From Paramagnetospirillum kuznetsovii (lineage in GTDB: Bacteria > Pseudomonadota > Alphaproteobacteria > Rhodospirillales > Magnetospirillaceae): a DNA stretch of 64,000 nt. Below, one piece after another: positions 1 to 64,000 of the stretch. The stretch is taken from positions 186,001 to 250,000 of the forward strand of contig NZ_PGTO01000001.1 in assembly GCF_003284725.1 (NCBI RefSeq), in the 5' to 3' direction. How positions within the stretch are numbered: position 1 is the first letter of the stretch; each line of letters starts with the position of its first letter. The translations under genes were made by a program, and so were the position numbers. Under the pieces are notes generated by a model. It did no database searches. It saw nothing but the letters and a program-made list of their open reading frames with translations, and had not been told where the DNA came from.

Positions 1-178
1 CGTGGTCGAGGGCGAGATCGTCTGGCCCGCCCGGGGCGGCCAAGGCTTCGGCTACGACCCCATCTTCCTGCCCCGGGGCGGCAGCCTGACCTTCGGCGAG
101 ATGGAGCCCGCGGCCAAGCACGAGATCAGCCATCGCGCCCATGCGTTCCGCAAGCTGGTGGCGGCTTGCTTCGGCTGA
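1..178 (+). CDS. rdgB: RdgB/HAM1-type non-canonical purine NTP pyrophosphatase, C-terminal fragment
   Basis: The reading frame is open from the window edge (frame starting at base 2) to TGA at 176-178 and encodes the last 58 or so residues. The motif [12 protein letters not shown] followed by TFGEM and HRAHAF is typical of the RdgB/HAM1 family. This family hydrolyses dITP, dXTP and similar deaminated purine nucleotides to monophosphates, keeping them out of DNA. The upstream part lies outside the window. The stop overlaps the probable start of hemW, so the two genes are likely co-transcribed; this pairing is common in alphaproteobacteria. Confidence 0.9.
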
Positions 179-1275
179 CCCAGCCCGGCTTCGGACTCTA
201 TATCCACTGGCCGTTCTGCCTGTCCAAATGCCCCTATTGCGATTTCAACAGCCATGCCGGATCGGTGATCGACCATGGACGCTGGCGCGCCGCGCTGCTG
301 GCCGAGCTGGATCATTTCGCCTCCGAAACCCGTGACCTTGCCCCCACCAGCGTCTTTTTCGGCGGCGGCACCCCATCCCTGATGGAGCCCGAGACGGTGG
401 CGGCGCTGATGGAGGCCATTGGCACCCATTGGCCGGACAGTGATTTGGAAGTCACCCTGGAAGCCAATCCCACCAGCGTCGAGGCCGGGCGCTTCCGCGC
501 CTTTCGCGACGCCGGGATCAATCGGCTATCCCTGGGCATCCAGGCGCTGAACGACGAATCTTTGCGCTTTCTCGGCCGCCAGCATTCGGCGGCGGAAGCC
601 CTGACGGCGCTGGCGACCGCCCGATCCACCTTCGAGCGGGTGTCCTTCGACCTGATCTATGCCCGTCCGGGCCAAAGCGTGGCGGCGTGGCGGGATGAAC
701 TGGCCCGCGCCTTGGACCTGGCGGGCGAGCATCTGTCGCTCTATCAGCTGACCATCGAGGACGGCACCGCCTTCGCCCATCAAGACATCGCCCTGCCACG
801 GGACGATGACGCGGTGGCGCTGTACGAGCTGACCCAGGAGATGACCGAGGCCGCCGGGCTGCCCGCCTATGAAATTTCCAACCACGCGCGTCCCGGTTCG
901 GAATGCCGTCACAACCTGACCTATTGGCGGGGCGGAGATTGGCTGGGCATCGGTCCCGGCGCCCATGGCCGCATCCGGGGCGAGGCCATTGTGCAGCTGC
1001 GCAATCCCGGCCCCTGGCTGGCGGCGGTGGAGCAGTCGGGCCACGGCACCGAAAGCCGGGAAAGGCTGGATCCGGGTTCGCTGCGGGAGGAGCGGGTGAT
1101 GATGGGGCTGCGCCTGACCCGGGGCATCGACGGCGAACTGGCCGACAGCCTGGACCCGGCGGCGGTGGCATCCCTGGCGGAGGACGGATTTCTGGTCCGC
1201 GACGCGGTCGGCCTGCGGGTCACCCCAAAGGGGCGGCTGATCCTTAACGCTGTCTTGGCGAAGCTATTGGCCTAG
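166..1275 (+). CDS. hemW: HemW-like radical SAM heme chaperone (coproporphyrinogen oxidase-like)
   Basis: A 369-residue radical SAM protein. The cluster-binding motif CxxxCxxC is at about residues 18-25 (CLSKCPYC), followed by FFGGGTPSL, the SAM-binding glycine motif, and the C-terminal HemN-like domain. HemW proteins resemble the oxygen-independent coproporphyrinogen oxidase HemN but act in heme delivery and lack oxidase activity in studied cases. HemN proper usually has a longer N-terminus before the cysteines, which favours HemW here. TTG at 166 is the most upstream plausible start and overlaps the rdgB stop by 13 bases. A CTG at 175 would be an alternative. Confidence 0.9.
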
Positions 1276-1309
1276 GCGGTTCCACAGTCGGGCCAACAGA
1301 AGAGTTTTA

Positions 1310-1386
1310 CCGCAGATGCACACAGATTCCCGCTGCGCGGGACACAGATAAGAATTTCATCTGTGCCTATCTGTGTTCATCTGCGG
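1310..1386. repeat. Family A inverted repeat, copy 1 (reverse orientation)
   Basis: This is an imperfect palindrome whose arms carry CAGATG/CATCTG and CACAGAT units around a TCCCGCTGCGCGGGA stem. It matches three other copies at 23164-23252, 30643-30720 and 60754-60832. Read on the minus strand it has the same asymmetric core, ATCTGTGTCCCGCG then AGCGGG. It lies between the convergent 3' ends of hemW and the LpoA-like gene, so its RNA hairpin could end transcripts from both sides. Confidence 0.85.
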
Positions 1387-1400
1387 CTGAATCCCCATCC

Positions 1401-2795
1401 TTACCGCCCGAACGCCGCCGGAGCCGGGGCTACCTCGCGGGCGCCGGTAGGCGCGATCTCCTTGATGGTCAGGCCCCGTTCGGACATGCCCGAGGCAAGC
1501 AGACGGAAGATGCCGTCCACCCCGGCGAAACCGTTGGGATTCTGCAACGTCAGGCTGGCGTAGTCGCCCTGGCCGTTGCGGGCCAGGGCGGCGGCCAGGG
1601 CGGCGGCGTCATAGGCGATACCGGCCAGACCGCCGGTGCGTGGCGGCACCGGCCCGAAGGCCTTGGCATAGCGCTGCTCGAACTCGCCATGTCCGGCGGC
1701 GGGCGGTGCCGGATACCAGCCCCCGGCCAGGGCCGGTTCCGTGATCAGCCGCGCATCGTCCCACAACAGGCTGCCCAGCAGCTTGGGCGGCTCCATGCCG
1801 CCCTCGCTGAGGAAATAGGTCAGCAGCGAGGCGATATTGCGCAGCCGGGTGCCGTCATCGGGAACCAGGACGGCGTCGAACGGAGTCTTGGAGCCCGGCG
1901 GTGGGCGCCGCGCACTGAACCGTTTGACCACGGTGGTGAAATCGGTGGCGGCGGGATCGTAATACTCCAGCGCCACCAGCTCCAAACCCAGGGCGGTGAT
2001 GGAGTCCTTGGCCGCCTCGGCCATGGCGCGGCCGTAATCGTCGGACCGCGCCAGCACGCCGATGCGGGTGCGCCGCTGCTCCTTGGCATGGGCCAGCACC
2101 CGCGCCACCTGCGGGCCGGGCAGGAAGCCCAGGGCATAGACTCCGGCCCCCGCCGCCGAGCGGTCGGTGGTGAAGGCCAGCATGGGAATGGCGGCATCGC
2201 GGGCCAAGGGTGCGGCGGCCTTGACCTCGAAGCTGAACACCGGCCCCAGGATGATGTCTGCGCCCTGGGCCAAGGCCTGCTGCGTGGCGGCGGCGGCGCC
2301 TTCGGCGCTGCCCTTGGTGTCCAGCGGCAACAGGCTGAACTTGGCGTCGGCGATCTCGAACAGGGCCAACTGGGCGGCATTGAACATGACCTGGCCGATG
2401 GCGCCCTGCGGTCCCGACAGCGGCAGCAGCAGGGCGGCCCGCACCTCGCCCTTGGGATTGGCGGCGCGTTGCGGCTGGGTGGCGCCACCCTGGAGCGGCG
2501 GCGTGACGCTCGTCTCGGTCACGCTGGCCTGGGGCAGACGGCCGGGCTGGGTGTCGGCGGTGACGGGCGGCGGCGGCGTCTGGGTCGTCTGGGTCGTCTG
2601 GGGAGCCGACGCCGCCGCGGCGGGCTTCACCGCCGGGGAAGATACAGATGGCGGCAGGGTGGAAGCCTGAGCGGGCTTGGTTCCGCCGAGCCAAGGTGGT
2701 AACTCTGGCGTTTGTTGACAGCCCGTCACCATCAGAATCGCGGCAATCAATGGCAAGGCAGCGACAGAGCGCCACCGGAACGCGGACCGGCGCAA
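1401..2795 (-). CDS. LpoA/YraM-like lipoprotein with periplasmic binding protein fold (penicillin-binding protein activator family)
   Basis: A 464-residue predicted lipoprotein. A signal peptide ends in the lipobox VTGC with Cys26, then a Pro/Ala/Thr/Gln-rich linker of about 80 residues, then a type-1 periplasmic binding protein domain (LLLPLSGPQGAIGQVMFNAAQ onwards). In gammaproteobacteria LpoA is an outer-membrane activator of PBP1A; alphaproteobacterial members are annotated by homology and the role is inferred. The TTG start at 2795 is supported by an AGGAGG Shine-Dalgarno at 2802-2807, six bases away. It is divergent from rsmI, the order yraM-rsmI-yraN being widely conserved in proteobacteria. 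Confidence 0.8.
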   Translation of the reverse strand: MRRSAFRWRSVAALPLIAAILMVTGCQQTPELPPWLGGTKPAQASTLPPSVSSPAVKPAAAASAPQTTQTTQTPPPPVTADTQPGRLPQASVTETSVTPPLQGGATQPQRAANPKGEVRAALLLPLSGPQGAIGQVMFNAAQLALFEIADAKFSLLPLDTKGSAEGAAAATQQALAQGADIILGPVFSFEVKAAAPLARDAAIPMLAFTTDRSAAGAGVYALGFLPGPQVARVLAHAKEQRRTRIGVLARSDDYGRAMAEAAKDSITALGLELVALEYYDPAATDFTTVVKRFSARRPPPGSKTPFDAVLVPDDGTRLRNIASLLTYFLSEGGMEPPKLLGSLLWDDARLITEPALAGGWYPAPPAAGHGEFEQRYAKAFGPVPPRTGGLAGIAYDAAALAAALARNGQGDYASLTLQNPNGFAGVDGIFRLLASGMSERGLTIKEIAPTGAREVAPAPAAFGR

Positions 2796-2842
2796 GCAAA
2801 TCCTCCTCGGATAAGACGCTCGGCGCGGACGACCCCGCCGAC

Positions 2843-3742
2843 GTGCCAGAGGGTAGACCGTGGGAGCACAGAAGTAAACCGGGGGGGCCCGGAAGCGAAC
2901 CAGCCGCCGGTCTGTATCTGGTGGCGACCCCCATCGGCAATCTGCGCGACATCACGCTACGCGCCCTGGACGTGCTGGCGGCGGCCGATCTGGTGGCCTG
3001 CGAGGATACCCGCGTCACCGGCCGTCTGCTGCAATTGCTGGGGCTCAAGGCACGGATGACCCCCTATCACGATCATAACGCCGACGCGGCGCGCCCCGCC
3101 CTGATGGCCAAGCTGGCCGAGGGCCGGGTGGTGGCGCTGGTGTCCGACGCCGGAACCCCACTGGTCTCCGATCCCGGTTTCAAGCTGGTGCAGGCCTGTG
3201 TCGAGGCCGGCATTCCGGTCACGTCCGTTCCCGGCCCCTCGGCGGCGCTGACCGGGTTGCAGTTGTCGGGGCTGCCCGCCGACCGCTTCCTGTTCGCAGG
3301 CTTCCTGCCCAACAAGACCACGGCGCGCCGCGCCGCCCTGAAGGAGCTGGACGCGGTGCCCGCCACCTTGATCTTCTTCGAATCCCCCCATCGCACCGCC
3401 GATACCTTGGCCGACATGGCCGCCGTTCTGGGCGACCGGCTGGGAGCGGTGGCCCGCGAACTGACCAAGATGCACGAGGAGGTGGGTCGCGCCGCCCTCT
3501 CCGAGCTTGCCCGGCGCTATGCCGAGACTTCCCCCCGGGGCGAGGTGGTGATCGTGGTCGCCCCACCCGGCGAAATCGCCGCCGCCGGTCCCGCCCAATT
3601 GGAGGAGCGCCTGCGCGCCGCCATCCAATCGGGATCGTCCATCAAGGATGCCAGCGCCCTGGTGGCCGCCGAGACGGGATCTCCCCGGCGCGATGTCTAT
3701 GCCCTCGCCCTGCGACTGTTCCGAGGGGGCAACGAGGAATGA
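2843..3742 (+). CDS. rsmI: 16S rRNA (cytidine(1402)-2'-O)-methyltransferase RsmI
   Basis: A tetrapyrrole-methylase-fold enzyme that methylates the ribose of C1402 in the 16S rRNA decoding centre using SAM. The motifs GLYLVATPIGNLRDIT, ACEDTR, LVSDAGTPLVSDPG and VPGPSA are diagnostic. GTG at 2843 gives 299 residues, close to the usual 280-300, and leaves a gap to the divergent LpoA-like gene. An ATG at 2750 would extend the protein but would overlap the 5' end of that gene; the extra residues are low complexity. The stop overlaps the start of the yraN gene as ATGA. Confidence 0.9.
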   Translation: MPEGRPWEHRSKPGGPGSEPAAGLYLVATPIGNLRDITLRALDVLAAADLVACEDTRVTGRLLQLLGLKARMTPYHDHNADAARPALMAKLAEGRVVALVSDAGTPLVSDPGFKLVQACVEAGIPVTSVPGPSAALTGLQLSGLPADRFLFAGFLPNKTTARRAALKELDAVPATLIFFESPHRTADTLADMAAVLGDRLGAVARELTKMHEEVGRAALSELARRYAETSPRGEVVIVVAPPGEIAAAGPAQLEERLRAAIQSGSSIKDASALVAAETGSPRRDVYALALRLFRGGNEE

Positions 3743-4131
3743 ATGCCTATGGCGCCGATCCCCGCCGCTTGCAGGCGCGCCGCCGTGGTCGCCTCGCCGA
3801 GGGTCTGGCGGTGGTTTGGCTGCGTCTCAAGCTGTACCGCGTCCTCGCCCGAGGGGTTCAGACCGGGCGCGGATCGGGGGCAGGCGAGATCGACATCGTC
3901 GCCAAGCGCGGCCGAACCCTGATCTTCGTCGAAGTCAAGAGCCGCGCCACCTTGGATGAAGCGATTGAATCCATTGGATATTCCCAGCGTCGGCGGATCG
4001 AGACGGCAGCGGCCGCCTTCCTGGCGCGGCGGCCCGAGCTTGCATCGTGCCAGATCCGCTTCGACGCCCTGGTGGTGGCGCCGGGGCGGCTGCCCCACCA
4101 TATTCGCGATGCGTGGCGGCCAAGGGGCTGA
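3739..4131 (+). CDS. YraN family (UPF0102) nuclease-fold protein
   Basis: A 130-residue protein of the YraN family, which has a Holliday-junction-resolvase-like nuclease fold. The core GEIDIVAKRGRTLIFVEVKSR carries the predicted metal-binding acidic residues and the EVK motif. The molecular function is unproven. The start overlaps the rsmI stop by four bases (ATGA), implying translational coupling, the usual arrangement for this family. Confidence 0.88.
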   Translation: MNAYGADPRRLQARRRGRLAEGLAVVWLRLKLYRVLARGVQTGRGSGAGEIDIVAKRGRTLIFVEVKSRATLDEAIESIGYSQRRRIETAAAAFLARRPELASCQIRFDALVVAPGRLPHHIRDAWRPRG

Positions 4132-4215
4132 GATGTGGCCCAACCTTGGAAAGATGGACGGAGCAAACCGCCAAGCCTTAGACTGCCCCCATCGAGATGG
4201 AAGAGGAGACTTGCC

Positions 4216-4821
4216 GTGATTCGTGTTCGTTCCCTGCTGAGCGCGTTGCTGTTGGCCTCTGTCGGCACCGCCGTCTCGGGCTGCGCCGCCACCGTGATCG
4301 GCGCGGGCGCCACCGCGGGCGTCGCCGCCGCCGAGGAGCGCGGCCTGGACGGCGCCCTCGACGACGCAAAGATTCGGGTTGAAATCAATCGCTTGTGGTT
4401 CGACCGCGACATCGAGATGTACCGCCAGATGACGCTGAACATCAGCGAAGGCCGCGTCATGCTGACCGGCGTGGTCACCACCGAGCAGGCCAGGGCCGAC
4501 GCGGTGCGCCTGACCTGGCAGGTGGCCGGGGTCAAGGAAGTCCTCAACGAAGTGCTGGTCCGCGCCGAGGGCGAACCCGGTCTGGATCAGGCCAACGACC
4601 TCTGGATTCAACAGAAGTTGAAGGCGCGGCTGCTGACCGACGGCGACGTCAAGAACATCAACTACATCGTCGATGTGACCGATTCCGTCGTCTATCTGCT
4701 TGGAATCGCGCAAAATTCCGCCGAGATGGATCGTGTCGTCGCCCATGCCCGCGATGTCAAGGGCGTCAAGCGGGTGATCAATCATATCCGCCTCAAGACC
4801 GACGCCAGACGGAACGGGTAA
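4216..4821 (+). CDS. BON-domain lipoprotein
   Basis: A 201-residue lipoprotein with signal peptide and lipobox VSGC (Cys23), an Ala/Gly-rich stretch, then two BON domains (about 60-125 and 130-200), recognisable by the recurring GRVMLTGVV and VVYLLGIAQ strands after an amphipathic helix. BON proteins of the DolP/OsmY type associate with the envelope and bind phospholipid; that role is inferred. The GTG start at 4216 is preceded by AGAGGAG; longer in-frame extensions upstream lack a signal peptide at the N-terminus. The stop and the next ATG share one base (TAATG). Confidence 0.85.
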   Translation: MIRVRSLLSALLLASVGTAVSGCAATVIGAGATAGVAAAEERGLDGALDDAKIRVEINRLWFDRDIEMYRQMTLNISEGRVMLTGVVTTEQARADAVRLTWQVAGVKEVLNEVLVRAEGEPGLDQANDLWIQQKLKARLLTDGDVKNINYIVDVTDSVVYLLGIAQNSAEMDRVVAHARDVKGVKRVINHIRLKTDARRNG

Positions 4822-5657
4822 TGCCGAAAGCCGCCCGCGATCTGCAAATGAAGTTGAGTGCGCTGGGGCGGTTGGCCGACCCGGATTTGCGCCCGGCCGA
4901 GGCCTTGCTGCTGTTGGCCGCATTGGATTGCCCCGAGTGCGAGTTCGACGGCTATCGCGGCTTTCTCGACGGACTGGCCGAGGATGTCCGGACGGCGACA
5001 CGCGGCGTGGACGGCGCCCTGCCACTGGCCGAGGCCATCTTCCAGGTGCTGGGCCACGCCTATGGATTTCGCGGCGACCATGGCGACGATGACGATATTT
5101 CCAATTCCAACCTGATCTGGGTGATCGAGCATCGACAGGGCGTCGGGGGGATTTTGGCCGTCCTGGCCATGGATGCCGCCCGGCTGGCCGGGCTGAACGC
5201 CCATGTGCTGGCTTTTCCCGCCCATATGCTGCTGCGGCTTGAGGACGAGGGCGGGCGGCGGGTGATACTCGATCCGCTGTTGGACGGCCAGCCGGTGGAA
5301 CCGCCCGGCATGCGCGCCCTGCTCAAGGCGGCGGCCGGCAATGCCGCCGAACTGGAACCGTCGCACTACACCGCCATGGGCAATCGCGATCTGGTGGTGC
5401 GCCTGCAAAACGACGCCAAGCTGCGGCTGCTGCGCTGCGGCCAAATGGAGCGCGCCCTGAGGCTGGTGGAAGCCACCCTGCTGGTGGCGCCCGAAACCTG
5501 CATGCTGTGGCGCGAAGCCGGGTTGATGCATCTGCGGCTGAACAACCCCAGCGGCGCCGTGGCGGCCCTGGAGCAGTTCGTGGCCCGCACCACCAACGCC
5601 ATGGCCCGCGCCCGCACCCAATCCATGCTGGCCGAGTTGAAGAGCCGATTGAGCTGA
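4821..5657 (+). CDS. SirB1-like transglutaminase-fold/TPR protein
   Basis: A 279-residue soluble protein of the SirB1 family (transglutaminase-like N-terminal domain followed by a tetratricopeptide-like tail). The family signature is seen in SNSNLIWVIEHRQGVGGILAVLAM and in the FPAHMLLRL segment with a conserved histidine, then LDPLLDG. The TPR-like region is RLVEATLLVAPETCMLWREAGLMHLRLNNPSGAVAAL (two helices). No enzymatic activity is known for the family. The start overlaps the BON gene stop by one base, so the two are probably translated together. Confidence 0.8.
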   Translation: MPKAARDLQMKLSALGRLADPDLRPAEALLLLAALDCPECEFDGYRGFLDGLAEDVRTATRGVDGALPLAEAIFQVLGHAYGFRGDHGDDDDISNSNLIWVIEHRQGVGGILAVLAMDAARLAGLNAHVLAFPAHMLLRLEDEGGRRVILDPLLDGQPVEPPGMRALLKAAAGNAAELEPSHYTAMGNRDLVVRLQNDAKLRLLRCGQMERALRLVEATLLVAPETCMLWREAGLMHLRLNNPSGAVAALEQFVARTTNAMARARTQSMLAELKSRLS

Positions 5658-5822
5658 TTTTCAAGACCCGAGGCGTGGGACACGCCGAGGCAAGGCCGAG
5701 GGCCGCCGCCGCTCGGGCGGCGTAAGCCCCCCAGCAGGGCCGGTGTGGCCCTGCGGGATCTAAGGGAAGGGATGCGGAGCATCCCGCCCGGCGCTTGAGG
5801 GACAACAGAAAGGGTTATACCG
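5658..5822. other. Intergenic spacer with two perfect GC hairpins
   Basis: There is no gene here. GCAGGGCC at 5734-5741 pairs perfectly with GGCCCTGC at 5747-5754, and GGGATGC at 5769-5775 pairs with GCATCCC at 5779-5785 around GGA. Neither is followed by a T run, so they are not classical intrinsic terminators. They may attenuate or stabilise RNA before gshB. Confidence 0.5.
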
Positions 5823-6770
5823 ATGAGCCTCGCCGTCGCCATTCAGATGGATCCCATCGAATCCATCGACATTGACGCCGATTCCACCTTCGTGCTGGCC
5901 TTGGAGGCGCAGAAGCGGGGACACGCGCTGTTCCACTACCTGCCGCGCGATCTGGCCTTTCGCAATGGAAAGGTGCTGGCGCGGGTGCGGCCGCTCAACG
6001 TTCGCCGCGTCAAGGGCGACCATTTCACCCTGGGAGCGGCCGAACTGGTGGATCTGTCCAGCATGGACGTGGTGCTGATGCGCCAGGATCCGCCCTTCGA
6101 CATGGCCTATATCACGGCCACCCATCTGCTGGACCACATCCATCCCAAGACCCTGGTGGTCAATGATCCCACCGAGGTGCGCAACGCGCCGGAAAAGCTG
6201 CTGGTCACCCATTTCGGCGATCTGATGCCGCCGACCCTGATCACCTCGGACCGTGACCAGATTCTGGATTTTCGCAACGAGTTCAAGGACATCATCGTCA
6301 AGCCGCTGTTCGGCAACGGCGGTGCCGGGGTCTTTCACATCATGCCGGGCGACGAGAATCTCAATTCGCTGCTGGAAATGTTCACCCAGCTCTACCGCGA
6401 ACCGGTGATGGTGCAGCGCTATCTGCCCGAGGTCCGCCAGGGCGACAAGCGCATCATCCTGGTGGACGGCGAGGCGGTCGGCGCCGTCAACCGGGTGCCC
6501 GCCGAAGGGGAGGCCCGCTCCAACCTGCATGTGGGCGGCCAGGCGGTGAAATCACCGCTGACCAAGCGTGACCGCGAGATTTGCGCGGCCATCGGCCCCA
6601 CCCTGAAGGCCAAGGGACTGGTCTTCGTGGGCATCGACGTCATCGGCGACTACCTCACCGAGATCAACGTCACCTCGCCCACCGGCATCCAGCAGATCGA
6701 TCGGTTCGATGGCGTTTGCATCGAGGCCCTGATCTGGGATGCCATCGAGACCCGGCGCAGGGTGGCTTAG
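5823..6770 (+). CDS. gshB: Glutathione synthetase
   Basis: A 315-residue ATP-grasp ligase that joins gamma-glutamylcysteine and glycine to make glutathione. The N-terminal domain has the usual [11 protein letters not shown] start. The ATP-grasp core is visible as [15 protein letters not shown], the [13 protein letters not shown] strand and the metal site [14 protein letters not shown]. The length matches the bacterial family (about 315). It stands alone after a 165-bp spacer, with a large inverted repeat downstream. Confidence 0.96.
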
Positions 6771-7094
6771 GATGCGCCAACGTATTGAGAATACGATATA
6801 AAGCGGCTTTTTGATCTGCATTTGCGGTTGGCGTCGGACGATAAAACTACAAGTGTGGTTGGGCAACACCCGGGGATCAACCACACTTAACTACAAATGT
6901 AGGCATTTTTCTCCGGCCCTTGGCCGAGGATTTTTGCCCGGCGAATTCCATCCCGGCGACAATTCCGGCGGTCGGTCAAGATAGGTCGTTATTCCTTCCT
7001 GCCCGCCTTCGCTTCCCTTTCAGACCAAGCGCTGGCATATGCCGCATTCCCTGGCTATCATCCCCCCCGCGCCTGATTGGGGATTGGAACAACC
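6771..7094. other. Intergenic region between gshB and comM
   Basis: This 324-bp spacer holds no recognisable gene. It is richer in A+T than its surroundings in its first half. The one clear feature is an inverted repeat at 6851-6888, described separately. No convincing promoter hexamers were seen before comM. Confidence 0.6.
6851..6888. terminator. Perfect 11-bp inverted repeat downstream of gshB
   Basis: AAGTGTGGTTG (6851-6861) pairs perfectly with CAACCACACTT (6878-6888) around a 16-base loop. It is followed after a short CTACA-AA-TGTAG hairpin by GCATTTTT. The arms are far less GC-rich than other hairpins in the window. A transcription terminator for gshB is the simplest reading; a binding site for a dimeric regulator is also possible. 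Confidence 0.5.
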
Positions 7095-8606
7095 GTGACC
7101 TCTCGTATCGCTACCATCGCCTTCCAGGGCATCGACGCGCTTGAGATCGACGTTCAGGTTCAGGTGGCGGCCGGTCTGCCCGCCTTCACCATCGTGGGTC
7201 TGCCCGACAAGGCGGTGGGGGAAAGCCGCGAGCGGGTGCGCGCCGCGCTCAACGCCCTGGGGCTGGCTTTGCCCCCGAAACGAATCACCGTCAACATGGC
7301 GCCCGCCGATGTTCTCAAGGAAGGCAGCCATTTCGACCTGCCCATCGCCTGCGGCCTGCTGGCCGCCATGGGGGTGCTGCCCGGCGACGAGCTTGCGGGC
7401 TATATGGTGCTGGGCGAGCTGGGCCTGGACGGCTCCATTTCCGCTGTCGCGGGCGTGTTGCCCGCCGCCATCGCCGCCAAGACCGCCGAGAAGGGCCTGA
7501 TCTGCCCAGCGGCGCAGGGCGGCGAAGCGGCCTGGGCCGGTGGCATCGAGGTGCTGGCGCCCGCCTCGCTGCTGGCGCTGATCAATCATTTCAAGGGCAG
7601 CCAGGTGCTGGGTCGGCCCGTGCCCGAGATCGCCGAGGACGATTCCCTGCCGCTGGACCTGAAGGACATCAAGGGCCAGGAAAGCGCCAAGCGGGCCCTG
7701 GAAGTGGCCGCCGCCGGAGCTCATAACCTGCTGATGATCGGACCGCCGGGTTCGGGCAAGTCCATGCTGGCGGCACGCCTGCCCGGCCTGATGCCGCCCT
7801 TGTCCCCGGCCGAGGCGCTGGAAGTCAGCATGATCCACTCGGTCAGCGGCCAACTGGCGGGCGGCCGCCTGCTGCGTCGCCGCCCGTTCCGCGATCCCCA
7901 CCATTCCGCCTCCGTGCCGTCCCTGGTGGGCGGCGGCTTGCGGGCGCGGCCGGGCGAGGTGTCGCTGGCCCATAACGGCGTTTTGTTCCTGGACGAATTG
8001 CCGGAATTCCAGCGCGGCGCCCTGGAAGCCCTGCGCCAACCGCTGGAATCGGGACGCGCCGTGGTGGCCCGCGCCAATGCCCATGTCACCTATCCCGCCC
8101 GCATCCAACTGGTCGCCGCCATGAATCCCTGCCGCTGCGGCCATCTGGGCGACGCCGCCCTGGCGTGTTCCAAGGCGCCCAAATGCGGCCAGGAATATCA
8201 GTCGAAGATTTCCGGCCCGCTGTTCGACCGCATCGACCTGCATGTGGAGGTACCCGCCGTCAGCCCGGCCGACCTGTCGCTGCCGCCGCCCGCCGAGGGC
8301 TCGGCCGAGGTGGCCGCCCGCGTCGCTTGCGCCCGCGCCATCCAGACCGAGCGCTATGACGGTCTGGGGCCGCGCTGCAATGCCGAGGCCGATGGCGAGC
8401 TGCTGGAAAAAGTGGCCGCGCCCGATGCCGCCGGACGCCAGTTGCTGACCGAAGCGGCGGAGCGCATGCGGCTGTCGGCGCGGGGTTGGCACCGGGTGCT
8501 GCGGGTGGCCCGCACCCTGGCCGATCTCGACGGCCAGGATTCGGTGCGCCGCCTGCATGTGGCCGAGGCGCTGTCCTATCGCCGACTGATGCCGGGGCGG
8601 AGCTAG
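7095..8606 (+). CDS. comM: YifB/ComM family Mg-chelatase-like AAA+ ATPase
   Basis: A 503-residue protein with an N-terminal Lon-protease-like ChlI fold (about 1-180), a central AAA+ domain with Walker A GPPGSGKS near residue 217 and Walker B LFLDELPEF, and a C-terminal helical domain. The cysteine pattern NPCRCGHLGD is typical of the family. ComM is a hexameric helicase promoting branch migration during natural transformation; most bacteria carry it without proven competence. GTG at 7095 starts the conserved TSRIATIAFQGID. The stop overlaps the convergent HIT gene by four bases. Confidence 0.92.
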   Translation: MTSRIATIAFQGIDALEIDVQVQVAAGLPAFTIVGLPDKAVGESRERVRAALNALGLALPPKRITVNMAPADVLKEGSHFDLPIACGLLAAMGVLPGDELAGYMVLGELGLDGSISAVAGVLPAAIAAKTAEKGLICPAAQGGEAAWAGGIEVLAPASLLALINHFKGSQVLGRPVPEIAEDDSLPLDLKDIKGQESAKRALEVAAAGAHNLLMIGPPGSGKSMLAARLPGLMPPLSPAEALEVSMIHSVSGQLAGGRLLRRRPFRDPHHSASVPSLVGGGLRARPGEVSLAHNGVLFLDELPEFQRGALEALRQPLESGRAVVARANAHVTYPARIQLVAAMNPCRCGHLGDAALACSKAPKCGQEYQSKISGPLFDRIDLHVEVPAVSPADLSLPPPAEGSAEVAARVACARAIQTERYDGLGPRCNAEADGELLEKVAAPDAAGRQLLTEAAERMRLSARGWHRVLRVARTLADLDGQDSVRRLHVAEALSYRRLMPGRS

Positions 8607-8977
8607 ATCGTGTTGCCGCTGCTGGGCAGCATGTGGCCCAGTTGACGGCCGCCGAAGATGTGGAAATGCAGGTGCGGCACTTCCTGGTGACCGTTGACCC
8701 CGATATTGCTGAGCAGACGCCAGCCATCAGCCGTGACCCCCGCCTGCCTGGCCACCGTTCCGATGGCGCGGATCAGCCCGACGATCTCGGCATCCGAGGC
8801 CTTGGCGGTGAAATCATCCGCCGACACATAGGCGCCCTTGGGAATCACCAGGATATGGACGGGGGCCTGCGGGTTGATGTCGTGGAAGGCGAGGGCGAAA
8901 TCGTCCTCATAGACCTTCTTGCAGGGAATCTCGCCGCGCAGGATGCGGGCGAAGATGTTGTTGGGATCGTAGGTCAT
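8603..8977 (-). CDS. HIT family nucleotide-binding protein (HinT-like)
   Basis: A 124-residue histidine-triad protein. The motif HLHFHIFGG sits near residues 102-110, with the upstream IFARILRGEIPCKKVYED segment typical of HinT/PKCI branch proteins. These act as purine nucleoside phosphoramidases or AMP-lysine hydrolases. The gene follows hisE on the minus strand with a 7-bp gap, an order common in alphaproteobacteria (his genes then HIT), so it is probably the last gene of that unit. It overlaps the convergent comM stop by four bases. Confidence 0.93.
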   Translation of the reverse strand: MTYDPNNIFARILRGEIPCKKVYEDDFALAFHDINPQAPVHILVIPKGAYVSADDFTAKASDAEIVGLIRAIGTVARQAGVTADGWRLLSNIGVNGHQEVPHLHFHIFGGRQLGHMLPSSGNTI

Positions 8978-8984
8978 GGGAGTC

Positions 8985-9314
8985 TCACTTCTTGGCGCGC
9001 GACTTCTTCTCGTCGATGCCCGAGGTGCCGACGCGACGATCCAGCTCGGCCCAGACCTTGGCCGGATCGATGCCGCAATCGGCCCACAGCACCAGCAGAT
9101 GATACAGGGTGTCGGCGCTTTCGCCCACCAGCTCGTCCTTGCCTTCCGACAGGGCGGCCACCACGGCTTCCACCGCTTCCTCGCCGAATTTCTGGGCGAT
9201 CTTGCCGCGGCCGCGGGAAAACAGCTTGGCGGTATAGGATTTGTCGGGATCGGTGCCCTTGCGGCTTGCGATCACGCCGTAAAGCTCGTCCAGTACGGTT
9301 GCGTCGCGTGCCAT
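8985..9314 (-). CDS. hisE: Phosphoribosyl-ATP pyrophosphatase
   Basis: A 109-residue all-alpha MazG-superfamily enzyme catalysing the second step of histidine synthesis, PR-ATP to PR-AMP. Conserved features include SYTAKLFSRG, KFGEEAVEAVVAAL with the metal-binding EExxE-type helix, and GESADTLYHLLVL. It is a separate polypeptide from HisI, as in most alphaproteobacteria. It lies 95 bp downstream of hisF on the same strand. Confidence 0.95.
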   Translation of the reverse strand: MARDATVLDELYGVIASRKGTDPDKSYTAKLFSRGRGKIAQKFGEEAVEAVVAALSEGKDELVGESADTLYHLLVLWADCGIDPAKVWAELDRRVGTSGIDEKKSRAKK

Positions 9315-9409
9315 GGCCTACCCCCCTCTTCGAAATCGTTCTAAGTTGTAACTTTCCAAGGGCTTTCCCTATCAGAAGGCGCCGCCGCTGTCACCACTCT
9401 CGTGCATAC

Positions 9410-10168
9410 TTAAGGCCGGACGGGAATGCCCGCCGCCCGCATATGAGCCTTGGCCTGGGCGATGGTAAAGGTTCCGAAATGAAAGATGGAGGCGGCCAGC
9501 ACGGCGGTGGCGTGGCCTTCGCGGATGCCGTCCACCAGATGGTCCAAGGTGCCGACCCCGCCCGAGGCGATCACCGGCACCGACACGGCGTCGGCGACGG
9601 CGCGGGTCAGCGGAATGTTGAAGCCCTGCTTGGTGCCGTCGCGATCCATGGAGGTCAGCAGGATTTCCCCCGCCCCGTACTCCACCATGCGCCTTGCCCA
9701 ATCCACCGCGTCGATGCCGGTGGGGTTGCGGCCACCATGGGTGAAGATCTCGAACTTGCCCGGTCCGGTCTGCTTGGCGTCGATGGCGACCACGATGCAT
9801 TGGCTGCCGAATTTCTCGGCCGCCTCGCGGACGAATTCAGGCCGGTGAACGGCGGCGGTATTGATGGAGACCTTGTCGGCCCCGGCCAGCAGCAGCTTGC
9901 GGATATCGTCCACCACCCGGACGCCGCCGCCCACGGTCAGCGGCATGAAGCATTGCTCGGCGGTGCGGCTGACCACGTCGTAGATGGTGTCGCGATTATC
10001 AACGCTGGCGGTGATGTCGAGAAAGGTCAGCTCGTCGGCACCGGCCTTGTCGTAGAGCTTGGCCTGCTCCACCGGATCGCCGGCATCCATCAGATCGACG
10101 AAATTGACACCCTTGACCACCCGGCCGTCCTTGACGTCGAGACAGGGGATGATCCGCATCTTCAGCAT
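9410..10168 (-). CDS. hisF: Imidazole glycerol phosphate synthase cyclase subunit HisF
   Basis: A 252-residue TIM-barrel protein. It starts with [20 protein letters not shown], containing the catalytic Asp11, and the second catalytic Asp lies in VVAIDAKQ. HisF uses ammonia from HisH to convert PRFAR into imidazole glycerol phosphate and AICAR. Two in-frame methionines at the N-terminus (MLKM) make the exact start uncertain by three residues. The 5' end overlaps the hisA stop by seven bases. Confidence 0.97.
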
Positions 10169-10881
10169 TGGAGCACCCGGATCGCCTCGGCGACATCGAT
10201 GCGGCCGTCATAGATGGCGCGGCCCGATATGACGCCTTCCAGCTTGGGATAAGCCTTCAGCGCCGCCAGATCATCCAGCGAGGAGACGCCGCCCGAGGCG
10301 ATCACCGGAATGGAAATGGCGTCGGCCAGGGCGGCGGTGGCCGCCACATTGGGTCCGGCCAACACGCCGTCGCGGTCGATATCCGTATAGATCAGGGCGG
10401 CGACGCCGCAATCTTCGAATTTGCGCGCCAGCTCCAGCACGGTGAGGTCCGAGGTCTCGGCCCAGCCTTCCACCGCCACCTTGCCGCCCTTGGCGTCGAT
10501 GCCGACCGCCACCCGGCCGGGGAAACACTTGCAGGCGTCCTTGACCAACTGCGGATTCTTCAAGGCGACGGTCCCCAGGATGACCCGGCGGATGCCGCGT
10601 CCCAGCCAGGATTCGATGGTGGCCATGTCGCGGATGCCACCGCCCAATTGAACCGGAACCGAAACGGCGTTCAGGATGGCGTCCACGGCGGCGCCGTTGA
10701 CCGGCTTGCCCTCGAAGGCGCCGTTGAGATCGACCACATGGATCCACTCGGCCCCCGCGTCGGCGAAGCTTTTCGCCTGGGCGCCGGGATCGAGGTTGAA
10801 CACGGTGGCGTCTTCCATCAGGCCGAGCTTGAGCCGAACGCAGGCGCCGTCCTTAAGGTCGATGGCGGGAAACAGGATCAT
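10162..10881 (-). CDS. hisA: Phosphoribosylformimino-5-aminoimidazole carboxamide ribotide isomerase HisA
   Basis: A 239-residue TIM-barrel isomerase of histidine synthesis. [16 protein letters not shown] carries the catalytic Asp8 and VQLGGGIRD the phosphate-binding loop; the second Asp is in [11 protein letters not shown] at 10881 gives the canonical start; longer frames upstream read into the repeat-rich spacer. The gene is separated from hisH by 300 bp of nested inverted repeats, so it may have its own promoter there. Confidence 0.97.
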
Positions 10882-11181
10882 GGGGATGAGTCCGGATAAG
10901 AGAAATAAATATGATCCACGAATGAACACGAATGAACACGGATCGAATACAAATCCCGTCTGGGTTTGACAGGGTGCGGAAAAACTCGTTCCCGCCCCCT
11001 TTTATCGTCACCCCCGCGCAGGCGGTGGTCCATGTTGATGCAAGGCTGGGCTTTAGCCACAAAATATTGGGTGGCTGATGCATGGATTCCCGCTTTCGCG
11101 GGAATGACGGGGTTTTTCCGCAGCCCGTTAAACGTCATCTTCTTATATTTGTGTTCATTCGTGTTCATTCGTGGATAACTT
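10882..11181. repeat. Nested inverted-repeat spacer between hisA and hisH (families D and B)
   Basis: No gene is seen. A perfect 24-bp outer inverted repeat, CCACGAATGAACACGAATGA plus ACAC at 10916-10939 and its complement at 11151-11174, encloses a second imperfect pair at 11006-11109 of the family B type (CGTCACCCCCGCG and CGCGGGAATGACG). Between the two layers, GGGTGCGGAAAAAC near 10974 roughly pairs with GTTTTTCCGCAGCCC near 11112. The whole could fold into a long layered hairpin. Confidence 0.85.
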
Positions 11182-11832
11182 CTAAGGCTTCCATTTAAGA
11201 AAGTTCTCAATGACCTGCAAGCCGGTGGCCTGGGACTTTTCGGGGTGGAATTGGCTGCCCACCAGATTGTCGCGCCCCACCATGGCGGTGACGGCACCGC
11301 CATAATCCACATGGGCGAGGCGCTGGGCGGAATCGGCGCAATGGAATTGGTAGGAATGGACGAAATAGGCATGGGCGTCGGGGCTCAGACCCGCCAGCAG
11401 GGGATGCGCTGGGGCATCGGCGACCAGTTGGTTCCAGCCCATATGCGGCACCTTGAGACCCTGGGACTCGACGCCCAGCGGCACCACCTCGCCCTTGATC
11501 CAGCCGAGACCGGCGTGATCGCCGTGCTCGCGGCCGGTGGTGGCCAGCAATTGCATGCCGACGCAAATGCCGAAGAACGGCACGCCCTGGCCCAGCACCC
11601 GGCGCTCCAGCGTCTCGATCATGCCGGGCAGGGCGGCGAGACCGGATTTGCAATCGGCGAAGGCGCCGACCCCGGGCAGTACGATACGCTCGGCCTGGGC
11701 GAGGCGCGCCGCCTCGGCGGTAACCTCGATGGTCAGGTTCAGGCCACGTTCGGCCACCACCCGCTCGAACGCCTTGGCGCAAGAGCGCAGATTGCCGGAT
11801 CCGTAATCGATGATGGCGACCAGGCCGCTCAC
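11182..11832 (-). CDS. hisH: Imidazole glycerol phosphate synthase glutaminase subunit HisH
   Basis: A 216-residue class-I glutamine amidotransferase that supplies ammonia to HisF. The nucleophile is Cys90 in [11 protein letters not shown], and the His-Glu pair is in QFHPEKS near the C-terminus. GTG at 11832 starts [13 protein letters not shown] and overlaps the hisB stop as GTGA; a GGGGGAG Shine-Dalgarno lies just upstream. This supports coupled translation of hisB and hisH. Confidence 0.96.
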
Positions 11833-12428
11833 AAGCTCCCCCCAAGGGTTCCCTTGGTGGAGGGAACCGCATCGGCCTTGCGCGGATCGATTTCCACCGC
11901 CGCGCGCAGGGCGCGGGCCAGCGCCTTGAAGCAGCTCTCGACGATGTGGTGGTCGTTGTCGCCATACAGGCATTCCACGTGCAAGGTGGCACCGGCCGCC
12001 TGGGCGAAGGCCTGGAACCATTCCTTGAACAGTTCGGAATCCATGGACCCCAGCCGGTCGCCGGTGAATTTCACCTTCCAGATCAGATAGGGTCGGTTGG
12101 ACAGGTCGAGAGCGACGCGGGTCAGCGCCTCGTCCATGGGCACATAGGCCGAACCATAGCGGGTGATGCCCTTGCGATCGCCCAGGGCCTGGGCCACCGC
12201 CTGACCGATGGCGATTCCCACGTCCTCGGTGGTGTGGTGGGCGTCGATATGCAGGTCGCCCTTGGCCTCGACCTCGAGATCCATCAGCGAGTGGCGCGAC
12301 AACTGTTCCAGCATATGGTCGAGAAACCCGATCCCGGTCTTGACGGCATATTTGCCGCTACCGTCCAGATCAAGCTTGACCGCGATGCTGGTTTCGGTGG
12401 TGTTGCGCGCGATACTGCCCTGGCGCAT
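11829..12428 (-). CDS. hisB: Imidazoleglycerol-phosphate dehydratase HisB
   Basis: A 199-residue monofunctional dehydratase, the usual bacterial length, with no phosphatase domain. The manganese-binding histidine clusters are visible as [14 protein letters not shown] and [13 protein letters not shown]. It converts imidazole glycerol phosphate to imidazole acetol phosphate. ATG at 12428 has an AGGAGGA Shine-Dalgarno. It is the first gene of the minus-strand histidine group here and is divergent from the protease gene across 157 bp. Confidence 0.96.
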
Positions 12429-12488
12429 GGAATCCTCCTGGAACGAAGATTTCTCTAGTAGCAGCAATGGGGGCTGATGGGAAGGGTT

Positions 12489-12499
12489 GGGGGGGGGGG
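12489..12499. repeat. Homopolymeric tract of eleven G
   Basis: Eleven consecutive G residues occur in the divergent hisB/protease spacer, about 20-30 bp upstream of a candidate promoter. Tracts of this length are prone to slippage during replication. See the finding on possible phase variation. Confidence 0.8.
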
Positions 12500-12517
12500 A
12501 AAGGGTTGGGGCGGAAA

Positions 12518-12548
12518 TTGTGGCCCGGGCCGAATTATTGTATATAAT
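12518..12548 (+). promoter_or_regulatory. Candidate sigma-70-type promoter for the serine protease gene
   Basis: A perfect TATAAT at 12543-12548 lies 37 bases before the protease ATG. TTGTGG at 12518-12523 could be the -35, with a longish 19-base spacer. The A+T-rich hexamer stands out in this GC-rich genome. Confidence 0.5.
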
Positions 12549-12585
12549 GGCCTTGCCGCAACCTTTGGCGTTATTCGGGGGTCGT

Positions 12586-14172
12586 ATGAGGGCCAGGACG
12601 TTGGGGAGGCTGGGGCTCGTTCTGACCCTGCTGCTGGCCGGTCCGGCGCATGCGGCGGACCAGCACGCCGCCGACCTGCGTGCTCTGCTGGACAATGCCC
12701 GCGCCGCCGAACCGGACGCCGCCGACCTTACCCCCATGGCCATCGCTCCGGCCACCAGCCAACAATTGCTGCGCCAGGGCGATATCGACTTCCAGTTCTC
12801 CGTCGGCATCGACCTGCCCATCGATTTGCAGCCCAAGCCGCTTTCGTCCACCGTGGCCGGTCCCATGGCCGAGACCGGCCGCCATGTCATCGTGTTCGAC
12901 GTGGCCCTGGCCAAGGCTTCGCGCAAGGTCCGCGATGTCCAGGGCATGGAATCGCAGAAGGTGGTGGAAATGGTGCGCCGCGAGAACCCGGCCTATAAGC
13001 GCGCCCTTGCCGAATTGGATAAGGCGGGACTGCGGGCCGAGCGCTATGCCGACAAGAACCAGCCGATTCCGCCCAAGATCGCCAATATCCTCGACACCAC
13101 CCAGGCCAAGCTGGCATCCATCCCGCCGTTCCTGGAAACACCGGTCTACGGCAAGTACACCTACAAGGCCGCCGACGTGGACGCCCAGAAGACCCTGACC
13201 GTCCATTATTACGTCATCGACAAGCAGGCCAAGCGCTACATCAAGTCGACCTTCGACGTGATGGAGGCGCAGCACTTCATCATGGCCTACGACATGGCCG
13301 ACACCGACCCCAACAAGGGCCGCATCCACGCCGATCATTCCTTCGAGAAGGATGTGCGCGACTGGGAGCGCGCCGCCGTCATCGTGCCGTTGTCCAAGTT
13401 GCTGAACCATGCCCTGCAGCGTCAGGGCGAGGCGCGAAGCTTCACCTCGGTCCAGCCGCTGCTGGCCGAATTGGCCCGCGACCGAAGCACCGCCGCCGCC
13501 CGGCTGGAATCCGAGCGCTTCGACGCCCGCCCCTTGAACGATCCCCGCTTCGACAGCGTCGTCGCCATCTTCCGCCACAACGCCCTGGGCAGCGGTTTTT
13601 ATGTGCGCTCCAACATCGTCATGACCAACTGGCATGTGGTCAATGGCAGCGACATCGTCGAGCTGAAGCGCTATGACGGCCGCGAGACCTTTGGTCAGGT
13701 CATCGCCCGCGACACCCGGCTGGATCTCGCTTTGATCAAGGTCCAAGATCGCGGCCGCCCGGTGGAGTTCGCACAAGGCCGCGAGATCAAGCCCGGCGAC
13801 GTGACCGAGGTCATCGGCCATCCCAACGGCTATGCCTTTACCATAACCCGTGGTCTGGTCAGTGGGATCAGGCGATTGAAACCCGCCATCATGGAGGGGG
13901 TCAATGAGCGGGACTCCCTGCGCAACGTTCCCAATTACAGCACACCTCATCATAAGGACGGGGTGCTCTATATCCAGACGGACGCCGCCATCAACAACGG
14001 CAATTCCGGTGGCCCCATGTTCGTCGGCAACAAGGTGGTGGGAATTTCCGATTGGGGCCAGTTGGAGAAGCTCAGGTCCGACAGCGCCGTCACCAAGGTT
14101 CCGGGCCTGAACTTCACCGTCCATTATTCCGAAGCCCAGCGCTTCATCACCGACGCCCTTAAGGGAGAGTAG
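12586..14172 (+). CDS. Secreted trypsin-like (S1C/HtrA-type) serine protease with a large unknown N-terminal domain
   Basis: A 528-residue protein. Signal peptide 1-23 (cleavage near AHA-AD) predicts a periplasmic location. Residues about 24-310 have no domain I recognise. The C-terminal part has a chymotrypsin-fold protease with the triad His350 (TNWHVV), Asp380 ([11 protein letters not shown]) and Ser474 (NNGNSGGPM). There is no PDZ domain, unlike DegP/DegS. ATG at 12586 follows a GGGGG ribosome site; an in-frame ATG at 12547 would bury the signal peptide. It is followed two bases later by a TraT-like lipoprotein gene. Confidence 0.8.
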
Positions 14173-14174
14173 TC

Positions 14175-14921
14175 ATGTCCCTGGACCGACGCGCCTTCAT
14201 GGTCACCGGACTCGCCGCCCTGGCGGCGGGCTGCCAAAGGGAGAACCGGGGCGACATGGTGGTGGATTCCACCACCGGCCGCATGTACGGCATGCGCAGC
14301 GACAGCCTGCCCATCTTCACCGATCCCTCGCTGTTTCCCAACCGCCGCCTCAAGCTGACGGTCCGCAACATGTCGGGCGATTCCATATGGGATTTGGATT
14401 CCACCCGCGAGAATCTCTATCGCGTCTTTCTCGACAAGGGCTATGACCGCTCCAATGGGTCGGATTTCGGTCTCAAGATCGATCTGGCGGTGATCCGCTC
14501 GCAGCAGTTCGACCGGACCATGCTGTCGGAATACGCCTTCCTGGGCGGGGCGGGCGGCGCGGTGGCGGGCGGCACCGCGGGCGGATTCACCCCCACCGGA
14601 GTGGGCGGCGGCGCCGGTATCGGACTGGCGGCGGGCCTGGCGCTTGGGGCCATCGCCGGTTACTTCAACACCGACAGCATTTACGTGGTGGTCACCGAGG
14701 CCACCTTCGGCATCCGTCGCGACAGCACCAAGCCGCGACGGGTGGTGACTTTCGAGGGCAGCCCCCGCGTCGAGGAATGGGAGGAGCGCGGCTACGACGC
14801 CTTCCGCAAGACCCAAAGGGTGATGATCGCCAATTACGGCGGCGGCCGTGGAATCACCCAGGCCGAGATCGCCCAGGATATCCGTGAACGCCAAATTCGC
14901 TCGCTGAGCAGTTTCTTATAG
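14175..14921 (+). CDS. TraT-like lipoprotein (complement-resistance protein family), tentative
   Basis: A 248-residue protein with a short signal sequence ending in LAAGC (lipobox, Cys20). The middle has a small GxxGDxxWDLDSTRENLYRVFLDKGY-type segment resembling the TraT amino-terminal region, then a strongly Gly/Ala-rich hydrophobic stretch (about 120-165) and a VVVTEATFGIRR strand. This layout resembles TraT family outer membrane lipoproteins. The identification is by overall pattern only. The gene begins two bases after the protease stop and is surely co-transcribed with it. Confidence 0.6.
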   Translation: MSLDRRAFMVTGLAALAAGCQRENRGDMVVDSTTGRMYGMRSDSLPIFTDPSLFPNRRLKLTVRNMSGDSIWDLDSTRENLYRVFLDKGYDRSNGSDFGLKIDLAVIRSQQFDRTMLSEYAFLGGAGGAVAGGTAGGFTPTGVGGGAGIGLAAGLALGAIAGYFNTDSIYVVVTEATFGIRRDSTKPRRVVTFEGSPRVEEWEERGYDAFRKTQRVMIANYGGGRGITQAEIAQDIRERQIRSLSSFL

Positions 14922-15090
14922 CCCCTCAATCGGCGGGCGGGTTTCTCCGAAACCCTTGCCTCCCGCGGCACGAGCCGCGCCGGGCATTGCCCGCAACTCC
15001 TCGCTCATGGCTCGTCGAGATAACCCCGCCCTTCCCTAACGCCCGCAAACGTCCTATCTCTTGGCCGAGACTTGCAGCAGCGGAGCGGTC

Positions 15091-15639
15091 ATGTCCGAAG
15101 AGAAACTTCCCAGCTGGCACGGCACCACCATTTTATGCGTGCGCAAATCAGGCCGAGTGGTCATCGCCGGTGACGGTCAGGTCAGCTTAGGGAGCACCGT
15201 GATCAAGGCCAATGCCCGCAAGGTGCGCAAGGTGGGCGGCGATTCCATCCTGGTGGGTTTCGCCGGTGCCACCGCTGACGCCTTCACCCTGCTGGAACGC
15301 CTGGAAGCCAAGCTGGAGAAGCATCCCGGCCAACTGACACGGGCCTGCGTCGAGCTGGCCAAGGACTGGCGCACCGACCGTTATCTGCGCAAGCTGGAAG
15401 CCATGATGGCGGTGGCGGACAAGGACGTCTCGCTGGTGCTGACCGGCCAGGGCGACGTCTTGGAGCCTGAAGACGGGCTGATCGGCATCGGATCGGGCGG
15501 CAATTACGCCCTGGCCGCCGCCCGCGCCCTGATCGACGTGGACGGTCTGGACGCCGAGGCCATCGCCCGCAAATCCATGGCCATCGCCGCCGGAATCTGC
15601 GTCTACACCAACGGCAACATCATCGTGGAATCCCTATGA
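15091..15639 (+). CDS. hslV: ATP-dependent protease subunit HslV (ClpQ)
   Basis: A 182-residue proteasome-beta-type peptidase. Self-processing after Gly11 would expose the catalytic threonine of TTILCVRK. The substrate-channel and structural motifs [13 protein letters not shown] and [14 protein letters not shown] are all present. HslV forms a double hexameric ring capped by HslU. The stop codon overlaps the hslU start as ATGA, so synthesis of the two subunits is coupled. Confidence 0.97.
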
Positions 15640-16958
15640 CCCCCGCCTTTTCCCCCCGTGAGATCGTCTCGGAACTGGACCGCTACATCGTCGGCCAGCA
15701 TGACGCCAAGCGCGCCGTCGCCGTGGCGTTGCGCAACCGCTGGCGCCGCCAGCAGCTCAGCGAGGCGCTGCGGGAAGAGGTGCTGCCTAAGAATATCCTG
15801 ATGATCGGGCCGACCGGCGTCGGCAAGACCGAGATCGCCCGGCGCCTCGCCCGTCTCGCCCAGGCCCCCTTCCTCAAGGTGGAGGCCACCAAGTTCACCG
15901 AGGTGGGCTATGTGGGCCGCGATGTCGAGCAGATCGTGCGCGACATCATGGAAGTCGCCATCACCATGACGCGCGACCGCCTGCGCAAGCAGGTGGCCGC
16001 CAAGGCGGAGATCGCCGCCGAGGAGCGCCTGCTGGACGCCCTGGTGGGCGATGGCGCCAGCGCCGAGACCCGCCAGAAGTTCCGCAAGATGCTGCGCGAA
16101 GGCAGCCTGGACGACAAGGAGGTGGAGCTTCAACTGGCCGAATCCGGCGGCGGCGGCCTGCCCACCTTCGACATTCCCGGCATGCCGGGCGCCCAGATGG
16201 GCATGCTCAACCTCAACGACCTGCTGGGCAAGCTGGGCGGCGGCCGCACCAAGCCGCGCAAGCTTTCGGTCAAGGACGCCCTGGCCCAGTTGACCGCCGA
16301 GGAATCCGACAAGCTGCTGGACCAGGACAAGGTGGTCAAGGACGCCATCTGGGCGGTGGAGAACAACGGCATCGTCTTCATCGACGAGATCGACAAGATC
16401 TGCGCCCGCTCGGCCGAGCACCATGTGGGCGGCGATGTCAGCCGCGAGGGTGTCCAGCGCGACCTGCTGCCGTTGATCGAAGGCACCACCGTCGCCACCA
16501 AGCACGGATCGGTCAAGACCGACCATATCCTGTTCATCGCGTCCGGCGCCTTCCATCTGGCCAAGCCGTCGGACCTGCTGCCCGAACTGCAAGGCCGCCT
16601 GCCCATCCGGGTCGAGCTGAAGCCTTTGACCCGCGACGATCTGGTGCGCATCCTCACCGAGCCGGAAGCCAGCCTGATCAAGCAATACGAGGCCCTGCTC
16701 GCCACCGAGGAGGTCATCCTGTCCTTCGAGGACGGCGCCATCGACGCCATCGCCGATCTGGCCGCCGAGATCAATTCCACGGTGGAGAATATCGGCGCCC
16801 GGCGCCTGCAGACGGTGATGGAACGGCTGCTGGAAGAGATCAGCTTCTCCGCCCCCGACCAGACGCCCGGCACCAAGACGGTGATTACCGCCGAATTGGT
16901 GCGCGAACGGGTGGGCGAACTGGCCAAGACCGCCGATCTCGCCAAGTTCATCCTGTAA
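15636..16958 (+). CDS. hslU: ATP-dependent protease ATPase subunit HslU (ClpY)
   Basis: A 440-residue AAA+ unfoldase. Walker A is GPTGVGKT at residues 58-65; Walker B is [11 protein letters not shown]; the pore loop GYVGRD and the intermediate I-domain (about 110-235) are present. The C-terminal tail LAKFIL ends as expected for docking into HslV. It is co-transcribed with hslV. Confidence 0.97.
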
Positions 16959-16968
16959 CCTTCCCCGC

Positions 16969-17040
16969 CGTCATTCCCGCGAAAGCGGGAATCCCATGAT
17001 CCAGGCGTCGCCATGGACCCCCGCTTTCGCGGGGGTGACG
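16969..17040. repeat. Family B inverted repeat, copy 2
   Basis: CGTCATTCCCGCGAAAGCGG begins the left arm and CCCCGCTTTCGCGGGGGTGACG the right. Each arm is itself a hairpin, and the pair is also complementary. Related copies are at 11006-11109 and 30479-30582. It starts 11 bases after the hslU stop and could end that transcript. Confidence 0.85.
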
Positions 17041-17057
17041 GCAATCCTCAATCTGAT

Positions 17058-17073
17058 TATGATCTCAATCATA
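17058..17073. promoter_or_regulatory. FNR/CRP-like palindromic operator upstream of the Crp/Fnr gene
   Basis: TATGAT-CTCA-ATCATA is a perfect 6-bp inverted repeat with a four-base centre, the geometry of FNR-class sites (TTGAT-N4-ATCAA). It ends 15 bases before the ATG of the Crp/Fnr gene, a position suited to negative autoregulation. Binding is inferred. Confidence 0.55.
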
Positions 17074-17088
17074 GTTTGGGGCGCGTGC

Positions 17089-17673
17089 ATGGCCGGGGAC
17101 TGGCATCATCTGTTCAAGGGAATCCGCACCCGCTCGGTCTCCCTGGCGGCGGGCGAGACCCTGTTCGCCGTCGGCGAAGAAGCGCGGTCGCTGTTTCATG
17201 TGGAACGCGGCCGCATCCTGGTATCGCGCCACGGCGTCACCCTGCATCGCGCCGAGGCGGGGGAATTGCTGGCCGAGGCTTCGCTGTTCGCCCCGGTCTT
17301 CGATTGCGACGCGGTGGCGGATATCCCGTCACGGGTCGAGATCTTTCCCAAGGCGGCGGTGCTTTTGCATCTGTCCGCCCATCCCCAGATCAATCTGGCG
17401 TTTTCCGCCGCTCTCGCCCGGCAGGTGCAAGCCCTGCGCGGCCGGTTGGAGATCACCCGGCTGAAAAGCGCCCGCGAGCGGGTGGTCGTCTGGCTGATCC
17501 AGGGCGGCGCCATGGATTCCACCATCCGGCTGGACCGGCCGCTGCTGGCCGTCGCCGCCGAACTGGGCCTGACTCACGAGGCCCTGTATCGGACGCTGGC
17601 CCGACTGGTCGCCGACGGTCGGCTGGAACGGCCGGGCCAGGGCCTATTCCGGCTGGTCCAGCACGGCCAATAG
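17089..17673 (+). CDS. Crp/Fnr family transcriptional regulator
   Basis: A 194-residue regulator: cyclic-nucleotide-binding-like beta barrel at about 15-110, long dimer helix, and a winged helix C-terminal domain (LLAVAAELGLTHEALYRTLARLVADG is the helix-turn-helix). No FNR-type N-terminal cysteine cluster is present, so oxygen sensing by Fe-S is unlikely. The effector is unknown. ATG at 17089 is chosen because frames upstream run through the repeat. The last 30 bases overlap the convergent XRE gene. Confidence 0.85.
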   Translation: MAGDWHHLFKGIRTRSVSLAAGETLFAVGEEARSLFHVERGRILVSRHGVTLHRAEAGELLAEASLFAPVFDCDAVADIPSRVEIFPKAAVLLHLSAHPQINLAFSAALARQVQALRGRLEITRLKSARERVVVWLIQGGAMDSTIRLDRPLLAVAAELGLTHEALYRTLARLVADGRLERPGQGLFRLVQHGQ

Positions 17674-18009
17674 CAGCGCCACCTTGTCGTCCGGCATCTT
17701 GCGCAGATCGGCGCCCAGCCGGTTGGCCAGTTCCGTCTTGGCGGGCGACAGGCCGGAGGTGTCCAGGGTCACCTTGGGGTGCGACAGCTCGGCCAGGGTC
17801 TTCAGCTCCTCCGCCTCGTCCCAGATGCAGTCGAGATAGCCGCAGATCTGCATGACAAGACCGGGAGCGGGCTTGCCGCGATGGCCGTGTTCCAGCGCCG
17901 ACAGATAGGCGGCCGAAACGTTGAGATCGGCCGCCATTTGCTTGAGCTGGATGCCCTTGGCGTCGCGCAGCGCCCGGATCTTGGCGCCGAACGGCGTCAT
18001 GCCTGACAT
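17644..18009 (-). CDS. XRE-type helix-turn-helix transcriptional regulator
   Basis: A 121-residue protein with an N-terminal Cro/C1 helix-turn-helix (about 5-62: LKQMAADLNVSAAYLSALEHG) followed by a short helical region (about 70-121). A GKPAPGLVMQICGYL segment follows the DNA-binding domain. The 3' end overlaps the convergent Crp/Fnr gene by 30 bp. The family C palindrome directly upstream at 18011-18073 occupies where its promoter should be. Its target is unknown. Confidence 0.88.
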   Translation of the reverse strand: MSGMTPFGAKIRALRDAKGIQLKQMAADLNVSAAYLSALEHGHRGKPAPGLVMQICGYLDCIWDEAEELKTLAELSHPKVTLDTSGLSPAKTELANRLGADLRKMPDDKVALLLAVLDQPE

Positions 18010-18010
18010 T

Positions 18011-18073
18011 GCGGGCGGGACGCCCGCGCTCCGAATAGAGCGACGTCACCAGGGGCGCGGGCGTCCCGCCCGC
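18011..18073. repeat. Family C inverted repeat, copy 1
   Basis: Perfect 19-bp arms, GCGGGCGGGACGCCCGCGC at 18011-18029 and its complement at 18055-18073, flank a 25-base spacer. The left arm also contains its own GGGCGGGACGCCC self-complementarity. A related, larger copy is at 22360-22447. Confidence 0.9.
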
Positions 18074-18085
18074 CTGGACCTCCGT

Positions 18086-18667
18086 TCATCCCCTTTGCCT
18101 CCGCACCAAAACATAAAGGGCGCCGTCGCCGCCGTGATGGGGCCGGGCATAGGAAAATCCCAGGATACGTTCGCGCAGCGGGCTTTGGTTCAGCCAGCGC
18201 GGCACCTGGTTCTTCAGGATGCCGCTGCCCTGGACACCCTTGCCGGTCACCACCAACACGCAGCGCTTGCCCGCCGCCCAGGCCCGCTGGATGAAGGCCG
18301 CCAGCTCGCCATGGGCGATCTCCTGGCTATGGCCGTGGAGGTCGAGACTGGCCTCGATCTCCATTTCGCCCCGCTTCATGCGTTCGGCCGAGCGGCGGTC
18401 CAGGCCGGGGGCATGGCCGTGGCCCAGTTCCAGCTGACCGGCATGCAGGCGCGGCGCGATGGGATGCACCGAGGGTCGGCGCGGCGGCGAACCGGGCGGC
18501 GGCGGCGGCGAGGGGATCGGTTCAGCCGATACCGAGTCGGGTTCGTCGGGCACCGTCTTGCCGGGCAGCGGCTTGGCGTCCTTGACCACGGCGCGCCAGA
18601 CCTTGACCTCGTCGGCGGTCACGGCGCGCCGCCGGGGCTGGCGCGGCTCGACCAGGCGTCGGCTCAT
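18086..18667 (-). CDS. Smr domain protein
   Basis: A 193-residue protein. Residues 1-95 are basic and proline-rich; the C-terminal Smr domain shows ASLDLHGHSQEIAHGEL (the LDLHG motif), VVTGKGVQGSGILK and FSYARPHHGGDGALYVLVRR. Stand-alone Smr domains have nicking or RNA endonuclease activity in some members. The ATG at 18667 overlaps the upstream gene's stop as ATGA, so it is the distal gene of the timA-mltA minus-strand series. Confidence 0.9.
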   Translation of the reverse strand: MSRRLVEPRQPRRRAVTADEVKVWRAVVKDAKPLPGKTVPDEPDSVSAEPIPSPPPPPGSPPRRPSVHPIAPRLHAGQLELGHGHAPGLDRRSAERMKRGEMEIEASLDLHGHSQEIAHGELAAFIQRAWAAGKRCVLVVTGKGVQGSGILKNQVPRWLNQSPLRERILGFSYARPHHGGDGALYVLVRRQRG

Positions 18668-19371
18668 TGCGGCCGGTGGTCCGGCGGCATCACCGCGTCG
18701 CGCGGCGGGTCGTCGTCGATGGACTCCCAATGAGTCCGCGGCGCTTCCGGTTCCATGGGTTGCGGCGGAACCGGATCGGGCTGCACCGCGTCGGCGAAGG
18801 GAAAGGGGTCCGGCTCCGGTTCCATCTCCACGACAGGAGGCGGCGTGTATTCGGGCACGTGCTGGGTCGGGACCGGCGCATTGGCCAATTGCTCGCGGCG
18901 CGGGGCCTCGCCCTCTCCCAGATTGCGGCGGATGAATTTGCGCCAGTCGCCCTTGGGGGCGAGACAGGGCGGCTCGTTGCCGCCCTTGACCACCATGGCG
19001 ACGCCACCCATCTGCCACAGGGTCTGGAACTGGATGACGTCGGTCAGCATATAGGCCTGGGCACGGAATTTCAGACGCCACGCCACGTAATGGCGGCTGC
19101 CGAACACATGAGCCAGGGTGCACAGGGTCATGACCACGATGCCCACCACCACATTGGTGGCCAGCAAGACGATCAGCGCCAGGGTCATCAGCCCGGTCAG
19201 CGGCAGCAGGTGATCCCAGTGCTGATGCACGGGCGAGCCCTGAAAATCCAGCACTTTGGGATCGGTGAAGAGTGCGACCCGACCGGCCGTGACAGCGCCG
19301 CGCAGCTGGTCGTGCAGCTGTTCATCCTCGCGGTGCTTCTTTTCACGCCACTCGGCCAGCAATTGGCTCAT
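18664..19371 (-). CDS. Membrane protein of unknown function
   Basis: A 235-residue protein I do not recognise. The N-terminal 50 residues are charged; two adjacent hydrophobic helices follow (about 52-90: LLPLTGLMTLALIVLLATNV then VGIVVMTLCTLAHVFG). The remainder is soluble with a Pro/Glu-rich C-terminal tail of about 70 residues. It sits between mltA and the Smr gene on the same strand and overlaps the Smr start, which suggests a shared envelope-related transcript. Confidence 0.7.
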   Translation of the reverse strand: MSQLLAEWREKKHREDEQLHDQLRGAVTAGRVALFTDPKVLDFQGSPVHQHWDHLLPLTGLMTLALIVLLATNVVVGIVVMTLCTLAHVFGSRHYVAWRLKFRAQAYMLTDVIQFQTLWQMGGVAMVVKGGNEPPCLAPKGDWRKFIRRNLGEGEAPRREQLANAPVPTQHVPEYTPPPVVEMEPEPDPFPFADAVQPDPVPPQPMEPEAPRTHWESIDDDPPRDAVMPPDHRPQ

Positions 19372-19440
19372 GGGGTCTGGCTCTTTCGGTTGCCGTCGCA
19401 GCGAAGGATGGACAAGCCAAGCGCGCTTGGCAAGAGAGGC

Positions 19441-20622
19441 TTATCGCTCCGCCATGCGAGGGCTGCGACTCTTGGGCAGCAGCAGGGCCAGGCGACCGGG
19501 GCTTTTCATGCGGCCGGCCTGTTCGAACGCCGCCTCGCCCGCGCCCCAGAACACGTCGCCCCGAACCACGCCCTTGATGGCGGCGCCGGTATCCTGGGCC
19601 ATCATCAGGCGGCGCAGCGGGCGGCCCTTGGGGTCGACGGTGTCCAACCAGACCGGCGCCCCCAGCGGGATGAAGCGCGGGTCCACCGCCAGCGAGCGCT
19701 CCGGCGTCAGCGCCACCCCCTCGGTGCCCAGCGGCCCTTCCCCCGTATTGACGGCATAGAAGATATAACGCGGATTCTTCGCCATCAGGGCACGGCCCTC
19801 GGCGGGATTGGCCTTCAGCCACGAACGGATGGCGGGCATGGAGGTGTCGCCGTCCAGCTTGCCCGCGTCCTTCAAGATCTTGCCGATGCCGAGAAATTTA
19901 TGGCCGTTGCTGCCAGCGACGCCCAGCCGCAGCACCGAACCGTCCTCCAGGCGCAACCGGCCCGAGCCCTGGATCTGCATGATGGCCAGATCCACCGCGT
20001 CGTCGGTCCAGGCCACCACCGGCGTCTTGGCGTCGATGCCGCCCGATTCGATCTCGGCGCGGGCGGGATAGGGCAGCAGCTTTGATCCGTCCAGCCTGCC
20101 CACCAGTTGCTCGCTGCCCAGATCGGGGCGGAACTTGCCCAGATCGACGGTCACCAGATCGCCGGGCTTGCCGTGGATGGGGATGGTGAAGCGGCCCTGG
20201 CGCTGACGCGACGCCTTGATCTCCGGTTCGAAATAGCCGGTGAACATCCCGTCGGGCTTGCCGTCATTGGCCAGCCGCCAGGGGGTGAACCAGTCCTCGA
20301 ACATGGCCCGCGCGGCGCCATGATTGCCTGCGGGAACCCTGGCAGCAGCCGAACACGGCGCATACCAATCGGCAGCGGTGCCGCCGATGCCGTCGAAGCC
20401 GATGGAACGATCCACCGGCAGCTTGGTGATGCGGTCGCAGGATTTCAGCATGGCCGGCAGCACGGCGGCGGCGGCATCCTCGCTCCAGCCGGGCAATTGC
20501 TGGAAGGTCAGGGGCGCCAGGGTCATGCGGTCAGGACCGGCGGGCGGTTCCGGCGGCTTTTCCACCGGGGCGCAGGCGCCCAGCATGGCCAGGGCGGCGA
20601 CGAACGGCAGCAGCCTCCTCAC
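19441..20622 (-). CDS. mltA: Membrane-bound lytic murein transglycosylase A
   Basis: A 393-residue lipoprotein with lipobox LGAC near residue 16. It has the MltA barrel (FTGYFEPEIKASR, QIQGSGRLRLEDG) and the C-terminal 3D domain with the catalytic aspartate in LMMAQDTGAAIKGVVRGDVFWG. MltA cleaves peptidoglycan glycan strands to 1,6-anhydro ends from the outer membrane. GTG at 20622 with an AGGAG ribosome site is preferred; longer frames would bury the signal peptide. It follows timA by five bases. Confidence 0.95.
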   Translation of the reverse strand: MRRLLPFVAALAMLGACAPVEKPPEPPAGPDRMTLAPLTFQQLPGWSEDAAAAVLPAMLKSCDRITKLPVDRSIGFDGIGGTAADWYAPCSAAARVPAGNHGAARAMFEDWFTPWRLANDGKPDGMFTGYFEPEIKASRQRQGRFTIPIHGKPGDLVTVDLGKFRPDLGSEQLVGRLDGSKLLPYPARAEIESGGIDAKTPVVAWTDDAVDLAIMQIQGSGRLRLEDGSVLRLGVAGSNGHKFLGIGKILKDAGKLDGDTSMPAIRSWLKANPAEGRALMAKNPRYIFYAVNTGEGPLGTEGVALTPERSLAVDPRFIPLGAPVWLDTVDPKGRPLRRLMMAQDTGAAIKGVVRGDVFWGAGEAAFEQAGRMKSPGRLALLLPKSRSPRMAER

Positions 20623-20627
20623 CGCTC

Positions 20628-21287
20628 CTATTCCTCGGGCGTGCTGGTGGCCGCCAGCGCCCAATTGGGATCGCTTGCCTTGGTATCGCGGCGGAAGGTC
20701 CATTGATCCACCACATCGACCACCCGGTCGCGACTGCCCTCGATCACCTCGCCGTCATGACTGAGCAGGGCGTTGACCTGCTCGCTGACCATGCGGACCG
20801 TCACGGCGGCGAAGCTGCCCTCCATGCGGGCTTCCACCAGCTCCACCGAGCGGATGCCCACCAGTTCGGTGAACAGGGTCTCGCCATTGCGGGCCCGCGC
20901 ATCGATGGCGTCGGCGAAATGCCGGTAGACCTCGGGCGCCAGCAGCGGCTGAAGGGTGCGCTTGTCGCCGACGGCATAGGCGCCGAGAATCATCTCGAAG
21001 GCGGCCCGCGCCCCGCCGAGGAACTGATCGAGATCGAAACCGCGATCCGCCGCCCGGATGGCCGCCAATCCCTGTCCCGCCGGAGAATCGTTCGGCGGTT
21101 CCGAGACCGATCGCTTGGCCGCGGCCAGATCCACGACATTATTGACGGCTTCGGGATCGCCGACCCACTGTTCCGGCGGCCGTTCGGCGCCGGTGCGGCG
21201 GCCGAGCACGCTGCGCAGGCGCAGCACCAGGAAGGCGGCGACCATGGCGAAAAAAACGATATCGAGAAAATGGAATCCGTCGTTCAT
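20628..21287 (-). CDS. timA: Tim44/TimA family protein
   Basis: A 219-residue protein: one N-terminal transmembrane helix (FLDIVFFAMVAAFLVLRLRSVLGRRTG), a linker, and a Tim44-like domain (about 85-219: FLGGARAAFEMILGAYAVGD through VVDQWTFRRD). Alphaproteobacterial TimA is an inner-membrane homologue of the mitochondrial import motor adaptor Tim44; its bacterial role is not settled. The order timA-mltA opposite fxsA-secB is conserved in this class. It is divergent from fxsA. Confidence 0.88.
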   Translation of the reverse strand: MNDGFHFLDIVFFAMVAAFLVLRLRSVLGRRTGAERPPEQWVGDPEAVNNVVDLAAAKRSVSEPPNDSPAGQGLAAIRAADRGFDLDQFLGGARAAFEMILGAYAVGDKRTLQPLLAPEVYRHFADAIDARARNGETLFTELVGIRSVELVEARMEGSFAAVTVRMVSEQVNALLSHDGEVIEGSRDRVVDVVDQWTFRRDTKASDPNWALAATSTPEE

Positions 21288-21362
21288 GGGCTGGTTCCGA
21301 GGTAGGCTGGCCGAAGCCGCCGTGTCCTCAAGACATAAGGCGGCTTGGGAGAAAGAGCAAGC

Positions 21363-21812
21363 ATGGCTTGGCTGATAATGACGGCGGTGATCGCCGTGCC
21401 AGTGGTGGAGATCATGGTCTGGATCAAGGCGGCCGAGCTGATGGGCTTCTGGTCCACCCTGGGGCTGTCCATCGCCGCCGTGATGGTGGGCACCGCCATC
21501 CTGCGCCGCCAGGGTCTGGCGGTGCTGCTGAATGCCCAGTCCCAGCTGGCGCAAGGCGAAATGCCGCTGGCCGCCGCCTTCGACGGCCTGTGTCTCGCCG
21601 CCGCCGGTTTTCTCTTCGCCCTACCCGGTTTCGTCAGCGACGCCGTGGCGGTCGCCCTGTTGTTGCCGCCGGTTCGCGGCGCCCTGCGCGGCTGGGTTGG
21701 TGCCCATATGGTGGTGATGCAACCACCGCCGTCGGGGCCGGTGACCATCGACGGCGATTTCACGGTGGTGGAGCCCGAGCCGTCCATTGATACCAAACGC
21801 TTGGAGCATTAA
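21363..21812 (+). CDS. fxsA: FxsA family membrane protein
   Basis: A 149-residue protein with three or four hydrophobic helices: LIMTAVIAVPVVEIMVWIKA, STLGLSIAAVMVGTAILRRQG, and AAAGFLFALPGFVSDAVAVA. The pattern PGFVSDAVAVALLLPPVR is the FxsA hallmark. In E. coli FxsA relieves phage T7 exclusion by the F plasmid; its normal function is unknown. A GGGAGAAAGAG site precedes the ATG. Confidence 0.9.
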   Translation: MAWLIMTAVIAVPVVEIMVWIKAAELMGFWSTLGLSIAAVMVGTAILRRQGLAVLLNAQSQLAQGEMPLAAAFDGLCLAAAGFLFALPGFVSDAVAVALLLPPVRGALRGWVGAHMVVMQPPPSGPVTIDGDFTVVEPEPSIDTKRLEH

Positions 21813-21881
21813 GCGATCCGTGCTAACCCCCTGCCATAATTTCCGACCCCATTGGGCGGTGCGAACTGCAAGGAAGCGACC

Positions 21882-22355
21882 ATGACCGACACCCCGACCC
21901 AGCCCGCCGAACAGCTGCAATTGCAGGTCAACGGCCAGTATATCAAGGATCTCTCCTTCGAGATCCCCGCCGCGCCCCAGGTCTTCTTGGAGCAGCAGAG
22001 CGAAAATCCGGAAATTCCGATCCACGTGGACGTCAATGCCACCGGCCTCGCCCCCAATCTGTTCGAGGTGGTGCTGCACATGCGCATCGAGGCCAAGCTG
22101 CCCACCAAGCCGCTGTTCATCCTGGAGCTGGACTATGCCGGTCTGTTCACCGTGCAGGCGCCGGAAGAGCAGATGCATCCGGTGCTGATGATCGAATGCC
22201 CGCGGCTGCTGTTCCCCTTCGCCCGCAACATCATCGCCGACATGACCCGCGACGGCGGTTTCCCGCCGCTGATGGTGCAACCGCTGGACTTCGTGGCGCT
22301 GTATCGTTCGCGTCTGGAAGAGATGTCGGCGCAAGCACCGGCCGGCAACGCCTGA
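21882..22355 (+). CDS. secB: Protein-export chaperone SecB
   Basis: A 157-residue acidic chaperone, matching the family length. LQVNGQYIKDLSFEIPAAP, PNLFEVVLHMRIEAK and CPRLLFPFARNIIADMTRDGGFPPL are the conserved segments. SecB tetramers hold preproteins unfolded and deliver them to SecA. It ends just before a large family C palindrome shared with the convergent dnaQ gene. Confidence 0.97.
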   Translation: MTDTPTQPAEQLQLQVNGQYIKDLSFEIPAAPQVFLEQQSENPEIPIHVDVNATGLAPNLFEVVLHMRIEAKLPTKPLFILELDYAGLFTVQAPEEQMHPVLMIECPRLLFPFARNIIADMTRDGGFPPLMVQPLDFVALYRSRLEEMSAQAPAGNA

Positions 22356-22359
22356 TCCC

Positions 22360-22447
22360 AGCGGCCGGGACGGCCGCGCTCCATCTTTGGTCCCAGCGGG
22401 CAGGATGCCCGCGCTCCGTGTCTGGGAGCGCGGCCGTCCCGGCCGCT
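22360..22447. repeat. Family C inverted repeat, copy 2 (with a partial third arm)
   Basis: Perfect 23-bp arms: AGCGGCCGGGACGGCCGCGC with TCC at 22360-22382, complement at 22425-22447. The interior contains a diverged extra arm, CAGCGGGCAGGATGCCCGCG around 22394-22414, which is itself a small palindrome. It fills the spacer between convergent secB and dnaQ and could serve as a two-way terminator. Confidence 0.9.
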
Positions 22448-22451
22448 CTTT

Positions 22452-23150
22452 CTATTCCCTCAGCCAGACGGCGTTCTTGAGCTTGGCGACGAAGCCCGCA
22501 TGGGCCGTCGCCTCCGCCTCGGTCGGCGCATGGGGACGCGGCGGACGCGCCACCCGCTCGATGCCCTTGGCATTGGCGGCGGGTCCGCCGGACTTGGCCA
22601 GTCCCAGCTCGAAACCGGGCTGGCGGCCGCCGATCAGCTGTAGATAGACCTCGGCCAGCAGTTCGGCGTCCAGCAGGGCGCCGTGATGGGTGCGGTGGGT
22701 GTTGTCGATCTCGAAGCGGCGGCACAGGGCGTCCAGATTGGCCTGGGCGCCGGGAAAGCGCTTGCGCGCCATGGCGACGGTGTCGATGGAGCGGCTCATG
22801 GGCAGGGTCTGGAAGCCGAGCCGCGCCAGTTCGGCATTGATGAAGCGCATGTCGAATTCGGCGTTGTGGATCACCAGCACCGAATCGCCGATGAATTCCA
22901 GGAAATCCGCCACCACCTCGGCGAAGACCGGCTTATCCGACAGGAATTGCTGCGACAGGCCGTGGACCTTGAAGGCCTCGTCGGGCATGTCGCGTTCGGG
23001 ATTGAGATAGCGGTGGAACACCTCGCCGGTGGGCAGGTGGTTGAACAGCTCGACGCAACCGATTTCCACCATGCGATGCCCCGACAGGGGATCGAAGCCG
23101 GTGGTTTCCGTATCGAGCACGATCTCGCGCATTCGGGGGGATTCCGTCAT
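22452..23150 (-). CDS. dnaQ: DNA polymerase III epsilon subunit (3'-5' proofreading exonuclease)
   Basis: A 232-residue DEDDh exonuclease. Exo I is VLDTETTGFDP, Exo II HNAEFDMRFINAEL and Exo III HHGALLDAELLAEVY, giving all metal-binding acidic residues and the catalytic histidine. The C-terminal segment (about 180-232) should contact the polymerase alpha subunit. It is the outermost of the five minus-strand genes leading left from the origin. Confidence 0.96.
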   Translation of the reverse strand: MTESPRMREIVLDTETTGFDPLSGHRMVEIGCVELFNHLPTGEVFHRYLNPERDMPDEAFKVHGLSQQFLSDKPVFAEVVADFLEFIGDSVLVIHNAEFDMRFINAELARLGFQTLPMSRSIDTVAMARKRFPGAQANLDALCRRFEIDNTHRTHHGALLDAELLAEVYLQLIGGRQPGFELGLAKSGGPAANAKGIERVARPPRPHAPTEAEATAHAGFVAKLKNAVWLRE

Positions 23151-23163
23151 TCATGGAATTTCA

Positions 23164-23252
23164 GCCACAGATGAGCACAGATGAGCACAGATGAGCACAG
23201 ATGAAAATCTTATCTGTGTCCCGCGTAGCGGGGATCTGTGTTTATCTGTGGC
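23164..23252. repeat. Family A inverted repeat, copy 2, with internal tandem repeat
   Basis: GCCACAGAT at the left end pairs with ATCTGTGGC at the right. The left arm has three tandem copies of ATGAGCACAG (23171-23200). The core GTGTCCCGCGTAGCGGGGAT matches copies 3 and 4. It occupies the spacer between the start of dnaQ and the end of coaE. Confidence 0.88.
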
Positions 23253-23259
23253 CTTTTCC

Positions 23260-23844
23260 TCAGGCCATGTTTCGAATGATGGTCTTGAGTTTTCTCACCG
23301 CGAATGCACGGCCCAAGCCGGTCTGAACCACGAAATCCGCCCGCTTGCGCTTCTCGCGGTCGGGCATCTGCTTGGCGAGAATGGATTTGAGCCGTGCTTC
23401 GGTCATGCCGGGCCGGGCCAGCACCCGCTGAGCCTGGAGAAAAGCCGGGGCACTGACCACCGCCACCTTGTGGCAGCGCGTCTGGCCGCCGGTCTCGAAC
23501 AGCAGCGGGATGTCGAGCACGACCAACGGGGCGTGACGCCTGCGCTGCCGCGCCAGAAAGTCCCGCTCGGCCCGGCGCACCAGGGGATGGACGATGGCTT
23601 CCAGCCGCCTCAAGGCCGCATCGTCGCCGAACACCTGGGCTCCCAGCGCCGACCGATCCACCGCGCCGCCCTTGACCACGCCGGGAAAGGCGGCATCCAC
23701 CGCCGCCACCGCCGCGCCGCCCGGCGCGAACAGGGCGTGCACGGTGGCGTCGGCATCGTGCACCGGCAGGCCGAGGCGGCGCAGCATGGCCGCCGCCGTG
23801 GTCTTGCCCATGCCGATGGAGCCGGTCAGCCCGAGGATCTTCAT
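23260..23844 (-). CDS. coaE: Dephospho-CoA kinase
   Basis: A 194-residue P-loop kinase completing coenzyme A synthesis. The start is MKILGLTGSIGMGKTT with Walker A GSIGMGKT; HDADATVHALF and LDIPLLFETG are the other family motifs. The ATG at 23844 overlaps the aroE stop as ATGA. Confidence 0.96.
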   Translation of the reverse strand: MKILGLTGSIGMGKTTAAAMLRRLGLPVHDADATVHALFAPGGAAVAAVDAAFPGVVKGGAVDRSALGAQVFGDDAALRRLEAIVHPLVRRAERDFLARQRRRHAPLVVLDIPLLFETGGQTRCHKVAVVSAPAFLQAQRVLARPGMTEARLKSILAKQMPDREKRKRADFVVQTGLGRAFAVRKLKTIIRNMA

Positions 23845-24674
23845 GCCAGAACGAAGTCCCGCAGCTCCGGCGTCACTTCGGGGCGCACCCCGAACCAGGC
23901 CTCGAAACCGGGTGCCGCCTGCCACAGCAGCATGCCTAGCCCGTCCACCACAACATTGCCGCGCGCTAGCGCGGCCACCAAAATTTCAGTCCGCAGGGGG
24001 GCATAGACGATGTCGTTGACCACCGCCGTTTTCGGCAGGGCGGCAAGGCTCAACTGCAAGGGCGGTTGACCGCTCATGCCCAGGGTGGTGGTGTTGACCA
24101 GCAAGGCGGCGCCGTCCAGCGCCGCTTCGCGATCCTCCCACGCGATCACGCCGATGGGACCGCCCAAATCCGCCGCCAGGGCTTCGGCGCGGTCGCGGCT
24201 GCGGTTGATCAGGCGGATGTCCGGCACCCCTTCATCCACCAGCGCGGCCACCACGGCGCGCGCCGCGCCGCCCGCGCCGATCACCACCGCCGGACCACTC
24301 CGCGGTTTCCAGAGGGGGGCACCGCGCCGCAGATTCTCCATAAAGCCGAAAGCGTCGGTGTTGCGGCCCAGCAGGCTTCCGTCCGCTTGAACGACGATGG
24401 TGTTCACCGCGCCGATGCGGGCCGCCAGCGGCTCCACCGCGTGGACCAGGGCCAGGGCGGCTTCCTTGTGGGGGACGGTCAGGTTGCAGCCCCGGAACCC
24501 CAGGCGCGGCAGGGCAGCGAGCGCCGTTTCCAGATTCTCCGGCGCCACCGCCAGCGGCACATAGGCGCCGTCGATGCCGTACTGGTTCAGCCAGAATCCG
24601 TGCAAGCGCGGCGAGCGGGAATGGGACACCGGCCATCCCATGACGCCGGCCAGCTTGGCTTTTCCCGATATCAT
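23841..24674 (-). CDS. aroE: Shikimate dehydrogenase (NADP+)
   Basis: A 277-residue enzyme reducing 3-dehydroshikimate. GWPVSHSRSPRLHGFWL binds shikimate, LTVPHKEAAL carries the catalytic lysine, NTDAFGFMENLRR its aspartate partner, and VIGAGGAARAVVAAL the NADP-binding loop. It overlaps maf at its start and coaE at its end by four bases each, forming a tightly coupled maf-aroE-coaE unit. Confidence 0.96.
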   Translation of the reverse strand: MISGKAKLAGVMGWPVSHSRSPRLHGFWLNQYGIDGAYVPLAVAPENLETALAALPRLGFRGCNLTVPHKEAALALVHAVEPLAARIGAVNTIVVQADGSLLGRNTDAFGFMENLRRGAPLWKPRSGPAVVIGAGGAARAVVAALVDEGVPDIRLINRSRDRAEALAADLGGPIGVIAWEDREAALDGAALLVNTTTLGMSGQPPLQLSLAALPKTAVVNDIVYAPLRTEILVAALARGNVVVDGLGMLLWQAAPGFEAWFGVRPEVTPELRDFVLA

Positions 24675-25261
24675 GGAATGAGCTCTCCGTTCTCACGCAG
24701 AAAGTCTAGCAATGGCAGCAGGGGCAGGCCGAGGATGGTGAAGAAGTCGCCGTCCACGCTGAGAAACAGCTGCGCCCCCAGTCCTTCCAATTGATACGCC
24801 CCCACCGCGCCCAGCACCGCGTCGCCCGCCGTTTCCAGATAGCCATCGAGAAAGGCGTCGGAGAAATTGCGCATGGTCAACAGGGCGGAATCGGTGTGGT
24901 ACCACAACCGCCGTCCGTCCCGGACCGCCACCACGGCGCTGGTCAGCCGGTGGGTCCGGTGGCGCAGGCGGATGAGCTGGGCGCGGGCGGCGGCGGGATC
25001 GGCTGGTTTGTCGAACCACTCGCCCTCCTGATCCAGCATCTGGTCGGCACCGATGACCAGGGCGCCGCGATGGCGGGCCGAGACCCGCACCGCCTTCAGC
25101 TCGGCCAGGGTTTCGGCGGCCCGCGCCGGATTGTTGGTCTGCTGGCGAAGACCTTGCTTGACGGAGTCCTCATCCAATGCGGCCACCTCCACCGTCAGGG
25201 AGACTCCGGCCGCTTCCAGCATGACGCGGCGAGCGGCGCTGCCCGAGGCGAGCACGATCAT
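24671..25261 (-). CDS. maf: Maf family nucleotide pyrophosphatase
   Basis: A 196-residue nucleoside triphosphate pyrophosphatase. LASGSAARRVMLEAAG, ETLAELKA and VIGADQMLDQEG match the family active-site segments. Maf proteins hydrolyse UTP, TTP or modified nucleotides, and in some bacteria affect septum formation. The subtype (YhdE or YceF) is not assigned here. The start overlaps the upstream DUF299 gene stop as ATGA. Confidence 0.93.
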   Translation of the reverse strand: MIVLASGSAARRVMLEAAGVSLTVEVAALDEDSVKQGLRQQTNNPARAAETLAELKAVRVSARHRGALVIGADQMLDQEGEWFDKPADPAAARAQLIRLRHRTHRLTSAVVAVRDGRRLWYHTDSALLTMRNFSDAFLDGYLETAGDAVLGAVGAYQLEGLGAQLFLSVDGDFFTILGLPLLPLLDFLRENGELIP

Positions 25262-26094
25262 GATTTCGTCTTTTCCGCTTCCTGCTTTTCCACATGCTTG
25301 GCGTGCAACTGGATGATGGCGGCCGAGGCTTCCTCGATGGAGCGCCGCGTCACGTCCACCACCGGCCAGCCCAGCCGGGTGAAGATGCGACGGGCGGCCT
25401 GGACCTCCTCCTTGACCTTCTCGAACTGGGCGTAGTCGGCCTCTTCCGCCTGATTGAGCAGGCGCAGCCGGGCGCGGCGGATATCGGACAGGCTCTTGGG
25501 ATCCTTGGTCAGGCCCACCACCAGCGGCTTCTTGGCGCGCTCCAGCTCGGGCGGCAGCGGCACGCCGGGCACCAGGGGATAATTGGCGCATTTGAGGCCG
25601 CGATTGGCGAGATACATGGAAGTCGGCGTCTTGGAGCTGCGCGAGACCCCCACCAACACGACATCGGCGTTTTCCACCAGTTCGATCAGCTGGCCGTCGT
25701 CATGGGCCAGGGTGAACTGCATGGCGTCGATGCGGCGGAAATATTCGGCATCCATCTGGTATTGGCGGCCGGGCAGGGCCTTGACCTCCTCGCCGAGAAA
25801 GGCCGACAGCCCCGCCATGGCCGGGTCCAGCAACGAGATGCAGGGAATCTTGCGATGACGGCAGGCTTCCTCCAGCAAGACGCGGACGCCGCCATCCACC
25901 AGGGTGAACATCACCAGGCCGGGATTATCCTCGATGCCCGCGATGACCCGTTCCACCTGGCCTTGGGTGCGCACCAGCCACCAATTATGCTGGACGGGCT
26001 GGACACCCTCGAACTGGACGAGACAGGCGCGGGCCACCGAGGTGACGGTCTCGCCGGTGGCGTCGGACACGAGATGAAGGTGAAAGTTCTTCAT
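25258..26094 (-). CDS. ppsR: DUF299 pyruvate phosphate dikinase/PEP synthase regulatory protein
   Basis: A 278-residue bifunctional kinase/phosphorylase-type regulator. FHLHLVSDATGETVTSVARA opens the family; the P-loop GVSRSSKTPTSMYLANRG is near residue 150. The family inactivates and reactivates PPDK or PEP synthase by ADP-dependent phosphorylation of threonine. Members are found next to hemE at the origin in several alphaproteobacteria. A perfect DnaA box lies four bases upstream of the start codon. Confidence 0.95.
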   Translation of the reverse strand: MKNFHLHLVSDATGETVTSVARACLVQFEGVQPVQHNWWLVRTQGQVERVIAGIEDNPGLVMFTLVDGGVRVLLEEACRHRKIPCISLLDPAMAGLSAFLGEEVKALPGRQYQMDAEYFRRIDAMQFTLAHDDGQLIELVENADVVLVGVSRSSKTPTSMYLANRGLKCANYPLVPGVPLPPELERAKKPLVVGLTKDPKSLSDIRRARLRLLNQAEEADYAQFEKVKEEVQAARRIFTRLGWPVVDVTRRSIEEASAAIIQLHAKHVEKQEAEKTKS

Positions 26095-26097
26095 GCC

Positions 26098-26106
26098 TGT
26101 GGATAA
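26098..26106 (-). promoter_or_regulatory. Perfect DnaA box
   Basis: TGTGGATAA is the complement of the consensus TTATCCACA. It lies just upstream of the ppsR start codon and is the only exact box seen in the origin spacer. Confidence 0.85.
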
Positions 26107-26319
26107 ACCTCAAGTCCGGGGATAAGTGGGGGGTCGCGGAAATTCCGCCGAAACGCTCCCCGCTGGCCGCGTTTCGGCCCCCCGAGTCATCGGTCGTCGG
26201 AAAAGTGATGCTCCCTTGGCCGACAATACCGTGAATTCATGGTTTTCACATCCGATTTCCCGGACTTATTCCACCCCGAACGGGAAGTTTACCGCTTCCG
26301 AATCAAGGCCATGTCGCCA

Positions 26320-26328
26320 TCATCCACA
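26320..26328 (+). promoter_or_regulatory. DnaA box, one mismatch
   Basis: TCATCCACA differs from TTATCCACA at the second base. It lies in the hemE-proximal half of the origin spacer, upstream of two weaker boxes on the other strand. Confidence 0.65.
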
Positions 26329-26490
26329 AGATTGCACCGCGGCAACGATATCTCGGGATAGGGCTGTGGACGAGGTGTGGAGCAAACCTAATCCCCATCT
26401 TTCACAGGCACCCACTTACCACAGCCACCTTTCATCTAAACCTTAAAGACTGTAAGAGTGACCAAACACCTGACCCCGAGGCGATCCCCC

Positions 26491-27549
26491 GTGTCTAGAG
26501 CTTCCAACACGTCCAAAGCTTCCAAGCCGTTCCTGCGCGCCCTGGCCGGCGAGACCCTGACGCCCCCGCCCTTCTGGCTGATGCGCCAGGCCGGACGCTA
26601 TCTTCCCGAATACCGCGCCACCCGCGCCGAGGCGGGCAGCTTCCTCGACCTGTGCTACAATCCCGGTTTCGCCACCGAGGTCACCCTGCAGCCGCTGCGT
26701 CGCTACGGCTTCGATGCCGCCATTCTTTTCAGCGACATTCTGGTGGTTCCCGATGCCTTGGGTCAGCAGGTTGCCTTCAAGGAAGGCGAAGGACCGGTGT
26801 TGACGCCGATTCGCTCGGCAAGGGATCTGGATGGCCTTGACGCCTCGGGCCTTCACGACCATCTGGCGCCGGTCTACCAGACCGTGGCCAATCTCTCCAA
26901 GGCCATCCCAGAGACCACCGCCCTGATCGGCTTCGCCGGGGCGCCGTGGACGGTGGCCACCTATATGATCGAGGGCAGCGGCTCGAAGGATTTCGCCAAG
27001 GCCAAGGGCATGATGTTCGGCGAGCCGGAACTGTTCGCCCGGCTGATGGCGTTGTTGGTCCAGGCCACCGGCGATTATCTGATCCGTCAGATCGACAACG
27101 GCGCCGAGGTCATCCAGATTTTCGACACCTGGGCCGGGGCCCTGCCCGAGGATCAGTTCGAACGCTGGGTAATCGAGCCGACCCGGACCCTGGTGGAGCG
27201 CATCCGGGCCGAGCGTCCCGGCGTGCCGGTGATCGGTTTTCCCCGTCAGGCGGGATATCTCTACAAGCGCTATGTGACCGAGACCAAGGTCAGCGGCGTC
27301 TCGCTGGACCCGTCGGTGCCGCTGGATTGGGCGGCGGCGGAATTGCAGACCAAATGCACGGTGCAGGGCAACCTGGACCCGCTGCTGGTGGTGGCGGGCG
27401 GCGAGGCCATGGACGCCGGTATCGACCGGGTGCTGAAGACGCTGGGCAAGGGGCCGTTCATCTTCAATCTGGGCCATGGCATCGTGCCGCCGACCCCGCC
27501 GGAAAACGTGGCCCGGCTGGCAGAGCGGGTGAAAGGCTGGAAAGGTTGA
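26491..27549 (+). CDS. hemE: Uroporphyrinogen decarboxylase
   Basis: A 352-residue TIM-barrel enzyme removing four carboxyl groups from uroporphyrinogen [22 protein letters not shown] is the substrate-binding signature; [13 protein letters not shown] and [16 protein letters not shown] follow. GTG at 26491 is preferred for length and a GAGG site; GTG at 26458 would add 11 residues. The stop overlaps the hemH TTG start as TTGA. It is the first gene rightward of the origin. Confidence 0.95.
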
Positions 27550-28562
27550 GCAAAACCAAGACGGCGATCGTTCTGTTCAATCTGGGCGGACCCGATTGCC
27601 CCGAGGCGGTTGAGCCGTTCCTGTTCAACCTGTTCAACGACAAGGCCATCATCGGCGCGCCGGGTCCGATCCGCTGGTTGCTGGCCAAGTATATTTCCAA
27701 GAAGCGGGCACCCGTCGCCCGCGAGATCTATGCCCATCTGGGCGGCCGCTCACCATTGCTGCCTCAGACCGAGGCGCAGGCCAAGGCACTGGAACTGGCG
27801 CTGGGCGAGGGCTATCGCTGCTTCATCGCCATGCGCTATTGGCATCCGCTGACCGATGAGACGGTGACGGCGGTCAAGGCCTGGGCTCCGGACGAAATCA
27901 TCCTGCTGCCGCTCTATCCCCAGTTTTCCGGCACCACCGTCGGTTCCTCCATGGGGGAATGGCATCGCGAGGCAAGGCGTCAGGGCTTGAACGTTCCGAC
28001 CCGCGGTATCTGCTGCTATCCCGATCACCGGGACTTGATCGCGGGATTCGCCGATCTGGTGGGCAAGGGGTTCGCCGAGGCGTCCGTCACCGGCCGTCCG
28101 CGCGTGCTGTTTTCCGCCCATGGCCTGCCCAAGACGGTGATCGAGGCGGGCGATCCCTATCAGGCCCAGGTGGAAATCACCGCCAAGGCGGTGGTCGAGG
28201 GCTTGAACCTGCCGGGGCTGGATTGGGTGGTGTGCTACCAAAGCCGGGTCGGCCCCATGGAATGGATCGGTCCCAGTACCGAATCCGAATTGCAGCGGGC
28301 CGGCCGCGACAAGGTGCCGGTGGTGGTGGTTCCCATCGCCTTCGTCTCCGAGCATTCGGAGACCCTGGTGGAACTGGATATCGAATACCGTCATCGCGCC
28401 GTGGAATGGGGGGTGCCCGCCTATGTGCGGGTTGCCGCCCTGGGCTGTCATCCCCGTTTCATCGCTGCCCTGGCGGAATTGATCGTCCATCCCGTCGCGA
28501 TCGGCGCCGGTTTCTGCAAGCGCGCGGGAAGAACCTGCCCGGGAGTCGGTCTGGCATGCTGA
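27546..28562 (+). CDS. hemH: Ferrochelatase
   Basis: A 338-residue enzyme inserting Fe(II) into protoporphyrin IX. Conserved motifs are [24 protein letters not shown], the metal-site histidine in LFSAHGLPK and the glutamate in [12 protein letters not shown]. The TTG start overlaps the hemE stop. The C-terminus ends with three cysteines in [15 protein letters not shown], a feature compared in the findings to the [2Fe-2S] ligands known in some alphaproteobacterial ferrochelatases. It overlaps hemJ by seven bases. Confidence 0.95.
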
Positions 28563-29002
28563 GCGGCGAAGCCTATCTGTGGGTCAAGGCGATACACGTC
28601 ATCGCGGTAATCTCGTGGATGGCGGGATTGCTCTATCTGCCCCGGCTGTTCGTCTATCACTGCCAGGTGCATCCCAAGTCGGAGACCTCGGCGCTGTTCA
28701 AGGTGATGGAGCGGCGTCTGCTGAAGGCCATCATGACACCGGCCATGGTGCTGGCCTGGGTCTTGGGTCTGACCATGGCGGTGGACGGCGGCCTGTTCGC
28801 CCAGCATTGGTTTCACGCCAAGCTGCTGGCGGTGGTCGGCATGACCGGCGCCCATGTCTTCCTGACCCGCTGCAAGAATGATTTCGCCGAGGACCGCAAT
28901 AGCCGCAGCGAGAAATTCTATCGTGTCATCAACGAGGTTCCGACCCTGCTGATGATCGCCATTGTGATTCTGGTGATCGTCAAGCCGGTGTTCGGGCATT
29001 GA
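28556..29002 (+). CDS. hemJ: HemJ-type protoporphyrinogen IX oxidase
   Basis: A 148-residue membrane protein with four predicted helices. The family signature is WVKAIHVIAVISWMAGLLYL followed by PRLFVYH, with His14 conserved as a heme ligand in studied members, and HAKLLAVVGMTGAH with the conserved lysine. HemJ oxidises protoporphyrinogen to protoporphyrin and is the usual enzyme in alphaproteobacteria. Together with hemE and hemH it forms an operon covering late heme synthesis. The ATG at 28556 lies inside hemH. Confidence 0.92.
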   Translation: MLSGEAYLWVKAIHVIAVISWMAGLLYLPRLFVYHCQVHPKSETSALFKVMERRLLKAIMTPAMVLAWVLGLTMAVDGGLFAQHWFHAKLLAVVGMTGAHVFLTRCKNDFAEDRNSRSEKFYRVINEVPTLLMIAIVILVIVKPVFGH

Positions 29003-29190
29003 CACCGGGACGCGGTTTGGCTAATGCTGGGCTGAAATCTTCGGGCCGAGGCACGGCCTGCTCCCTCCCTTTCGCCCTCCCGCGTCGGATCATTCGCATC
29101 CGTTCCCTATCGGCAACCGGTCCGCTTGGTCGGACTCAATCTTTTTAAGCCGATTCTCCCGCGCCAGGGTTTTCAACGGAATTCCGCTCC

Positions 29191-30447
29191 ATGCACCTTC
29201 AGGATTTGAAAAAGAAAACCCCGGCCGAGCTTCTGGCCTTCGCCGAGGAACTGGAGATCGAGAACGCCTCGACCCTCCGCAAGCAGGACATGATGTTCGC
29301 CATTCTCAAGCAACTGGCGGACAACGACACCCCCATCTACGGCGACGGCGTGCTGGAAATCCTGCAGGACGGCTTCGGCTTCCTGCGCAGCCCCGAGGCC
29401 AATTATCTGCCCGGTCCCGACGACATCTATGTCAGCCCCAGCCAGGTGCGCCGCTTCGGTCTGCGCACCGGCGACACGGTGGAAGGCCAGATTCGCAGCC
29501 CCAAGGATGGCGAGCGCTATTTCGCCCTGCTCAAGGTCAACAACATCAATTTCGAGGATCCGGAAAACGTCCGGCACCGCATCAATTTCGACAATCTGAC
29601 GCCGCTTTATCCCGACGAGCGGCTGAAGCTGGAAATCGAGGATCCCACCCGCAAGGATCTCACCACCCGCGTGATCGATCTGGTGGCGCCCATCGGCAAG
29701 GGCCAGCGCGCCCTGATCGTGGCGCCGCCGCGCACCGGCAAGACGGTGATGCTGCAGAACATGGCGCACGCCATCTCCATCAATCATCCCGACGTCTACC
29801 TGATCGTGCTGCTGATCGACGAGCGCCCCGAGGAAGTGACCGACATGGCCCGCTCGGTGAAGGGCGAGGTCATCAGTTCCACCTTCGACGAACCGGCGTC
29901 CCGCCACGTCCAGGTCACCGAGATGGTGCTGGAAAAGGCCAAGCGGCTGGTGGAACACAAGCGCGACGTGGTCATCCTGCTGGATTCCATCACCCGCCTG
30001 GCGCGGGCCTACAACACCGTGGTGCCCAGCTCGGGCAAGGTGCTGACCGGCGGCGTCGACGCCAACGCGTTGCAGCGCCCCAAGCGCTTCTTCGGCGCGG
30101 CGCGCAATATCGAGGAAGGCGGCTCGCTGTCCATCATCGCCACCGCCCTGATCGATACCGGCTCGCGCATGGACGAGGTGATCTTCGAAGAGTTCAAGGG
30201 CACCGGCAATTCGGAAATCATCCTGGACCGCAAGCTGTCGGACAAGCGTACCTTCCCCGCCATCGACATCACCAAGTCGGGCACCCGCAAGGAAGAACTG
30301 CTGGTCGACAAGGGCATCCTGTCCAAGATGTGGGTGCTGCGCCGTATCCTGATGCCCATGGGCGTGGTGGACGCCATGGAATTCCTGGTGGACAAGCTGA
30401 AGCATTCGAAGAACAACGGCGATTTCTTCGAAGCGATGAATTCCTAG
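29191..30447 (+). CDS. rho: Transcription termination factor Rho
   Basis: A 418-residue hexameric RNA helicase. The N-terminal RNA-binding OB fold has [17 protein letters not shown]; the ATPase has Walker [10 protein letters not shown], Walker [16 protein letters not shown], and the Q/R-loop region. It follows hemJ after 188 bp that contain no gene. Rho commonly attenuates its own leader; I see no defined attenuator here. Confidence 0.98.
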
Positions 30448-30478
30448 GGTATTGACTCGAGAACTTCCAAACTTTAGC

Positions 30479-30582
30479 CGTCATTCCCGCGAGAGCGGGA
30501 ATCCATGCATCCACGAATTCCATATTATGGAAAATATTGGAAATCACCCGACCATGGACCCCCCGCTTTCGCGGGGGTGACG
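30479..30582. repeat. Family B inverted repeat, copy 3
   Basis: CGTCATTCCCGCGAGAGCGG begins the left arm and CCCCGCTTTCGCGGGGGTGACG the right, with an A+T-rich centre of about 45 bases. It closely matches copy 2 at 16969-17040, differing mainly in centre length. It begins 32 bases after the rho stop. Confidence 0.88.
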
Positions 30583-30642
30583 ACCTAGTTTGTATCGACA
30601 CGGCTGATTTCGGGCCAGAATGTCTGTCCGGCAGAAATATCA

Positions 30643-30720
30643 GCCACAGATGAACACAGATAAGCACGGATTCTCTTTCATCTGTGTCCCGCGCAGCGGG
30701 GATCTGTGTTCATCTGTGGC
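30643..30720. repeat. Family A inverted repeat, copy 3
   Basis: GCCACAGATGAACACAGAT on the left pairs with ATCTGTGTTCATCTGTGGC on the right around the TCCCGCGCAGCGGGGA stem. The flanks match copy 4: GATTTCGGGCC and TCCGGC upstream, CCATTTCCCT downstream, so the true unit spans roughly 30606-30731. Confidence 0.9.
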
Positions 30721-30773
30721 CCATTTCCCTGCGCTTCCGCTTCAATACCAAGGTCGCAGCGCAAGCTGTCCGA

Positions 30774-31553
30774 CTATTCGCCCTTGAATACCGGCGGGCG
30801 CTTTTCCTTGAAGGCCTTGACGCCTTCCTCGTAGTCGGTGCTGTCATAGACCTTGCGGCGCATGCCCTGGACCCGCTCGAACATGCGGGGCGTGATGGAA
30901 TGGGCCGAGGCCAGCACCCGCAATTCCTCCTTCATCACCGCGATGGCCAAGGGCGCCATCTTTTCGATGCCGCGCGCCATCTCCAGGCAGAAGTCGGTGA
31001 TCTCGCTGGGTTCCACCAGATGATTGATCAATCCCACCAGCAGGGCGCGCTGGGCGTCCACCGGCCGGGCAGTGAAGGCCATTTCCTTGACGGTGTGCAG
31101 GTTGGCGGCATTCATGAAGGTCAAGAGACCGGTCACGTTATAGGGAATGCCCAGTTTGGCGGGCGTAATGGCGAAGGTGGAATCCGGGGTGGCGACGATG
31201 ATGTCGCAGGCCAGCGCCATCTCGCAGGCGCCGCCCCAGACGCCACCCTCGATCAGGGCGATGATGGGGGCGGGGAATTCCTCGATGGCGCGGATGACCA
31301 CCCGCAGCGGATCGCTCCAACCCAGCGGGTCGCGGTGGGATTTGGGCAATTCGGAAATGTCGTGGCCGGCCGACCAGATCCTGGCCCCCGGTTCGGCCCG
31401 AAGGATGACGCAGCGCGCCCGGCTATCCTCGGCCTTTTTCAAAGACTCCAGGATCTCGGTGATCATGGCGTCGGACAAGGCGTTGCGCTTGGACGGATTG
31501 GCCATGGTGATGGTGGCCAATTGCCCGTCTGTCTCGAATTTCGTGAGGGTCAT
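30774..31553 (-). CDS. scpB: Methylmalonyl-CoA decarboxylase (ScpB-like crotonase family)
   Basis: A 259-residue crotonase-fold enzyme. WSAGHDISELP, SDPLRVVIRAIEEFPAPIIA, EGGVWGGACEMALACD and TPAKLGIPYNVTGL closely follow E. coli ScpB, which decarboxylates methylmalonyl-CoA to propionyl-CoA. The ending IQGMRR-type segment VQGMRRKVYDSTDYEEG is also shared. E. coli partners of ScpB (Sbm, ArgK) are not in this window, so the physiological pathway is open. It is convergent to rho. Confidence 0.85.
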   Translation of the reverse strand: MTLTKFETDGQLATITMANPSKRNALSDAMITEILESLKKAEDSRARCVILRAEPGARIWSAGHDISELPKSHRDPLGWSDPLRVVIRAIEEFPAPIIALIEGGVWGGACEMALACDIIVATPDSTFAITPAKLGIPYNVTGLLTFMNAANLHTVKEMAFTARPVDAQRALLVGLINHLVEPSEITDFCLEMARGIEKMAPLAIAVMKEELRVLASAHSITPRMFERVQGMRRKVYDSTDYEEGVKAFKEKRPPVFKGE

Positions 31554-31557
31554 GGGG

Positions 31558-31944
31558 TCAGAAATGTCCCGAGGTGCGCCGACGCTTGTGACGACGGTGA
31601 TGTTCTTGCAGCAGATCGTCGCTGGGGCCGTCGTCGTCGTCGCGACGACGCGTCATCATGTGGAGCGCGGTGGCCAACAGCATGGGCGGGACCACCACGA
31701 TGGCGAGGCGGCCGAACATGGCGTAGAAGGTGCTGTTGGTGCTTTTGATGACGATGTTTTCCTTGCACTCGTAGCGCTGCTTGTAGCTGCCCGAGCAATC
31801 CTTCAGGCGCTCTTGCACCGAGCCTGAGGAATGATTTTCGATGTCGGATTCGGACAGATTGCCGAATTGGTCCCAACCGGCCCAGGCCATCCAGATCAGG
31901 CTGACGCCGGTGACCATCCATTTGCCCAGTTTGGACCCGCTCAC
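31558..31944 (-). CDS. Small membrane protein of unknown function
   Basis: A 128-residue protein not assigned to a family. It has two hydrophobic segments (about 9-24, MVTGVSLIWMAWAGW; and about 75-95, LAIVVVPPMLLATALHMM), an intervening polar loop with two cysteines (KDCSGS, YECKEN), and a highly charged His/Arg-rich tail. The two loop cysteines could form a periplasmic disulfide. The GTG start at 31944 has a GGGAG site. It lies four bases upstream of scpB. Confidence 0.65.
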   Translation of the reverse strand: MSGSKLGKWMVTGVSLIWMAWAGWDQFGNLSESDIENHSSGSVQERLKDCSGSYKQRYECKENIVIKSTNSTFYAMFGRLAIVVVPPMLLATALHMMTRRRDDDDGPSDDLLQEHHRRHKRRRTSGHF

Positions 31945-31999
31945 GACACTGTCTCCCGTGGAAAAACCATAGCTTTCCCACAGTCTAATACTTTTTGGT

Positions 32000-32977
32000 C
32001 TAGGGCAACAGCACCGTCGAACCGGTGGTCTTGCGGGCTTCCAGATCGCGATGGGCCTGAACCGCGTCCTTGAGGGGATAGGTCTGGTTGATCTCGACCC
32101 TGACGGCGCCCTTGGCCACCACCTGGAACAGTTCGGTGGCGCTGTTCACCAGATCGGCGCGCTTTGCGGTATAGGCCATCAGCGAGGGCCGGGTCAGGAA
32201 CAGCGAGCCCTTGGCGGCCAGCAGGCCGGTGTCCAGCGGTTCCACCTTGCCCGAGCTTTGCCCGAACGAAACCATCATGCCCAAGGGCCGCAGGCAGTCG
32301 AGCGATTTGAGAAAGGTGTCCTTGCCCACGGAATCATAGACCACCGGCACGCCCTCGCCGTTGGTGATCTCGCGCAGTTTGGCGACGAAGTCCTCGCTCT
32401 TGTAAAGGATGGGGTGGTCGCAGCCGTGCTTGCGGGCCAGCTCCGCCTTGTCCTCGGAGCCCACGGTGCCGATCACGGTGGCGCCCAGATGCTTGGCCCA
32501 CTGGCAGACCAGCAGCCCGACCCCGCCTGCGGCGGCATGGATCAGGATGGTGTCGCCGGGTTGGACCTTGTAGGTCCGGCGCAGCAGATACTGCGCGGTC
32601 ATGCCTTGCAGCATCATGGCGGCGGCCTGGGTGTCGGACACGCCGTCGGGAATCTTCACCAGCCGGTCGGCGGGCATGACGCGGATTTGGGCATAGGCGC
32701 CCAGAGGCGGATTGGCATAGGCCACCCGGTCGCCCGGCTTGAACTCGGTGACGGCGGCGCCCACCGCTTCCACCACGCCTGCGCCTTCCAGGCCGGGGGT
32801 GAAGGGCAGGGGGGCGGGATACAACCCGCTGCGGTGATAGACGTCGATATAATTCAGGCCGATGGCGGTGTGGCGGATCACCACCTCGGCGGCGGCGGGA
32901 GCGGCGACGGCGATCTCTTCCCAGACCATGGCCTCGGGGCCGCCGGTCTGATGGATGCGGATGGCGTGGGTCTTCAC
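32000..32977 (-). CDS. qor: NADPH:quinone oxidoreductase (QOR family)
   Basis: A 325-residue medium-chain dehydrogenase/reductase without zinc ligands. IGLNYIDVYHRSGLYP, PGLEGAGVVEAVG and LIHAAAGGVGLLVCQWAKHLG (NADPH-binding loop) are typical of quinone reductase QOR. The substrate here is not defined. The start overlaps the ogt stop by four bases. Confidence 0.92.
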   Translation of the reverse strand: MKTHAIRIHQTGGPEAMVWEEIAVAAPAAAEVVIRHTAIGLNYIDVYHRSGLYPAPLPFTPGLEGAGVVEAVGAAVTEFKPGDRVAYANPPLGAYAQIRVMPADRLVKIPDGVSDTQAAAMMLQGMTAQYLLRRTYKVQPGDTILIHAAAGGVGLLVCQWAKHLGATVIGTVGSEDKAELARKHGCDHPILYKSEDFVAKLREITNGEGVPVVYDSVGKDTFLKSLDCLRPLGMMVSFGQSSGKVEPLDTGLLAAKGSLFLTRPSLMAYTAKRADLVNSATELFQVVAKGAVRVEINQTYPLKDAVQAHRDLEARKTTGSTVLLP

Positions 32978-33423
32978 TTGCGTGCTCCTTCGTGTCGCAG
33001 CAGGAATTGCTTGGTCTCGATGCCGTCGATGCCGGAATAGCCGCCGAGGCCGCCATTGGCCGCCAGCACCCGGTGGCAGGGGATGATCACCGGAATGGGA
33101 TTGCGGCCGCAGGCGCCGCCCAGGGCGCGCGGCGCGGTGCCCAGCTTGGCGGCCAGCTCACCGTAGGACAGGGTTTTACCGAATGGAATTTCCGATAGGG
33201 CCTGCCACACCTTGCGCTGAAACGCGGTGCCCTGGGGGGCCAGCGGCAGGTCGAAGCTCTTTCGCTTGCCGTCGAAATATTCCTCCAGCTGGTCGCGGGC
33301 CCTGAGCAGCAGCGGCGAGTCCTCGTTCTCGGGCAGCCATCCCCAATCCACCGCGACGATGGCGCCGTCGGCCTCGAACAGGGCCAGCGGCCCGATGGGG
33401 GAATTGAAGGCGAGCTGCGGCAT
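32974..33423 (-). CDS. ogt: Methylated-DNA-[protein]-cysteine S-methyltransferase
   Basis: A 149-residue suicide repair protein. The acceptor cysteine is in IIPCHRVLAANGGLGGY, and the helix-turn-helix recognition region TLSYGELAAKLG precedes it. It removes O6-alkyl groups from guanine. There is no Ada regulatory domain. It sits between the DUF255 gene (9 bp upstream) and qor on one strand. Confidence 0.95.
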   Translation of the reverse strand: MPQLAFNSPIGPLALFEADGAIVAVDWGWLPENEDSPLLLRARDQLEEYFDGKRKSFDLPLAPQGTAFQRKVWQALSEIPFGKTLSYGELAAKLGTAPRALGGACGRNPIPVIIPCHRVLAANGGLGGYSGIDGIETKQFLLRHEGARK

Positions 33424-33432
33424 GGCGGACTC

Positions 33433-35397
33433 CTATTGCGCCGCCAGAGCTTGCCGCAACTGGTCGGGATCGGCAAGCGGCGCCGAACAGACCGAGGCGC
33501 GACAGACGATGGCCGCCGCCGCTGCGCCCGCTTCCCGGCGCAGCACATGGATCTGGCGCGGCGCCTGGGCGGCGATCCGCCACAGGGCTTCGCTGGCCGG
33601 ATCGCCGACCGGGCCGGTAATGGTGACTTCCAGCGGATCGGCCAGTATCTCGAAGGCGTCCAGCATGACGGTCATATTGGGCAATTGATCGGGAATGGCG
33701 GCGGAGAAGGCGGCCAGCACCGCTTCGGCGCGGTCGCGCCATTTGGCCTCGCCACTGGCCAGCGCCATCAGGGCCAGGGTCTCGGCCATGGCGCCATTGC
33801 CCGATGGTACCGCTGAATCGAAGCAGGGCTTGGTCCGCAGGATGATGTCGGTGGTATCGAGGGCCGAGACGAAATAGCCGCCGCCCTCCTTGTCCCAATG
33901 ATGGTCATGGGCGGCGTCCAGCCACCGGCCTGCCTGGGCGGTGAAGGCCGTGTCGCCGGTCGCCTGGAACAGGGTCAGGGCGGCACGGGCCATATGAGCG
34001 TAATCGTCCACCACGCCGGGATGGGCCGCCTTGTCCCGGCAGAGGGAATGGAACAGACGGAAGTCCGGCTTGCCCATGGCGGTGCGGACGACGTCATAGG
34101 CCCGCTTGGCCGCCGCCAGCCAGTCGGGCCGGTCGAAGGTCATGGCGGCTTCCGCCAAAGCGGCGATCATCATGCCGTTCCAGTCGGCCAGCACCTTGTC
34201 GTCGCGCCCCGGCCGCACCCTTGTGTCGCGCTCGGCCAGCAAATCGGCCTTGGCCGCGTCGAGCTCCGCGTCATCACCGCCGCCCTGGGGATGATTGCGA
34301 TGCAAGATGGTGCGGCCTTCCCAATTGCCGTGGGCTTTCACATGGTAGAGGCGCCCGAAGCGCAGAGCGGTCTCGGCGTCCAGCAAGGCGGAAATCTGCT
34401 CGGCGGTCCAGGTGTAGAACAGACCTTCCTCGCCCTCGCTGTCGGCATCCAGGGCGGCGGCGAAGGCACCGCCCTCGGCCATCATCTCGCGCATCAGCCA
34501 GCCGACCGATTCGAACACCCGCGCCCGGTAGAGCGGGCTTCCGGTCCGCTTCCATACCTGGCACAGCAGGGAGATCAGTTGGGCGTTGTCGTAGAGCATC
34601 TTCTCGAAATGGGGCACCAGCCATTCGGCATCGGTGGAATAGCGCATGAAGCCGCCGCCCAGATGGTCATAGATGCCGCCCTGGCAGATATGATCCAGGG
34701 TCACCGTCACCGCCTGGCGCAAGCGGTCGTCGCCGGTGCGCAGATAGGCCCGCCACAGATAGCGGAACAGGCCGGGCTGGGGAAATTTCGGCGCCCCCAG
34801 GGTGCCGCCGTCATCAAGATCGATGCTGTTCAGGATATCGGCGGCGCCCTTGTTCAGCACCTCCATCTCCAGCGCCATGGCGCCGGGCGAGCGGGCCAGT
34901 TGATCCAGGGCGCGCCGCATCTGGGCGACGTTGTGGGTGATCTTGTCGGGATCGCGCCGGAAGGTTCCGGCGATGCCCTCCAAGACATCGGGAAAGGCGG
35001 CCCGGCCCCAGCGGGCGGTGGGGGGGAAATAGGTGCCGCCCCAGAACGGCTCGCCGTCGGGGGTGAGGAACATGGTCAGCGGCCAGCCGCCCTGCTGGCC
35101 CATCATGGCCAGCGCCATCTGATAGAGCGAATCCAGGTCGGGGCGTTCCTCGCGGTCCACCTTGATATTGACGAACAGATCGTTCATCAGGGCGGCGACG
35201 CCTTCGTCCTCGAAGCTCTCATGGGCCATCACGTGGCACCAGTGACAGGCGGAATATCCCACCGACAGCAGGATCGGCTTGCCCGAGGCCTTGGCCTCCG
35301 CCAGCGCCTCGGTCCCCCAGGCCCACCAGTGAACCGGATTATGGGCGTGTTGCAGCAGATAGGGGCTGGACTCCAGGGCCAGTCGGTTGTGGGACAT
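33433..35397 (-). CDS. DUF255 thioredoxin-domain protein (YyaL/SSP411-like)
   Basis: A 654-residue protein. The N-terminal thioredoxin-like domain opens with [22 protein letters not shown] and holds the motif [16 protein letters not shown], where the CxxC is Cys-His-Trp-Cys. The long C-terminal part is an alpha/alpha barrel resembling N-acyl-glucosamine epimerases ([41 protein letters not shown]). Function is unknown across bacteria and animals. ATG at 35397 is chosen as the conserved start. Confidence 0.9.
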
Positions 35398-35482
35398 GAA
35401 GGAGGGCTCCCGAGGACATTGCGCGGCTTGGTTACTAGGCTTAGTTTGGGTGTGGAGCCCTAAAGCGCAAGGCGAGGACATC

Positions 35483-35731
35483 ATGAAGATTACCGTGGAT
35501 GTGGATTGCACGCCCGAGGAACTGCGGACCTTCTTCGGCCTGCCCGACGTGCGGCCCATGCAGGACGCGCTGATGAAGCAGATCCAGGATCAGATGGCGA
35601 CCAACTTGCACGCCATGGAGCCCGAGGCCATGTTCAAGGTGTGGCTGCCCGCCGGTATTCAGGGCATGGAGCAGCTGCAGAAGATGCTGTGGTCCCAGTT
35701 CACCACGGCCGCCACTCGGCCCAAGGAGTAG
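35483..35731 (+). CDS. DUF6489-type small protein
   Basis: An 82-residue protein beginning [20 protein letters not shown] with a second conserved stretch [17 protein letters not shown]. This matches a small alphaproteobacterial family of unknown function often annotated DUF6489. GAGGA precedes the ATG. It is five bases upstream of the ferredoxin-like gene and appears co-transcribed with it and mnmE. Confidence 0.72.
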
Positions 35732-35736
35732 TAAGC

Positions 35737-36084
35737 GTGAGCCTGCCGCCCGATCCGCCGCTGCATTTTCGCCTGCATGTGTTCATCTGCACCAATCGCC
35801 GACCCGACGACAATCCGCGCGGGTCTTGCGCGGGCAGGGGATCGGAAGCCCTGCGCGAGCATCTGAAGGACGCCCAGAAGCGCCTCGGCCTCAAGGATGT
35901 GCGGATCAATTCCGCCGGTTGCCTGGACCGCTGCGGCCATGGCCCGGTGCTGGTGATCTATCCCGAGGGGGTGTGGTACAGCTTTGCCACCACCGCCGAT
36001 CTCGACGAAATCCTCGACGCCCATCTGGTCAAGGGCGGCCGCGTCCCCCGGCTGATGGTGGACGATCCCGCCAAGCCCCAATGA
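35737..36084 (+). CDS. Thioredoxin-like [2Fe-2S] ferredoxin family protein
   Basis: A 115-residue protein. The segments HVFICTNRRPDDNPRGSCAG and NSAGCLDRCGHGPVLVIYP supply four cysteines in the C-x12-C and C-x3-C arrangement of thioredoxin-fold [2Fe-2S] ferredoxins. The partner is unknown. The stop overlaps the mnmE ATG as ATGA, so an association with tRNA modification or Fe-S metabolism is possible but not shown. Confidence 0.88.
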   Translation: MSLPPDPPLHFRLHVFICTNRRPDDNPRGSCAGRGSEALREHLKDAQKRLGLKDVRINSAGCLDRCGHGPVLVIYPEGVWYSFATTADLDEILDAHLVKGGRVPRLMVDDPAKPQ

Positions 36085-37397
36085 CCGAGACCATCTATGC
36101 CCTGGCCAGCGCCGCCGGCCGGGCCGGGGTGGCGGTCTATCGCCTGTCCGGTCCCATGGCCGGGCCGACGCTGTCGCGGCTGACCGGCAAGGCGCTGCCC
36201 AAGCCGCGCCAGGCGGTGCGGGTGCGCATCAATGACGTCGACGGCGATCATCTGGACGACGGCTTGGCCCTGTGGTTCCCGGCGCCCGCCAGCTATACCG
36301 GCGAGGACGTGGTGGAACTGCACCTCCATGGCGGACGGGCGGTGGCGCAGGGGCTGGCCGAGGCGATGGGGGGACTGGGCTTGCGTCCGGCCGAGCCGGG
36401 CGAGTTCTCGCGCCGCGCCTTCCTCAACGGCAAGATGGACCTGACCAAGGCCGAGGCCATCGCCGATCTGGTGGATGCCGAGACCAAGGCCCAGCGTCGT
36501 CAGGCCCTGCGGCAGATGGACGGCGAACTGGCGCGTCTCGCCGAGGGCTGGCGGGCCGCCCTGGTGGGCGCCCTGGCCCATCTGGAAGCGGTGATCGACT
36601 TTTCCGACGAGGAGATTCCCGACGGGCTTTTGGTCCAGGCGGGCGACGAGGTGGCGCGGCTGGCCGCCTCGCTGAATGCCCATCTGGCCGACGGCCAGCG
36701 GGGCGAGAGGCTGCGCGACGGTATCCACATCGCCATCATCGGCGCCCCCAATGCGGGGAAGTCCAGCCTGCTCAACCGGCTGGCGGGCAGGGATGCCGCC
36801 ATCGTCTCGGCCCAGGCGGGCACCACGCGCGACATCATCGAGATTCATCTCGATCTTGACGGCTGGCCGGTGGTGGTGGCCGATACCGCCGGTCTGCGCG
36901 ACGCCGCCTGCGAGATCGAGGCGGAAGGGGTGCGCCGCGCCCTGGCCCGCGCCGAGGCCGCCGACCTGCGGCTGGCGGTGTTCGGCGGCACGATTCTGGA
37001 CGCCGCCACCTTGGACATGATAGACGACGCCACCCTGGTGGTGATCAACAAGACCGACACCATGACGGGGCCGCCGCCGGAACGGGTGAGGGATCGCCCG
37101 GCCTGGGCGGTATCGGCCAAGACCGGCGCCGGGCTGGACCAATTGCTGGCCGCCATCGGGACCGAGGTGGAAAACCGCTTCGCAATCGGCACCGCGCCGG
37201 TGCTGACGCGGGCGCGGCACCGGGCGGCGGTGGAGGATTGTCTGGCGGCGCTGCGCCGGTTCGACCCTGCGGGCGAGCCGGAACTGGCGGCGGAAGACCT
37301 CCGGCTGGGGGCCCGCGCCCTGGGACGCATCACCGGCCGGGTCGAGGTGGACGAGGTTTTGGACGTCATTTTCCACGAGTTCTGCATCGGGAAGTGA
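36081..37397 (+). CDS. mnmE: tRNA uridine-5-carboxymethylaminomethyl modification GTPase MnmE
   Basis: A 438-residue protein with an N-terminal tetrahydrofolate-binding domain, helical domain and an inserted G domain: G1 GAPNAGKSSL, G2 AGTTRDI, G3 DTAGL, G4 NKTD. It ends in the invariant FCIGK. With MnmG it installs the cmnm5 group on wobble uridine 34. It precedes mnmG by 125 bp. Confidence 0.97.
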   Translation: MTETIYALASAAGRAGVAVYRLSGPMAGPTLSRLTGKALPKPRQAVRVRINDVDGDHLDDGLALWFPAPASYTGEDVVELHLHGGRAVAQGLAEAMGGLGLRPAEPGEFSRRAFLNGKMDLTKAEAIADLVDAETKAQRRQALRQMDGELARLAEGWRAALVGALAHLEAVIDFSDEEIPDGLLVQAGDEVARLAASLNAHLADGQRGERLRDGIHIAIIGAPNAGKSSLLNRLAGRDAAIVSAQAGTTRDIIEIHLDLDGWPVVVADTAGLRDAACEIEAEGVRRALARAEAADLRLAVFGGTILDAATLDMIDDATLVVINKTDTMTGPPPERVRDRPAWAVSAKTGAGLDQLLAAIGTEVENRFAIGTAPVLTRARHRAAVEDCLAALRRFDPAGEPELAAEDLRLGARALGRITGRVEVDEVLDVIFHEFCIGK

Positions 37398-37522
37398 AAG
37401 TCCATAGTGGTCGATATCGGGTGGAGCGCAGCGACTAGCCCATTGAGGGCGCGCGCCCCATGGCGCGAAAGCCAAGCCTCACGGAGTGGGGCGCACGGCG
37501 ACTGAGTGGCAATATATATGGT

Positions 37523-39397
37523 ATGTTTCACGTGAAACAGACAAGCTGTTGTGATGTGGTGGTGATCGGGGCGGGGCATGCGGGCTGCGAGGCCGCTGCG
37601 GCCTCCGCGCGGGTCGGCGCCCGTACCCTGCTGATCACCCAGCGGCTGGATACCATCGGCGAGATGTCGTGCAACCCGGCCATCGGCGGGCTGGCCAAGG
37701 GTCAGCTGGTGCGCGAGATCGACGCGTTGGACGGGCTGATGGCCCGCGTCATCGACCAGGCCGGAATTCAGTTCCGCATCCTCAATCGCAGCAAGGGACC
37801 GGCGGTGCAAGGGCCACGCGCCCAGGCCGACCGTAAGCTCTATCGCCGCGCCATGCGCCAAGCTCTGGACGAGACGCCGGGGCTTGACCTGCTGGAAGCC
37901 TCGGTGGAAGGGCTTGAGGTGGTGGAAGGCCGGATTACCGGCGTGCTGCTGGACGACGGCCGCACCGTCGCCTGCGGCGCCGTGGTCATCACCACCGGCA
38001 CCTTCCTGCGCGGGCTGATCCATCAGGGCGAGAAGACCTGGCCGGCAGGAAGGGTGGGCGATGCCCCCTCGGTGGGTCTCGCTCTTTCACTGGCCCGGCT
38101 GGGTCTGCCGCTGGGCCGGTTGAAGACGGGAACGCCAGCCCGGCTGGACGGCCGCACCATCCATTGGGCCGGACTCGCCATGCAGGCGGGCGACGATCCG
38201 CCGGTGCCGTTCTCCTATCTGACAGGGTCCATCACCACGCCGCAGATCCAGTGCGGCATCACCGCGACGACGCCGGAAACCCATGCCATCATCCGCGCCA
38301 ATCTGGATCGGGCGCCCATGTATTCCGGCCAGATCCAGAGCACCGGTCCGCGCTATTGCCCAAGCATCGAGGACAAGGTGGTGCGCTTCGCCGAGCGCGA
38401 ACGCCACCAGATCTTCCTGGAGCCCGAGGGCCTCGACGATCACACCGTCTATCCCAACGGCATCAGCACCTCGCTGCCCGAGGAGGTCCAGCGGGCGATG
38501 ATCGCCACCATTCCCGGCCTGGAACGCTGCACCCTGATCCGGCCCGGCTATGCCATCGAATACGATTTCGTCGATCCCCGCGCCCTGCATCGCTCGCTGG
38601 AGACCCGGTCGGTGGCGGGGCTGTTCCTGGCCGGGCAGATCAACGGCACCACCGGCTACGAGGAAGCGGGGGCGCAAGGACTCGTCGCCGGGCTCAACGC
38701 GGCGCGGCTCTGCGCGGGCTCCGAGGCGGTGGTGTTCGACCGCGCCGACGGCTATGTGGGGGTGATGATCGACGATCTGGTGAGCCTTGGCACCAGCGAG
38801 CCCTATCGCATGTTCACCTCGCGGGCCGAGTACCGCTTGCTGCTGCGCTCCGACAATGCCGATCTGCGACTGACCCCCAAGGGGCTGGCTTCGGGTTGCG
38901 TCGGGTCGGTGAGGGCGGCAGCCTTCGCCGCCAAGTCCGAGGCGGTGGAGCGGGGCAGGGCGATGCTGGGTGCCTTGAAGGCTTCGCCCAATGTGCTGCG
39001 CGGCCAGGGCTTGGAGATCAACCAGGACGGGGTGGTGCGCACCGCCTGGGATCTGCTGTCCTATAACGGCGTCGATCTGGAACGGCTGTCCCGCCTGTGG
39101 CCCGAGCTCGCGGTCCTGACCGGGGCGGTGGCCGAGCAGTTGGCGATCGAGGGCAAATACGCCGCCTATCTGGCCCGCCAGGATTCCGACATCCAATCCT
39201 ATCGCCGCGAGGAGGGCTTGGCCTTGCCCGACGATCTCGACTACGATTCCATCGGGTCGCTATCCAACGAGGTACGCCAGAAGTTCAAGGCCGCAAGGCC
39301 CGAGACCCTGGCGGCGGCGGCCCGTATTCCCGGCATCACTCCGGCGGCGGTGACCGCCTTGCTGGGTCATGTGAAGCGCAGGGGAGGGCTTGTGTGA
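37523..39397 (+). CDS. mnmG: tRNA uridine-5-carboxymethylaminomethyl modification enzyme MnmG
   Basis: A 624-residue FAD protein. [19 protein letters not shown] is the dinucleotide fold; [20 protein letters not shown] and [19 protein letters not shown] are family signatures. ATG at 37523 is preferred because its first codons, MFHVKQ, encode a parS site as in many relatives. An upstream in-frame start at 37460 would add an atypical leader. The stop overlaps rsmG as GTGA. Confidence 0.97.
37524..37539. promoter_or_regulatory. parS centromere site 1
   Basis: TGTTTCACGTGAAACA is a perfect match to the 16-bp ParB-binding palindrome. It lies at the very start of the mnmG coding sequence, about 11 kb from the proposed origin and 2.5 kb from parA. 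Confidence 0.95.
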
Positions 39398-39999
39398 CTC
39401 CCGCCGAGTTCCAAACAAAATCTGGTGTTTCACGTGAAACACTCCGCCGACTCGGTCTTTACGCCGATCTACTGGTCAAGTGGCAGGCCAAGATCAATCT
39501 GGTGGGGCCGGACACGCTGCCCGATCTGTGGTCGCGCCATATCCTTGATTCCGCGCAACTGTTCCCCCTGATCCCCGCCACCGCCAAGCGGCTGGTGGAC
39601 CTGGGGTCGGGGGCGGGATTCCCTGGTCTGGTTCTCGCCGTGATGGGGGCGCCCGACGTGCATCTGGTGGAAAGCGATTCCCGCAAATGCGCCTTCCTGC
39701 GCGAAGCCGCCCGCGTCACCGGGACGCCGGTCACCATCTTCAACAAGCGCATCGAGCAGGTGGCGGGCCTTGACGCCGACGTGGTGACGGCCCGCGCCCT
39801 GGCGCCCTTGGGTAAATTGCTGGATTGGGCGTTTCCCCACCTGGCGGCGGGCGGCCAATGTCTGTTCCTGAAGGGCAGGGGAGCGGAAGACGAATTGACC
39901 GCAACTGCGAAAGAATGGAATATCGGGCTCCGCCGAATTCCTTCCCTGACCGATCCGGCCGGTCTTGTCCTACAGCTTCATGAGGTCCGTCGTGGCTGA
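39394..39999 (+). CDS. rsmG: 16S rRNA (guanine(527)-N7)-methyltransferase RsmG
   Basis: A 201-residue SAM-dependent methyltransferase acting on G527 of 16S r[24 protein letters not shown] and the SAM-binding [16 protein letters not shown] are diagnostic. The GTG start overlaps the mnmG stop. A parS site is embedded near codon 11, read as GVSRETL. The 3' end overlaps the parA start by eight bases. Confidence 0.96.
39426..39441. promoter_or_regulatory. parS centromere site 2
   Basis: TGTTTCACGTGAAACA again matches the consensus exactly; with flanking bases the palindrome extends to 18 bp (39425-39442). It is within rsmG, 1.9 kb from site 1 and about 0.6 kb before parA. Confidence 0.95.
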
Positions 40000-40783
40000 G
40001 ACCAAGAGCGCGCGTGTCATCGCCGTCGCCAATCAGAAGGGCGGCGTGGGCAAGACCACCACCGCCATCAATCTGGCCACCGCCATGGCGGCGACCAAGA
40101 AGACCGTGCTGATCATCGATCTCGACCCCCAGGGCAATGCCAGCACCGGGCTGGGCGTCGACCGTTCCGCCCGCGAGGTCAATTCCTATCACGTCATGAT
40201 CGGCGAGGCCGGTCTGGCCGAATCGGTGATCGCCACCACCATTCCCGGCCTGCATCTGGTGCCCTCGGGCGTCGATCTGTCGGGCGCCGAGATCGAGCTG
40301 GTGACCTTCGAGCGGCGCGAGCAGCGTCTGGCCGAGGCCCTGGCCGGTACCCTGGCCGCCTATGACTATGTGCTGATCGATTGCCCGCCGTCGCTCAACC
40401 TGCTGACGCTGAACGCCCTGGTGGCGGCCAATGCGGTGATGGTGCCGCTGCAATGCGAGTTCTTCGCCCTGGAAGGCGTCAGCCATCTGATCAAGACCAT
40501 CGAGCGGGTCAAGCAGGCCTTCAATCCCGGCCTGGAACTGCAGGGCATCATCCTGACCATGTTCGACAAGCGCAACAATCTGTCCGATCAGGTCGCCGCC
40601 GATGTGCGCGACTTCTTCGGCGACAAGGTCTACAAGACGGTGATCCCGCGCAATGTGCGGGTCTCCGAGGCGCCGAGCCACGGCAAGCCGGTGCTGCTTT
40701 ACGATATGAAATGCTCTGGGGCCGAGGCCTATATCAATCTGGCGTCGGAAGTGTTGAAGCGCGAGCGCGAGTTGAGGGCATAA
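39992..40783 (+). CDS. parA: Chromosome partitioning ATPase ParA (Soj)
   Basis: A 263-residue deviant-Walker ATPase. The signature is ANQKGGVGKTTTAINLA; LIIDLDPQGNASTGLG and YVLIDCPPSLNLLTLNA are the other nucleotide motifs. The short N-terminus (no helix-turn-helix) marks the chromosomal Soj type. GTG at 39992 has a GAGG site; an ATG at 39980 is possible. It moves ParB-parS complexes after replication starts. The stop directly abuts parB. Confidence 0.97.
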   Translation: MAETKSARVIAVANQKGGVGKTTTAINLATAMAATKKTVLIIDLDPQGNASTGLGVDRSAREVNSYHVMIGEAGLAESVIATTIPGLHLVPSGVDLSGAEIELVTFERREQRLAEALAGTLAAYDYVLIDCPPSLNLLTLNALVAANAVMVPLQCEFFALEGVSHLIKTIERVKQAFNPGLELQGIILTMFDKRNNLSDQVAADVRDFFGDKVYKTVIPRNVRVSEAPSHGKPVLLYDMKCSGAEAYINLASEVLKRERELRA

Positions 40784-41728
40784 ATGGCTGAAGAAAAGAA
40801 AAAGGGCCTGGGTCGTGGCCTGTCCGCCCTGTTGGGCGATCACGCGGCCTCGGCCATCCAGGCGGTGACCAGCGCGGCCCAGGCGGGGCCGGAGGGCGCC
40901 GCCGCCATCAAGGGTCTGCGCACCATGCCGGTGGGCCAGTTGCAGCCGGGCAAGTTCCAGCCGCGCCGCAGCTTCGACGAGGACCGCATCAACGATCTGG
41001 TGGAATCGGTCCGCGAGAAGGGCATTCTTCAGCCGCTGTTGGTGCGTCCGCTGCCCGGCCAGCCCGGCAAGTTCGAGATCATCGCGGGCGAACGCCGCTG
41101 GCGCGCCGCCCAGGGCGCCAAGCTGCACGAAGTTCCGGTCATCGTCCGCGATCTGTCCGATCGCGAGGCGCTGGAAGTCGCCTTGGTGGAAAACCTGCAG
41201 CGACAGGATCTGTCGCCGCTGGAGGAAGCCGACGGCTATCGCCGCCTGATGGACGACTTCTCCCATACCCAGGAGGAACTGGCCAAGGCGGTGGGCAAGA
41301 GCCGCTCCCACGTGGCCAATATGATTCGTCTGCTGGCCCTGCCCGAACCGGTCAAGATCATGCTGGAAAAGGGCGAGCTGACCGCCGGTCACGCCCGCGC
41401 CCTGCTGACGGCGGCCGATCCGCTGCGGCTGTCCCGCGACGTGGTGGCCCGGGCGCTGAACGTGCGCCAGACCGAAAAGCTGGTCAACGACGAGGGCAAG
41501 GCCAAACCCAGCCTGGGCGGCCGTCCCGCCAAGCCGGGCAAGGATGCCGACATCGCCGCCCTGGAACGCGACCTGACCAATTCCTTGGGCTGCAAGGTCT
41601 CCATCCGCAGCCTGGGCAAGGGCGGCGAGCTGACCATCGCCTATGGTTCGCTGGAACAGCTCGACGACGTGCTGGCGCGGCTCAGCCGGGCGCCGGGCCG
41701 GGTCAACGACGATCTCGACGAGGTGTAG
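40784..41728 (+). CDS. parB: Chromosome partitioning protein ParB (Spo0J)
   Basis: A 314-residue CTPase/DNA-binding protein. The CTP-binding ParB/Srx domain has [12 protein letters not shown]-type sequence ([16 protein letters not shown]) and [14 protein letters not shown]; the parS-binding helix-turn-helix is [23 protein letters not shown]; the C-terminal dimerisation domain ends the protein. A basic lysine-rich start ([16 protein letters not shown]) is the typical ParA-contacting region. Confidence 0.97.
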
Positions 41729-41806
41729 GGGCGGAGTCTTGCCTCTATGAAGAGGGGCCAACCCTTTGTACACTGGGGTCGGGACGGATCAGGGGGGCTT
41801 GAGACC

Positions 41807-42163
41807 ATGGCGGAACAGGAAGGCAGCGGACCGCTCGACGAGCTGTTGGCCAATATACCCGAGGCGGTGGTCCAGACCTTCAGCCCGGAACAGCGCGCCG
41901 CCCTGTGGAACGCCGCCAAGCCGGTCAGTTGGCGCAAGCATCCCATCAATATCCGCATCACCTTTCCCTTCGTCGGCAACCGCTACTTCGTCACCGTGGT
42001 GGGCGGCCAGGAGCGGCGCGATATCGGTCGCATCCATCGCGACCGCCACATGCATCCCCTGCGCACCGCGGGCAATATCTTGTTCATGCTCGGCCTCGGC
42101 GGCGCCTTCTATCTGGCCGCCGTGATCGGCATGTTCACCTTTTCCAACCTCATAGAATTTTAG
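41807..42163 (+). CDS. Conserved protein of unknown function with C-terminal membrane helix
   Basis: A 118-residue protein I do not recognise. Residues 1-90 are soluble and include a run of aromatic and basic residues (NIRITFPFVGNRYFVTVVGG then RIHRDRHMHPLR). A single hydrophobic segment near the end (ILFMLGLGGAFYLAAVIGMF) predicts a tail anchor. ATG at 41807 is preferred over an upstream one for its ribosome site. It is downstream of parB and two genes share this strand with ychJ. Confidence 0.65.
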   Translation: MAEQEGSGPLDELLANIPEAVVQTFSPEQRAALWNAAKPVSWRKHPINIRITFPFVGNRYFVTVVGGQERRDIGRIHRDRHMHPLRTAGNILFMLGLGGAFYLAAVIGMFTFSNLIEF

Positions 42164-42169
42164 GCAAAC

Positions 42170-42661
42170 ATGACAGATTGTCCCTGCGGCTCCGGACAGA
42201 GCTATTCCGCCTGTTGCGAACCCTTCATCACCGGCGGCGCCGTGGCGCCCACGCCGGAAGCCCTGATGCGCTCGCGCTACACGGCCTTCACCGTGGTGAA
42301 TATCGATTATCTCCACGACACCCTGGCCCCCGAGGCGCGCCACGATTTCAACAAGGCCGACGCCGAGAAATGGGCGCGCAATTCCCAGTGGCTGGGGCTC
42401 GACATCCACGGCACCGATGGCGGCGGTCCCGACGACAGCCGGGGCACGGTGGATTTCACCGCCCGCTTCAAGCTGGACGGCAAATCCGAGGCCCATCGCG
42501 AAGTCTCGCTGTTCCGCAAGGAAGAGGGCCGCTGGTACTATGTGGACGGCCAGATCGGCGGACCCAAGCCGGAACAGCGCCGCGTCGCCGTCAAGGCCGG
42601 CCGCAACGACCCCTGTCCCTGCGGATCGGGCAAGAAATACAAGAAGTGCTGTGGGGCCTGA
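42170..42661 (+). CDS. YchJ family SEC-C motif protein
   Basis: A 163-residue protein with a metal-binding SEC-C type motif at each end, [16 protein letters not shown] and [14 protein letters not shown], and a central NTF2-like domain ([19 protein letters not shown]). This is the YchJ/UPF0225 arrangement. Function is unknown; the C-terminal SEC-C resembles the zinc motif of SecA that contacts SecB and ribosomes. It starts six bases after the preceding stop. Confidence 0.9.
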
Positions 42662-42769
42662 TATTTTGGCCCGGCATACCAATATCTTTCGGAGTTGAGC
42701 GACTGAACTGATCACGCGCGGATAACCGTCAGATCGCGAAAAGCGACAGGCACAAGGGAAGGCGACACC

Positions 42770-43798
42770 ATGACCGTAACCAGACGCAATGTCGTATTGG
42801 GCGCCTTGGCGGCGCCCGCTTTGCTGGCTCTGCCTCGGGGGGCGGCCCATGCCGCCGCTCCGGTGGACCTCAAGATTTCCCATCAATTCCCCGGCGGCAC
42901 CCTGACAGAGGGTGACTTTCGCGACCGTCTTTGCCGCGTCTTCGCCGCCGAGGTGGAAAAGCGCACCAATGGCGCCCTGAAGGGGACGGTGTTCCCCGGC
43001 TCGTCGCTGATGAAGACCAATGCCCAGTTCTCGGCGCTGCGCAAGGGGGCGCTGGATATGTCGCTCTACCCACTGTCCTATGCGGGCGGCGAGGTGCCCG
43101 AGGTCAATATCGGCCTGATGCCCGGCGTGGTGACCAATTACGAGCAGGGAACGGCGTGGAAATCGGCCCCGGTGGGCAAGGTTCTGGCCGATCTGCTGAT
43201 GGACAAGGGCATAAAGATCGTCAGTTGGATCTGGCAGGCGGGCGGCGTCGCCGGTCGTTCGACGCCGCTGGTCGAGCCCGCCGACGCCAAGGGCATGAAG
43301 GTCCGTGGCGGCTCGCGCGAGATGGACATGGTGCTGAAGGCGGCAGGGGCGGCGGTGATCTCGCTGCCGTCCAACGAAATCTACGCCGCCATGCAGACCG
43401 GGGCGCTGGACGCCGCCATGACCTCGTCCACCAGCCTGATCTCGTTCCGGCTGGAAGAGGTGGCGAAGACCCTGACCACCGGGCGCGGCAAGGCCTATTG
43501 GTTCATGCTGGAGCCGCTGCTGATCTCGCGCTCCATCTTCGAGGGTCTGCCCAAGGACATGCAGGACGTGATCATGACTGTGGGCGCCGAGATGGAGAAA
43601 TTCGGCACCGAGGCGGCCAAGGTGGACGATCAGGACGTCGCCCGGATCTACGCCAAGGCGGGCGCCCAGGTCAGCGACCTGTCGGCCGACACCGTCAAGC
43701 GCTGGCAGGACATCGCCCGCGAGACCGCCTGGAAGGACTACGCGGCGCGCAGCGACAGTTGCGCCAAGATCCTCAAACTGGCGGAGCAGGCCCTGTGA
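42770..43798 (+). CDS. dctP: TRAP transporter substrate-binding protein (DctP family)
   Basis: A 342-residue periplasmic protein. The N-terminus MTVTRRNVVLGALAAPALLA is a Tat-like signal (twin arginine) ending near AHAA. The fold matches DctP receptors: LKISHQFPGG, the conserved arginine region VRGGSREMDMVLKAAGA and LDAAMTSSTSL. Substrate is unknown; such receptors bind C4-dicarboxylates, other organic acids and similar compounds. The 3' end overlaps dctQ as GTGA. AAGGGAAGGCG precedes the start. Confidence 0.92.
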   Translation: MTVTRRNVVLGALAAPALLALPRGAAHAAAPVDLKISHQFPGGTLTEGDFRDRLCRVFAAEVEKRTNGALKGTVFPGSSLMKTNAQFSALRKGALDMSLYPLSYAGGEVPEVNIGLMPGVVTNYEQGTAWKSAPVGKVLADLLMDKGIKIVSWIWQAGGVAGRSTPLVEPADAKGMKVRGGSREMDMVLKAAGAAVISLPSNEIYAAMQTGALDAAMTSSTSLISFRLEEVAKTLTTGRGKAYWFMLEPLLISRSIFEGLPKDMQDVIMTVGAEMEKFGTEAAKVDDQDVARIYAKAGAQVSDLSADTVKRWQDIARETAWKDYAARSDSCAKILKLAEQAL

Positions 43799-44340
43799 GC
43801 CACGCCGCGCCGCCGGAGGCGGCGCTCGATCCGACCGGTCCGGGCCTTCTGGCCCGCACCGCCCGGCTGATGGCCTGGATCAACAAGGCGGTGATGGGCC
43901 TGTCCATGCTGGCCATCGTCGCCGCCGCCCTGATCCTGACCGGCAGCGTGGTGCTGCGCTATTTCCTCAAGATTCCCACCGATTGGCAGGATGAGGCGGC
44001 GGTGTTCCTGCTGGTGGGGCTGACCTTCATGTGTGGCGCGGCGGTCCAGGCGGGGCGCGGCCATATCGGCATCCAGGCCTTGGCGGGCCTGCTTCCCGCC
44101 GGGGTCAACCGGCTGCGGCTGCTGGTTTGCGACGCCGCCTCGGGCGGGTTCTGCGCCTTTTTTTCCTGGAAGTCGTGGACCTTGTTCCACGAGGCCTTGG
44201 CGGACGGCCAGACCACCTCGTCCAGTTGGGGGCCGCCGCTGTGGATTCCCTATGGCCTGATGGCGACGGGGATGACGTTGCTGTCCTTGCAGATCGTCCT
44301 GCAGGTGGCCGCCGCCCTGGCGGCTTGGAGGCGGCCATGA
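43795..44340 (+). CDS. dctQ: TRAP transporter small membrane subunit (DctQ family)
   Basis: A 181-residue protein with four predicted helices. VVLRYFLKIPTDWQDEAAVFLLVGLTFMCG is the family signature, where the W-x-DE segment is conserved. The GTG start overlaps dctP and the stop overlaps dctM (ATGA), so all three transporter subunits are translationally coupled. Confidence 0.92.
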   Translation: MSHAAPPEAALDPTGPGLLARTARLMAWINKAVMGLSMLAIVAAALILTGSVVLRYFLKIPTDWQDEAAVFLLVGLTFMCGAAVQAGRGHIGIQALAGLLPAGVNRLRLLVCDAASGGFCAFFSWKSWTLFHEALADGQTTSSSWGPPLWIPYGLMATGMTLLSLQIVLQVAAALAAWRRP

Positions 44341-45692
44341 GCGCCACCCTGGTCGGTAGCCTTTACGGCGTGGCCACCCTGCTGTTGATGTTCTCCGGCA
44401 TGCCCATCGCCTTCGCCCTGGGCGGCGTGGCGGTGGCCTTCATGTACTTCTTCATGCCGGGGGCCTCGCTCGACACCGTCACCCAGAACGTCTACGAGGA
44501 GATGGCCAGCATCACCTTGCTGTCCATTCCGCTGTTCATCCTGAAGGGTGCCGCCATCGGCAAGTCGCGGGCGGGCGCCGATCTCTACGGCGCCATCCAC
44601 GCCTGGATGCACCGCATTCCCGGCGGCCTCGGCATCGCCAATGTCTTCGCCTGCGCCGTCTTCGCCGCCATGGCGGGGTCCAGCCCCGCCACCTGTTCCG
44701 CCATCGGCAGCGCCGGTATTCCCGAAATGCGCATGCGCGGCTATTCGCCCGGCTTCGCCGCCGGAATCATCGCGGCCGGTGGTACCCTCGGCATCCTGCT
44801 GCCGCCGTCCATCACCATGATCCTGTTCGCGGTGGCGGCGGAACAGTCGCTCGGGCGGCTGTTCCTGGCGGGAATCTTTCCCGGATTGCTGCTGGTGGCG
44901 CTGTTCTCGGCCTATGCGGTGTGGAAGTTCAAGCGGGAATACGCCGCCGCCCTGGCCACCTGGCACGGCGGCGGCCATAAATCGGCCTATCTGGACGAGA
45001 TGACCCTGACCTTCGCCGAGAAGACGCGGCTGCTGCCCCGGGTGATGCCCTTCGTCATCCTGCTGACCGGCGTGATGGTGGCGCTGTATGGCGGCTATGC
45101 CACGCCGTCGGAGACCGCCGGACTGGGCGGCATCCTGGCGCTGGTGCTGATCGCCTCCATCTACGGCATGTGGCGGCCCCGCGATCTGGCGCCGATCTTG
45201 GCCAGCACCATCCGCGAATCCACCATGCTGATGTTCATCATCGGCATGAGCTTGCTGTATTCCTATGTGATGAGCTATCTCCAGATCAGCCAGTCGGCGG
45301 CCCAGTGGATTGTGGGCATGCACCTGTCGAAATGGGTGCTGCTGACCGCCATCCTGGTGCTGGTGGTGGTGCTGGGCTTCTTCCTGCCGCCGGTTTCCAT
45401 CATCTTGATGACGGCGCCCATCATCCTGCCGCCGCTCAAGGCGGCCGGTTTCGATCTGGTGTGGTTCGGGGTGGTGATGACCATCGTCATGGAGATGGGG
45501 CTGATCCATCCGCCGGTGGGGCTCAACATCTTCGTCATCAAGAACGTCGCCCCCGATATTCCCCTCAAGGACGTGTTGTGGGGGGTGATGCCCTTCGTCG
45601 GCCTGATGATCCTGGCGGTGGTCCTGCTGTGCCTGTTCCCCGGCATCGCGGTATGGCTGCCCGACGCGGTGATGGGGGCCAAGACGGTCTAG
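44337..45692 (+). CDS. dctM: TRAP transporter large permease subunit (DctM family)
   Basis: A 451-residue membrane protein with about twelve helices. MAGSSPATCSAIGSAGIPEM and GILLPPSITMILFAVAAEQS are the DctM signature loops, repeated in the C-half as FFLPPVSIILMTAPIILPPL. It is the sodium-coupled transport channel partnering DctQ and DctP. A 13-bp inverted repeat follows at 45763-45792. Confidence 0.94.
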   Translation: MSATLVGSLYGVATLLLMFSGMPIAFALGGVAVAFMYFFMPGASLDTVTQNVYEEMASITLLSIPLFILKGAAIGKSRAGADLYGAIHAWMHRIPGGLGIANVFACAVFAAMAGSSPATCSAIGSAGIPEMRMRGYSPGFAAGIIAAGGTLGILLPPSITMILFAVAAEQSLGRLFLAGIFPGLLLVALFSAYAVWKFKREYAAALATWHGGGHKSAYLDEMTLTFAEKTRLLPRVMPFVILLTGVMVALYGGYATPSETAGLGGILALVLIASIYGMWRPRDLAPILASTIRESTMLMFIIGMSLLYSYVMSYLQISQSAAQWIVGMHLSKWVLLTAILVLVVVLGFFLPPVSIILMTAPIILPPLKAAGFDLVWFGVVMTIVMEMGLIHPPVGLNIFVIKNVAPDIPLKDVLWGVMPFVGLMILAVVLLCLFPGIAVWLPDAVMGAKTV

Positions 45693-45762
45693 CCTATCTT
45701 TATGTCCCTCTGCCTGAGCGCCGCCTCCGGCGGCTTGGCCGCGGCCGCAATGGCCGCAGATC

Positions 45763-45792
45763 GTGCCGTGCGTCATAGTTGACGCACGGCAC
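45763..45792. terminator. Perfect 13-bp hairpin between convergent dctM and the histidine kinase gene
   Basis: GTGCCGTGCGTCA (45763-45775) and TGACGCACGGCAC (45780-45792) flank the loop TAGT. It lies one base beyond the kinase stop codon and 70 bases after dctM. With no T run on either side it may act as a Rho-independent-like brake or an RNA 3'-end barrier for both genes. Confidence 0.65.
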
Positions 45793-45793
45793 T

Positions 45794-47167
45794 CTAGAAA
45801 ACGCAGCGCTGGGCGGGAAATTCCACCGTGATGGTGGTGCCCTTGTCCTTGGTGCTGTCGATGGCGAGGCGGCCGCCATGGGCCTCGGTCAGGGCCACCG
45901 CCAAGGGCAGGCCCAGCCCGATTCCTTCCTGCAAGCGGCTTTGGCTGTTCTCCACCTGGCAGTATTTGCTCAGGGCGCGCTCCATACCCGCCTTATCCAT
46001 GCCGATCCCGGTATCGGCGACGATGAAACGGCCGGTGCCGTCCGATGCCAGATGGGTGGAAACGAGCACACGGCCACCATCGGGGGTGAATTTGACGGCA
46101 TTGCTGACGATGTTGAGCAGAATCTGCCGCAGCCTCAGATCGTCGCCCCGCATGCGCAGGAAGGCGCCGTCGATCTTGGTCATCAGGGCGATGGACTTGG
46201 CGGTGGCCTTCAGCATGACCATGTGGCGCACCGCCTCCACCAGGGCGGCAATATCGACCTCCTGCTCGGCGAGTTCCAGCTTGCCCGCCTCGATCTTGGA
46301 AATGTCGAGAATATCCTCGATCAGCAACAGCAGGTGCCGCCCCGAGGCGAGGATATCCTTCACATAATCCTTGTAGCGCGGATTGTCCGGACCCAGGGCC
46401 TCCTGGTCGATCACGTCGGCGAAACCGATGATGGCGTTGAGCGGCGTGCGAAGCTCATGGCTCATATTGGCCAGGGCCTCCGACTTCTCGCGACTGGAGG
46501 TCTCGGCCCGCACGCGCTCATCGTTCAGCCGCTCGCTGACCAGCAGGGTGAAGGAGAAGGTCCAGCCGATGACGAAGATCAGCTGTCCCAGCACCACGGC
46601 GGCGTTGATGGCGCTGGGGGAAAAGATCTGGGCGGCGTTGGTCTGCGACAGCGCCGCCGCCGCGATGAGCGTGAAGGTCAGGGACAGCAGGCCGATGAAC
46701 AGGGCCGCCGCCAAATGCGATACCAGGCGAACCTTTCGGTATTCCTGCAAAATTATGAATAACGCGAATGCCATGACGGCCGCGTAGTAAATAAGATAGA
46801 AGAACAGTCTTATATTATACTGGTTATTGACCATGAAATAATAGGTGAATTCAAAAGAATAACAAATAATGGCAATACATAAAACCGTGTTGCTGACGCG
46901 TCTCCTAAAGAATTTCCCAACCCCGTGGAGGATCAGCGTATAGCCGATGCAGACGATGATATTGGCGACGACGAAGGACAGGATCGGCGGCAATACGGCC
47001 CGTAGGGCGATCAGGGTGAGGCCGATGAATAGGAACGTATTGGAAAAGGCGAAGGAGCGGATGCCGGGAATGGAATGATGACCGATGGACAAAAACCAGA
47101 CGAACATAGCCGCCATGGCGGCGACCACGACGAGGAGGGTGAAAAGAGTGGATATGTCCAAGGTCAT
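45794..47167 (-). CDS. Membrane-bound sensor histidine kinase
   Basis: A 457-residue orphan kinase. Residues about 1-205 form six or seven hydrophobic helices resembling an integral-membrane sensor. HisKA has the phospho-accepting ANMSHELRTPLNAIIGF; the ATPase shows N-box LLNIVSNAVKFTP, G1 VADTGIGMD and G2 GIGLGLPLA. No receiver domain is attached and no response regulator gene is near. Part of the membrane region (about 46740-46910) is unusually A+T-rich for this genome. It is divergent from the channel fusion gene. Confidence 0.9.
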   Translation of the reverse strand: MTLDISTLFTLLVVVAAMAAMFVWFLSIGHHSIPGIRSFAFSNTFLFIGLTLIALRAVLPPILSFVVANIIVCIGYTLILHGVGKFFRRRVSNTVLCIAIICYSFEFTYYFMVNNQYNIRLFFYLIYYAAVMAFALFIILQEYRKVRLVSHLAAALFIGLLSLTFTLIAAAALSQTNAAQIFSPSAINAAVVLGQLIFVIGWTFSFTLLVSERLNDERVRAETSSREKSEALANMSHELRTPLNAIIGFADVIDQEALGPDNPRYKDYVKDILASGRHLLLLIEDILDISKIEAGKLELAEQEVDIAALVEAVRHMVMLKATAKSIALMTKIDGAFLRMRGDDLRLRQILLNIVSNAVKFTPDGGRVLVSTHLASDGTGRFIVADTGIGMDKAGMERALSKYCQVENSQSRLQEGIGLGLPLAVALTEAHGGRLAIDSTKDKGTTITVEFPAQRCVF

Positions 47168-47337
47168 AAGGCCTGAAAATCAATCAAATTGGCGCTAGTT
47201 TGGAATCACCCTAACCGAACCGGCCGATACTTCCAAGTACGGGTATCCGTAAGGGAATAAACCGAACGGAACCCCTACACGTTCCCCGGCACTTGATTAC
47301 ATATGCATGACGGAGGCGGGAAAGCGGGGACTGGCCG

Positions 47338-49533
47338 GTGCGACATGATTTCTCCATCACGTATTGGTGCGGGGTATTGGCCTGTCTGGCAATGACGGTG
47401 GCCGTTGGCGCTTGCCCGGATGCCGTCGCGGCCGACACGCTGACCATCGCGGTGGCGGCGCCCATGAGCGGCGGCGGCAAGCATATCGGTCCCGAGATCG
47501 CCAATGCGGTCCAGCTGCTGGCCGACGAGACCAATGCCGTCGGCGGCATCGGCGGGCGCTTGCTGACGGTGCGCCTGTTCGACGACGCCACCAGCGCGGA
47601 CGTCGCGAAGACGATCGCCGCCGAGATCAGCGCCGGTCCCGCCCTGGCGGTGATCGGCCATGCCCACAGCCCGGTCGCCCTGGCCGCCGCGCCTATCTAT
47701 CGCGATGGCGGCCTCGCCACCTTGTCCAGCGCCGCCGAGGGGGCCTTGACCAAGGATTTCGCCACCTTCTTCCGCATCATTCCGGCGCTTGACGCGCAAG
47801 GACGCGCCGCCGCCATCTATGCCCTGGAAGAATTGGGCCAGACCCGGACCACCATCGTCTATCGCGACGACAATTTCGGGCGCTCGCTGCTGCACGCCTA
47901 TTCTGACCAGTTCACCAAGGGCGGCCGCGGCCGTGTTCGCGCCATGCCCTTGCCCAAGGGTCCGGTGGACTGGGCGGCGGTGGTCACGGATCTGGCGGCC
48001 GATCCGGGGCTGATCGTCATCGCCATGCAGGACTTCGACGCCAAGCATTTCCTGGCGGAAAAGCGGCGGCGCGGCAACGAAGCCCCGGTGCTGGGCTCGC
48101 AGGCCTTCGCCCGCGACGTCTTCATCACCCTGTTCAAGGACGAGCCGGAGGAAGCGGCGCGGCCGGGATACTTCGCCGAGGGCCTTTACGCCATGGCGCC
48201 GACCATCCTGGACACCGCCAACAAGGACACCTTGGATTTCGCCTTGGCCTACCGGGCGCGGTTCGGCGCCTCGCCCGGCTGGATCGGGGTCAAGTATTAC
48301 GAGGCGGCCCGCGCCGTGGTCCAGGCCTTGGGGCGTGCCGCGATCGGCAATACCGCCCAGAGCCGGGACAAGGACCGCGCGTCGGTACGCCAGGCGCTGG
48401 CGGCGATGGACTCGCCATCCACGGCGGTCGGCGGCCTGACCGGGCCGATCCTGTTCGATGCCGAGCGCAACCGGGTGGATTCGTTCCGGGTCGGCCGCTT
48501 TCAGGGCGGCCGTTTCCTCTCGGCCCCGGTCCAACTGGTGCCGGTGGCCGATCCCCGCTCGGTGGACCTGCCCCGTGCCATGGCGGCCGATACCGTCCGC
48601 AAGATCGGCCAGGAGCATTTCTGGCGGCAAAGAATCGTCTATACCGGCATCCAGCCGGTCTCCATCGACAAGATCGAGACCAAAGACGGGTTCTTTTCCG
48701 CCGATTTCTATATGTGGATGCGCTTCGTCGAGCGCGAGGGAATCACCGCCGTCCAGTTTCCCGACATGATCCGGGGCGGCTACAATCCGGCCCAGCCGGT
48801 GGCGAGCCGCAAGGCCGACGGCATGACCTATCTGCTGTATCGGGTGAAGGGAGATTTTCGCAACGAATTCAACCTCGCGGATTATCCCTTCGACCAGCAG
48901 CAGCTGATCATCCGGCTGGCCAATACCCATCTGACCCGGGAAGAGGTGGTCTATGCGGTGGACGCCCTGCCGTCGGGGCGGGCCGATGCCGGGTCGTGGC
49001 GCATGCCGGGGCAATGGGATGGCCGCCAGGTGGACCGGTTCCGCGACGATCTGGTGTCCAAGGGGGCGCTGGGCGATCTCGACGCCATGCAATCGGGTCG
49101 GGCGCTGGAATTTTCCGGCTTCAAGGCGGTACTGATGGCGCAGCGCCAGGTCATGGTATTCCTGCGCAAGAACCTGCTGCCCCTGGGGCTGCTGACCCTG
49201 GTGGTCTATTCGACCCTGTTCTATCCGGAAAGCATGCTGAAGGAGCGCCTGACGGTGCCGGTGGCCGCCATGCTGGCCGCCTCGGTGCTGCTGTCGGGCG
49301 TCCAGGCCCGCCTGGGCGACATCGGCTATACCACGGCGGCCGAAGTGATCTTCTACATCTTCTTTTTCGCCGGCCTGATGGCCATGCTGTCGGCCCTGGT
49401 GGAGGAACGGTTGCGGCTGAGCAACTGGCCCCGCCTGATGATCATCGTGCGGCGGGGATCGCATATCCTGTTTCCGCTGACCGTGCTCGCCACCTGGATG
49501 GCGCTGTTCGTGCAGTATCGCGACCGCTTCTGA
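47338..49533 (+). CDS. Periplasmic-binding-protein / pentameric ligand-gated ion channel fusion
   Basis: A 731-residue protein. A signal peptide (1-32) is followed by a type-1 periplasmic binding protein domain of the branched-chain amino acid receptor kind (about 33-400: LTIAVAAPMSGGGKHIGPEI, TTIVYRDDNFGRSLL). Then a beta-rich region (about 420-605) contains DYPFDQQQLIIRL, the Pro-loop motif of Cys-loop-type channels without cysteines (Pro517, Phe518, Asp519). Four helices follow: about 612-632, 640-662, 670-697 and 708-727. GTG at 47338 starts the signal peptide. A ligand is not known. Confidence 0.85.
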   Translation: MRHDFSITYWCGVLACLAMTVAVGACPDAVAADTLTIAVAAPMSGGGKHIGPEIANAVQLLADETNAVGGIGGRLLTVRLFDDATSADVAKTIAAEISAGPALAVIGHAHSPVALAAAPIYRDGGLATLSSAAEGALTKDFATFFRIIPALDAQGRAAAIYALEELGQTRTTIVYRDDNFGRSLLHAYSDQFTKGGRGRVRAMPLPKGPVDWAAVVTDLAADPGLIVIAMQDFDAKHFLAEKRRRGNEAPVLGSQAFARDVFITLFKDEPEEAARPGYFAEGLYAMAPTILDTANKDTLDFALAYRARFGASPGWIGVKYYEAARAVVQALGRAAIGNTAQSRDKDRASVRQALAAMDSPSTAVGGLTGPILFDAERNRVDSFRVGRFQGGRFLSAPVQLVPVADPRSVDLPRAMAADTVRKIGQEHFWRQRIVYTGIQPVSIDKIETKDGFFSADFYMWMRFVEREGITAVQFPDMIRGGYNPAQPVASRKADGMTYLLYRVKGDFRNEFNLADYPFDQQQLIIRLANTHLTREEVVYAVDALPSGRADAGSWRMPGQWDGRQVDRFRDDLVSKGALGDLDAMQSGRALEFSGFKAVLMAQRQVMVFLRKNLLPLGLLTLVVYSTLFYPESMLKERLTVPVAAMLAASVLLSGVQARLGDIGYTTAAEVIFYIFFFAGLMAMLSALVEERLRLSNWPRLMIIVRRGSHILFPLTVLATWMALFVQYRDRF

Positions 49534-49551
49534 GCCGTCGCCCGTCCGGTG

Positions 49552-51870
49552 TCAGCGCGCGACGGCGCTGTCCTGATCGGCCATCCAACCGGTCACTTCG
49601 GCGCCCGGCATGGGCCGGGCGATGCCGTAGCCCTGGGCGACGTCGCAACCGGCGCGTTTCAGCCAGCCCAGCTCGGCGTCGGTTTCCGCACCCTCGGCCA
49701 CCACCTTGAGCCCCAGCGCATGGCCGAGCGCGATGGTGGAGCGCACGATCTCGGCATCCTTGCCCGATTCCATCAGGGAGAAGATGAAGGCCTGATCGAT
49801 CTTCAACTCGTGGACCGGCAGGGATTTGAGATAGGCCAGCGAGGCATGACCGGCGCCGTAATCGTCGATGGAGAGACGAACTCCAGACTCAGCCAACTGA
49901 TTGAGGGTTGCCAGCGCCAGATCGGGGTCGTCCATCAGGGCGCTTTCGGTGATTTCCAGGCAAAGCTGCCCAGGGGGCAGGCCACTGGAAGCGAGCAGGC
50001 GCTTCACCAGCGGCGCCAGGCCGGAATGCAGCAGATCCAGGGTGGACAGATTGGCCGACACCACGAGGTTCAGGCCCTGGGCCCGCCAAGCCGCCGTGCG
50101 CGCCACCACTTGGTCCAGCAGCCAGGGGGTGATCTCGCGGATGAAGCCGGTCTGTTCGGCGAAGGGTATGAACTGCGCCGGGGGGATCAGGCCGCGGCTT
50201 GGGTGGCGCCAGCGCAGCAGCGCCTCGGCGCCGGTCACCCGCCCGCTCGCCAGATCCAGTTTGGGCTGATAGAACACCTCGAATTCCTGGCGGAGCAAGG
50301 CATCGCGCATCTCGCCGATTAGCGACAGTTGCTCATGAGGCGGCCCGGCGCCGATCTCCGACGCCAGGGCATAGCCGCGAAACTGCCGCTTGGCCTCGCG
50401 CACCGCCAGTTCGGTGCGCTGGAGCAAGGTATTGGAATCGGCGGCGTCTTGCGGCCAGAAACCGATGCCCAGGCTGCCGCCCACGTCGATTCGCTGGCCG
50501 TCCAGCAAGATGGGCTCCTGCAAGGCCGCGTGAATGGTCACCGACAGAGCGATGGCCGCCTCGGTATCGGTGCCGTCACGGACCACGGCGAATTCATCAC
50601 CCCAAAGACGGCAGACCCCGATGCCTGGGGCGACGGTGGCGACCAGCCGGTCGCCCACCAGCCGCAGCAGGCGGTCGCCCACCGCATGGCCCAGGGCGTC
50701 GTTGATCAGCCCGAAGCGATCGAGATCGAGGATGAGCACGGCGCAGGGCGGCGTTGGGCCGGTTCGTCCCAGCCGATCCAGCAGCCATGTGCGGTTGGGT
50801 AGGCCGGTCAGACCGTCCTCATAGGCCAGCCGCAGGATCTTTTGCTCCCTGGCGGCGATGCCTTGGCGCATGCGGTCGAAGCTGGCCGCCAGTTGACCGA
50901 TCTCGTCGGCCCCGGAATCCGGGACCGGCTCGTGATAATCGCCCGCCTCGATGCGCCGAGCCGCTTCGGCCAGGGTATTGACCGGCCGGGCGATGTGGCG
51001 GGCCAGCCGCAGGCTGCCCAGGATGAACAGCACTGCGCCGCCCAGGGCGATCACCGCCAGCGAGCGGTGAAGATCGCGAAACACCGCCTCGGCCTGATCG
51101 AGCGACAACAGCAGCACCGCCGTCGCCCTCTCGCTCATGGGCCGCGCCATGACGTGATGGCGCTGACCGTTCAGGGACATCAGGATCGGGATATCTGGCG
51201 GCGGCAGGGCCGAACGCTCGCCCAGGGCATCGCGCAATTCGGCGCTCAACGAACCGGCCGGCACCACGGTGCGGCCGTCGGATTCGGCCAGGACGGCGAT
51301 GCCCAAGCCGCTCATGGCGGAAAAGCTGCGGGCCCAGGAATCATCCACGTTGAAGCCCATGGCGACCCAGGCGATCTGGCCCGGCGCCATGATGGGCACG
51401 ATGGCGATCTGATAAAGGCGGCCGTCCATCTCGTCGAATCCGGCGCTTTGGCCGGTCGCCTGGGCGGCGCGCAACAAGCCGTCGAACGGCGCGGGTCGCG
51501 GTTTGCCGCCGGGGGCCAGGGTGTCGGCCATCACCATGCCGTCCAGCGACACCACCATCATGAAACCGGCGCCGATGCGCGATCCGTGATTGCGCAGCAC
51601 CGACAGAACGGTGGCGCGATCCTGGGTGGCGATGGCTTCGCGGAAGCTGAAATCCCGCGCCAGCACCGAGGCGGCGGTTTCCATCTGGCTCTGGCTATAG
51701 GCAACCAGATAGTCGAAGGTTCGCACCCCGGCGCCCAGGCGGCGCTCGGATTCCCCGGAAACGACGCGGTCGTTGCTTTCGATCACCAGCAGCAGGGTCA
51801 GACTGGTCACCAAGGCCAGCAGTCCGACGAAGACCGCCACGATGCGCCGCTCGATGGATCGGAACACCAT
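49552..51870 (-). CDS. Membrane GGDEF-EAL protein with periplasmic sensor and HAMP domain
   Basis: A 772-residue protein. Two transmembrane helices (about 10-30 and 270-290) bracket a periplasmic sensor of the double-Cache-like type; a HAMP domain follows (RHIARPVNTLAEAARRIEAGD). The GGDEF domain has LDLDRFGLINDALGHAVGD but its signature is WGDEF, with no RxxD inhibitory site seen. The EAL domain keeps EALLRW, ITESALM, DDYGAGHASL and AEGAET, so c-di-GMP phosphodiesterase activity is likely. The ATG at 51870 shares one base with the upstream stop. Confidence 0.9.
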   Translation of the reverse strand: MVFRSIERRIVAVFVGLLALVTSLTLLLVIESNDRVVSGESERRLGAGVRTFDYLVAYSQSQMETAASVLARDFSFREAIATQDRATVLSVLRNHGSRIGAGFMMVVSLDGMVMADTLAPGGKPRPAPFDGLLRAAQATGQSAGFDEMDGRLYQIAIVPIMAPGQIAWVAMGFNVDDSWARSFSAMSGLGIAVLAESDGRTVVPAGSLSAELRDALGERSALPPPDIPILMSLNGQRHHVMARPMSERATAVLLLSLDQAEAVFRDLHRSLAVIALGGAVLFILGSLRLARHIARPVNTLAEAARRIEAGDYHEPVPDSGADEIGQLAASFDRMRQGIAAREQKILRLAYEDGLTGLPNRTWLLDRLGRTGPTPPCAVLILDLDRFGLINDALGHAVGDRLLRLVGDRLVATVAPGIGVCRLWGDEFAVVRDGTDTEAAIALSVTIHAALQEPILLDGQRIDVGGSLGIGFWPQDAADSNTLLQRTELAVREAKRQFRGYALASEIGAGPPHEQLSLIGEMRDALLRQEFEVFYQPKLDLASGRVTGAEALLRWRHPSRGLIPPAQFIPFAEQTGFIREITPWLLDQVVARTAAWRAQGLNLVVSANLSTLDLLHSGLAPLVKRLLASSGLPPGQLCLEITESALMDDPDLALATLNQLAESGVRLSIDDYGAGHASLAYLKSLPVHELKIDQAFIFSLMESGKDAEIVRSTIALGHALGLKVVAEGAETDAELGWLKRAGCDVAQGYGIARPMPGAEVTGWMADQDSAVAR

Positions 51871-52511
51871 CAGTAATCGTCCTTGTCGGCCGGTGGCTTG
51901 CGCCGGGCCGTCCGTGGCGAAACCTCCATGGTCGCGTCGATTCGAATGGAGTCGGCCCCGTCCAGGACAAGCGGCCGCTCCGCGACGGCTTGCCGTTGCA
52001 GCGGATGCCACAGCCGCAACCGATGGCGCCCGGCCGGAAGATCGGCGATTTTCGCGCAGCCGTCGGGGCCGGTCTTGGCGAAATAGGGGGACTCGACCAC
52101 CAGCACATAGGCTTCCATCCAATCATGGATGTTGCAGCCGATGGCGATGTCGCCGGTCTTGTCGAACAGCACCGGGGCGGCGGGCTTGCCCGCGTAAAGC
52201 TTGATCTCGAAGGGTTTGGCGGCGGAAAACGAATAGACGTGGTGCTTCAAGGGGTCGCGATTGGGAAATTCGATCTCGGTTCCCTGGCGCACGATGGTCA
52301 GAAACGGCACGAAGTCACGGTCGATCTGTTCGATGGCGGCCAGCGGCCTGGGCATGCGGGGATCCACGGTGGCGCCCTCGACCACCACCGCCGCGTCCGG
52401 GATCGGGCGCCCGGTGGGGCCGGTCACGCATGCGCTCAGCTCGGCGGCCGACGCTTCGGTGGCGCATGCCGCCAGGGCAAGGACGAAAAGTACCGTCCGG
52501 CGATGGATCAT
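51870..52511 (-). CDS. Periplasmic cupredoxin-like protein (methylamine-utilization-protein type)
   Basis: A 213-residue exported protein with a signal peptide ending near SASA-AE. The middle resembles a plastocyanin fold: EIEFPNRDPLKHHVYSFSAA with a candidate His ligand, and GCNIHDWMEAYVLVV, supplying Cys, His and Met in the CxxHxxM spacing of type-1 copper sites. A carboxypeptidase-regulatory-like strand set (GPTGRPIPDAAVVVEG, LPAGRHRLRLWHP) flanks it. It overlaps the upstream SnoaL-like gene (ATGA) and abuts the GGDEF-EAL gene. Copper binding is inferred. Confidence 0.75.
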   Translation of the reverse strand: MIHRRTVLFVLALAACATEASAAELSACVTGPTGRPIPDAAVVVEGATVDPRMPRPLAAIEQIDRDFVPFLTIVRQGTEIEFPNRDPLKHHVYSFSAAKPFEIKLYAGKPAAPVLFDKTGDIAIGCNIHDWMEAYVLVVESPYFAKTGPDGCAKIADLPAGRHRLRLWHPLQRQAVAERPLVLDGADSIRIDATMEVSPRTARRKPPADKDDY

Positions 52512-52951
52512 GGACCCGCTTTTATGGTTGGGTCGATCTGCCAGATTTCGGTGGCCAATTCGCCATCGCGATAGACCATCACATGCCAGACCTTCACCGG
52601 CGCCTTGCCGCCATATTCCGCCGAGGCCTCGATGGAGGCGCCCTTGGGATTGGCATAGGCATGCGGCTTGCTGAATTTGGCGGGACGCGGCTGGCCGTCG
52701 TTGTTGGCGATGAACTTGGTCCACACCGCCTGGATCTGCTCCTTGCCCCGATAGCGGCCGTCTAGACCGCCGCCCACCCAATCCATATAGGCGTCGGCGC
52801 TGTAATCACGCATCAAGACATCCAGGTTACCCGCGGCGACGGCGTCCAGATGCTCGACTGCCTTGCGCTCGTCCAGTGGTCCGGCGTCGGCCGGAACAGC
52901 GACGAGCAGAGCCAGGATCGCCAAGGCCGGGATCGTGACGGATCGTCTCAT
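52508..52951 (-). CDS. Exported SnoaL/DUF4440-like (NTF2-fold) protein
   Basis: A 147-residue protein with signal peptide (cleaved near ADA-GP) and an NTF2-like domain (about 28-145: AVEHLDAVAAGNLDVLMRDY, YRGKEQIQAVWTKFIAN, WHVMVYRDGELATEIWQID). This fold is common in small ligand-binding or isomerase-like proteins; no catalytic residues can be assigned. An AGGAGGAGAG Shine-Dalgarno precedes the ATG. It is the first gene of the SnoaL-cupredoxin-GGDEF-EAL operon. Confidence 0.78.
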   Translation of the reverse strand: MRRSVTIPALAILALLVAVPADAGPLDERKAVEHLDAVAAGNLDVLMRDYSADAYMDWVGGGLDGRYRGKEQIQAVWTKFIANNDGQPRPAKFSKPHAYANPKGASIEASAEYGGKAPVKVWHVMVYRDGELATEIWQIDPTIKAGP

Positions 52952-53132
52952 GACACTCTCCTCCTTCGCCAAAAGCTGACAGTTCCGGGGAAAATCCAAC
53001 GGAAGGCAGCAGGGAGTTTCAACCTTGGTTCATCCAACCGTCAAGGGTGCTGCACATTAGATGATACCAGGGCGCGAGGTTTCAACACAGGTTCCTTGAT
53101 CATCCCGATGATTGGCGGGATGACATGGCATT

Positions 53133-54407
53133 CTATGGCTTGGCGGGCGGGCAATGGGCGGCGAAGGAGGCTTCGCTGTCGGCCAGCGAGCGGACATAGC
53201 AGTCGTCGACCTTGGCGTTGCCGAGGGCGAGGGCGTCCAGATAGGCCCACAGGATGGCCTTGGCCTCCTGGCGGCTTAGGCCCGCCTTGGCGAGGGACGG
53301 ATCGGGCATGGAGCCCGCCTTGGCGATCTTGTCCCAGCCCGGCGGCGAGGTCACCGAGACCATGGCGGTGGGGCTGTCCAGATTCTTGTAGGACCAGAAG
53401 CTCCAGCCGAAGCCGAATCGCTCGTTCAGGGCGCGGAAGGCCCGGTTCCACTGGTTGTTGAACTCGCCCGCCTCGCCCAGCAGGATCGGCACCCGGTGCA
53501 GCAGCGAGAAGTTGATGTAATCCTGGATGGCGTCGCGCTCGGTGGTCGACCAGAATTCGTGGAAGACATAGACCAGATCACGGGTGAAGGGCGGGCCGAA
53601 CACCCCCATGTTCTGGCCCCATTGGGGCGAGGCCAGGAAGATCAGGTGGTTGGGATCGACCGCGCGGACCGCCTCGGTCAGCTCGCGGTAATAGGTTTCC
53701 AGGTGGGGATTGAGGACGTCCTCGTCATTATAGGTGGAAATGGGCTCGTTGAGCAGTTCGTAGCCCAGCACCGTGGGGTCGTCGCGGTAGCGCCGGGCGA
53801 TCTCGCGCCATAGCTCTTCGGTGCGGCGGCGTTCGCGCGGGACGTAGAACACCAGCGGAAAGCCGGTGCTGTCGTCGTGATTGATGCCGGTCTGGCCGCC
53901 CGGCGCGGCATGCAGGTCGATGAGCACCTTCAGGCCGTCCTCGCGGCACCAGCCGATCAGGCGGTCCAGCAGGGCCCAGCCCGGACCTTCGAAGCTGGTC
54001 GGCCGCAGGCTGTCGGCGCCCAGGGGGTCGTTCTGGCCGAGGAACAACCCGTAATGCAGCGGCACCCGCACGGTGTTGAGGCCGGATTGCTTGATCAGGC
54101 GGATGTCGTTGCGACCCACATAGCGGTCGCGGAACAGTTCCCAGAACCGCTCGGCATCGTCGTGTCCGACCAGGGTCTCCACCAGGGCCGAGATCTGGCG
54201 CGGCGCCTTGGCCTTCTTGAACTTGAACATATAGCCTTCGGTCATCAGCCAGTTGCCCAGGCCGATACCCCTGATGGCGAACTCATTGCCGGACTCGTCT
54301 GCCAGGACGCGGCCTTGGGCATGGATGAATCCCTGCTGGGCCGCCGCCGGGGCCGCCCACAGGCACAGAGCGGCCATGACGCCGATGACGGAGTATCCTA
54401 TTCCCAT
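53133..54407 (-). CDS. Secreted glycoside hydrolase family 5 protein
   Basis: A 424-residue TIM-barrel hydrolase with a signal peptide (ending APAAA-QQ). GLNTVRVPLHYGLF, VLIDLHAAPGGQTG and YELLNEPIS (acid/base Glu) are GH5 features, and LLGEAGEFNN supplies the nucleophile glutamate. The pattern suits exo-beta-1,3-glucanase-like or cellulase subfamilies; the substrate is undefined. ATG at 54407 is chosen; 54455 would lengthen the signal peptide by 16 residues. It is divergent from the GntP gene. Confidence 0.85.
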   Translation of the reverse strand: MGIGYSVIGVMAALCLWAAPAAAQQGFIHAQGRVLADESGNEFAIRGIGLGNWLMTEGYMFKFKKAKAPRQISALVETLVGHDDAERFWELFRDRYVGRNDIRLIKQSGLNTVRVPLHYGLFLGQNDPLGADSLRPTSFEGPGWALLDRLIGWCREDGLKVLIDLHAAPGGQTGINHDDSTGFPLVFYVPRERRRTEELWREIARRYRDDPTVLGYELLNEPISTYNDEDVLNPHLETYYRELTEAVRAVDPNHLIFLASPQWGQNMGVFGPPFTRDLVYVFHEFWSTTERDAIQDYINFSLLHRVPILLGEAGEFNNQWNRAFRALNERFGFGWSFWSYKNLDSPTAMVSVTSPPGWDKIAKAGSMPDPSLAKAGLSRQEAKAILWAYLDALALGNAKVDDCYVRSLADSEASFAAHCPPAKP

Positions 54408-54497
54408 GGCAGACCTTGAAAACCGGAGGTTCCATCCTCGAATAAGCTTTCCCATGCCCAGGCGCAATGATAATAGCCAATCACGCAATCTCAGCGG

Positions 54498-55805
54498 ATG
54501 GGGGGCGTCTTCTTGCCGGAAATGAAGGCCTTTTACCTGTTGGTCGTGATGGTTCTCGCGGTGATCGCCGCCGAGAAATACCGGGCCATGCCGTTTCTCG
54601 TCCTGGTCCTGGCCACCGGGATCTACGGCGTGGCGCAAGGCGGTTCGCTGCCCTGGACCGGCAAGGAATTCAATACCGGTTTCGGTCAGACCATGGCGGC
54701 GGCCGGTCTGGCTCTGGTGGCGGGCGCCATGGTGGCCCGGCTGGGCGCCGCCTCGGGCGGCGTGGCCTGGTGGCGACGGCGCGCCACCCGCCTGGGACTG
54801 CCGGGCATGGCGGTCCTTGGCGCCCTGGCCGGTCTCGGCGGCACCCAGCTCGGCGCGCTGGCGGTGCTCAGCCCCGTGGTGCAAGGCGCGCGGTCTCGCG
54901 CCCGCATCGGTCTCATGGCTTGCTTCGCCGTCAATGCCGGTCATGGCTGCCTGGTTCCCTCGCCCATACTCATCGCCGCCCTAGCCATTCTCGGCGGCGA
55001 TTGGCGCCAAGCCCTGCTGTTCGGACTGCTGGTGGCGGGGGCGCAGTTGGCGGTCGGCTTGGTTCTGGCACGGCGTTGTTATGATATCGAAACAACTCCG
55101 AAAGACGAGGAGGCCCCGCCATCCGGCCGCGCCGGGCTGGGCCTGGGCTTAGCGATCGTGGTGATGATCGGCCTGATCATCGGCCAAAGCCTGGGCCAGA
55201 TTCCCACCGAGCCGTTGGGCGGTGGTACGATCCGGGAGAATTATCTCGGCCTCGGCCGACCCATGATCCTGATCCTGGGCGGTTTGGGGGTGGCGTTGCT
55301 GGTGATGGGGCAACTGGGCCGCCACGCGCTCTCCGATGACGGTTGGGTCGGCCAGGGCGCCCGCTCCTGCGCCGGAATCCTGTTGGCCCTCGGCGCGGCG
55401 GGCGGCTTCCAGATGGTGCTGCACAACAACGGCATGGCCGATATGCTGGCCGAGCGGCTGCTCGACCTGCCGCCGGGTCTGGGGGTGGCGGTGCCTTTCG
55501 CGGTGGCGCTGGTGAACCGGGCCTTGCAGGGTTCGCCCTTGACCGCCGCCATCACCGCCGCCGGCATGATCCAGCCGCTATTGCTCCCGCTGGGCCTCGA
55601 CGGCACGCCGGGACGCGCCCTGGCTGCCCTGGCGGTGGGGGCGGGGGTCACGGCGCTGCCCCATGTCAATGACGGCTATTTCTGGCTTTCCTCCCATCTC
55701 GCCGGGCTGCGGCCGCTGGAAGGATTACGGCGGATCACCCTGGGCTCTTTGCTCCAGGCCCTGGCCGGTCTGGCCACGCTGTCGCTGCTGGCGGCAATTT
55801 CATAA
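54498..55805 (+). CDS. GntP family (gluconate-permease-like) transporter
   Basis: A 435-residue membrane protein with about 12 helices. The conserved terminal motif ALPHVNDGYFWLSSHLAG corresponds to HVNDSGFW of gluconate:proton symporters, and NRALQGSPLTAAITAAG to the second family motif. The substrate may be a sugar acid but is not shown. The exact start (54498 or 54522) is uncertain. Its neighbour is a secreted glycoside hydrolase, which could supply related sugars. Confidence 0.82.
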   Translation: MGGVFLPEMKAFYLLVVMVLAVIAAEKYRAMPFLVLVLATGIYGVAQGGSLPWTGKEFNTGFGQTMAAAGLALVAGAMVARLGAASGGVAWWRRRATRLGLPGMAVLGALAGLGGTQLGALAVLSPVVQGARSRARIGLMACFAVNAGHGCLVPSPILIAALAILGGDWRQALLFGLLVAGAQLAVGLVLARRCYDIETTPKDEEAPPSGRAGLGLGLAIVVMIGLIIGQSLGQIPTEPLGGGTIRENYLGLGRPMILILGGLGVALLVMGQLGRHALSDDGWVGQGARSCAGILLALGAAGGFQMVLHNNGMADMLAERLLDLPPGLGVAVPFAVALVNRALQGSPLTAAITAAGMIQPLLLPLGLDGTPGRALAALAVGAGVTALPHVNDGYFWLSSHLAGLRPLEGLRRITLGSLLQALAGLATLSLLAAIS

Positions 55806-55996
55806 AATTTGATGCAGTTACAACAGAATAAATCTTTTGCCTCTGTGGGATATCTCACAGAGTAGGCCAAGTCTTGGTGGTAATGTTTGGTCATAGAGTT
55901 GAGGGGGCGGGAAAAACCGAAGTAAGCCCCAGTTCAGATCAAATAAAATGTCGCTCCCAATAGTGTGACGCGGCATGACAACCAAGGAGAGCCATC

Positions 55997-56173
55997 ATGT
56001 TGAAGTCCATTCGCAGCCTGACCAGCAAGTACATTCGCAGCGAAAACGGCGCCACCGCCATCGAATACGGCCTGATCGCCGCCCTGATCTCCATCGCCGC
56101 CCTGACCGCCTTCCAGGCCATCGGCCCCCGTCTGCTGACCACCTTCGGCACCGTGAGCACCGGCCTCCAGTAA
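55997..56173 (+). CDS. Flp/Fap-type type IVb pilin
   Basis: A 58-residue prepilin. The N-terminal basic leader MLKSIRSLTSKYIRSENG ends with a glycine; cleavage would leave ATAIEYGLIAALISIAA, the Flp pilin hydrophobic core with the conserved Glu5 and Tyr6. AAGGAGA precedes the ATG. No tad/cpa assembly genes are nearby, so the pilin must use machinery encoded elsewhere. A strong terminator follows directly. Confidence 0.93.
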   Translation: MLKSIRSLTSKYIRSENGATAIEYGLIAALISIAALTAFQAIGPRLLTTFGTVSTGLQ

Positions 56174-56197
56174 GCCCAACAGCAGTGCAAGACAACG

Positions 56198-56225
56198 AAC
56201 GCCCCCCGATCCGGGGGGCGTTTTC
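56198..56225 (+). terminator. Intrinsic terminator of the Flp pilin gene
   Basis: AACGCCCCCCG pairs with CGGGGGGCGTT around ATC and is followed by TTC with T residues. It lies 25 bases after the pilin stop and is a textbook rho-independent structure, suggesting a monocistronic, abundant transcript. Confidence 0.9.
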
Positions 56226-56257
56226 ATTCCTGGGTCAACGCGGTCCAGAAAACGCGA

Positions 56258-56281
56258 AAAGCCGCGGTTTCCCGCGGCTTT
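56258..56281 (-). terminator. Intrinsic terminator of tRNA-Gly
   Basis: Read on the minus strand, AAAGCCGCGG-GAAA-CCGCGGCTTTT forms a stable stem with a GAAA tetraloop and a trailing T run. It begins 14 bases after the tRNA 3' end. Confidence 0.85.
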
Positions 56282-56295
56282 CATCGTGGTCCGAT

Positions 56296-56370
56296 TGGAG
56301 CGGGCGAAGGGATTCGAACCCTCGACCCCAACCTTGGCAAGGTTGTGCTCTACCCCTGAGCTACGCCCGC
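56296..56370 (-). tRNA. tRNA-Gly (anticodon GCC)
   Basis: The minus strand reads GCGGGCGTAGCTCAGGGGTA from 56370 onward, with an acceptor stem GCGGGCG/CGCCCGC, an anticodon arm CCTTGCCAAGG (anticodon GCC) and a TTCGAAT T-loop. CCA is encoded at the 3' end (56298-56296). It lies alone between the pilin and cnoX, opposite in strand to both. Confidence 0.97.
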
Positions 56371-56568
56371 TCAATTCGGCGTCTCCGAGCACCCGTGGGC
56401 GTCGGAGGCCCGGATAATACGAAAAGTCGCTGGCGACGCAAGACCTTTTTTGCCAAACCCGCCGTCAAAGGCGCCGAGTGGCTATATTCGCGGGTTTGCA
56501 CTTGCCAGTGGGCGGGCGACGGTCCATCTATGACGGGTCGAATCGCAGACTACGGACGAGCAGCAGTC
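56371..56568. other. Spacer upstream of cnoX and tRNA-Gly
   Basis: This 198-bp segment must contain the tRNA promoter on the minus strand and the cnoX promoter on the plus strand. No clear hexamers are seen, and there is no coding potential beyond an alternative cnoX start at 56530. Confidence 0.5.
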
Positions 56569-57498
56569 ATGGATCTCATGTTCAATTCCGGGGCCAAGGG
56601 CCAGGGCGGCGGAACGCCCGGATCCGCTGGGGATCTGATCAAGGAAGGCCGCGCCGCCACCTTCGTCGCCGATGTGATCGAGGCCAGCCGCAAGACGCCG
56701 GTGATCGTGGATTTCTGGGCGACATGGTGCGGCCCCTGCAAGCAGCTGGGCCCCATGCTGGAAAAGGCGGTGCTGGCGGCCAAGGGCGCGGTGCGCATGG
56801 TCAAGATCGACGTGGACAAAAATCAGGAATTGGCGGGACAGCTCCGCGTCCAGTCGGTTCCCACCGTCTATGCCTTCAAGGACGGCCGTCCGGTGGACGC
56901 CTTCGCCGGCGCCATCCCCGAAAGCGAGATCAAGGCCTTCATCGCCAAGCTGACCGGCGGCGAGGCCGGCCCCAGCCTCGACGACTACGTGGCCGAGGCC
57001 AAGCAGATCCTGGCCGAGGGCGATGCCCAGACCGCCGCCGGTATCTTCCAGCAGGTGCTGCAGCATGATCCCGACAATGCGCCCGCCATGGCCGGGCTGC
57101 TGCGCTGCCTGATGGCGGTGGGCGAGCTGGATCAGGCCGAGGCCATGCTGACCCAGGTGACCCCCGACATGGCAAGGAACGCCGAGATTCAGGCGGTCAA
57201 GACCGCCCTGGAACTGGCCCGCCACGCCGGTTCGGTGGGCGAAAGCGCCGGTCTGCGCCGCCGTCTGGCCAATGATCCCGACGACCATGAGGCCCGCTTC
57301 GACCTCGCCTTGGCCTATTACGCCGCCAACGAGACGGAAGCGGCGGTGGACGAGCTGCTGGAACTGTATCGCCGCAACCGGACCTGGAACGAGGAAGCCG
57401 CCCGCAAGCAGCTGGTCAAGATCTTCGAGGTGCTGGGCTTTGCCCATCCCCTGGCCAAGTCGGGCCGTTCGCGCCTGTCCACCATGATGTTCGCCTGA
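56569..57498 (+). CDS. cnoX: Thioredoxin-TPR chaperedoxin (CnoX/YbbN-like)
   Basis: A 309-residue protein: an N-terminal thioredoxin domain (about 25-135) with active site ATWCGPCKQL intact, then a tetratricopeptide region (about 145-305) including AGIFQQVLQHDPDNAPAMAG. This matches CnoX/YbbN chaperedoxins, which protect proteins under oxidative stress and pass them to folding chaperones; the intact CxxC resembles the Caulobacter form. The start is ATG at 56569. It is one base upstream of the LON-domain gene. Confidence 0.88.
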   Translation: MDLMFNSGAKGQGGGTPGSAGDLIKEGRAATFVADVIEASRKTPVIVDFWATWCGPCKQLGPMLEKAVLAAKGAVRMVKIDVDKNQELAGQLRVQSVPTVYAFKDGRPVDAFAGAIPESEIKAFIAKLTGGEAGPSLDDYVAEAKQILAEGDAQTAAGIFQQVLQHDPDNAPAMAGLLRCLMAVGELDQAEAMLTQVTPDMARNAEIQAVKTALELARHAGSVGESAGLRRRLANDPDDHEARFDLALAYYAANETEAAVDELLELYRRNRTWNEEAARKQLVKIFEVLGFAHPLAKSGRSRLSTMMFA

Positions 57499-57499
57499 C

Positions 57500-58159
57500 A
57501 TGGTCATGGCCCTCAAGCGACACATCAAGGCCGAGGAATTGCCCGGCACGGTGCCGGTCTTCGCGGTGTCGGGCGCCATCTTGCTGCCCGGCGGCACCAT
57601 GCCGCTGATGGTGTTCGAGCCGCGCTACCTGGCGCTGGTGGACGACGCCCTGGGAGCGGGGCGCCTGCTGGCGCTGGTGCAGCCGCGCGACGACGAGGCC
57701 GGGCAGGCCTCGGGCCTCCACGATGTGGGAACCCTGGGTCGCATCACCGCCTTTGGCGAGACCGGCGACGGCCGCTATCTGATCACCATGGCGGGCCTCA
57801 GCCGTTTCAGGGTGGCGGGCGAGGTGGATATCCGCTCGGGGTATCGCCGGGTGCTGGCCGATTACAGCGACTTCCCGGCCGATCTGGCAGGCACCGACAA
57901 GGGTCCGGTGGATCGTCGGTTGTTGCTGGCCATGGTGCATACCTATCTGGCGGGACTTGGAATGGCCACCGACCTTGCCCAATTGGAGAAGGCGGACGAT
58001 GCCGAACTGACCATCCGCCTCGCCATGGCCTGTCCATTCCGGCCCGAGGAAAAGCAATCCTTGCTGGAGGCCGCCGGTCATGCCGAGCGCTGCCGCCTGA
58101 TGACCGCCTTGATCGAGCGGGAGCTGCTGCTGGAAAGCGCCGGCTCCTCCATTCACTAG
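57500..58159 (+). CDS. LON substrate-binding domain protein
   Basis: A 219-residue protein consisting of the Lon N-terminal PUA-like domain only: VPVFAVSGAILLPGGTMPLMVFEPRYL and LGRITAFGETGDGRYLITMAG. There is no ATPase or protease domain. Stand-alone LON-domain proteins are thought to be substrate-binding adaptors. Its position directly after cnoX and before a Trm112-type gene is conserved in alphaproteobacteria. Confidence 0.88.
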   Translation: MVMALKRHIKAEELPGTVPVFAVSGAILLPGGTMPLMVFEPRYLALVDDALGAGRLLALVQPRDDEAGQASGLHDVGTLGRITAFGETGDGRYLITMAGLSRFRVAGEVDIRSGYRRVLADYSDFPADLAGTDKGPVDRRLLLAMVHTYLAGLGMATDLAQLEKADDAELTIRLAMACPFRPEEKQSLLEAAGHAERCRLMTALIERELLLESAGSSIH

Positions 58160-58168
58160 GAGACTCCC

Positions 58169-58369
58169 ATGCCCGAACGCGCCAGTACCTTTGACACCAA
58201 GCTGTTGGAGATCTTGGTGGCGCCCGGCACCCATGCGCCGCTGCGCTATGATGCCGAGGCCCAGGAACTGATCGACGACAAGGCCGGTCTCGCCTATCCC
58301 ATCCGCGACGGCATTCCCATCATGCTGGCCGACGAGGCCCGCAGCCTGGACCAGGGAGCAACCCCATGA
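58169..58369 (+). CDS. Trm112-family small protein lacking the usual cysteine
   Basis: A 66-residue protein. [17 protein letters not shown] and [19 protein letters not shown] match the Trm112/YcaR family, in which the first segment normally reads LVCP with a cysteine; here an alanine replaces it. Family members assist methyltransferases and other enzymes. The stop overlaps the next gene start as ATGA. Confidence 0.88.
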
Positions 58370-58806
58370 GCGAGGCGAAGCCCTGGCCGGAAGAAATCAA
58401 GGTCGATAAGGCGGCGCGGACCCTGACGGTGGTGTTCTCCGACGGCAAGACCTTCGTGCTGCCGGCCGAGCTGCTGCGGGTGGAAAGCCCGTCGGCCGAG
58501 GTCCAGGGGCACAGCCCCAGCGAAAAGAAGGTGGTGGCGGGCCGCATGCATGTGGGCATCATCGGTGTCGAGCCGGTGGGCAATTACGCCGTCAAGCTGG
58601 TGTTCGACGATCTGCATGATTCCGGCATCTATACCTGGGAATATCTCCATGCCCTGGGCGAGCAGCAGGATGCCGTCTGGGCCAATTACCTGGCCGAGCT
58701 GGAGGCCGCCGGTCTGTCGCGCGATCCGGTCCTGTCCAAGGCGCCGCCGCCCAAATCCGGCGGTTGCGGTTCGGGCAAGGCGGCGGGCAGCTGCGGCTGC
58801 AGCTGA
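58366..58806 (+). CDS. DUF971 (GBBH-like N-terminal domain) protein with cysteine-rich tail
   Basis: A 146-residue protein. [19 protein letters not shown] and [18 protein letters not shown], then [20 protein letters not shown], define the gamma-butyrobetaine-hydroxylase-like N-terminal domain (DUF971). The C-terminus ends in a Gly/Ser/Cys tail ([15 protein letters not shown]) with three cysteines that could bind metal. It is convergent with the ubiH-like gene, two bases away. Confidence 0.85.
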
Positions 58807-58808
58807 GC

Positions 58809-60026
58809 CTATAGCGGCTCGCCCCGCAGCAGTCGGGGCAGGTCGCCCACCAGTCCCATGGCGTGGCGCATGAAGAAGCGCTTGGCGTCGGGCAGGCGGT
58901 CAACGGCGGCCAGGCCCAGGCGCCGGGCCAGTCGCAGCGGCTCCACGTCATTGGAGAACAGACGGTCGAGTCCGTCGGTCAGCCCCAGCATCAGAAGGGT
59001 GTCGAAGCGCCGCCAGCGCTGATAGCGCTCCAGCACGTCGGGACCGCCGGGGTCGAGACCCAGACGCCGGGCATCGACGATCACCTCGGCCAGGGCCGCC
59101 ACGTCGCGGATGCCCATATTCATGCCCTGGCCCGCGATGGGATGCATGCCATGGGCGGCGTCGCCCACCAAGGCAAGGCGGTGGGAGATAATTGCGTCAG
59201 CGAAATGAAGCGTCAGCGGGTGGTGGAAGCGGGGACCGTCCAGCCTGATCTCCCCAAGGAATCCGCCGATCTTGCCAGCCAGTTCGGCGCGGAAGTCGGC
59301 GTCGCTCTGGCCGCAGATGGCGGCGGCGACGTCATTGGCCTCGGTCCACACCACGCCGGTCCGATTGCCTGCCAGCGGCAGCAAGGCGAAGGGCCCGGCG
59401 GGGAGGAAGCGTTCATGGGCGATGCCGTGATGGGGCTCGGAATGCTCGATGAAGCAGACGATGCCGCTGGCCCGATAATCGCGCCGGGTAATCTTGAGTC
59501 CGGCTCCGTCGCGGGTCTTGGAGCCGCGCCCATCGGCGGCGACCACCAGGGAGGCGCGCAGGATGCGGCCGTCGTCCAATTCCGCCTCGACCCGCCCGGC
59601 GGTGCGTTCCAGGCGGGCGACGCGGCGGGGCGCGAACAGCTTGGCGCTGGGCGAGGCCCTCAGACCGGCGGTGACCGAACGGCGGATGGCGGGATTGGGC
59701 ACGATCCAGCCCAGCGGCTCGTCGCCGATATCCAGGTGATCATAGTGCAGGAACAGCGGCGAGGCATTGTCGGTGACGCGGATTTCCAGGATGGACCCGG
59801 CCTCGTCCCTCATGCCGTCCCAGGCGCCGGTGGCCTGGATGAGTTTCTGGGCGCTGTAGGCGATGGCGATGGCGCGGGCGTCGGAGCCGGGCCGCGCCAG
59901 GGCCTCGGGCGGGGCAGCTTCCACCACCGCCACGGTGACGCCCGCCTGGGCCAGCGATACCGCCAACAGACCGCCCACCGGCCCACTGCCGATGATCAGG
60001 ACGTCGAAGGAAGTCGGTTCGGTCAT
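58809..60026 (-). CDS. UbiH/UbiF/UbiL-family FAD-dependent hydroxylase
   Basis: A 405-residue flavin monooxygenase of ubiquinone synthesis. VLIIGSGPVGGLLAVSLAQAG is the FAD-binding fold, and LVGDAAHGMHPIAGQGMNMG the conserved second FAD motif. Such enzymes hydroxylate the quinone ring; which position is modified is not decided here. It lies one base downstream of lolA on the same strand. Confidence 0.9.
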   Translation of the reverse strand: MTEPTSFDVLIIGSGPVGGLLAVSLAQAGVTVAVVEAAPPEALARPGSDARAIAIAYSAQKLIQATGAWDGMRDEAGSILEIRVTDNASPLFLHYDHLDIGDEPLGWIVPNPAIRRSVTAGLRASPSAKLFAPRRVARLERTAGRVEAELDDGRILRASLVVAADGRGSKTRDGAGLKITRRDYRASGIVCFIEHSEPHHGIAHERFLPAGPFALLPLAGNRTGVVWTEANDVAAAICGQSDADFRAELAGKIGGFLGEIRLDGPRFHHPLTLHFADAIISHRLALVGDAAHGMHPIAGQGMNMGIRDVAALAEVIVDARRLGLDPGGPDVLERYQRWRRFDTLLMLGLTDGLDRLFSNDVEPLRLARRLGLAAVDRLPDAKRFFMRHAMGLVGDLPRLLRGEPL

Positions 60027-60027
60027 G

Positions 60028-60672
60028 CTAGAGATTCAGTTTGGGCTTGGTGAATTTGGGGTCCTTGAACTCGAACAGCTTGGGATCGAGGCTCAGACCG
60101 CTTTGCGCCTCGAACAGCGAGACGGTGGTGATCTGGTTCTGAGCGTCCTTGACCTGCCACTGGCGCAGCAGGAAGGGGCGGTCGGAGAACACCAGGGTGA
60201 TCTCGCCCGCCGCCGGATCCTCGACCCCCACCAGGGATACCCGCACCACGCCGGGCATGCGGGTGACGCGGGTCACCGCCACGTCGCCGCCGGTCAGCTT
60301 GACATTGGGCCGCACCAGAACCCCGGCCGGGGTGGAATTGAGCGGCAGCCAGCTCGGCTCGCCCAACTGGCTGTCATGAACGATCAGGAAGGTGCCGTCC
60401 GCCACCACCAGCAGCGGGCTGGGCGGATCGTATTGCAGGCGCAGCTTGCCGGGCCGTGACAGATAGGCGTCGCCCTCGACGCTGGCGCCGTTGGGCGAGA
60501 CCTGCAGGAAGCGGGCCTTCAGGGTGGTGACGGCGTTCAGATAGTCCTCGGCGCGGGCCACATCGGCCTTGTCCGCCTCGGAGAGGGCGGCGCGCTTGGG
60601 CTCGGCCGCCTGGGCGGTCACGGCCCACAGGCCGAGAACCGCCGCTATCACCACTTTCATAAATCTGCTCAT
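60028..60672 (-). CDS. lolA: Outer-membrane lipoprotein carrier protein LolA
   Basis: A 214-residue periplasmic chaperone with signal peptide ending TAQA-AE. LKARFLQVSPNGASVEGDAYLSRPGKLRLQYDPPS and TTVSLFEAQSGLSLDPKLFEF match LolA, which shuttles lipoproteins from LolCDE to the outer membrane. ATG at 60672 is chosen; GTG at 60678 and ATG at 60660 are alternatives. It lies between ftsK and the ubiH-like gene. Confidence 0.9.
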   Translation of the reverse strand: MSRFMKVVIAAVLGLWAVTAQAAEPKRAALSEADKADVARAEDYLNAVTTLKARFLQVSPNGASVEGDAYLSRPGKLRLQYDPPSPLLVVADGTFLIVHDSQLGEPSWLPLNSTPAGVLVRPNVKLTGGDVAVTRVTRMPGVVRVSLVGVEDPAAGEITLVFSDRPFLLRQWQVKDAQNQITTVSLFEAQSGLSLDPKLFEFKDPKFTKPKLNL

Positions 60673-60753
60673 GGTCACTGGATCCTAGGCTTTATCGACA
60701 GTCGGGGAATGCGACCGATTTCGGGCCGGAACGCCTCTCCGGCGAAAATTTCA

Positions 60754-60832
60754 GCCACAGATGAACACAGATGGGCACAGATTTTCCTTATATCTGTGTC
60801 CCGCGTAGCGGGGATCCGTGTTCATCTGTGGC
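60754..60832. repeat. Family A inverted repeat, copy 4
   Basis: GCCACAGATGAACACAGAT and its imperfect complement flank the same TCCCGCGTAGCGGGGA core as copies 2 and 3. Upstream GATTTCGGGCCGGAA with TCCGGC and downstream CCATTTCCCT match the flanks of copy 3, so the unit spans about 60717-60842. It lies between ftsK and lolA. Confidence 0.9.
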
Positions 60833-60840
60833 CCATTTCC

Positions 60841-63243
60841 CTAATACTCGACCCCGGTGCGGGCGAGAACCTCGCGTTTGCCCACATGGTTGGGCTTGCT
60901 CACCACGCCTTCGCTTTCCATCCGTTCGATGATGCGGGCGGCGCGGTTATAGCCGATCTGAAGGTGGCGTTGCACGAAACTGGTCGACGCCTTGCCCTCG
61001 CGGCAGACCAGGGCGACCGCCTGATCGTAGAGCTCGTCGCCCGAGCCGCCCGAATCAGAACCGGGCAGGCCGAATTCGCCGCCTTCCTCCTCGGTGACCG
61101 CCTCCACATAGGAGGGCTCGCCCTGGGAGCGCAGATGCTCGACCACCTTTTCCACCTCCTCGTCGGAGACGAAGGGGCCGTGGACGCGGGTGATGCGGCC
61201 GCCCGCCGCCATGTAGAGCATGTCGCCCTGGCCCAACAGCTGTTCGGCGCCCTGTTCGCCCAGGATGGTGCGGGAATCGATCTTGCTGGTCACCTGGAAC
61301 GAGATGCGGGTGGGGAAATTGGCCTTGATGGTGCCGGTGATCACATCCACCGAGGGGCGCTGGGTGGCCATCAGGATATGGATACCGGCGGCCCGCGCCA
61401 TCTGGGCGAGTCGCTGGACGGCGGCCTCGATGTCCTTGCCCGCCACCAGCATCAGATCGGCCATCTCGTCGACGATGACCACGATGAAGGGCAGCGCCTC
61501 CAGCGCCAGGGTCTGGTCCTCATAGGTGGGCTTGCCGGTGTCGGGATCGAAGCCGGTCTGCACCGTGCGGGTCAGCACCTCGCCGCGGGCCTTGGCCTCG
61601 CCCAGGCGCTGGTTGTAGCCGGCGATGTTGCGCACCCCCAACTGGCTCATGGCGCGATAGCGGTCCTCCATCTCGCGCACCGCCCATTTGAGGGCGACGA
61701 CGGCCTTGCCCGGCTCGGTCACCACCGGGGCCAGCAGATGGGGGATGCCGTCATAGACGGAGAGTTCCAGCATCTTGGGGTCGATCATGATGATGCGGCA
61801 CTCTTCCGGGGTCAGCCGGTAGAGCAGCGACAGGATCATGGTGTTGATGGCCACCGACTTGCCCGACCCGGTGGTGCCCGCGATCAGCAGATGGGGCATG
61901 CGGGCGAGATCGACCATGACCGGGCCGCCGCCGATATCCTTGCCCAGCACCAGGGTCAGCTTGGCGGGCGCCTTCTCGAACTGCTCGGCGGCCAGCAATT
62001 CGCGCAGGTAAACGGTCTCGCGCCGGGAATTGGGCAGCTCGATGCCGATCACCGAGCGGCCGGGAATGGTGGCGATGCGCACGGAGAGCGCGCTCATGGA
62101 GCGCGCGATGTCGTCGGCCAGACCGATGACCCGGCTGGTCTTGGTGCCGGGCGCCGGTTCCAGCTCGTAGAGCGTCACCACCGGGCCGGGCCGCACCTTC
62201 AGCACCTTGCCGTTGACTCCGAAATCCTCCAGCACCGATTCCAGCATCTTGGCGTTCTGGGCCAGGGCGTCCTGGTTGATCCGCACATTGCCCTGGTCGG
62301 GGGTCGGCGCCAGCAGGGTCAGCGGCGGCAGCTCGTAGCCCAGGCCGGGCGCCGTGCCCAGATCCAGGCTGCCCTGGCGGGCGGCGCGCTCGCGCTTGCC
62401 GGGCACGGCGGGCGGCCGTTTGGGCTGGACCAGGGAACCGGGGGGAGCGGGCTCGTCCTCGGCGGTCAGCGGCGGCGGAACGAAGGCGTCGTCATCGCCA
62501 TCGTCATCGCTATCGTCGTGGAGGATCGCCGCCGCCGCAGGTCGCGGCCGCATGATCGGCTCGCTTCGCATGGGGCTCGGTTCCGCCTCGTCGGGGCCGT
62601 GGCGGCGCAGCATGGACGCGGCATCCACGGTGGCCGTCGCTATTCTCAGCGACCGGCGCCCCAGGCTGGCCCATTCTCCGCCGGTCAGGCCAAGGGCGAA
62701 GACCAAGGCGACCACACCGAGCACCGCCGCCGCCGGTCCGGCGATCCAGGCGATTTCGGGGGGCAGCGCAACTCCGATTCCCTCCACCATCAACTGGCCC
62801 AGGGCGCCGCCGATTCCGGCGGGCAATGCGGGCGCTCCCGGCAGCGGCAAGGCCGCCAGGGCCAGCGCCACCAAAATCATGGCGGGCGGCAGGGCGGCCA
62901 AACGCCAGGGCCACAGGCCCGGCGGCCGGATGCGGATCAGCACCAGCAAGCCCCAGGTCAGGCCCAGAAGGCCGGGCAGGACGGCGCCGCCGCCCACCGC
63001 CTGGAACAGGAAATCGGCCAGATAGGCGCCTGGCGCGCCCATGGCGTTGCCGATGGGGTCATCGGTGGCGTTGTTGAAGCTGCGGTCGTGGGAATCGGCG
63101 GTGATCAGGGCGGTCAACACCGCCAAGCCCAGCAGCAGGATCAAAAGCCCGCCCGCCTGGATCAGACGGCGGCGGACGAACTCCACCGCGCCCCGGGGCA
63201 GGAAGCCGTTGTTTATCTTGGCTTTGCGCGACGGTGCCGCCAT
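60841..63243 (-). CDS. ftsK: DNA translocase FtsK
   Basis: An 800-residue DNA pump for chromosome resolution at the septum. Four N-terminal membrane helices (about 25-190), an acidic/Pro linker, the RecA-like motor with Walker [15 protein letters not shown] and Walker [13 protein letters not shown], then the C-terminal gamma winged-helix domain ([18 protein letters not shown]) that reads orienting sequences. The stop is five bases past the repeat at 60754-60832. Confidence 0.97.
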
Positions 63244-64000
63244 CAGCCCCCCAGGACCGAAACGATCGCCTTCAGGGCGGTTTCGGTGGTGGCGAGGTCA
63301 TGGACCAGGGCGACCCGGATATAGGGCTGGCCGGGATTGCCGTCCTCGGAATCCTCGGCCGCCAGATAGGCGCCGGGCAATACCCGGATATTGGCTTCGC
63401 GCCAAAGCTTGATGGCCGCCTGTTCGCCGTCGCCCACGTTCAGCCACAGGAAGAAGCCCCCGGCCGGACGGGTGAAGCCGAAACGGTCGCCCAGAAGTTT
63501 TTCCGCCATGTCCAGCTTGGCGCGATAGAGATCGCGGCTTTCCACCACATGGGTCTCGTCACCCCACAGGGCGGCGGCGGCGGCGGCGATGGGCAGCGGC
63601 GTGGCGGCGCCGCCATAGGAGCGCAAGCGGGAAAAGGCGCGGATCACCGCTTCGTCACCGATGACCACGCCGGAGCGCAGGCCGGGCACGCTGGATCGTT
63701 TCGACAGCGAGTTGAACATCAGGACATTGGCGAGGCCGTCGCCCAGGCTGGCGCAGGCGCCCAGCACGCCGGGCGGCGGCGCCTTGTCCCAGATCTCGGA
63801 ATAGCATTCGTCCGAGGCCAGCACGAAGCCGTGCTTGCGCGCCGTCCGCACTTGCCGTTCCAACAGTTCGGCATCGGCCACCATGCCCTGGGGATTGGCG
63901 GGGGTGCACAGATAGGCCAGCGCGGTGCGGTCCAGCGCCTCGGCGGGCAGGGCGGAAAAGTCGGGCTGGCTGGCCGGTCCGGCGCTTCCCGGCACGAAGA
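63243..64000 (-). CDS. PLP-dependent aminotransferase class I/II, C-terminal part (probable succinyldiaminopimelate transaminase)
   Basis: The 250-residue C-terminal portion of a fold-type-I aminotransferase; the start lies beyond the right edge of the window. The lysine that binds PLP is in [16 protein letters not shown], and DECYSEIWD precedes it. PNPQ-type [11 protein letters not shown] and the arginine-binding PYIRVALV are also seen. The position just upstream of ftsK and the sequence style suggest DapC-type succinyl-DAP transaminase in lysine/peptidoglycan synthesis. It ends one base into ftsK. Confidence 0.82.

Follow-up and report, generated by a model that had tools for sequence, protein, structure and literature searches.

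A bacterial relative of neurotransmitter-gated channels capped by a Venus-flytrap domain, and an apparently undescribed family in which a similar sensor half precedes an MscS pore

The DNA analysed here, called the window below, is a stretch of 64,000 nucleotides of Paramagnetospirillum kuznetsovii (contig NZ_PGTO01000001.1, positions 186,001 to 250,000). At one locus in it, a single intact open reading frame (Table 1) encodes a protein which, as an earlier note on this DNA had proposed, joins a type-1 binding protein of the Venus-flytrap kind to a Pro-loop pentameric channel. On sequence grounds, this protein is a bacterial relative of the neurotransmitter-gated channels with a binding-protein domain on top. 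Hydropathy confirms the four membrane helices of the earlier note (residues ~605-623, 638-656, 670-688 and 707-725), and residues 33-731 hold no cysteine, extracellular domain (ECD) included. The gene lies on the + strand between a histidine kinase gene (45794-47167) and a gene for a dCache-HAMP-GGDEF-EAL protein (49552-52122), both on the - strand. Upstream of the kinase, at 42770-45692, we also noted a DctP binding protein together with, by eye, DctQ/DctM-like TRAP transporter genes.

Table 1. Features of the fusion gene and of its product, in window coordinates
Feature	Position	Strand	Basis or remark
PBP-pLGIC fusion gene	47338..49533	+	GTG start, 731 aa, without internal stop
Putative signal peptide, residues 1-32	47338..47433	+	From hydrophobic stretch at 13-31
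Type-1 periplasmic-binding (Venus-flytrap) domain, residues 34-380	47437..48477	+	Pfam PF13458 E 1.6e-36; VIA Z 42.7 to 4gnr
Linker / PBP C-terminal strands to ECD, residues 381-429	48478..48624	+	Model pLDDT 48-56; low-confidence hinge ~401-430
pLGIC extracellular beta-sandwich, residues 430-600	48625..49137	+	Profile match GLIC E 1e-8; hhalign to plain pLGIC ECDs E 3e-22
Pro-loop YPFD, residues 516-519	48883..48894	+	Asp519 = Pro-loop Asp
Four-helix pore domain, residues 603-731	49144..49530	+	phmmer alignment to ELIC/GLIC; hydropathy; hhalign TMD
M2 pore-lining helix, residues 636-656, ERLTVPVAAMLAASVLLSGVQ	49243..49305	+	Aligned to ELIC 'ERLQTSFTLML'

The N-terminal half carries a full-length, two-lobed Peripla_BP_6 domain (PF13458), well above the Pfam cut-off: the match on residues 34-380 has an E-value of 1.6e-36 and 127.1 bits for a cut-off of 31.7, and covers positions 1-329 of the 343 of the profile. 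The assignment of this half in the earlier note was thus borne out. The predicted fold of the periplasmic-binding protein (PBP) domain resembles binding proteins of the LivJ/LivK type (VIA Z 42.7, rmsd 2.1, 342 residues). Alignment to LivJ (2LIV) was used to compare the pocket at three LivJ residues, Ser79, Ala100 and Thr102, which we take to be contacts of the alpha-amino acid. The equivalents of the first two are kept (S111 and A132), while at the third position, Thr102 in LivJ, the window protein has Glu134. On this alignment, the ligand could be amino-acid-like.

For the channel half, phmmer aligned the ELIC and GLIC chains with residues 494-722 (best E 5.2e-7), a span that comprises the second half of the ECD and all four membrane helices. 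GLIC is proton-gated and ELIC amine-gated. An ECD profile built from the window protein, two orthologues and three paralogues matched GLIC at E 1e-8, and the same type of profile aligned with the ECDs of plain bacterial pentameric ligand-gated channels (pLGICs) at E 3e-22 (hhalign). The transmembrane domain (TMD) profile of the two PBP-bearing pLGIC types, W (that of the window protein) and A, aligned with the plain pLGIC TMD at E 3.4e-7 (hhalign). The outcome that would have refuted the earlier note, a C-terminal half other than a pLGIC, did not occur. In the phmmer alignment, pre-M1 Arg603, M1 Pro615, M2 Glu636-Arg637 and the 9′ Leu646 can be identified. Family models were of less help: NCBIfam LGIC_1 reached E 9.5e-6 and 25 bits, far under its cut-off of 500, and the Pfam Neur_chan models did not report the protein at E 0.001, so that automatic annotation sees a binding protein only. 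The pLGIC assignment accordingly rests on homology to ELIC, GLIC and the plain pLGIC profiles.

In the AlphaFold2 model, the PBP is confident and the first ECD strands are fairly so; pLDDT in the pore is about 30-68, because the alignment held relatives of MscS type only (see below) and no other pLGIC pore. For this reason the fold of the TMD is taken from homology, as is the identity of the ECD and pore, since fold searches with whole models were filled by PBPs. Concerning the pore, the 'ERL' motif at the start of M2 is identical to that of ELIC, which is cation-selective, and this suggests cation selectivity for the window protein. The M2 Glu is aligned with Ala or His in the two closest orthologues, however, and cation selectivity may not hold across the subfamily.

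Orthologues of the window type are rare: we found them in genomes G032 (36% identity) and G375 (39%) and, more distant, in G810 (29%), indicating a conserved gene. Subfamily W comprises the window protein and those of G032 and G375. No viral copies were found. The window's genome also encodes a second, conventional PBP-pLGIC, ~21% identical (L002:1459-3702; C1:91093-93177); heteropentamers of the two proteins are conceivable. The earlier note had also seen significance in the kinase and c-di-GMP genes. They do flank the gene, as it stated, but they are on the opposite strand, and both are absent near the two orthologues examined (G032 and G375). The window gene therefore looks monocistronic.

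Several related arrangements were observed in passing. In G032, a HAMP-MFS transporter precedes the window-type PBP-pLGIC within a single open frame (L037:6352-10737, - strand, 1462 aa); this may reflect either a fusion of MFS and receptor or an overlap in translation. At another locus, a pLGIC without PBP (L035:330-1403) is followed by a gene (1403-2803) that, judged by eye, seems to encode a phosphoesterase-like region and then a PBP-like start; this pair is possibly a split version of the PBP-pLGIC architecture. Many PBP-pLGICs of 710-790 aa occur in another class of the same phylum (L207-L213, L217-L227). Some genomes of that class (G711, G737 and G761) gave full-length pLGIC-type matches as well as ECD-only matches in frames of ~1030 aa.

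Searching with the channel half yielded many matches that do not extend beyond the ECD, in frames ~1000 residues long. The proteins concerned are composed of a PBP, an ECD-like domain, several TM helices and an MscS domain, sometimes followed by a cNMP-binding domain. A species-genome scan with the ECD of this sister family returned 110 loci, 80 of which were kept (L048-L127, e.g. L054:5696-8692 of Magnetospirillum moscoviense and L119:5684-8767 of Azospirillum brasilense), and the family therefore counts at least 80 loci. Its hosts are Azospirillum, Magnetospirillum and other Rhodospirillales, Magnetococcales, Desulfamplus, and beta- and gammaproteobacteria. Among 44 members checked, all carried the MscS domain (MS_channel, PF00924) and 43 carried PF13458. 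Where annotated, they are called substrate-binding proteins only; the Azospirillum sp. B510 member AZL_RS21580, for instance, is an 'ABC transporter substrate-binding protein'. Two members, L025:193-3351 and L027:1-3312, have an added C-terminal cyclic-nucleotide-binding domain. Within one literature collection, we found no report joining a PBP or a pLGIC ECD to MscS, and the family is apparently undescribed.

Whether the ECD-like domain of these proteins is a pLGIC ECD was examined by profile-profile alignment. MscS-type ECDs against those of PBP-pLGICs gave E-values of 1.4e-26 and 1.8e-26, and MscS-type ECDs against plain pLGIC ECDs, which had not been used in finding them, gave 1.3e-12; reversed, column-shuffled and PBP controls stayed at 0.06-0.6. 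The TM region, on the other hand, has no similarity to the pLGIC TMD beyond that of a reversed control (E 0.026 and 0.03, respectively). The Pro-loop Asp, a residue to which coupling with the pLGIC pore is ascribed, is present in 14 of 15 pLGIC-type ECDs and in none of 80 MscS-type ECDs, where 76 have Gly. Such a loss would agree with a sensor that no longer has to act on a pLGIC pore. Lacking both the pLGIC pore and the Pro-loop Asp, the sister family does not belong to the pLGICs, to which it is related in its sensor only. Searched directly against the PDB by itself, the MscS-type ECD profile returned nothing at E 10, so that the identity of this domain rests on profile-profile homology and not on structure. 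In the AlphaFold2 prediction for the M. moscoviense protein, a strand-rich domain (454-632) lies, as expected, between PBP and membrane helices. Taken at the level of sequence, the case is strong that the PBP and ECD half of the window protein is common to channels with an MscS pore.

Trees were used to follow the history of this half. Channel-linked PBPs of the two pLGIC types (A and W) and of the MscS type group together to the exclusion of 28 plain PBPs (100/99), and are most simply explained by a single origin. MscS-type ECDs likewise form one clade (99/96, or 98/98 with more PBP-pLGICs added), which falls inside the PBP-pLGICs when the tree is rooted on plain pLGICs; the fork joining it to PBP-pLGICs other than the window group is not firm (94/79). 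For the MscS domains of these proteins, too, a single clade was recovered (97/92). Taken together, the ECD and MscS trees suggest that a pLGIC pore was replaced by an MscS pore. The PBP tree, in contrast, interleaves the pore types with three changes, and places the window group with the MscS-type L027 (93/95); a PBP tree holding the MscS group together is not rejected (AU test, p-AU 0.28). The ECD and MscS trees thus argue for a single gain of the MscS pore, and the PBP tree does not.

The genomic context goes with the pore type. Considering MscS-type loci of at least 9 kb (n=68), 45 have two or more of TolC, a type I secretion (T1SS) ABC transporter and HlyD within 7 kb (22/22 for the Azospirillum-like loci, 23/46 for the others). 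The same test on 17 pLGIC-type loci, among them the window in its full length, found neither TolC nor HlyD, and one partial ABC match. The T1SS genes are often directly adjacent to, and co-directional with, the MscS-type gene. Loci with MscS-type genes in operons for type I secretion and giant repeat proteins include L062:1802-12909, L048, L069, L073, L111 and L092, and in L062 the gene families were confirmed by Pfam and NCBIfam. About half of the loci have large repeat proteins just upstream of the MscS-type gene; the one checked has seven Laminin_G_3 and cadherin-like domains. Gene cluster c8, which looked like antisense ORFs, was left out of this reading. At L119:9631-13589, IcmF-related and DotU-like genes (T6SS-type) lie directly downstream of an Azospirillum MscS-type gene. 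With the HAMP-MFS frame of G032 may be compared an MFS gene (827 aa, 28% identical over ~385 residues) that stands two genes downstream of the MscS-type gene in Azospirillum sp. B510 (L046). As a hypothesis, MscS opening in the sister family, gated by ligand or by tension, would be linked to adhesin secretion.

These results can be brought together by supposing that the two-layer sensor, PBP plus pLGIC-type ECD, is a portable gating cassette that moved once, from a pLGIC pore to an MscS pore, and yielded widespread, probably ligand-gated MscS channels tied to type-I secretion of giant adhesins. We would put the chances of this proposal, as a whole, at about even. The domain architecture in it has good support; the gating by ligand, the stoichiometry and the connection with secretion are what we infer. 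The window protein belongs to one pLGIC-pored lineage of the cassette.

How might the window protein work? Starting from its domain content, its homology to ELIC and GLIC, the intact coupling and pore motifs and the conservation in other genomes, all of which are read directly from the sequences, we infer a pentamer, capture of a ligand, and a direction of allostery, an ion selectivity and a physiology as follows. The protein is likely to be the subunit of a homopentameric pLGIC of the inner membrane, with a PBP atop each ECD, in which clamping of a ligand leads to pore opening; the pentamer could also be heteromeric with the own-genome paralogue. The exported PBP would clamp a small organic ligand (amino-acid-like or carboxylate), its closure would move the linker (381-430) and shift the beta-sandwich beneath, and the Pro-loop (Asp519) with pre-M1 Arg603 would relay this shift to M2. 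A narrow, probably cation-selective pore would then open and the cell would be depolarised.

Other readings have to be weighed against this one. The PBP could be a structural or assembly cap only, gating being achieved through the ECD itself by protons, calcium or amines, as in GLIC, ELIC and DeCLIC. This is the behaviour of characterised bacterial pLGICs, which respond at the ECD, and the N-terminal lobes of DeCLIC modulate and do not bind agonist (PMC9897478); the substitution of the Thr102 contact by Glu134 points the same way. Yet the other two contacts, S111 and A132, are kept, a full two-lobed PBP is conserved in every channel-linked lineage, and plain pLGICs exist without PBP, so that a mere cap is not required; we consider such a role unlikely, though worth keeping in mind. 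Less probable still is a TM part that does not conduct and serves a ligand-triggered membrane receptor acting via partner proteins. That orthologues differ in pore residues, with E, A or H on the cytoplasmic side of M2, would be in keeping with it, but the protein keeps the 9′ Leu, the M1 Pro, the pre-M1 Arg and the Pro-loop, its M2-M3 aligns with ELIC, and it has no cytoplasmic signalling domain. A third reading makes one signalling unit of the window gene, the histidine kinase divergent from it and the dCache-GGDEF-EAL protein convergent with it. The three do adjoin in the window; given the opposite strands, the missing neighbours at the orthologues and the own-genome paralogue, which is also placed elsewhere (L038), we give this very little credence. 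Neighbour context as a guide to function was rejected, the neighbours not being conserved.

We know of no established physiological role for bacterial pLGICs, and in the literature searched found no functional study of a PBP-capped one. A Venus-flytrap domain atop a pLGIC subunit offers a way to the natural ligand, since the soluble PBP can be produced by itself for screening. The interest of the window protein is raised by the evidence that its sensor half is common to apparently undescribed MscS-pored receptors, a family that bears on the old question of how separable sensor and pore modules are. There, an intact pLGIC-type sensor has apparently moved onto the unrelated MscS pore, which is ordinarily seven-fold and not five-fold, losing the Pro-loop Asp. 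If this is true, many entries named 'ABC transporter substrate-binding protein' (e.g. AZL_RS21580) would be ion channels.

Among known systems, the MscS family, in which C-terminal cNMP-binding domains also occur, has the pore and beta domain of the sister family; ordinary MscS proteins have neither PBP nor pLGIC-type ECD, and the MscS domains of the fused proteins are a clade of their own. With the LivJ/LivK-type binding proteins for branched-chain amino acids, the window PBP has in common the fold and Peripla_BP_6 membership; the former serve an ABC importer whereas the latter is tethered to a channel, and channel-linked PBPs are a clade apart from the 28 plain PBPs. ELIC and GLIC have the ECD, Pro-loop, pre-M1 Arg and M1-M4 in common with the window protein; unlike it, they lack an N-terminal binding protein, and they resemble it only distantly (phmmer E 5e-7 at best). 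In DeCLIC, a bacterial pLGIC from Desulfofustis, the N-terminus also bears an accessory domain in the periplasm (PMC9897478, PMC12664993), which consists of two beta-rich lobes affecting gating with calcium and not of a Venus-flytrap PBP. Closest are the PBP-I/ART-LGIC fusions described by Tasneem et al. in 2005 in Magnetospirillum magnetotacticum and Bradyrhizobium japonicum, and compared by these authors with NMDA and metabotropic glutamate receptors (PMC549065), so that the architecture is not new. Their domain order (signal peptide, type-1 PBP, pLGIC ligand-binding domain, four TMs) is that of the window protein, and they come from the same bacterial group. The conventional Magnetospirillum-type copy (here L002) is nevertheless only ~21% identical to the window protein, which stands in subfamily W, separate from the conventional fusions, with a PBP that groups with that of an MscS-type member (93/95). 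The window protein is thus a divergent member of a published architecture.

Follow-up and report, generated by a model that had tools for sequence, protein, structure and literature searches.

In several bacterial systems, namely NspS-MbaA, YfiR-YfiN and LuxP-LuxQ, signalling in the cytoplasm is set by a periplasmic protein that docks on a membrane receptor; the periplasmic component, YfiR or a binding protein, is in no case known to be a copper protein. Cupredoxins, for their part, are usually electron carriers. Metal input to GGDEF-EAL proteins has been described in Pseudomonas: IsmP (PA2072) from Pseudomonas aeruginosa is reported to be a CHASE4 GGDEF-EAL metal sensor that binds iron (PMC10904736), and the GGDEF-EAL protein PA14_37690 is reported to bind Cu(II) directly through its CHASE4 domain (PMC13277305), which provides a precedent for copper as a c-di-GMP input. 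In CC3396 a degenerate GGDEF half is reported to be regulatory beside the EAL domain (PMC4823724), and the same Xanthomonas GGDEF-EAL study names two HAMP-bearing proteins, either of which may correspond to the receptor discussed below (PMC4823724).

The locus analyzed here lies in a stretch of 64,000 nucleotides from Paramagnetospirillum kuznetsovii (the "window") and consists of three tandem genes, all on the minus strand, with overlaps of 4 bases between the first and the second gene and 1 base between the second and the third, as the preliminary description had it. The first gene (52508..52951, minus strand) encodes a secreted NTF2/SnoaL-like protein of 147 aa (Pfam SnoaL_2, E 4.5e-06) with an apparent signal peptide, the second (51870..52511, minus strand) a protein of 213 aa with an apparent signal peptide (assigned by eye), predicted to be a cupredoxin nested in a carboxypeptidase-regulatory-like domain and to carry an amicyanin-like ligand loop, and the third (49552..51870, minus strand) a membrane receptor of 772 aa with the Pfam architecture dCache_3-HAMP-GGDEF-EAL. 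The operon is flanked by genes for a channel-like fusion, a kinase and a GH5 enzyme. A scan of the region 49480-53200 found no promoters or terminators.

The middle protein shows no match to cupredoxin families in Pfam or NCBIfam and no match to PDB sequences at E up to 1; its C-terminal end gives a sub-threshold Pfam match to CarboxypepD_reg (residues 135-195). The AlphaFold model (pLDDT 87.5, from a 15-row alignment) predicts a Greek-key cupredoxin fold: plastocyanin, amicyanin and other cupredoxins match residues 54-140 with Z of about 11-13, e.g. plastocyanin 1bxu with Z 12.7 and rmsd 1.8 over 83 residues, and amicyanin 1sf3 with Z 11.8. The accessory domain of carboxypeptidase D (3mn8) matches the same model over the range 23-198 (Z 11.2, 81 residues aligned), and since this range encloses the cupredoxin match, the cupredoxin appears to sit within a carboxypeptidase-type domain.

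The motif CNIHDWM (52116..52136, minus strand), in which the preliminary description had seen a potential type-1 copper site, supplies three predicted copper ligands, C126, H129 and M132, and the first ligand of the set is predicted to be H90 (codon 52242..52244, minus strand). All four residues are invariant in an alignment of 15 cupredoxins from a whole-protein search, and all are kept in 56/56 cupredoxins found without a motif pattern at 62 fetched loci, a set made up of 55 of the 68 profile matches in 398 Pseudomonadota genomes and one protein from a class-wide sample. The ligands persist even in distant cupredoxins that read FCAVHPNM, YCNVHHSM or ECDAHDFM. A larger scan with the peptide GCNIHDxM found at least 596 relatives, the best 80 of which were kept; in this set C, H and M are fixed by construction, and H90, which is free to vary, is H in 80/80. 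The candidate site is thus complete, with a predicted H + C-x-x-H-x-x-M set of the kind that a type-1 copper site requires, and the protein is a candidate for copper binding.

In its predicted fold (54-140) and its full H/C/H/M ligand set the middle protein resembles amicyanin, plastocyanin and pseudoazurin; unlike them, it is predicted to be nested in a carboxypeptidase-regulatory-like domain, is encoded next to a receptor and has no sequence match in PDB. The usual database name of such proteins, as we take it, points to an amicyanin-type methylamine role, and amicyanin, whose ligand spacing is C-x2-H-x2-M, shares this spacing and is among the structural matches. That the protein takes part in methylamine oxidation as an electron acceptor of the amicyanin type nevertheless seems to us scarcely credible: its own genome gave no match to the heavy chain of methylamine dehydrogenase (PF06433), a weak negative since the control genomes likewise gave none, the neighbors of the operon are the genes for the channel-like fusion, the kinase and the GH5 enzyme, and the partner kept in relatives is the receptor.

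The third protein has a periplasmic dCache sensor domain (residues 29-264; 51079..51786, minus strand), which Pfam assigns to dCache_3 (PF14827, E 4.2e-10), followed by HAMP (residues 288-338; 50857..51009, minus strand), GGDEF and EAL domains. The dCache part is modeled with pLDDT 96.4 and matches the folds of CitA (2j80, Z 17.6), DctB (3e4o, Z 15.7) and LuxQ (3c38, Z 14.8), as well as the CHASE4 domain of PA2072 (8z6n, Z 14.6), so that the periplasmic sensor domain of the preliminary description is recovered by Pfam, model and fold comparison alike. Matches of the sensor sequence to PDB fall almost wholly within the HAMP and second transmembrane part. CHASE4 was also considered as the sensor type, and Pfam gave no CHASE4 match in the window receptor at E up to 0.01.

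The sensor positions that hardly vary hold L, D, T, S, N, R or P, and they include no His/Cys/Met cluster; no conserved metal site is therefore visible in the dCache domain, which argues, as far as residue conservation can tell, that reading of a metal would be left to the partner protein. The dCache domain itself could bind a small ligand on its own. Like IsmP and PA14_37690, the window receptor is a GGDEF-EAL protein with a periplasmic Cache-like domain, and in those proteins the input is a metal; there the receptor domain itself binds the metal, iron or copper, whereas here the predicted site lies on a separate secreted protein, and the domain is CHASE4 there and dCache_3 by Pfam here. This comparison bears on the possibility that the cupredoxin-like protein is a copper chaperone feeding the dCache domain, itself the metal sensor. 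The reported direct binding of Cu(II) by the CHASE4 domain of PA14_37690 (PMC13277305) and the nearness of the receptor's predicted fold to the CHASE4 domain of PA2072 (8z6n, Z 14.6) speak for such a role, and we still regard it as improbable given the lack of a His/Cys/Met cluster among the nearly invariant dCache residues.

The genomic neighborhood was compared among the best 80 of at least 596 cupredoxin relatives. A dCache-HAMP receptor is encoded within the locus in 74 of these 80: in 62 it lies directly downstream of the cupredoxin, in 10 it precedes the cupredoxin on the same strand, frequently separated from it by an unnamed outer-membrane-type gene, and in 2 it is on the opposite strand; some of the 74, at four loci, are contig-end fragments or have broken frames, and one of the 6 loci without a receptor is a short contig. 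In contrast, an NTF2 homolog precedes the cupredoxin directly in only 9 of the best 80 loci. The preliminary description had treated all three genes as a unit; this was ruled out, and the conserved unit is the pair of cupredoxin and receptor. Other neighbors in the same best 80 include DUF3034 (22/80), truncated globin (13/80), an outer-membrane-type protein (21/80) and a porin-like protein (5/80), the last two of which have no Pfam match and were named by eye.

A search of 398 Pseudomonadota genomes with a profile of the periplasmic domain of the receptor (76 rows) gave 58 matches in 51 genomes, 49 of them no further than 5 kb from a cupredoxin; as the rows of the profile came from cupredoxin-linked receptors, some of them in these very genomes, linked copies are favored. 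For an alignment of receptors, two fragments and two proteins of other types were first taken out of 94 rows, and a 70% identity filter then reduced the 90 rows to 75. A cupredoxin is present in 50 of the 51 receptor-bearing genomes, and the one receptor genome without it owes its match to a CHASE4-type GGDEF-EAL protein. Altogether 50 genomes have both genes, 10 have just the cupredoxin, 1 has just the receptor and 337 have neither (Fisher p 3e-52, which ignores relatedness); since at most 7 candidates were scored per genome, distant copies may be missed. In 5 genomes both genes are present but apart. Conversely, 21 of the 68 cupredoxin profile matches in the 398 genomes have no receptor nearby, and many of these are distant forms. 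The receptor filter passed two MCPs of the four-helix-bundle type and is thus not fully specific; both were excluded from the partner counts. In a class-wide sample of 385 genomes the cupredoxin was detected in 17 (E up to 1e-10) and the receptor in 16 (E up to 1e-12), and 15 genomes have both, on one contig.

The tie of the cupredoxin to a receptor with a periplasmic sensor is thus supported by conserved gene order and by co-occurrence in genomes, and by gene order the pair is widespread, in Pseudomonadota, Nitrospirota, Rokuibacteriota, Verrucomicrobiota and others. A search of the literature limited to open-licence papers returned no description of such a module. The distances between cupredoxins correlate with those between sensors (r 0.62) no better than with those between EAL domains (r 0.66), and co-evolution therefore gives no indication that contact is made through the sensor. 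In a rival explanation the cupredoxin serves as an electron carrier or copper handler of the envelope and the receptor senses a small ligand of its own, the two sharing a condition without contact. Such a division of labor would agree with the usual function of cupredoxins, with the varied neighbors (outer-membrane-type proteins, and among the best 80 of at least 596 relatives DUF3034 in 22/80 and truncated globin in 13/80) and with the resemblance of the dCache fold to the small-ligand sensors CitA and DctB. We consider it unlikely, as the receptor is kept in 74 of these best 80 loci and every other neighbor changes, and the cupredoxin accompanies the receptor in 50 of 51 genomes, in 5 of them encoded elsewhere in the genome.

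The NTF2 protein is a clade-specific accessory: 8 of the 9 loci that have it form, together with the window, one starred clade on the cupredoxin tree, from which the ninth is absent. On this tree the nearest relatives of the window cupredoxin come from Sulfuricella, Andreprevotia, Thiobacillus, Noviherbaspirillum and Massilia. None of 11 listed genomes of the same genus has this cupredoxin, and the pair was likely acquired horizontally from bacteria like these relatives, as far as can be judged from the sequences.

Analysis of the output half reveals that the EAL domain (residues 520-753; 49612..50313, minus strand) has all of the residues E, N, E, D, D, K, E and Q, which we take to be the catalytic set. 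E549, R553, N607, E639, E642, D669, D670, K690, E726, E729 and Q746 are unchanged in 67/67 relatives, and L551 is kept in 66/67. The GGDEF domain (residues 349-497; 50380..50826, minus strand) is degenerate: the canonical GG[DE]EF signature occurs in 31 of the 67 relatives, and the window receptor has WGDEF in its place (50590..50604, minus strand, in the context LWGDEF). None of its closest relatives is canonical (0/8 in the nearest clade, with WGDEF, WGDQF, WGDHF, WADQF and GEDEF). The earlier observation of a deviating motif beside intact EAL residues thus extends to the nearest clade, and with the EAL domain intact and the GGDEF domain degenerate, phosphodiesterase is the likelier activity of the window receptor. 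The GGDEF half is perhaps regulatory, by analogy with CC3396, where a degenerate GGDEF (GEDEF there) likewise adjoins an intact EAL (PMC4823724); the window receptor differs in its WGDEF and its periplasmic dCache input, and activation by GTP is here a candidate property only.

The output half is not the same everywhere. Of the 94 receptor-like rows from the fetched loci, 67 have GGDEF together with EAL, and the other outputs include class III cyclases (Pfam-checked at two loci) and histidine kinases (two loci); in more distant pairs we found hybrid histidine kinases (two loci) and one Ser/Thr kinase. The 85 pairs placed on the cupredoxin tree (10 of 95 cupredoxins, which have no aligned sensor, were left out) comprise 66 of phosphodiesterase type, 15 with a cyclase and 4 with a histidine kinase; the tree implies at least 9 changes of output, and its starred branches force fewer. 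A sensor half that stays constant beside the cupredoxin with an output that varies would be expected of an input module. As in NspS-MbaA, YfiR-YfiN and LuxP-LuxQ, a periplasmic partner accompanies a receptor, here by gene linkage and with a putative contact, and unlike in those systems the output half switches from one enzyme class to another. The preliminary description had proposed that a periplasmic redox or copper signal controls c-di-GMP turnover; the tie between cupredoxin and receptor holds by gene order and co-occurrence, and specificity for c-di-GMP does not, since in other bacteria this sensor half is coupled to cyclases and kinases.

We lean towards an explanation in which a two-part receptor has the cupredoxin as its periplasmic input subunit, and the copper or redox state of this subunit sets the output, here c-di-GMP breakdown. 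The exported cupredoxin would load copper at its H/C/H/M type-1 site and would dock on, or leave, the dCache domain of the adjacent receptor as its own copper occupancy or redox state dictates. The dCache-HAMP unit would relay this state, in one direction or the other, to the output half in the cytoplasm. For the window receptor this output would be the EAL phosphodiesterase, so that the signal would change c-di-GMP breakdown, and the degenerate GGDEF may only sense GTP; elsewhere the same input unit would drive class III cyclases, histidine kinases and, in a single case, a Ser/Thr kinase.

For the broader idea we see an even chance: that in several phyla a blue-copper protein is dedicated to detachable signal reading for receptors and not to electron transfer, with its copper or redox state switching a dCache-HAMP unit that has been joined separately to c-di-GMP, cyclic-nucleotide, histidine-kinase and Ser/Thr-kinase outputs. 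The pair suggests an unrecognized way in which bacteria sense extracytoplasmic copper or redox conditions. To our knowledge, most c-di-GMP receptors have no known input signal, and the pair offers copper or the periplasmic redox state as a candidate signal for an entire receptor class. If this is true, cupredoxins would gain a signalling role, and part of a large family, which presumably carries only a misleading metabolic name, would be explained.

Among the loci of other bacteria that carry relatives of the window cupredoxin (designated by L and a number), we repeatedly found a four-gene group comprising DUF3034, a truncated globin, the cupredoxin and its receptor (L095, L098, L099, L105, L114, L117, L121 and L135), whose hosts are for the most part methylotrophs and Burkholderiales. 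In L225 the cupredoxin adjoins a dCache-HAMP receptor of the same type as that of the window (L225:1532-4225, minus strand), with a Ser/Thr protein kinase as the C-terminal output.

The motif CSVHKNM marks a distant cupredoxin family (L037, L038, L039, L079 and L080). The receptor near its members shares the dCache-HAMP half, which is here coupled to a cyclase-like output. A further secreted protein is encoded between the cupredoxin and the receptor in L037, L038, L079 and L080; that of L037 shows weak matches to cupredoxin and carboxypeptidase-regulatory domains. A second distant family is characterized by the motif CDAH[DN]FM (L036, L041, L081 and L180). In L041 and L081 its member is found without a dCache-HAMP receptor and adjoins an apparent formylglycine-enzyme-type protein, as assigned by visual inspection.

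Beside the window operon, domain matches reveal a 731-aa fusion (47338-49533, plus strand) of a periplasmic binding protein (Pfam Peripla_BP_6, aa 34-380, E 1.6e-36) with a pentameric ligand-gated ion channel portion related to ELIC/GLIC (match to 4yeu, E 5.3e-07).
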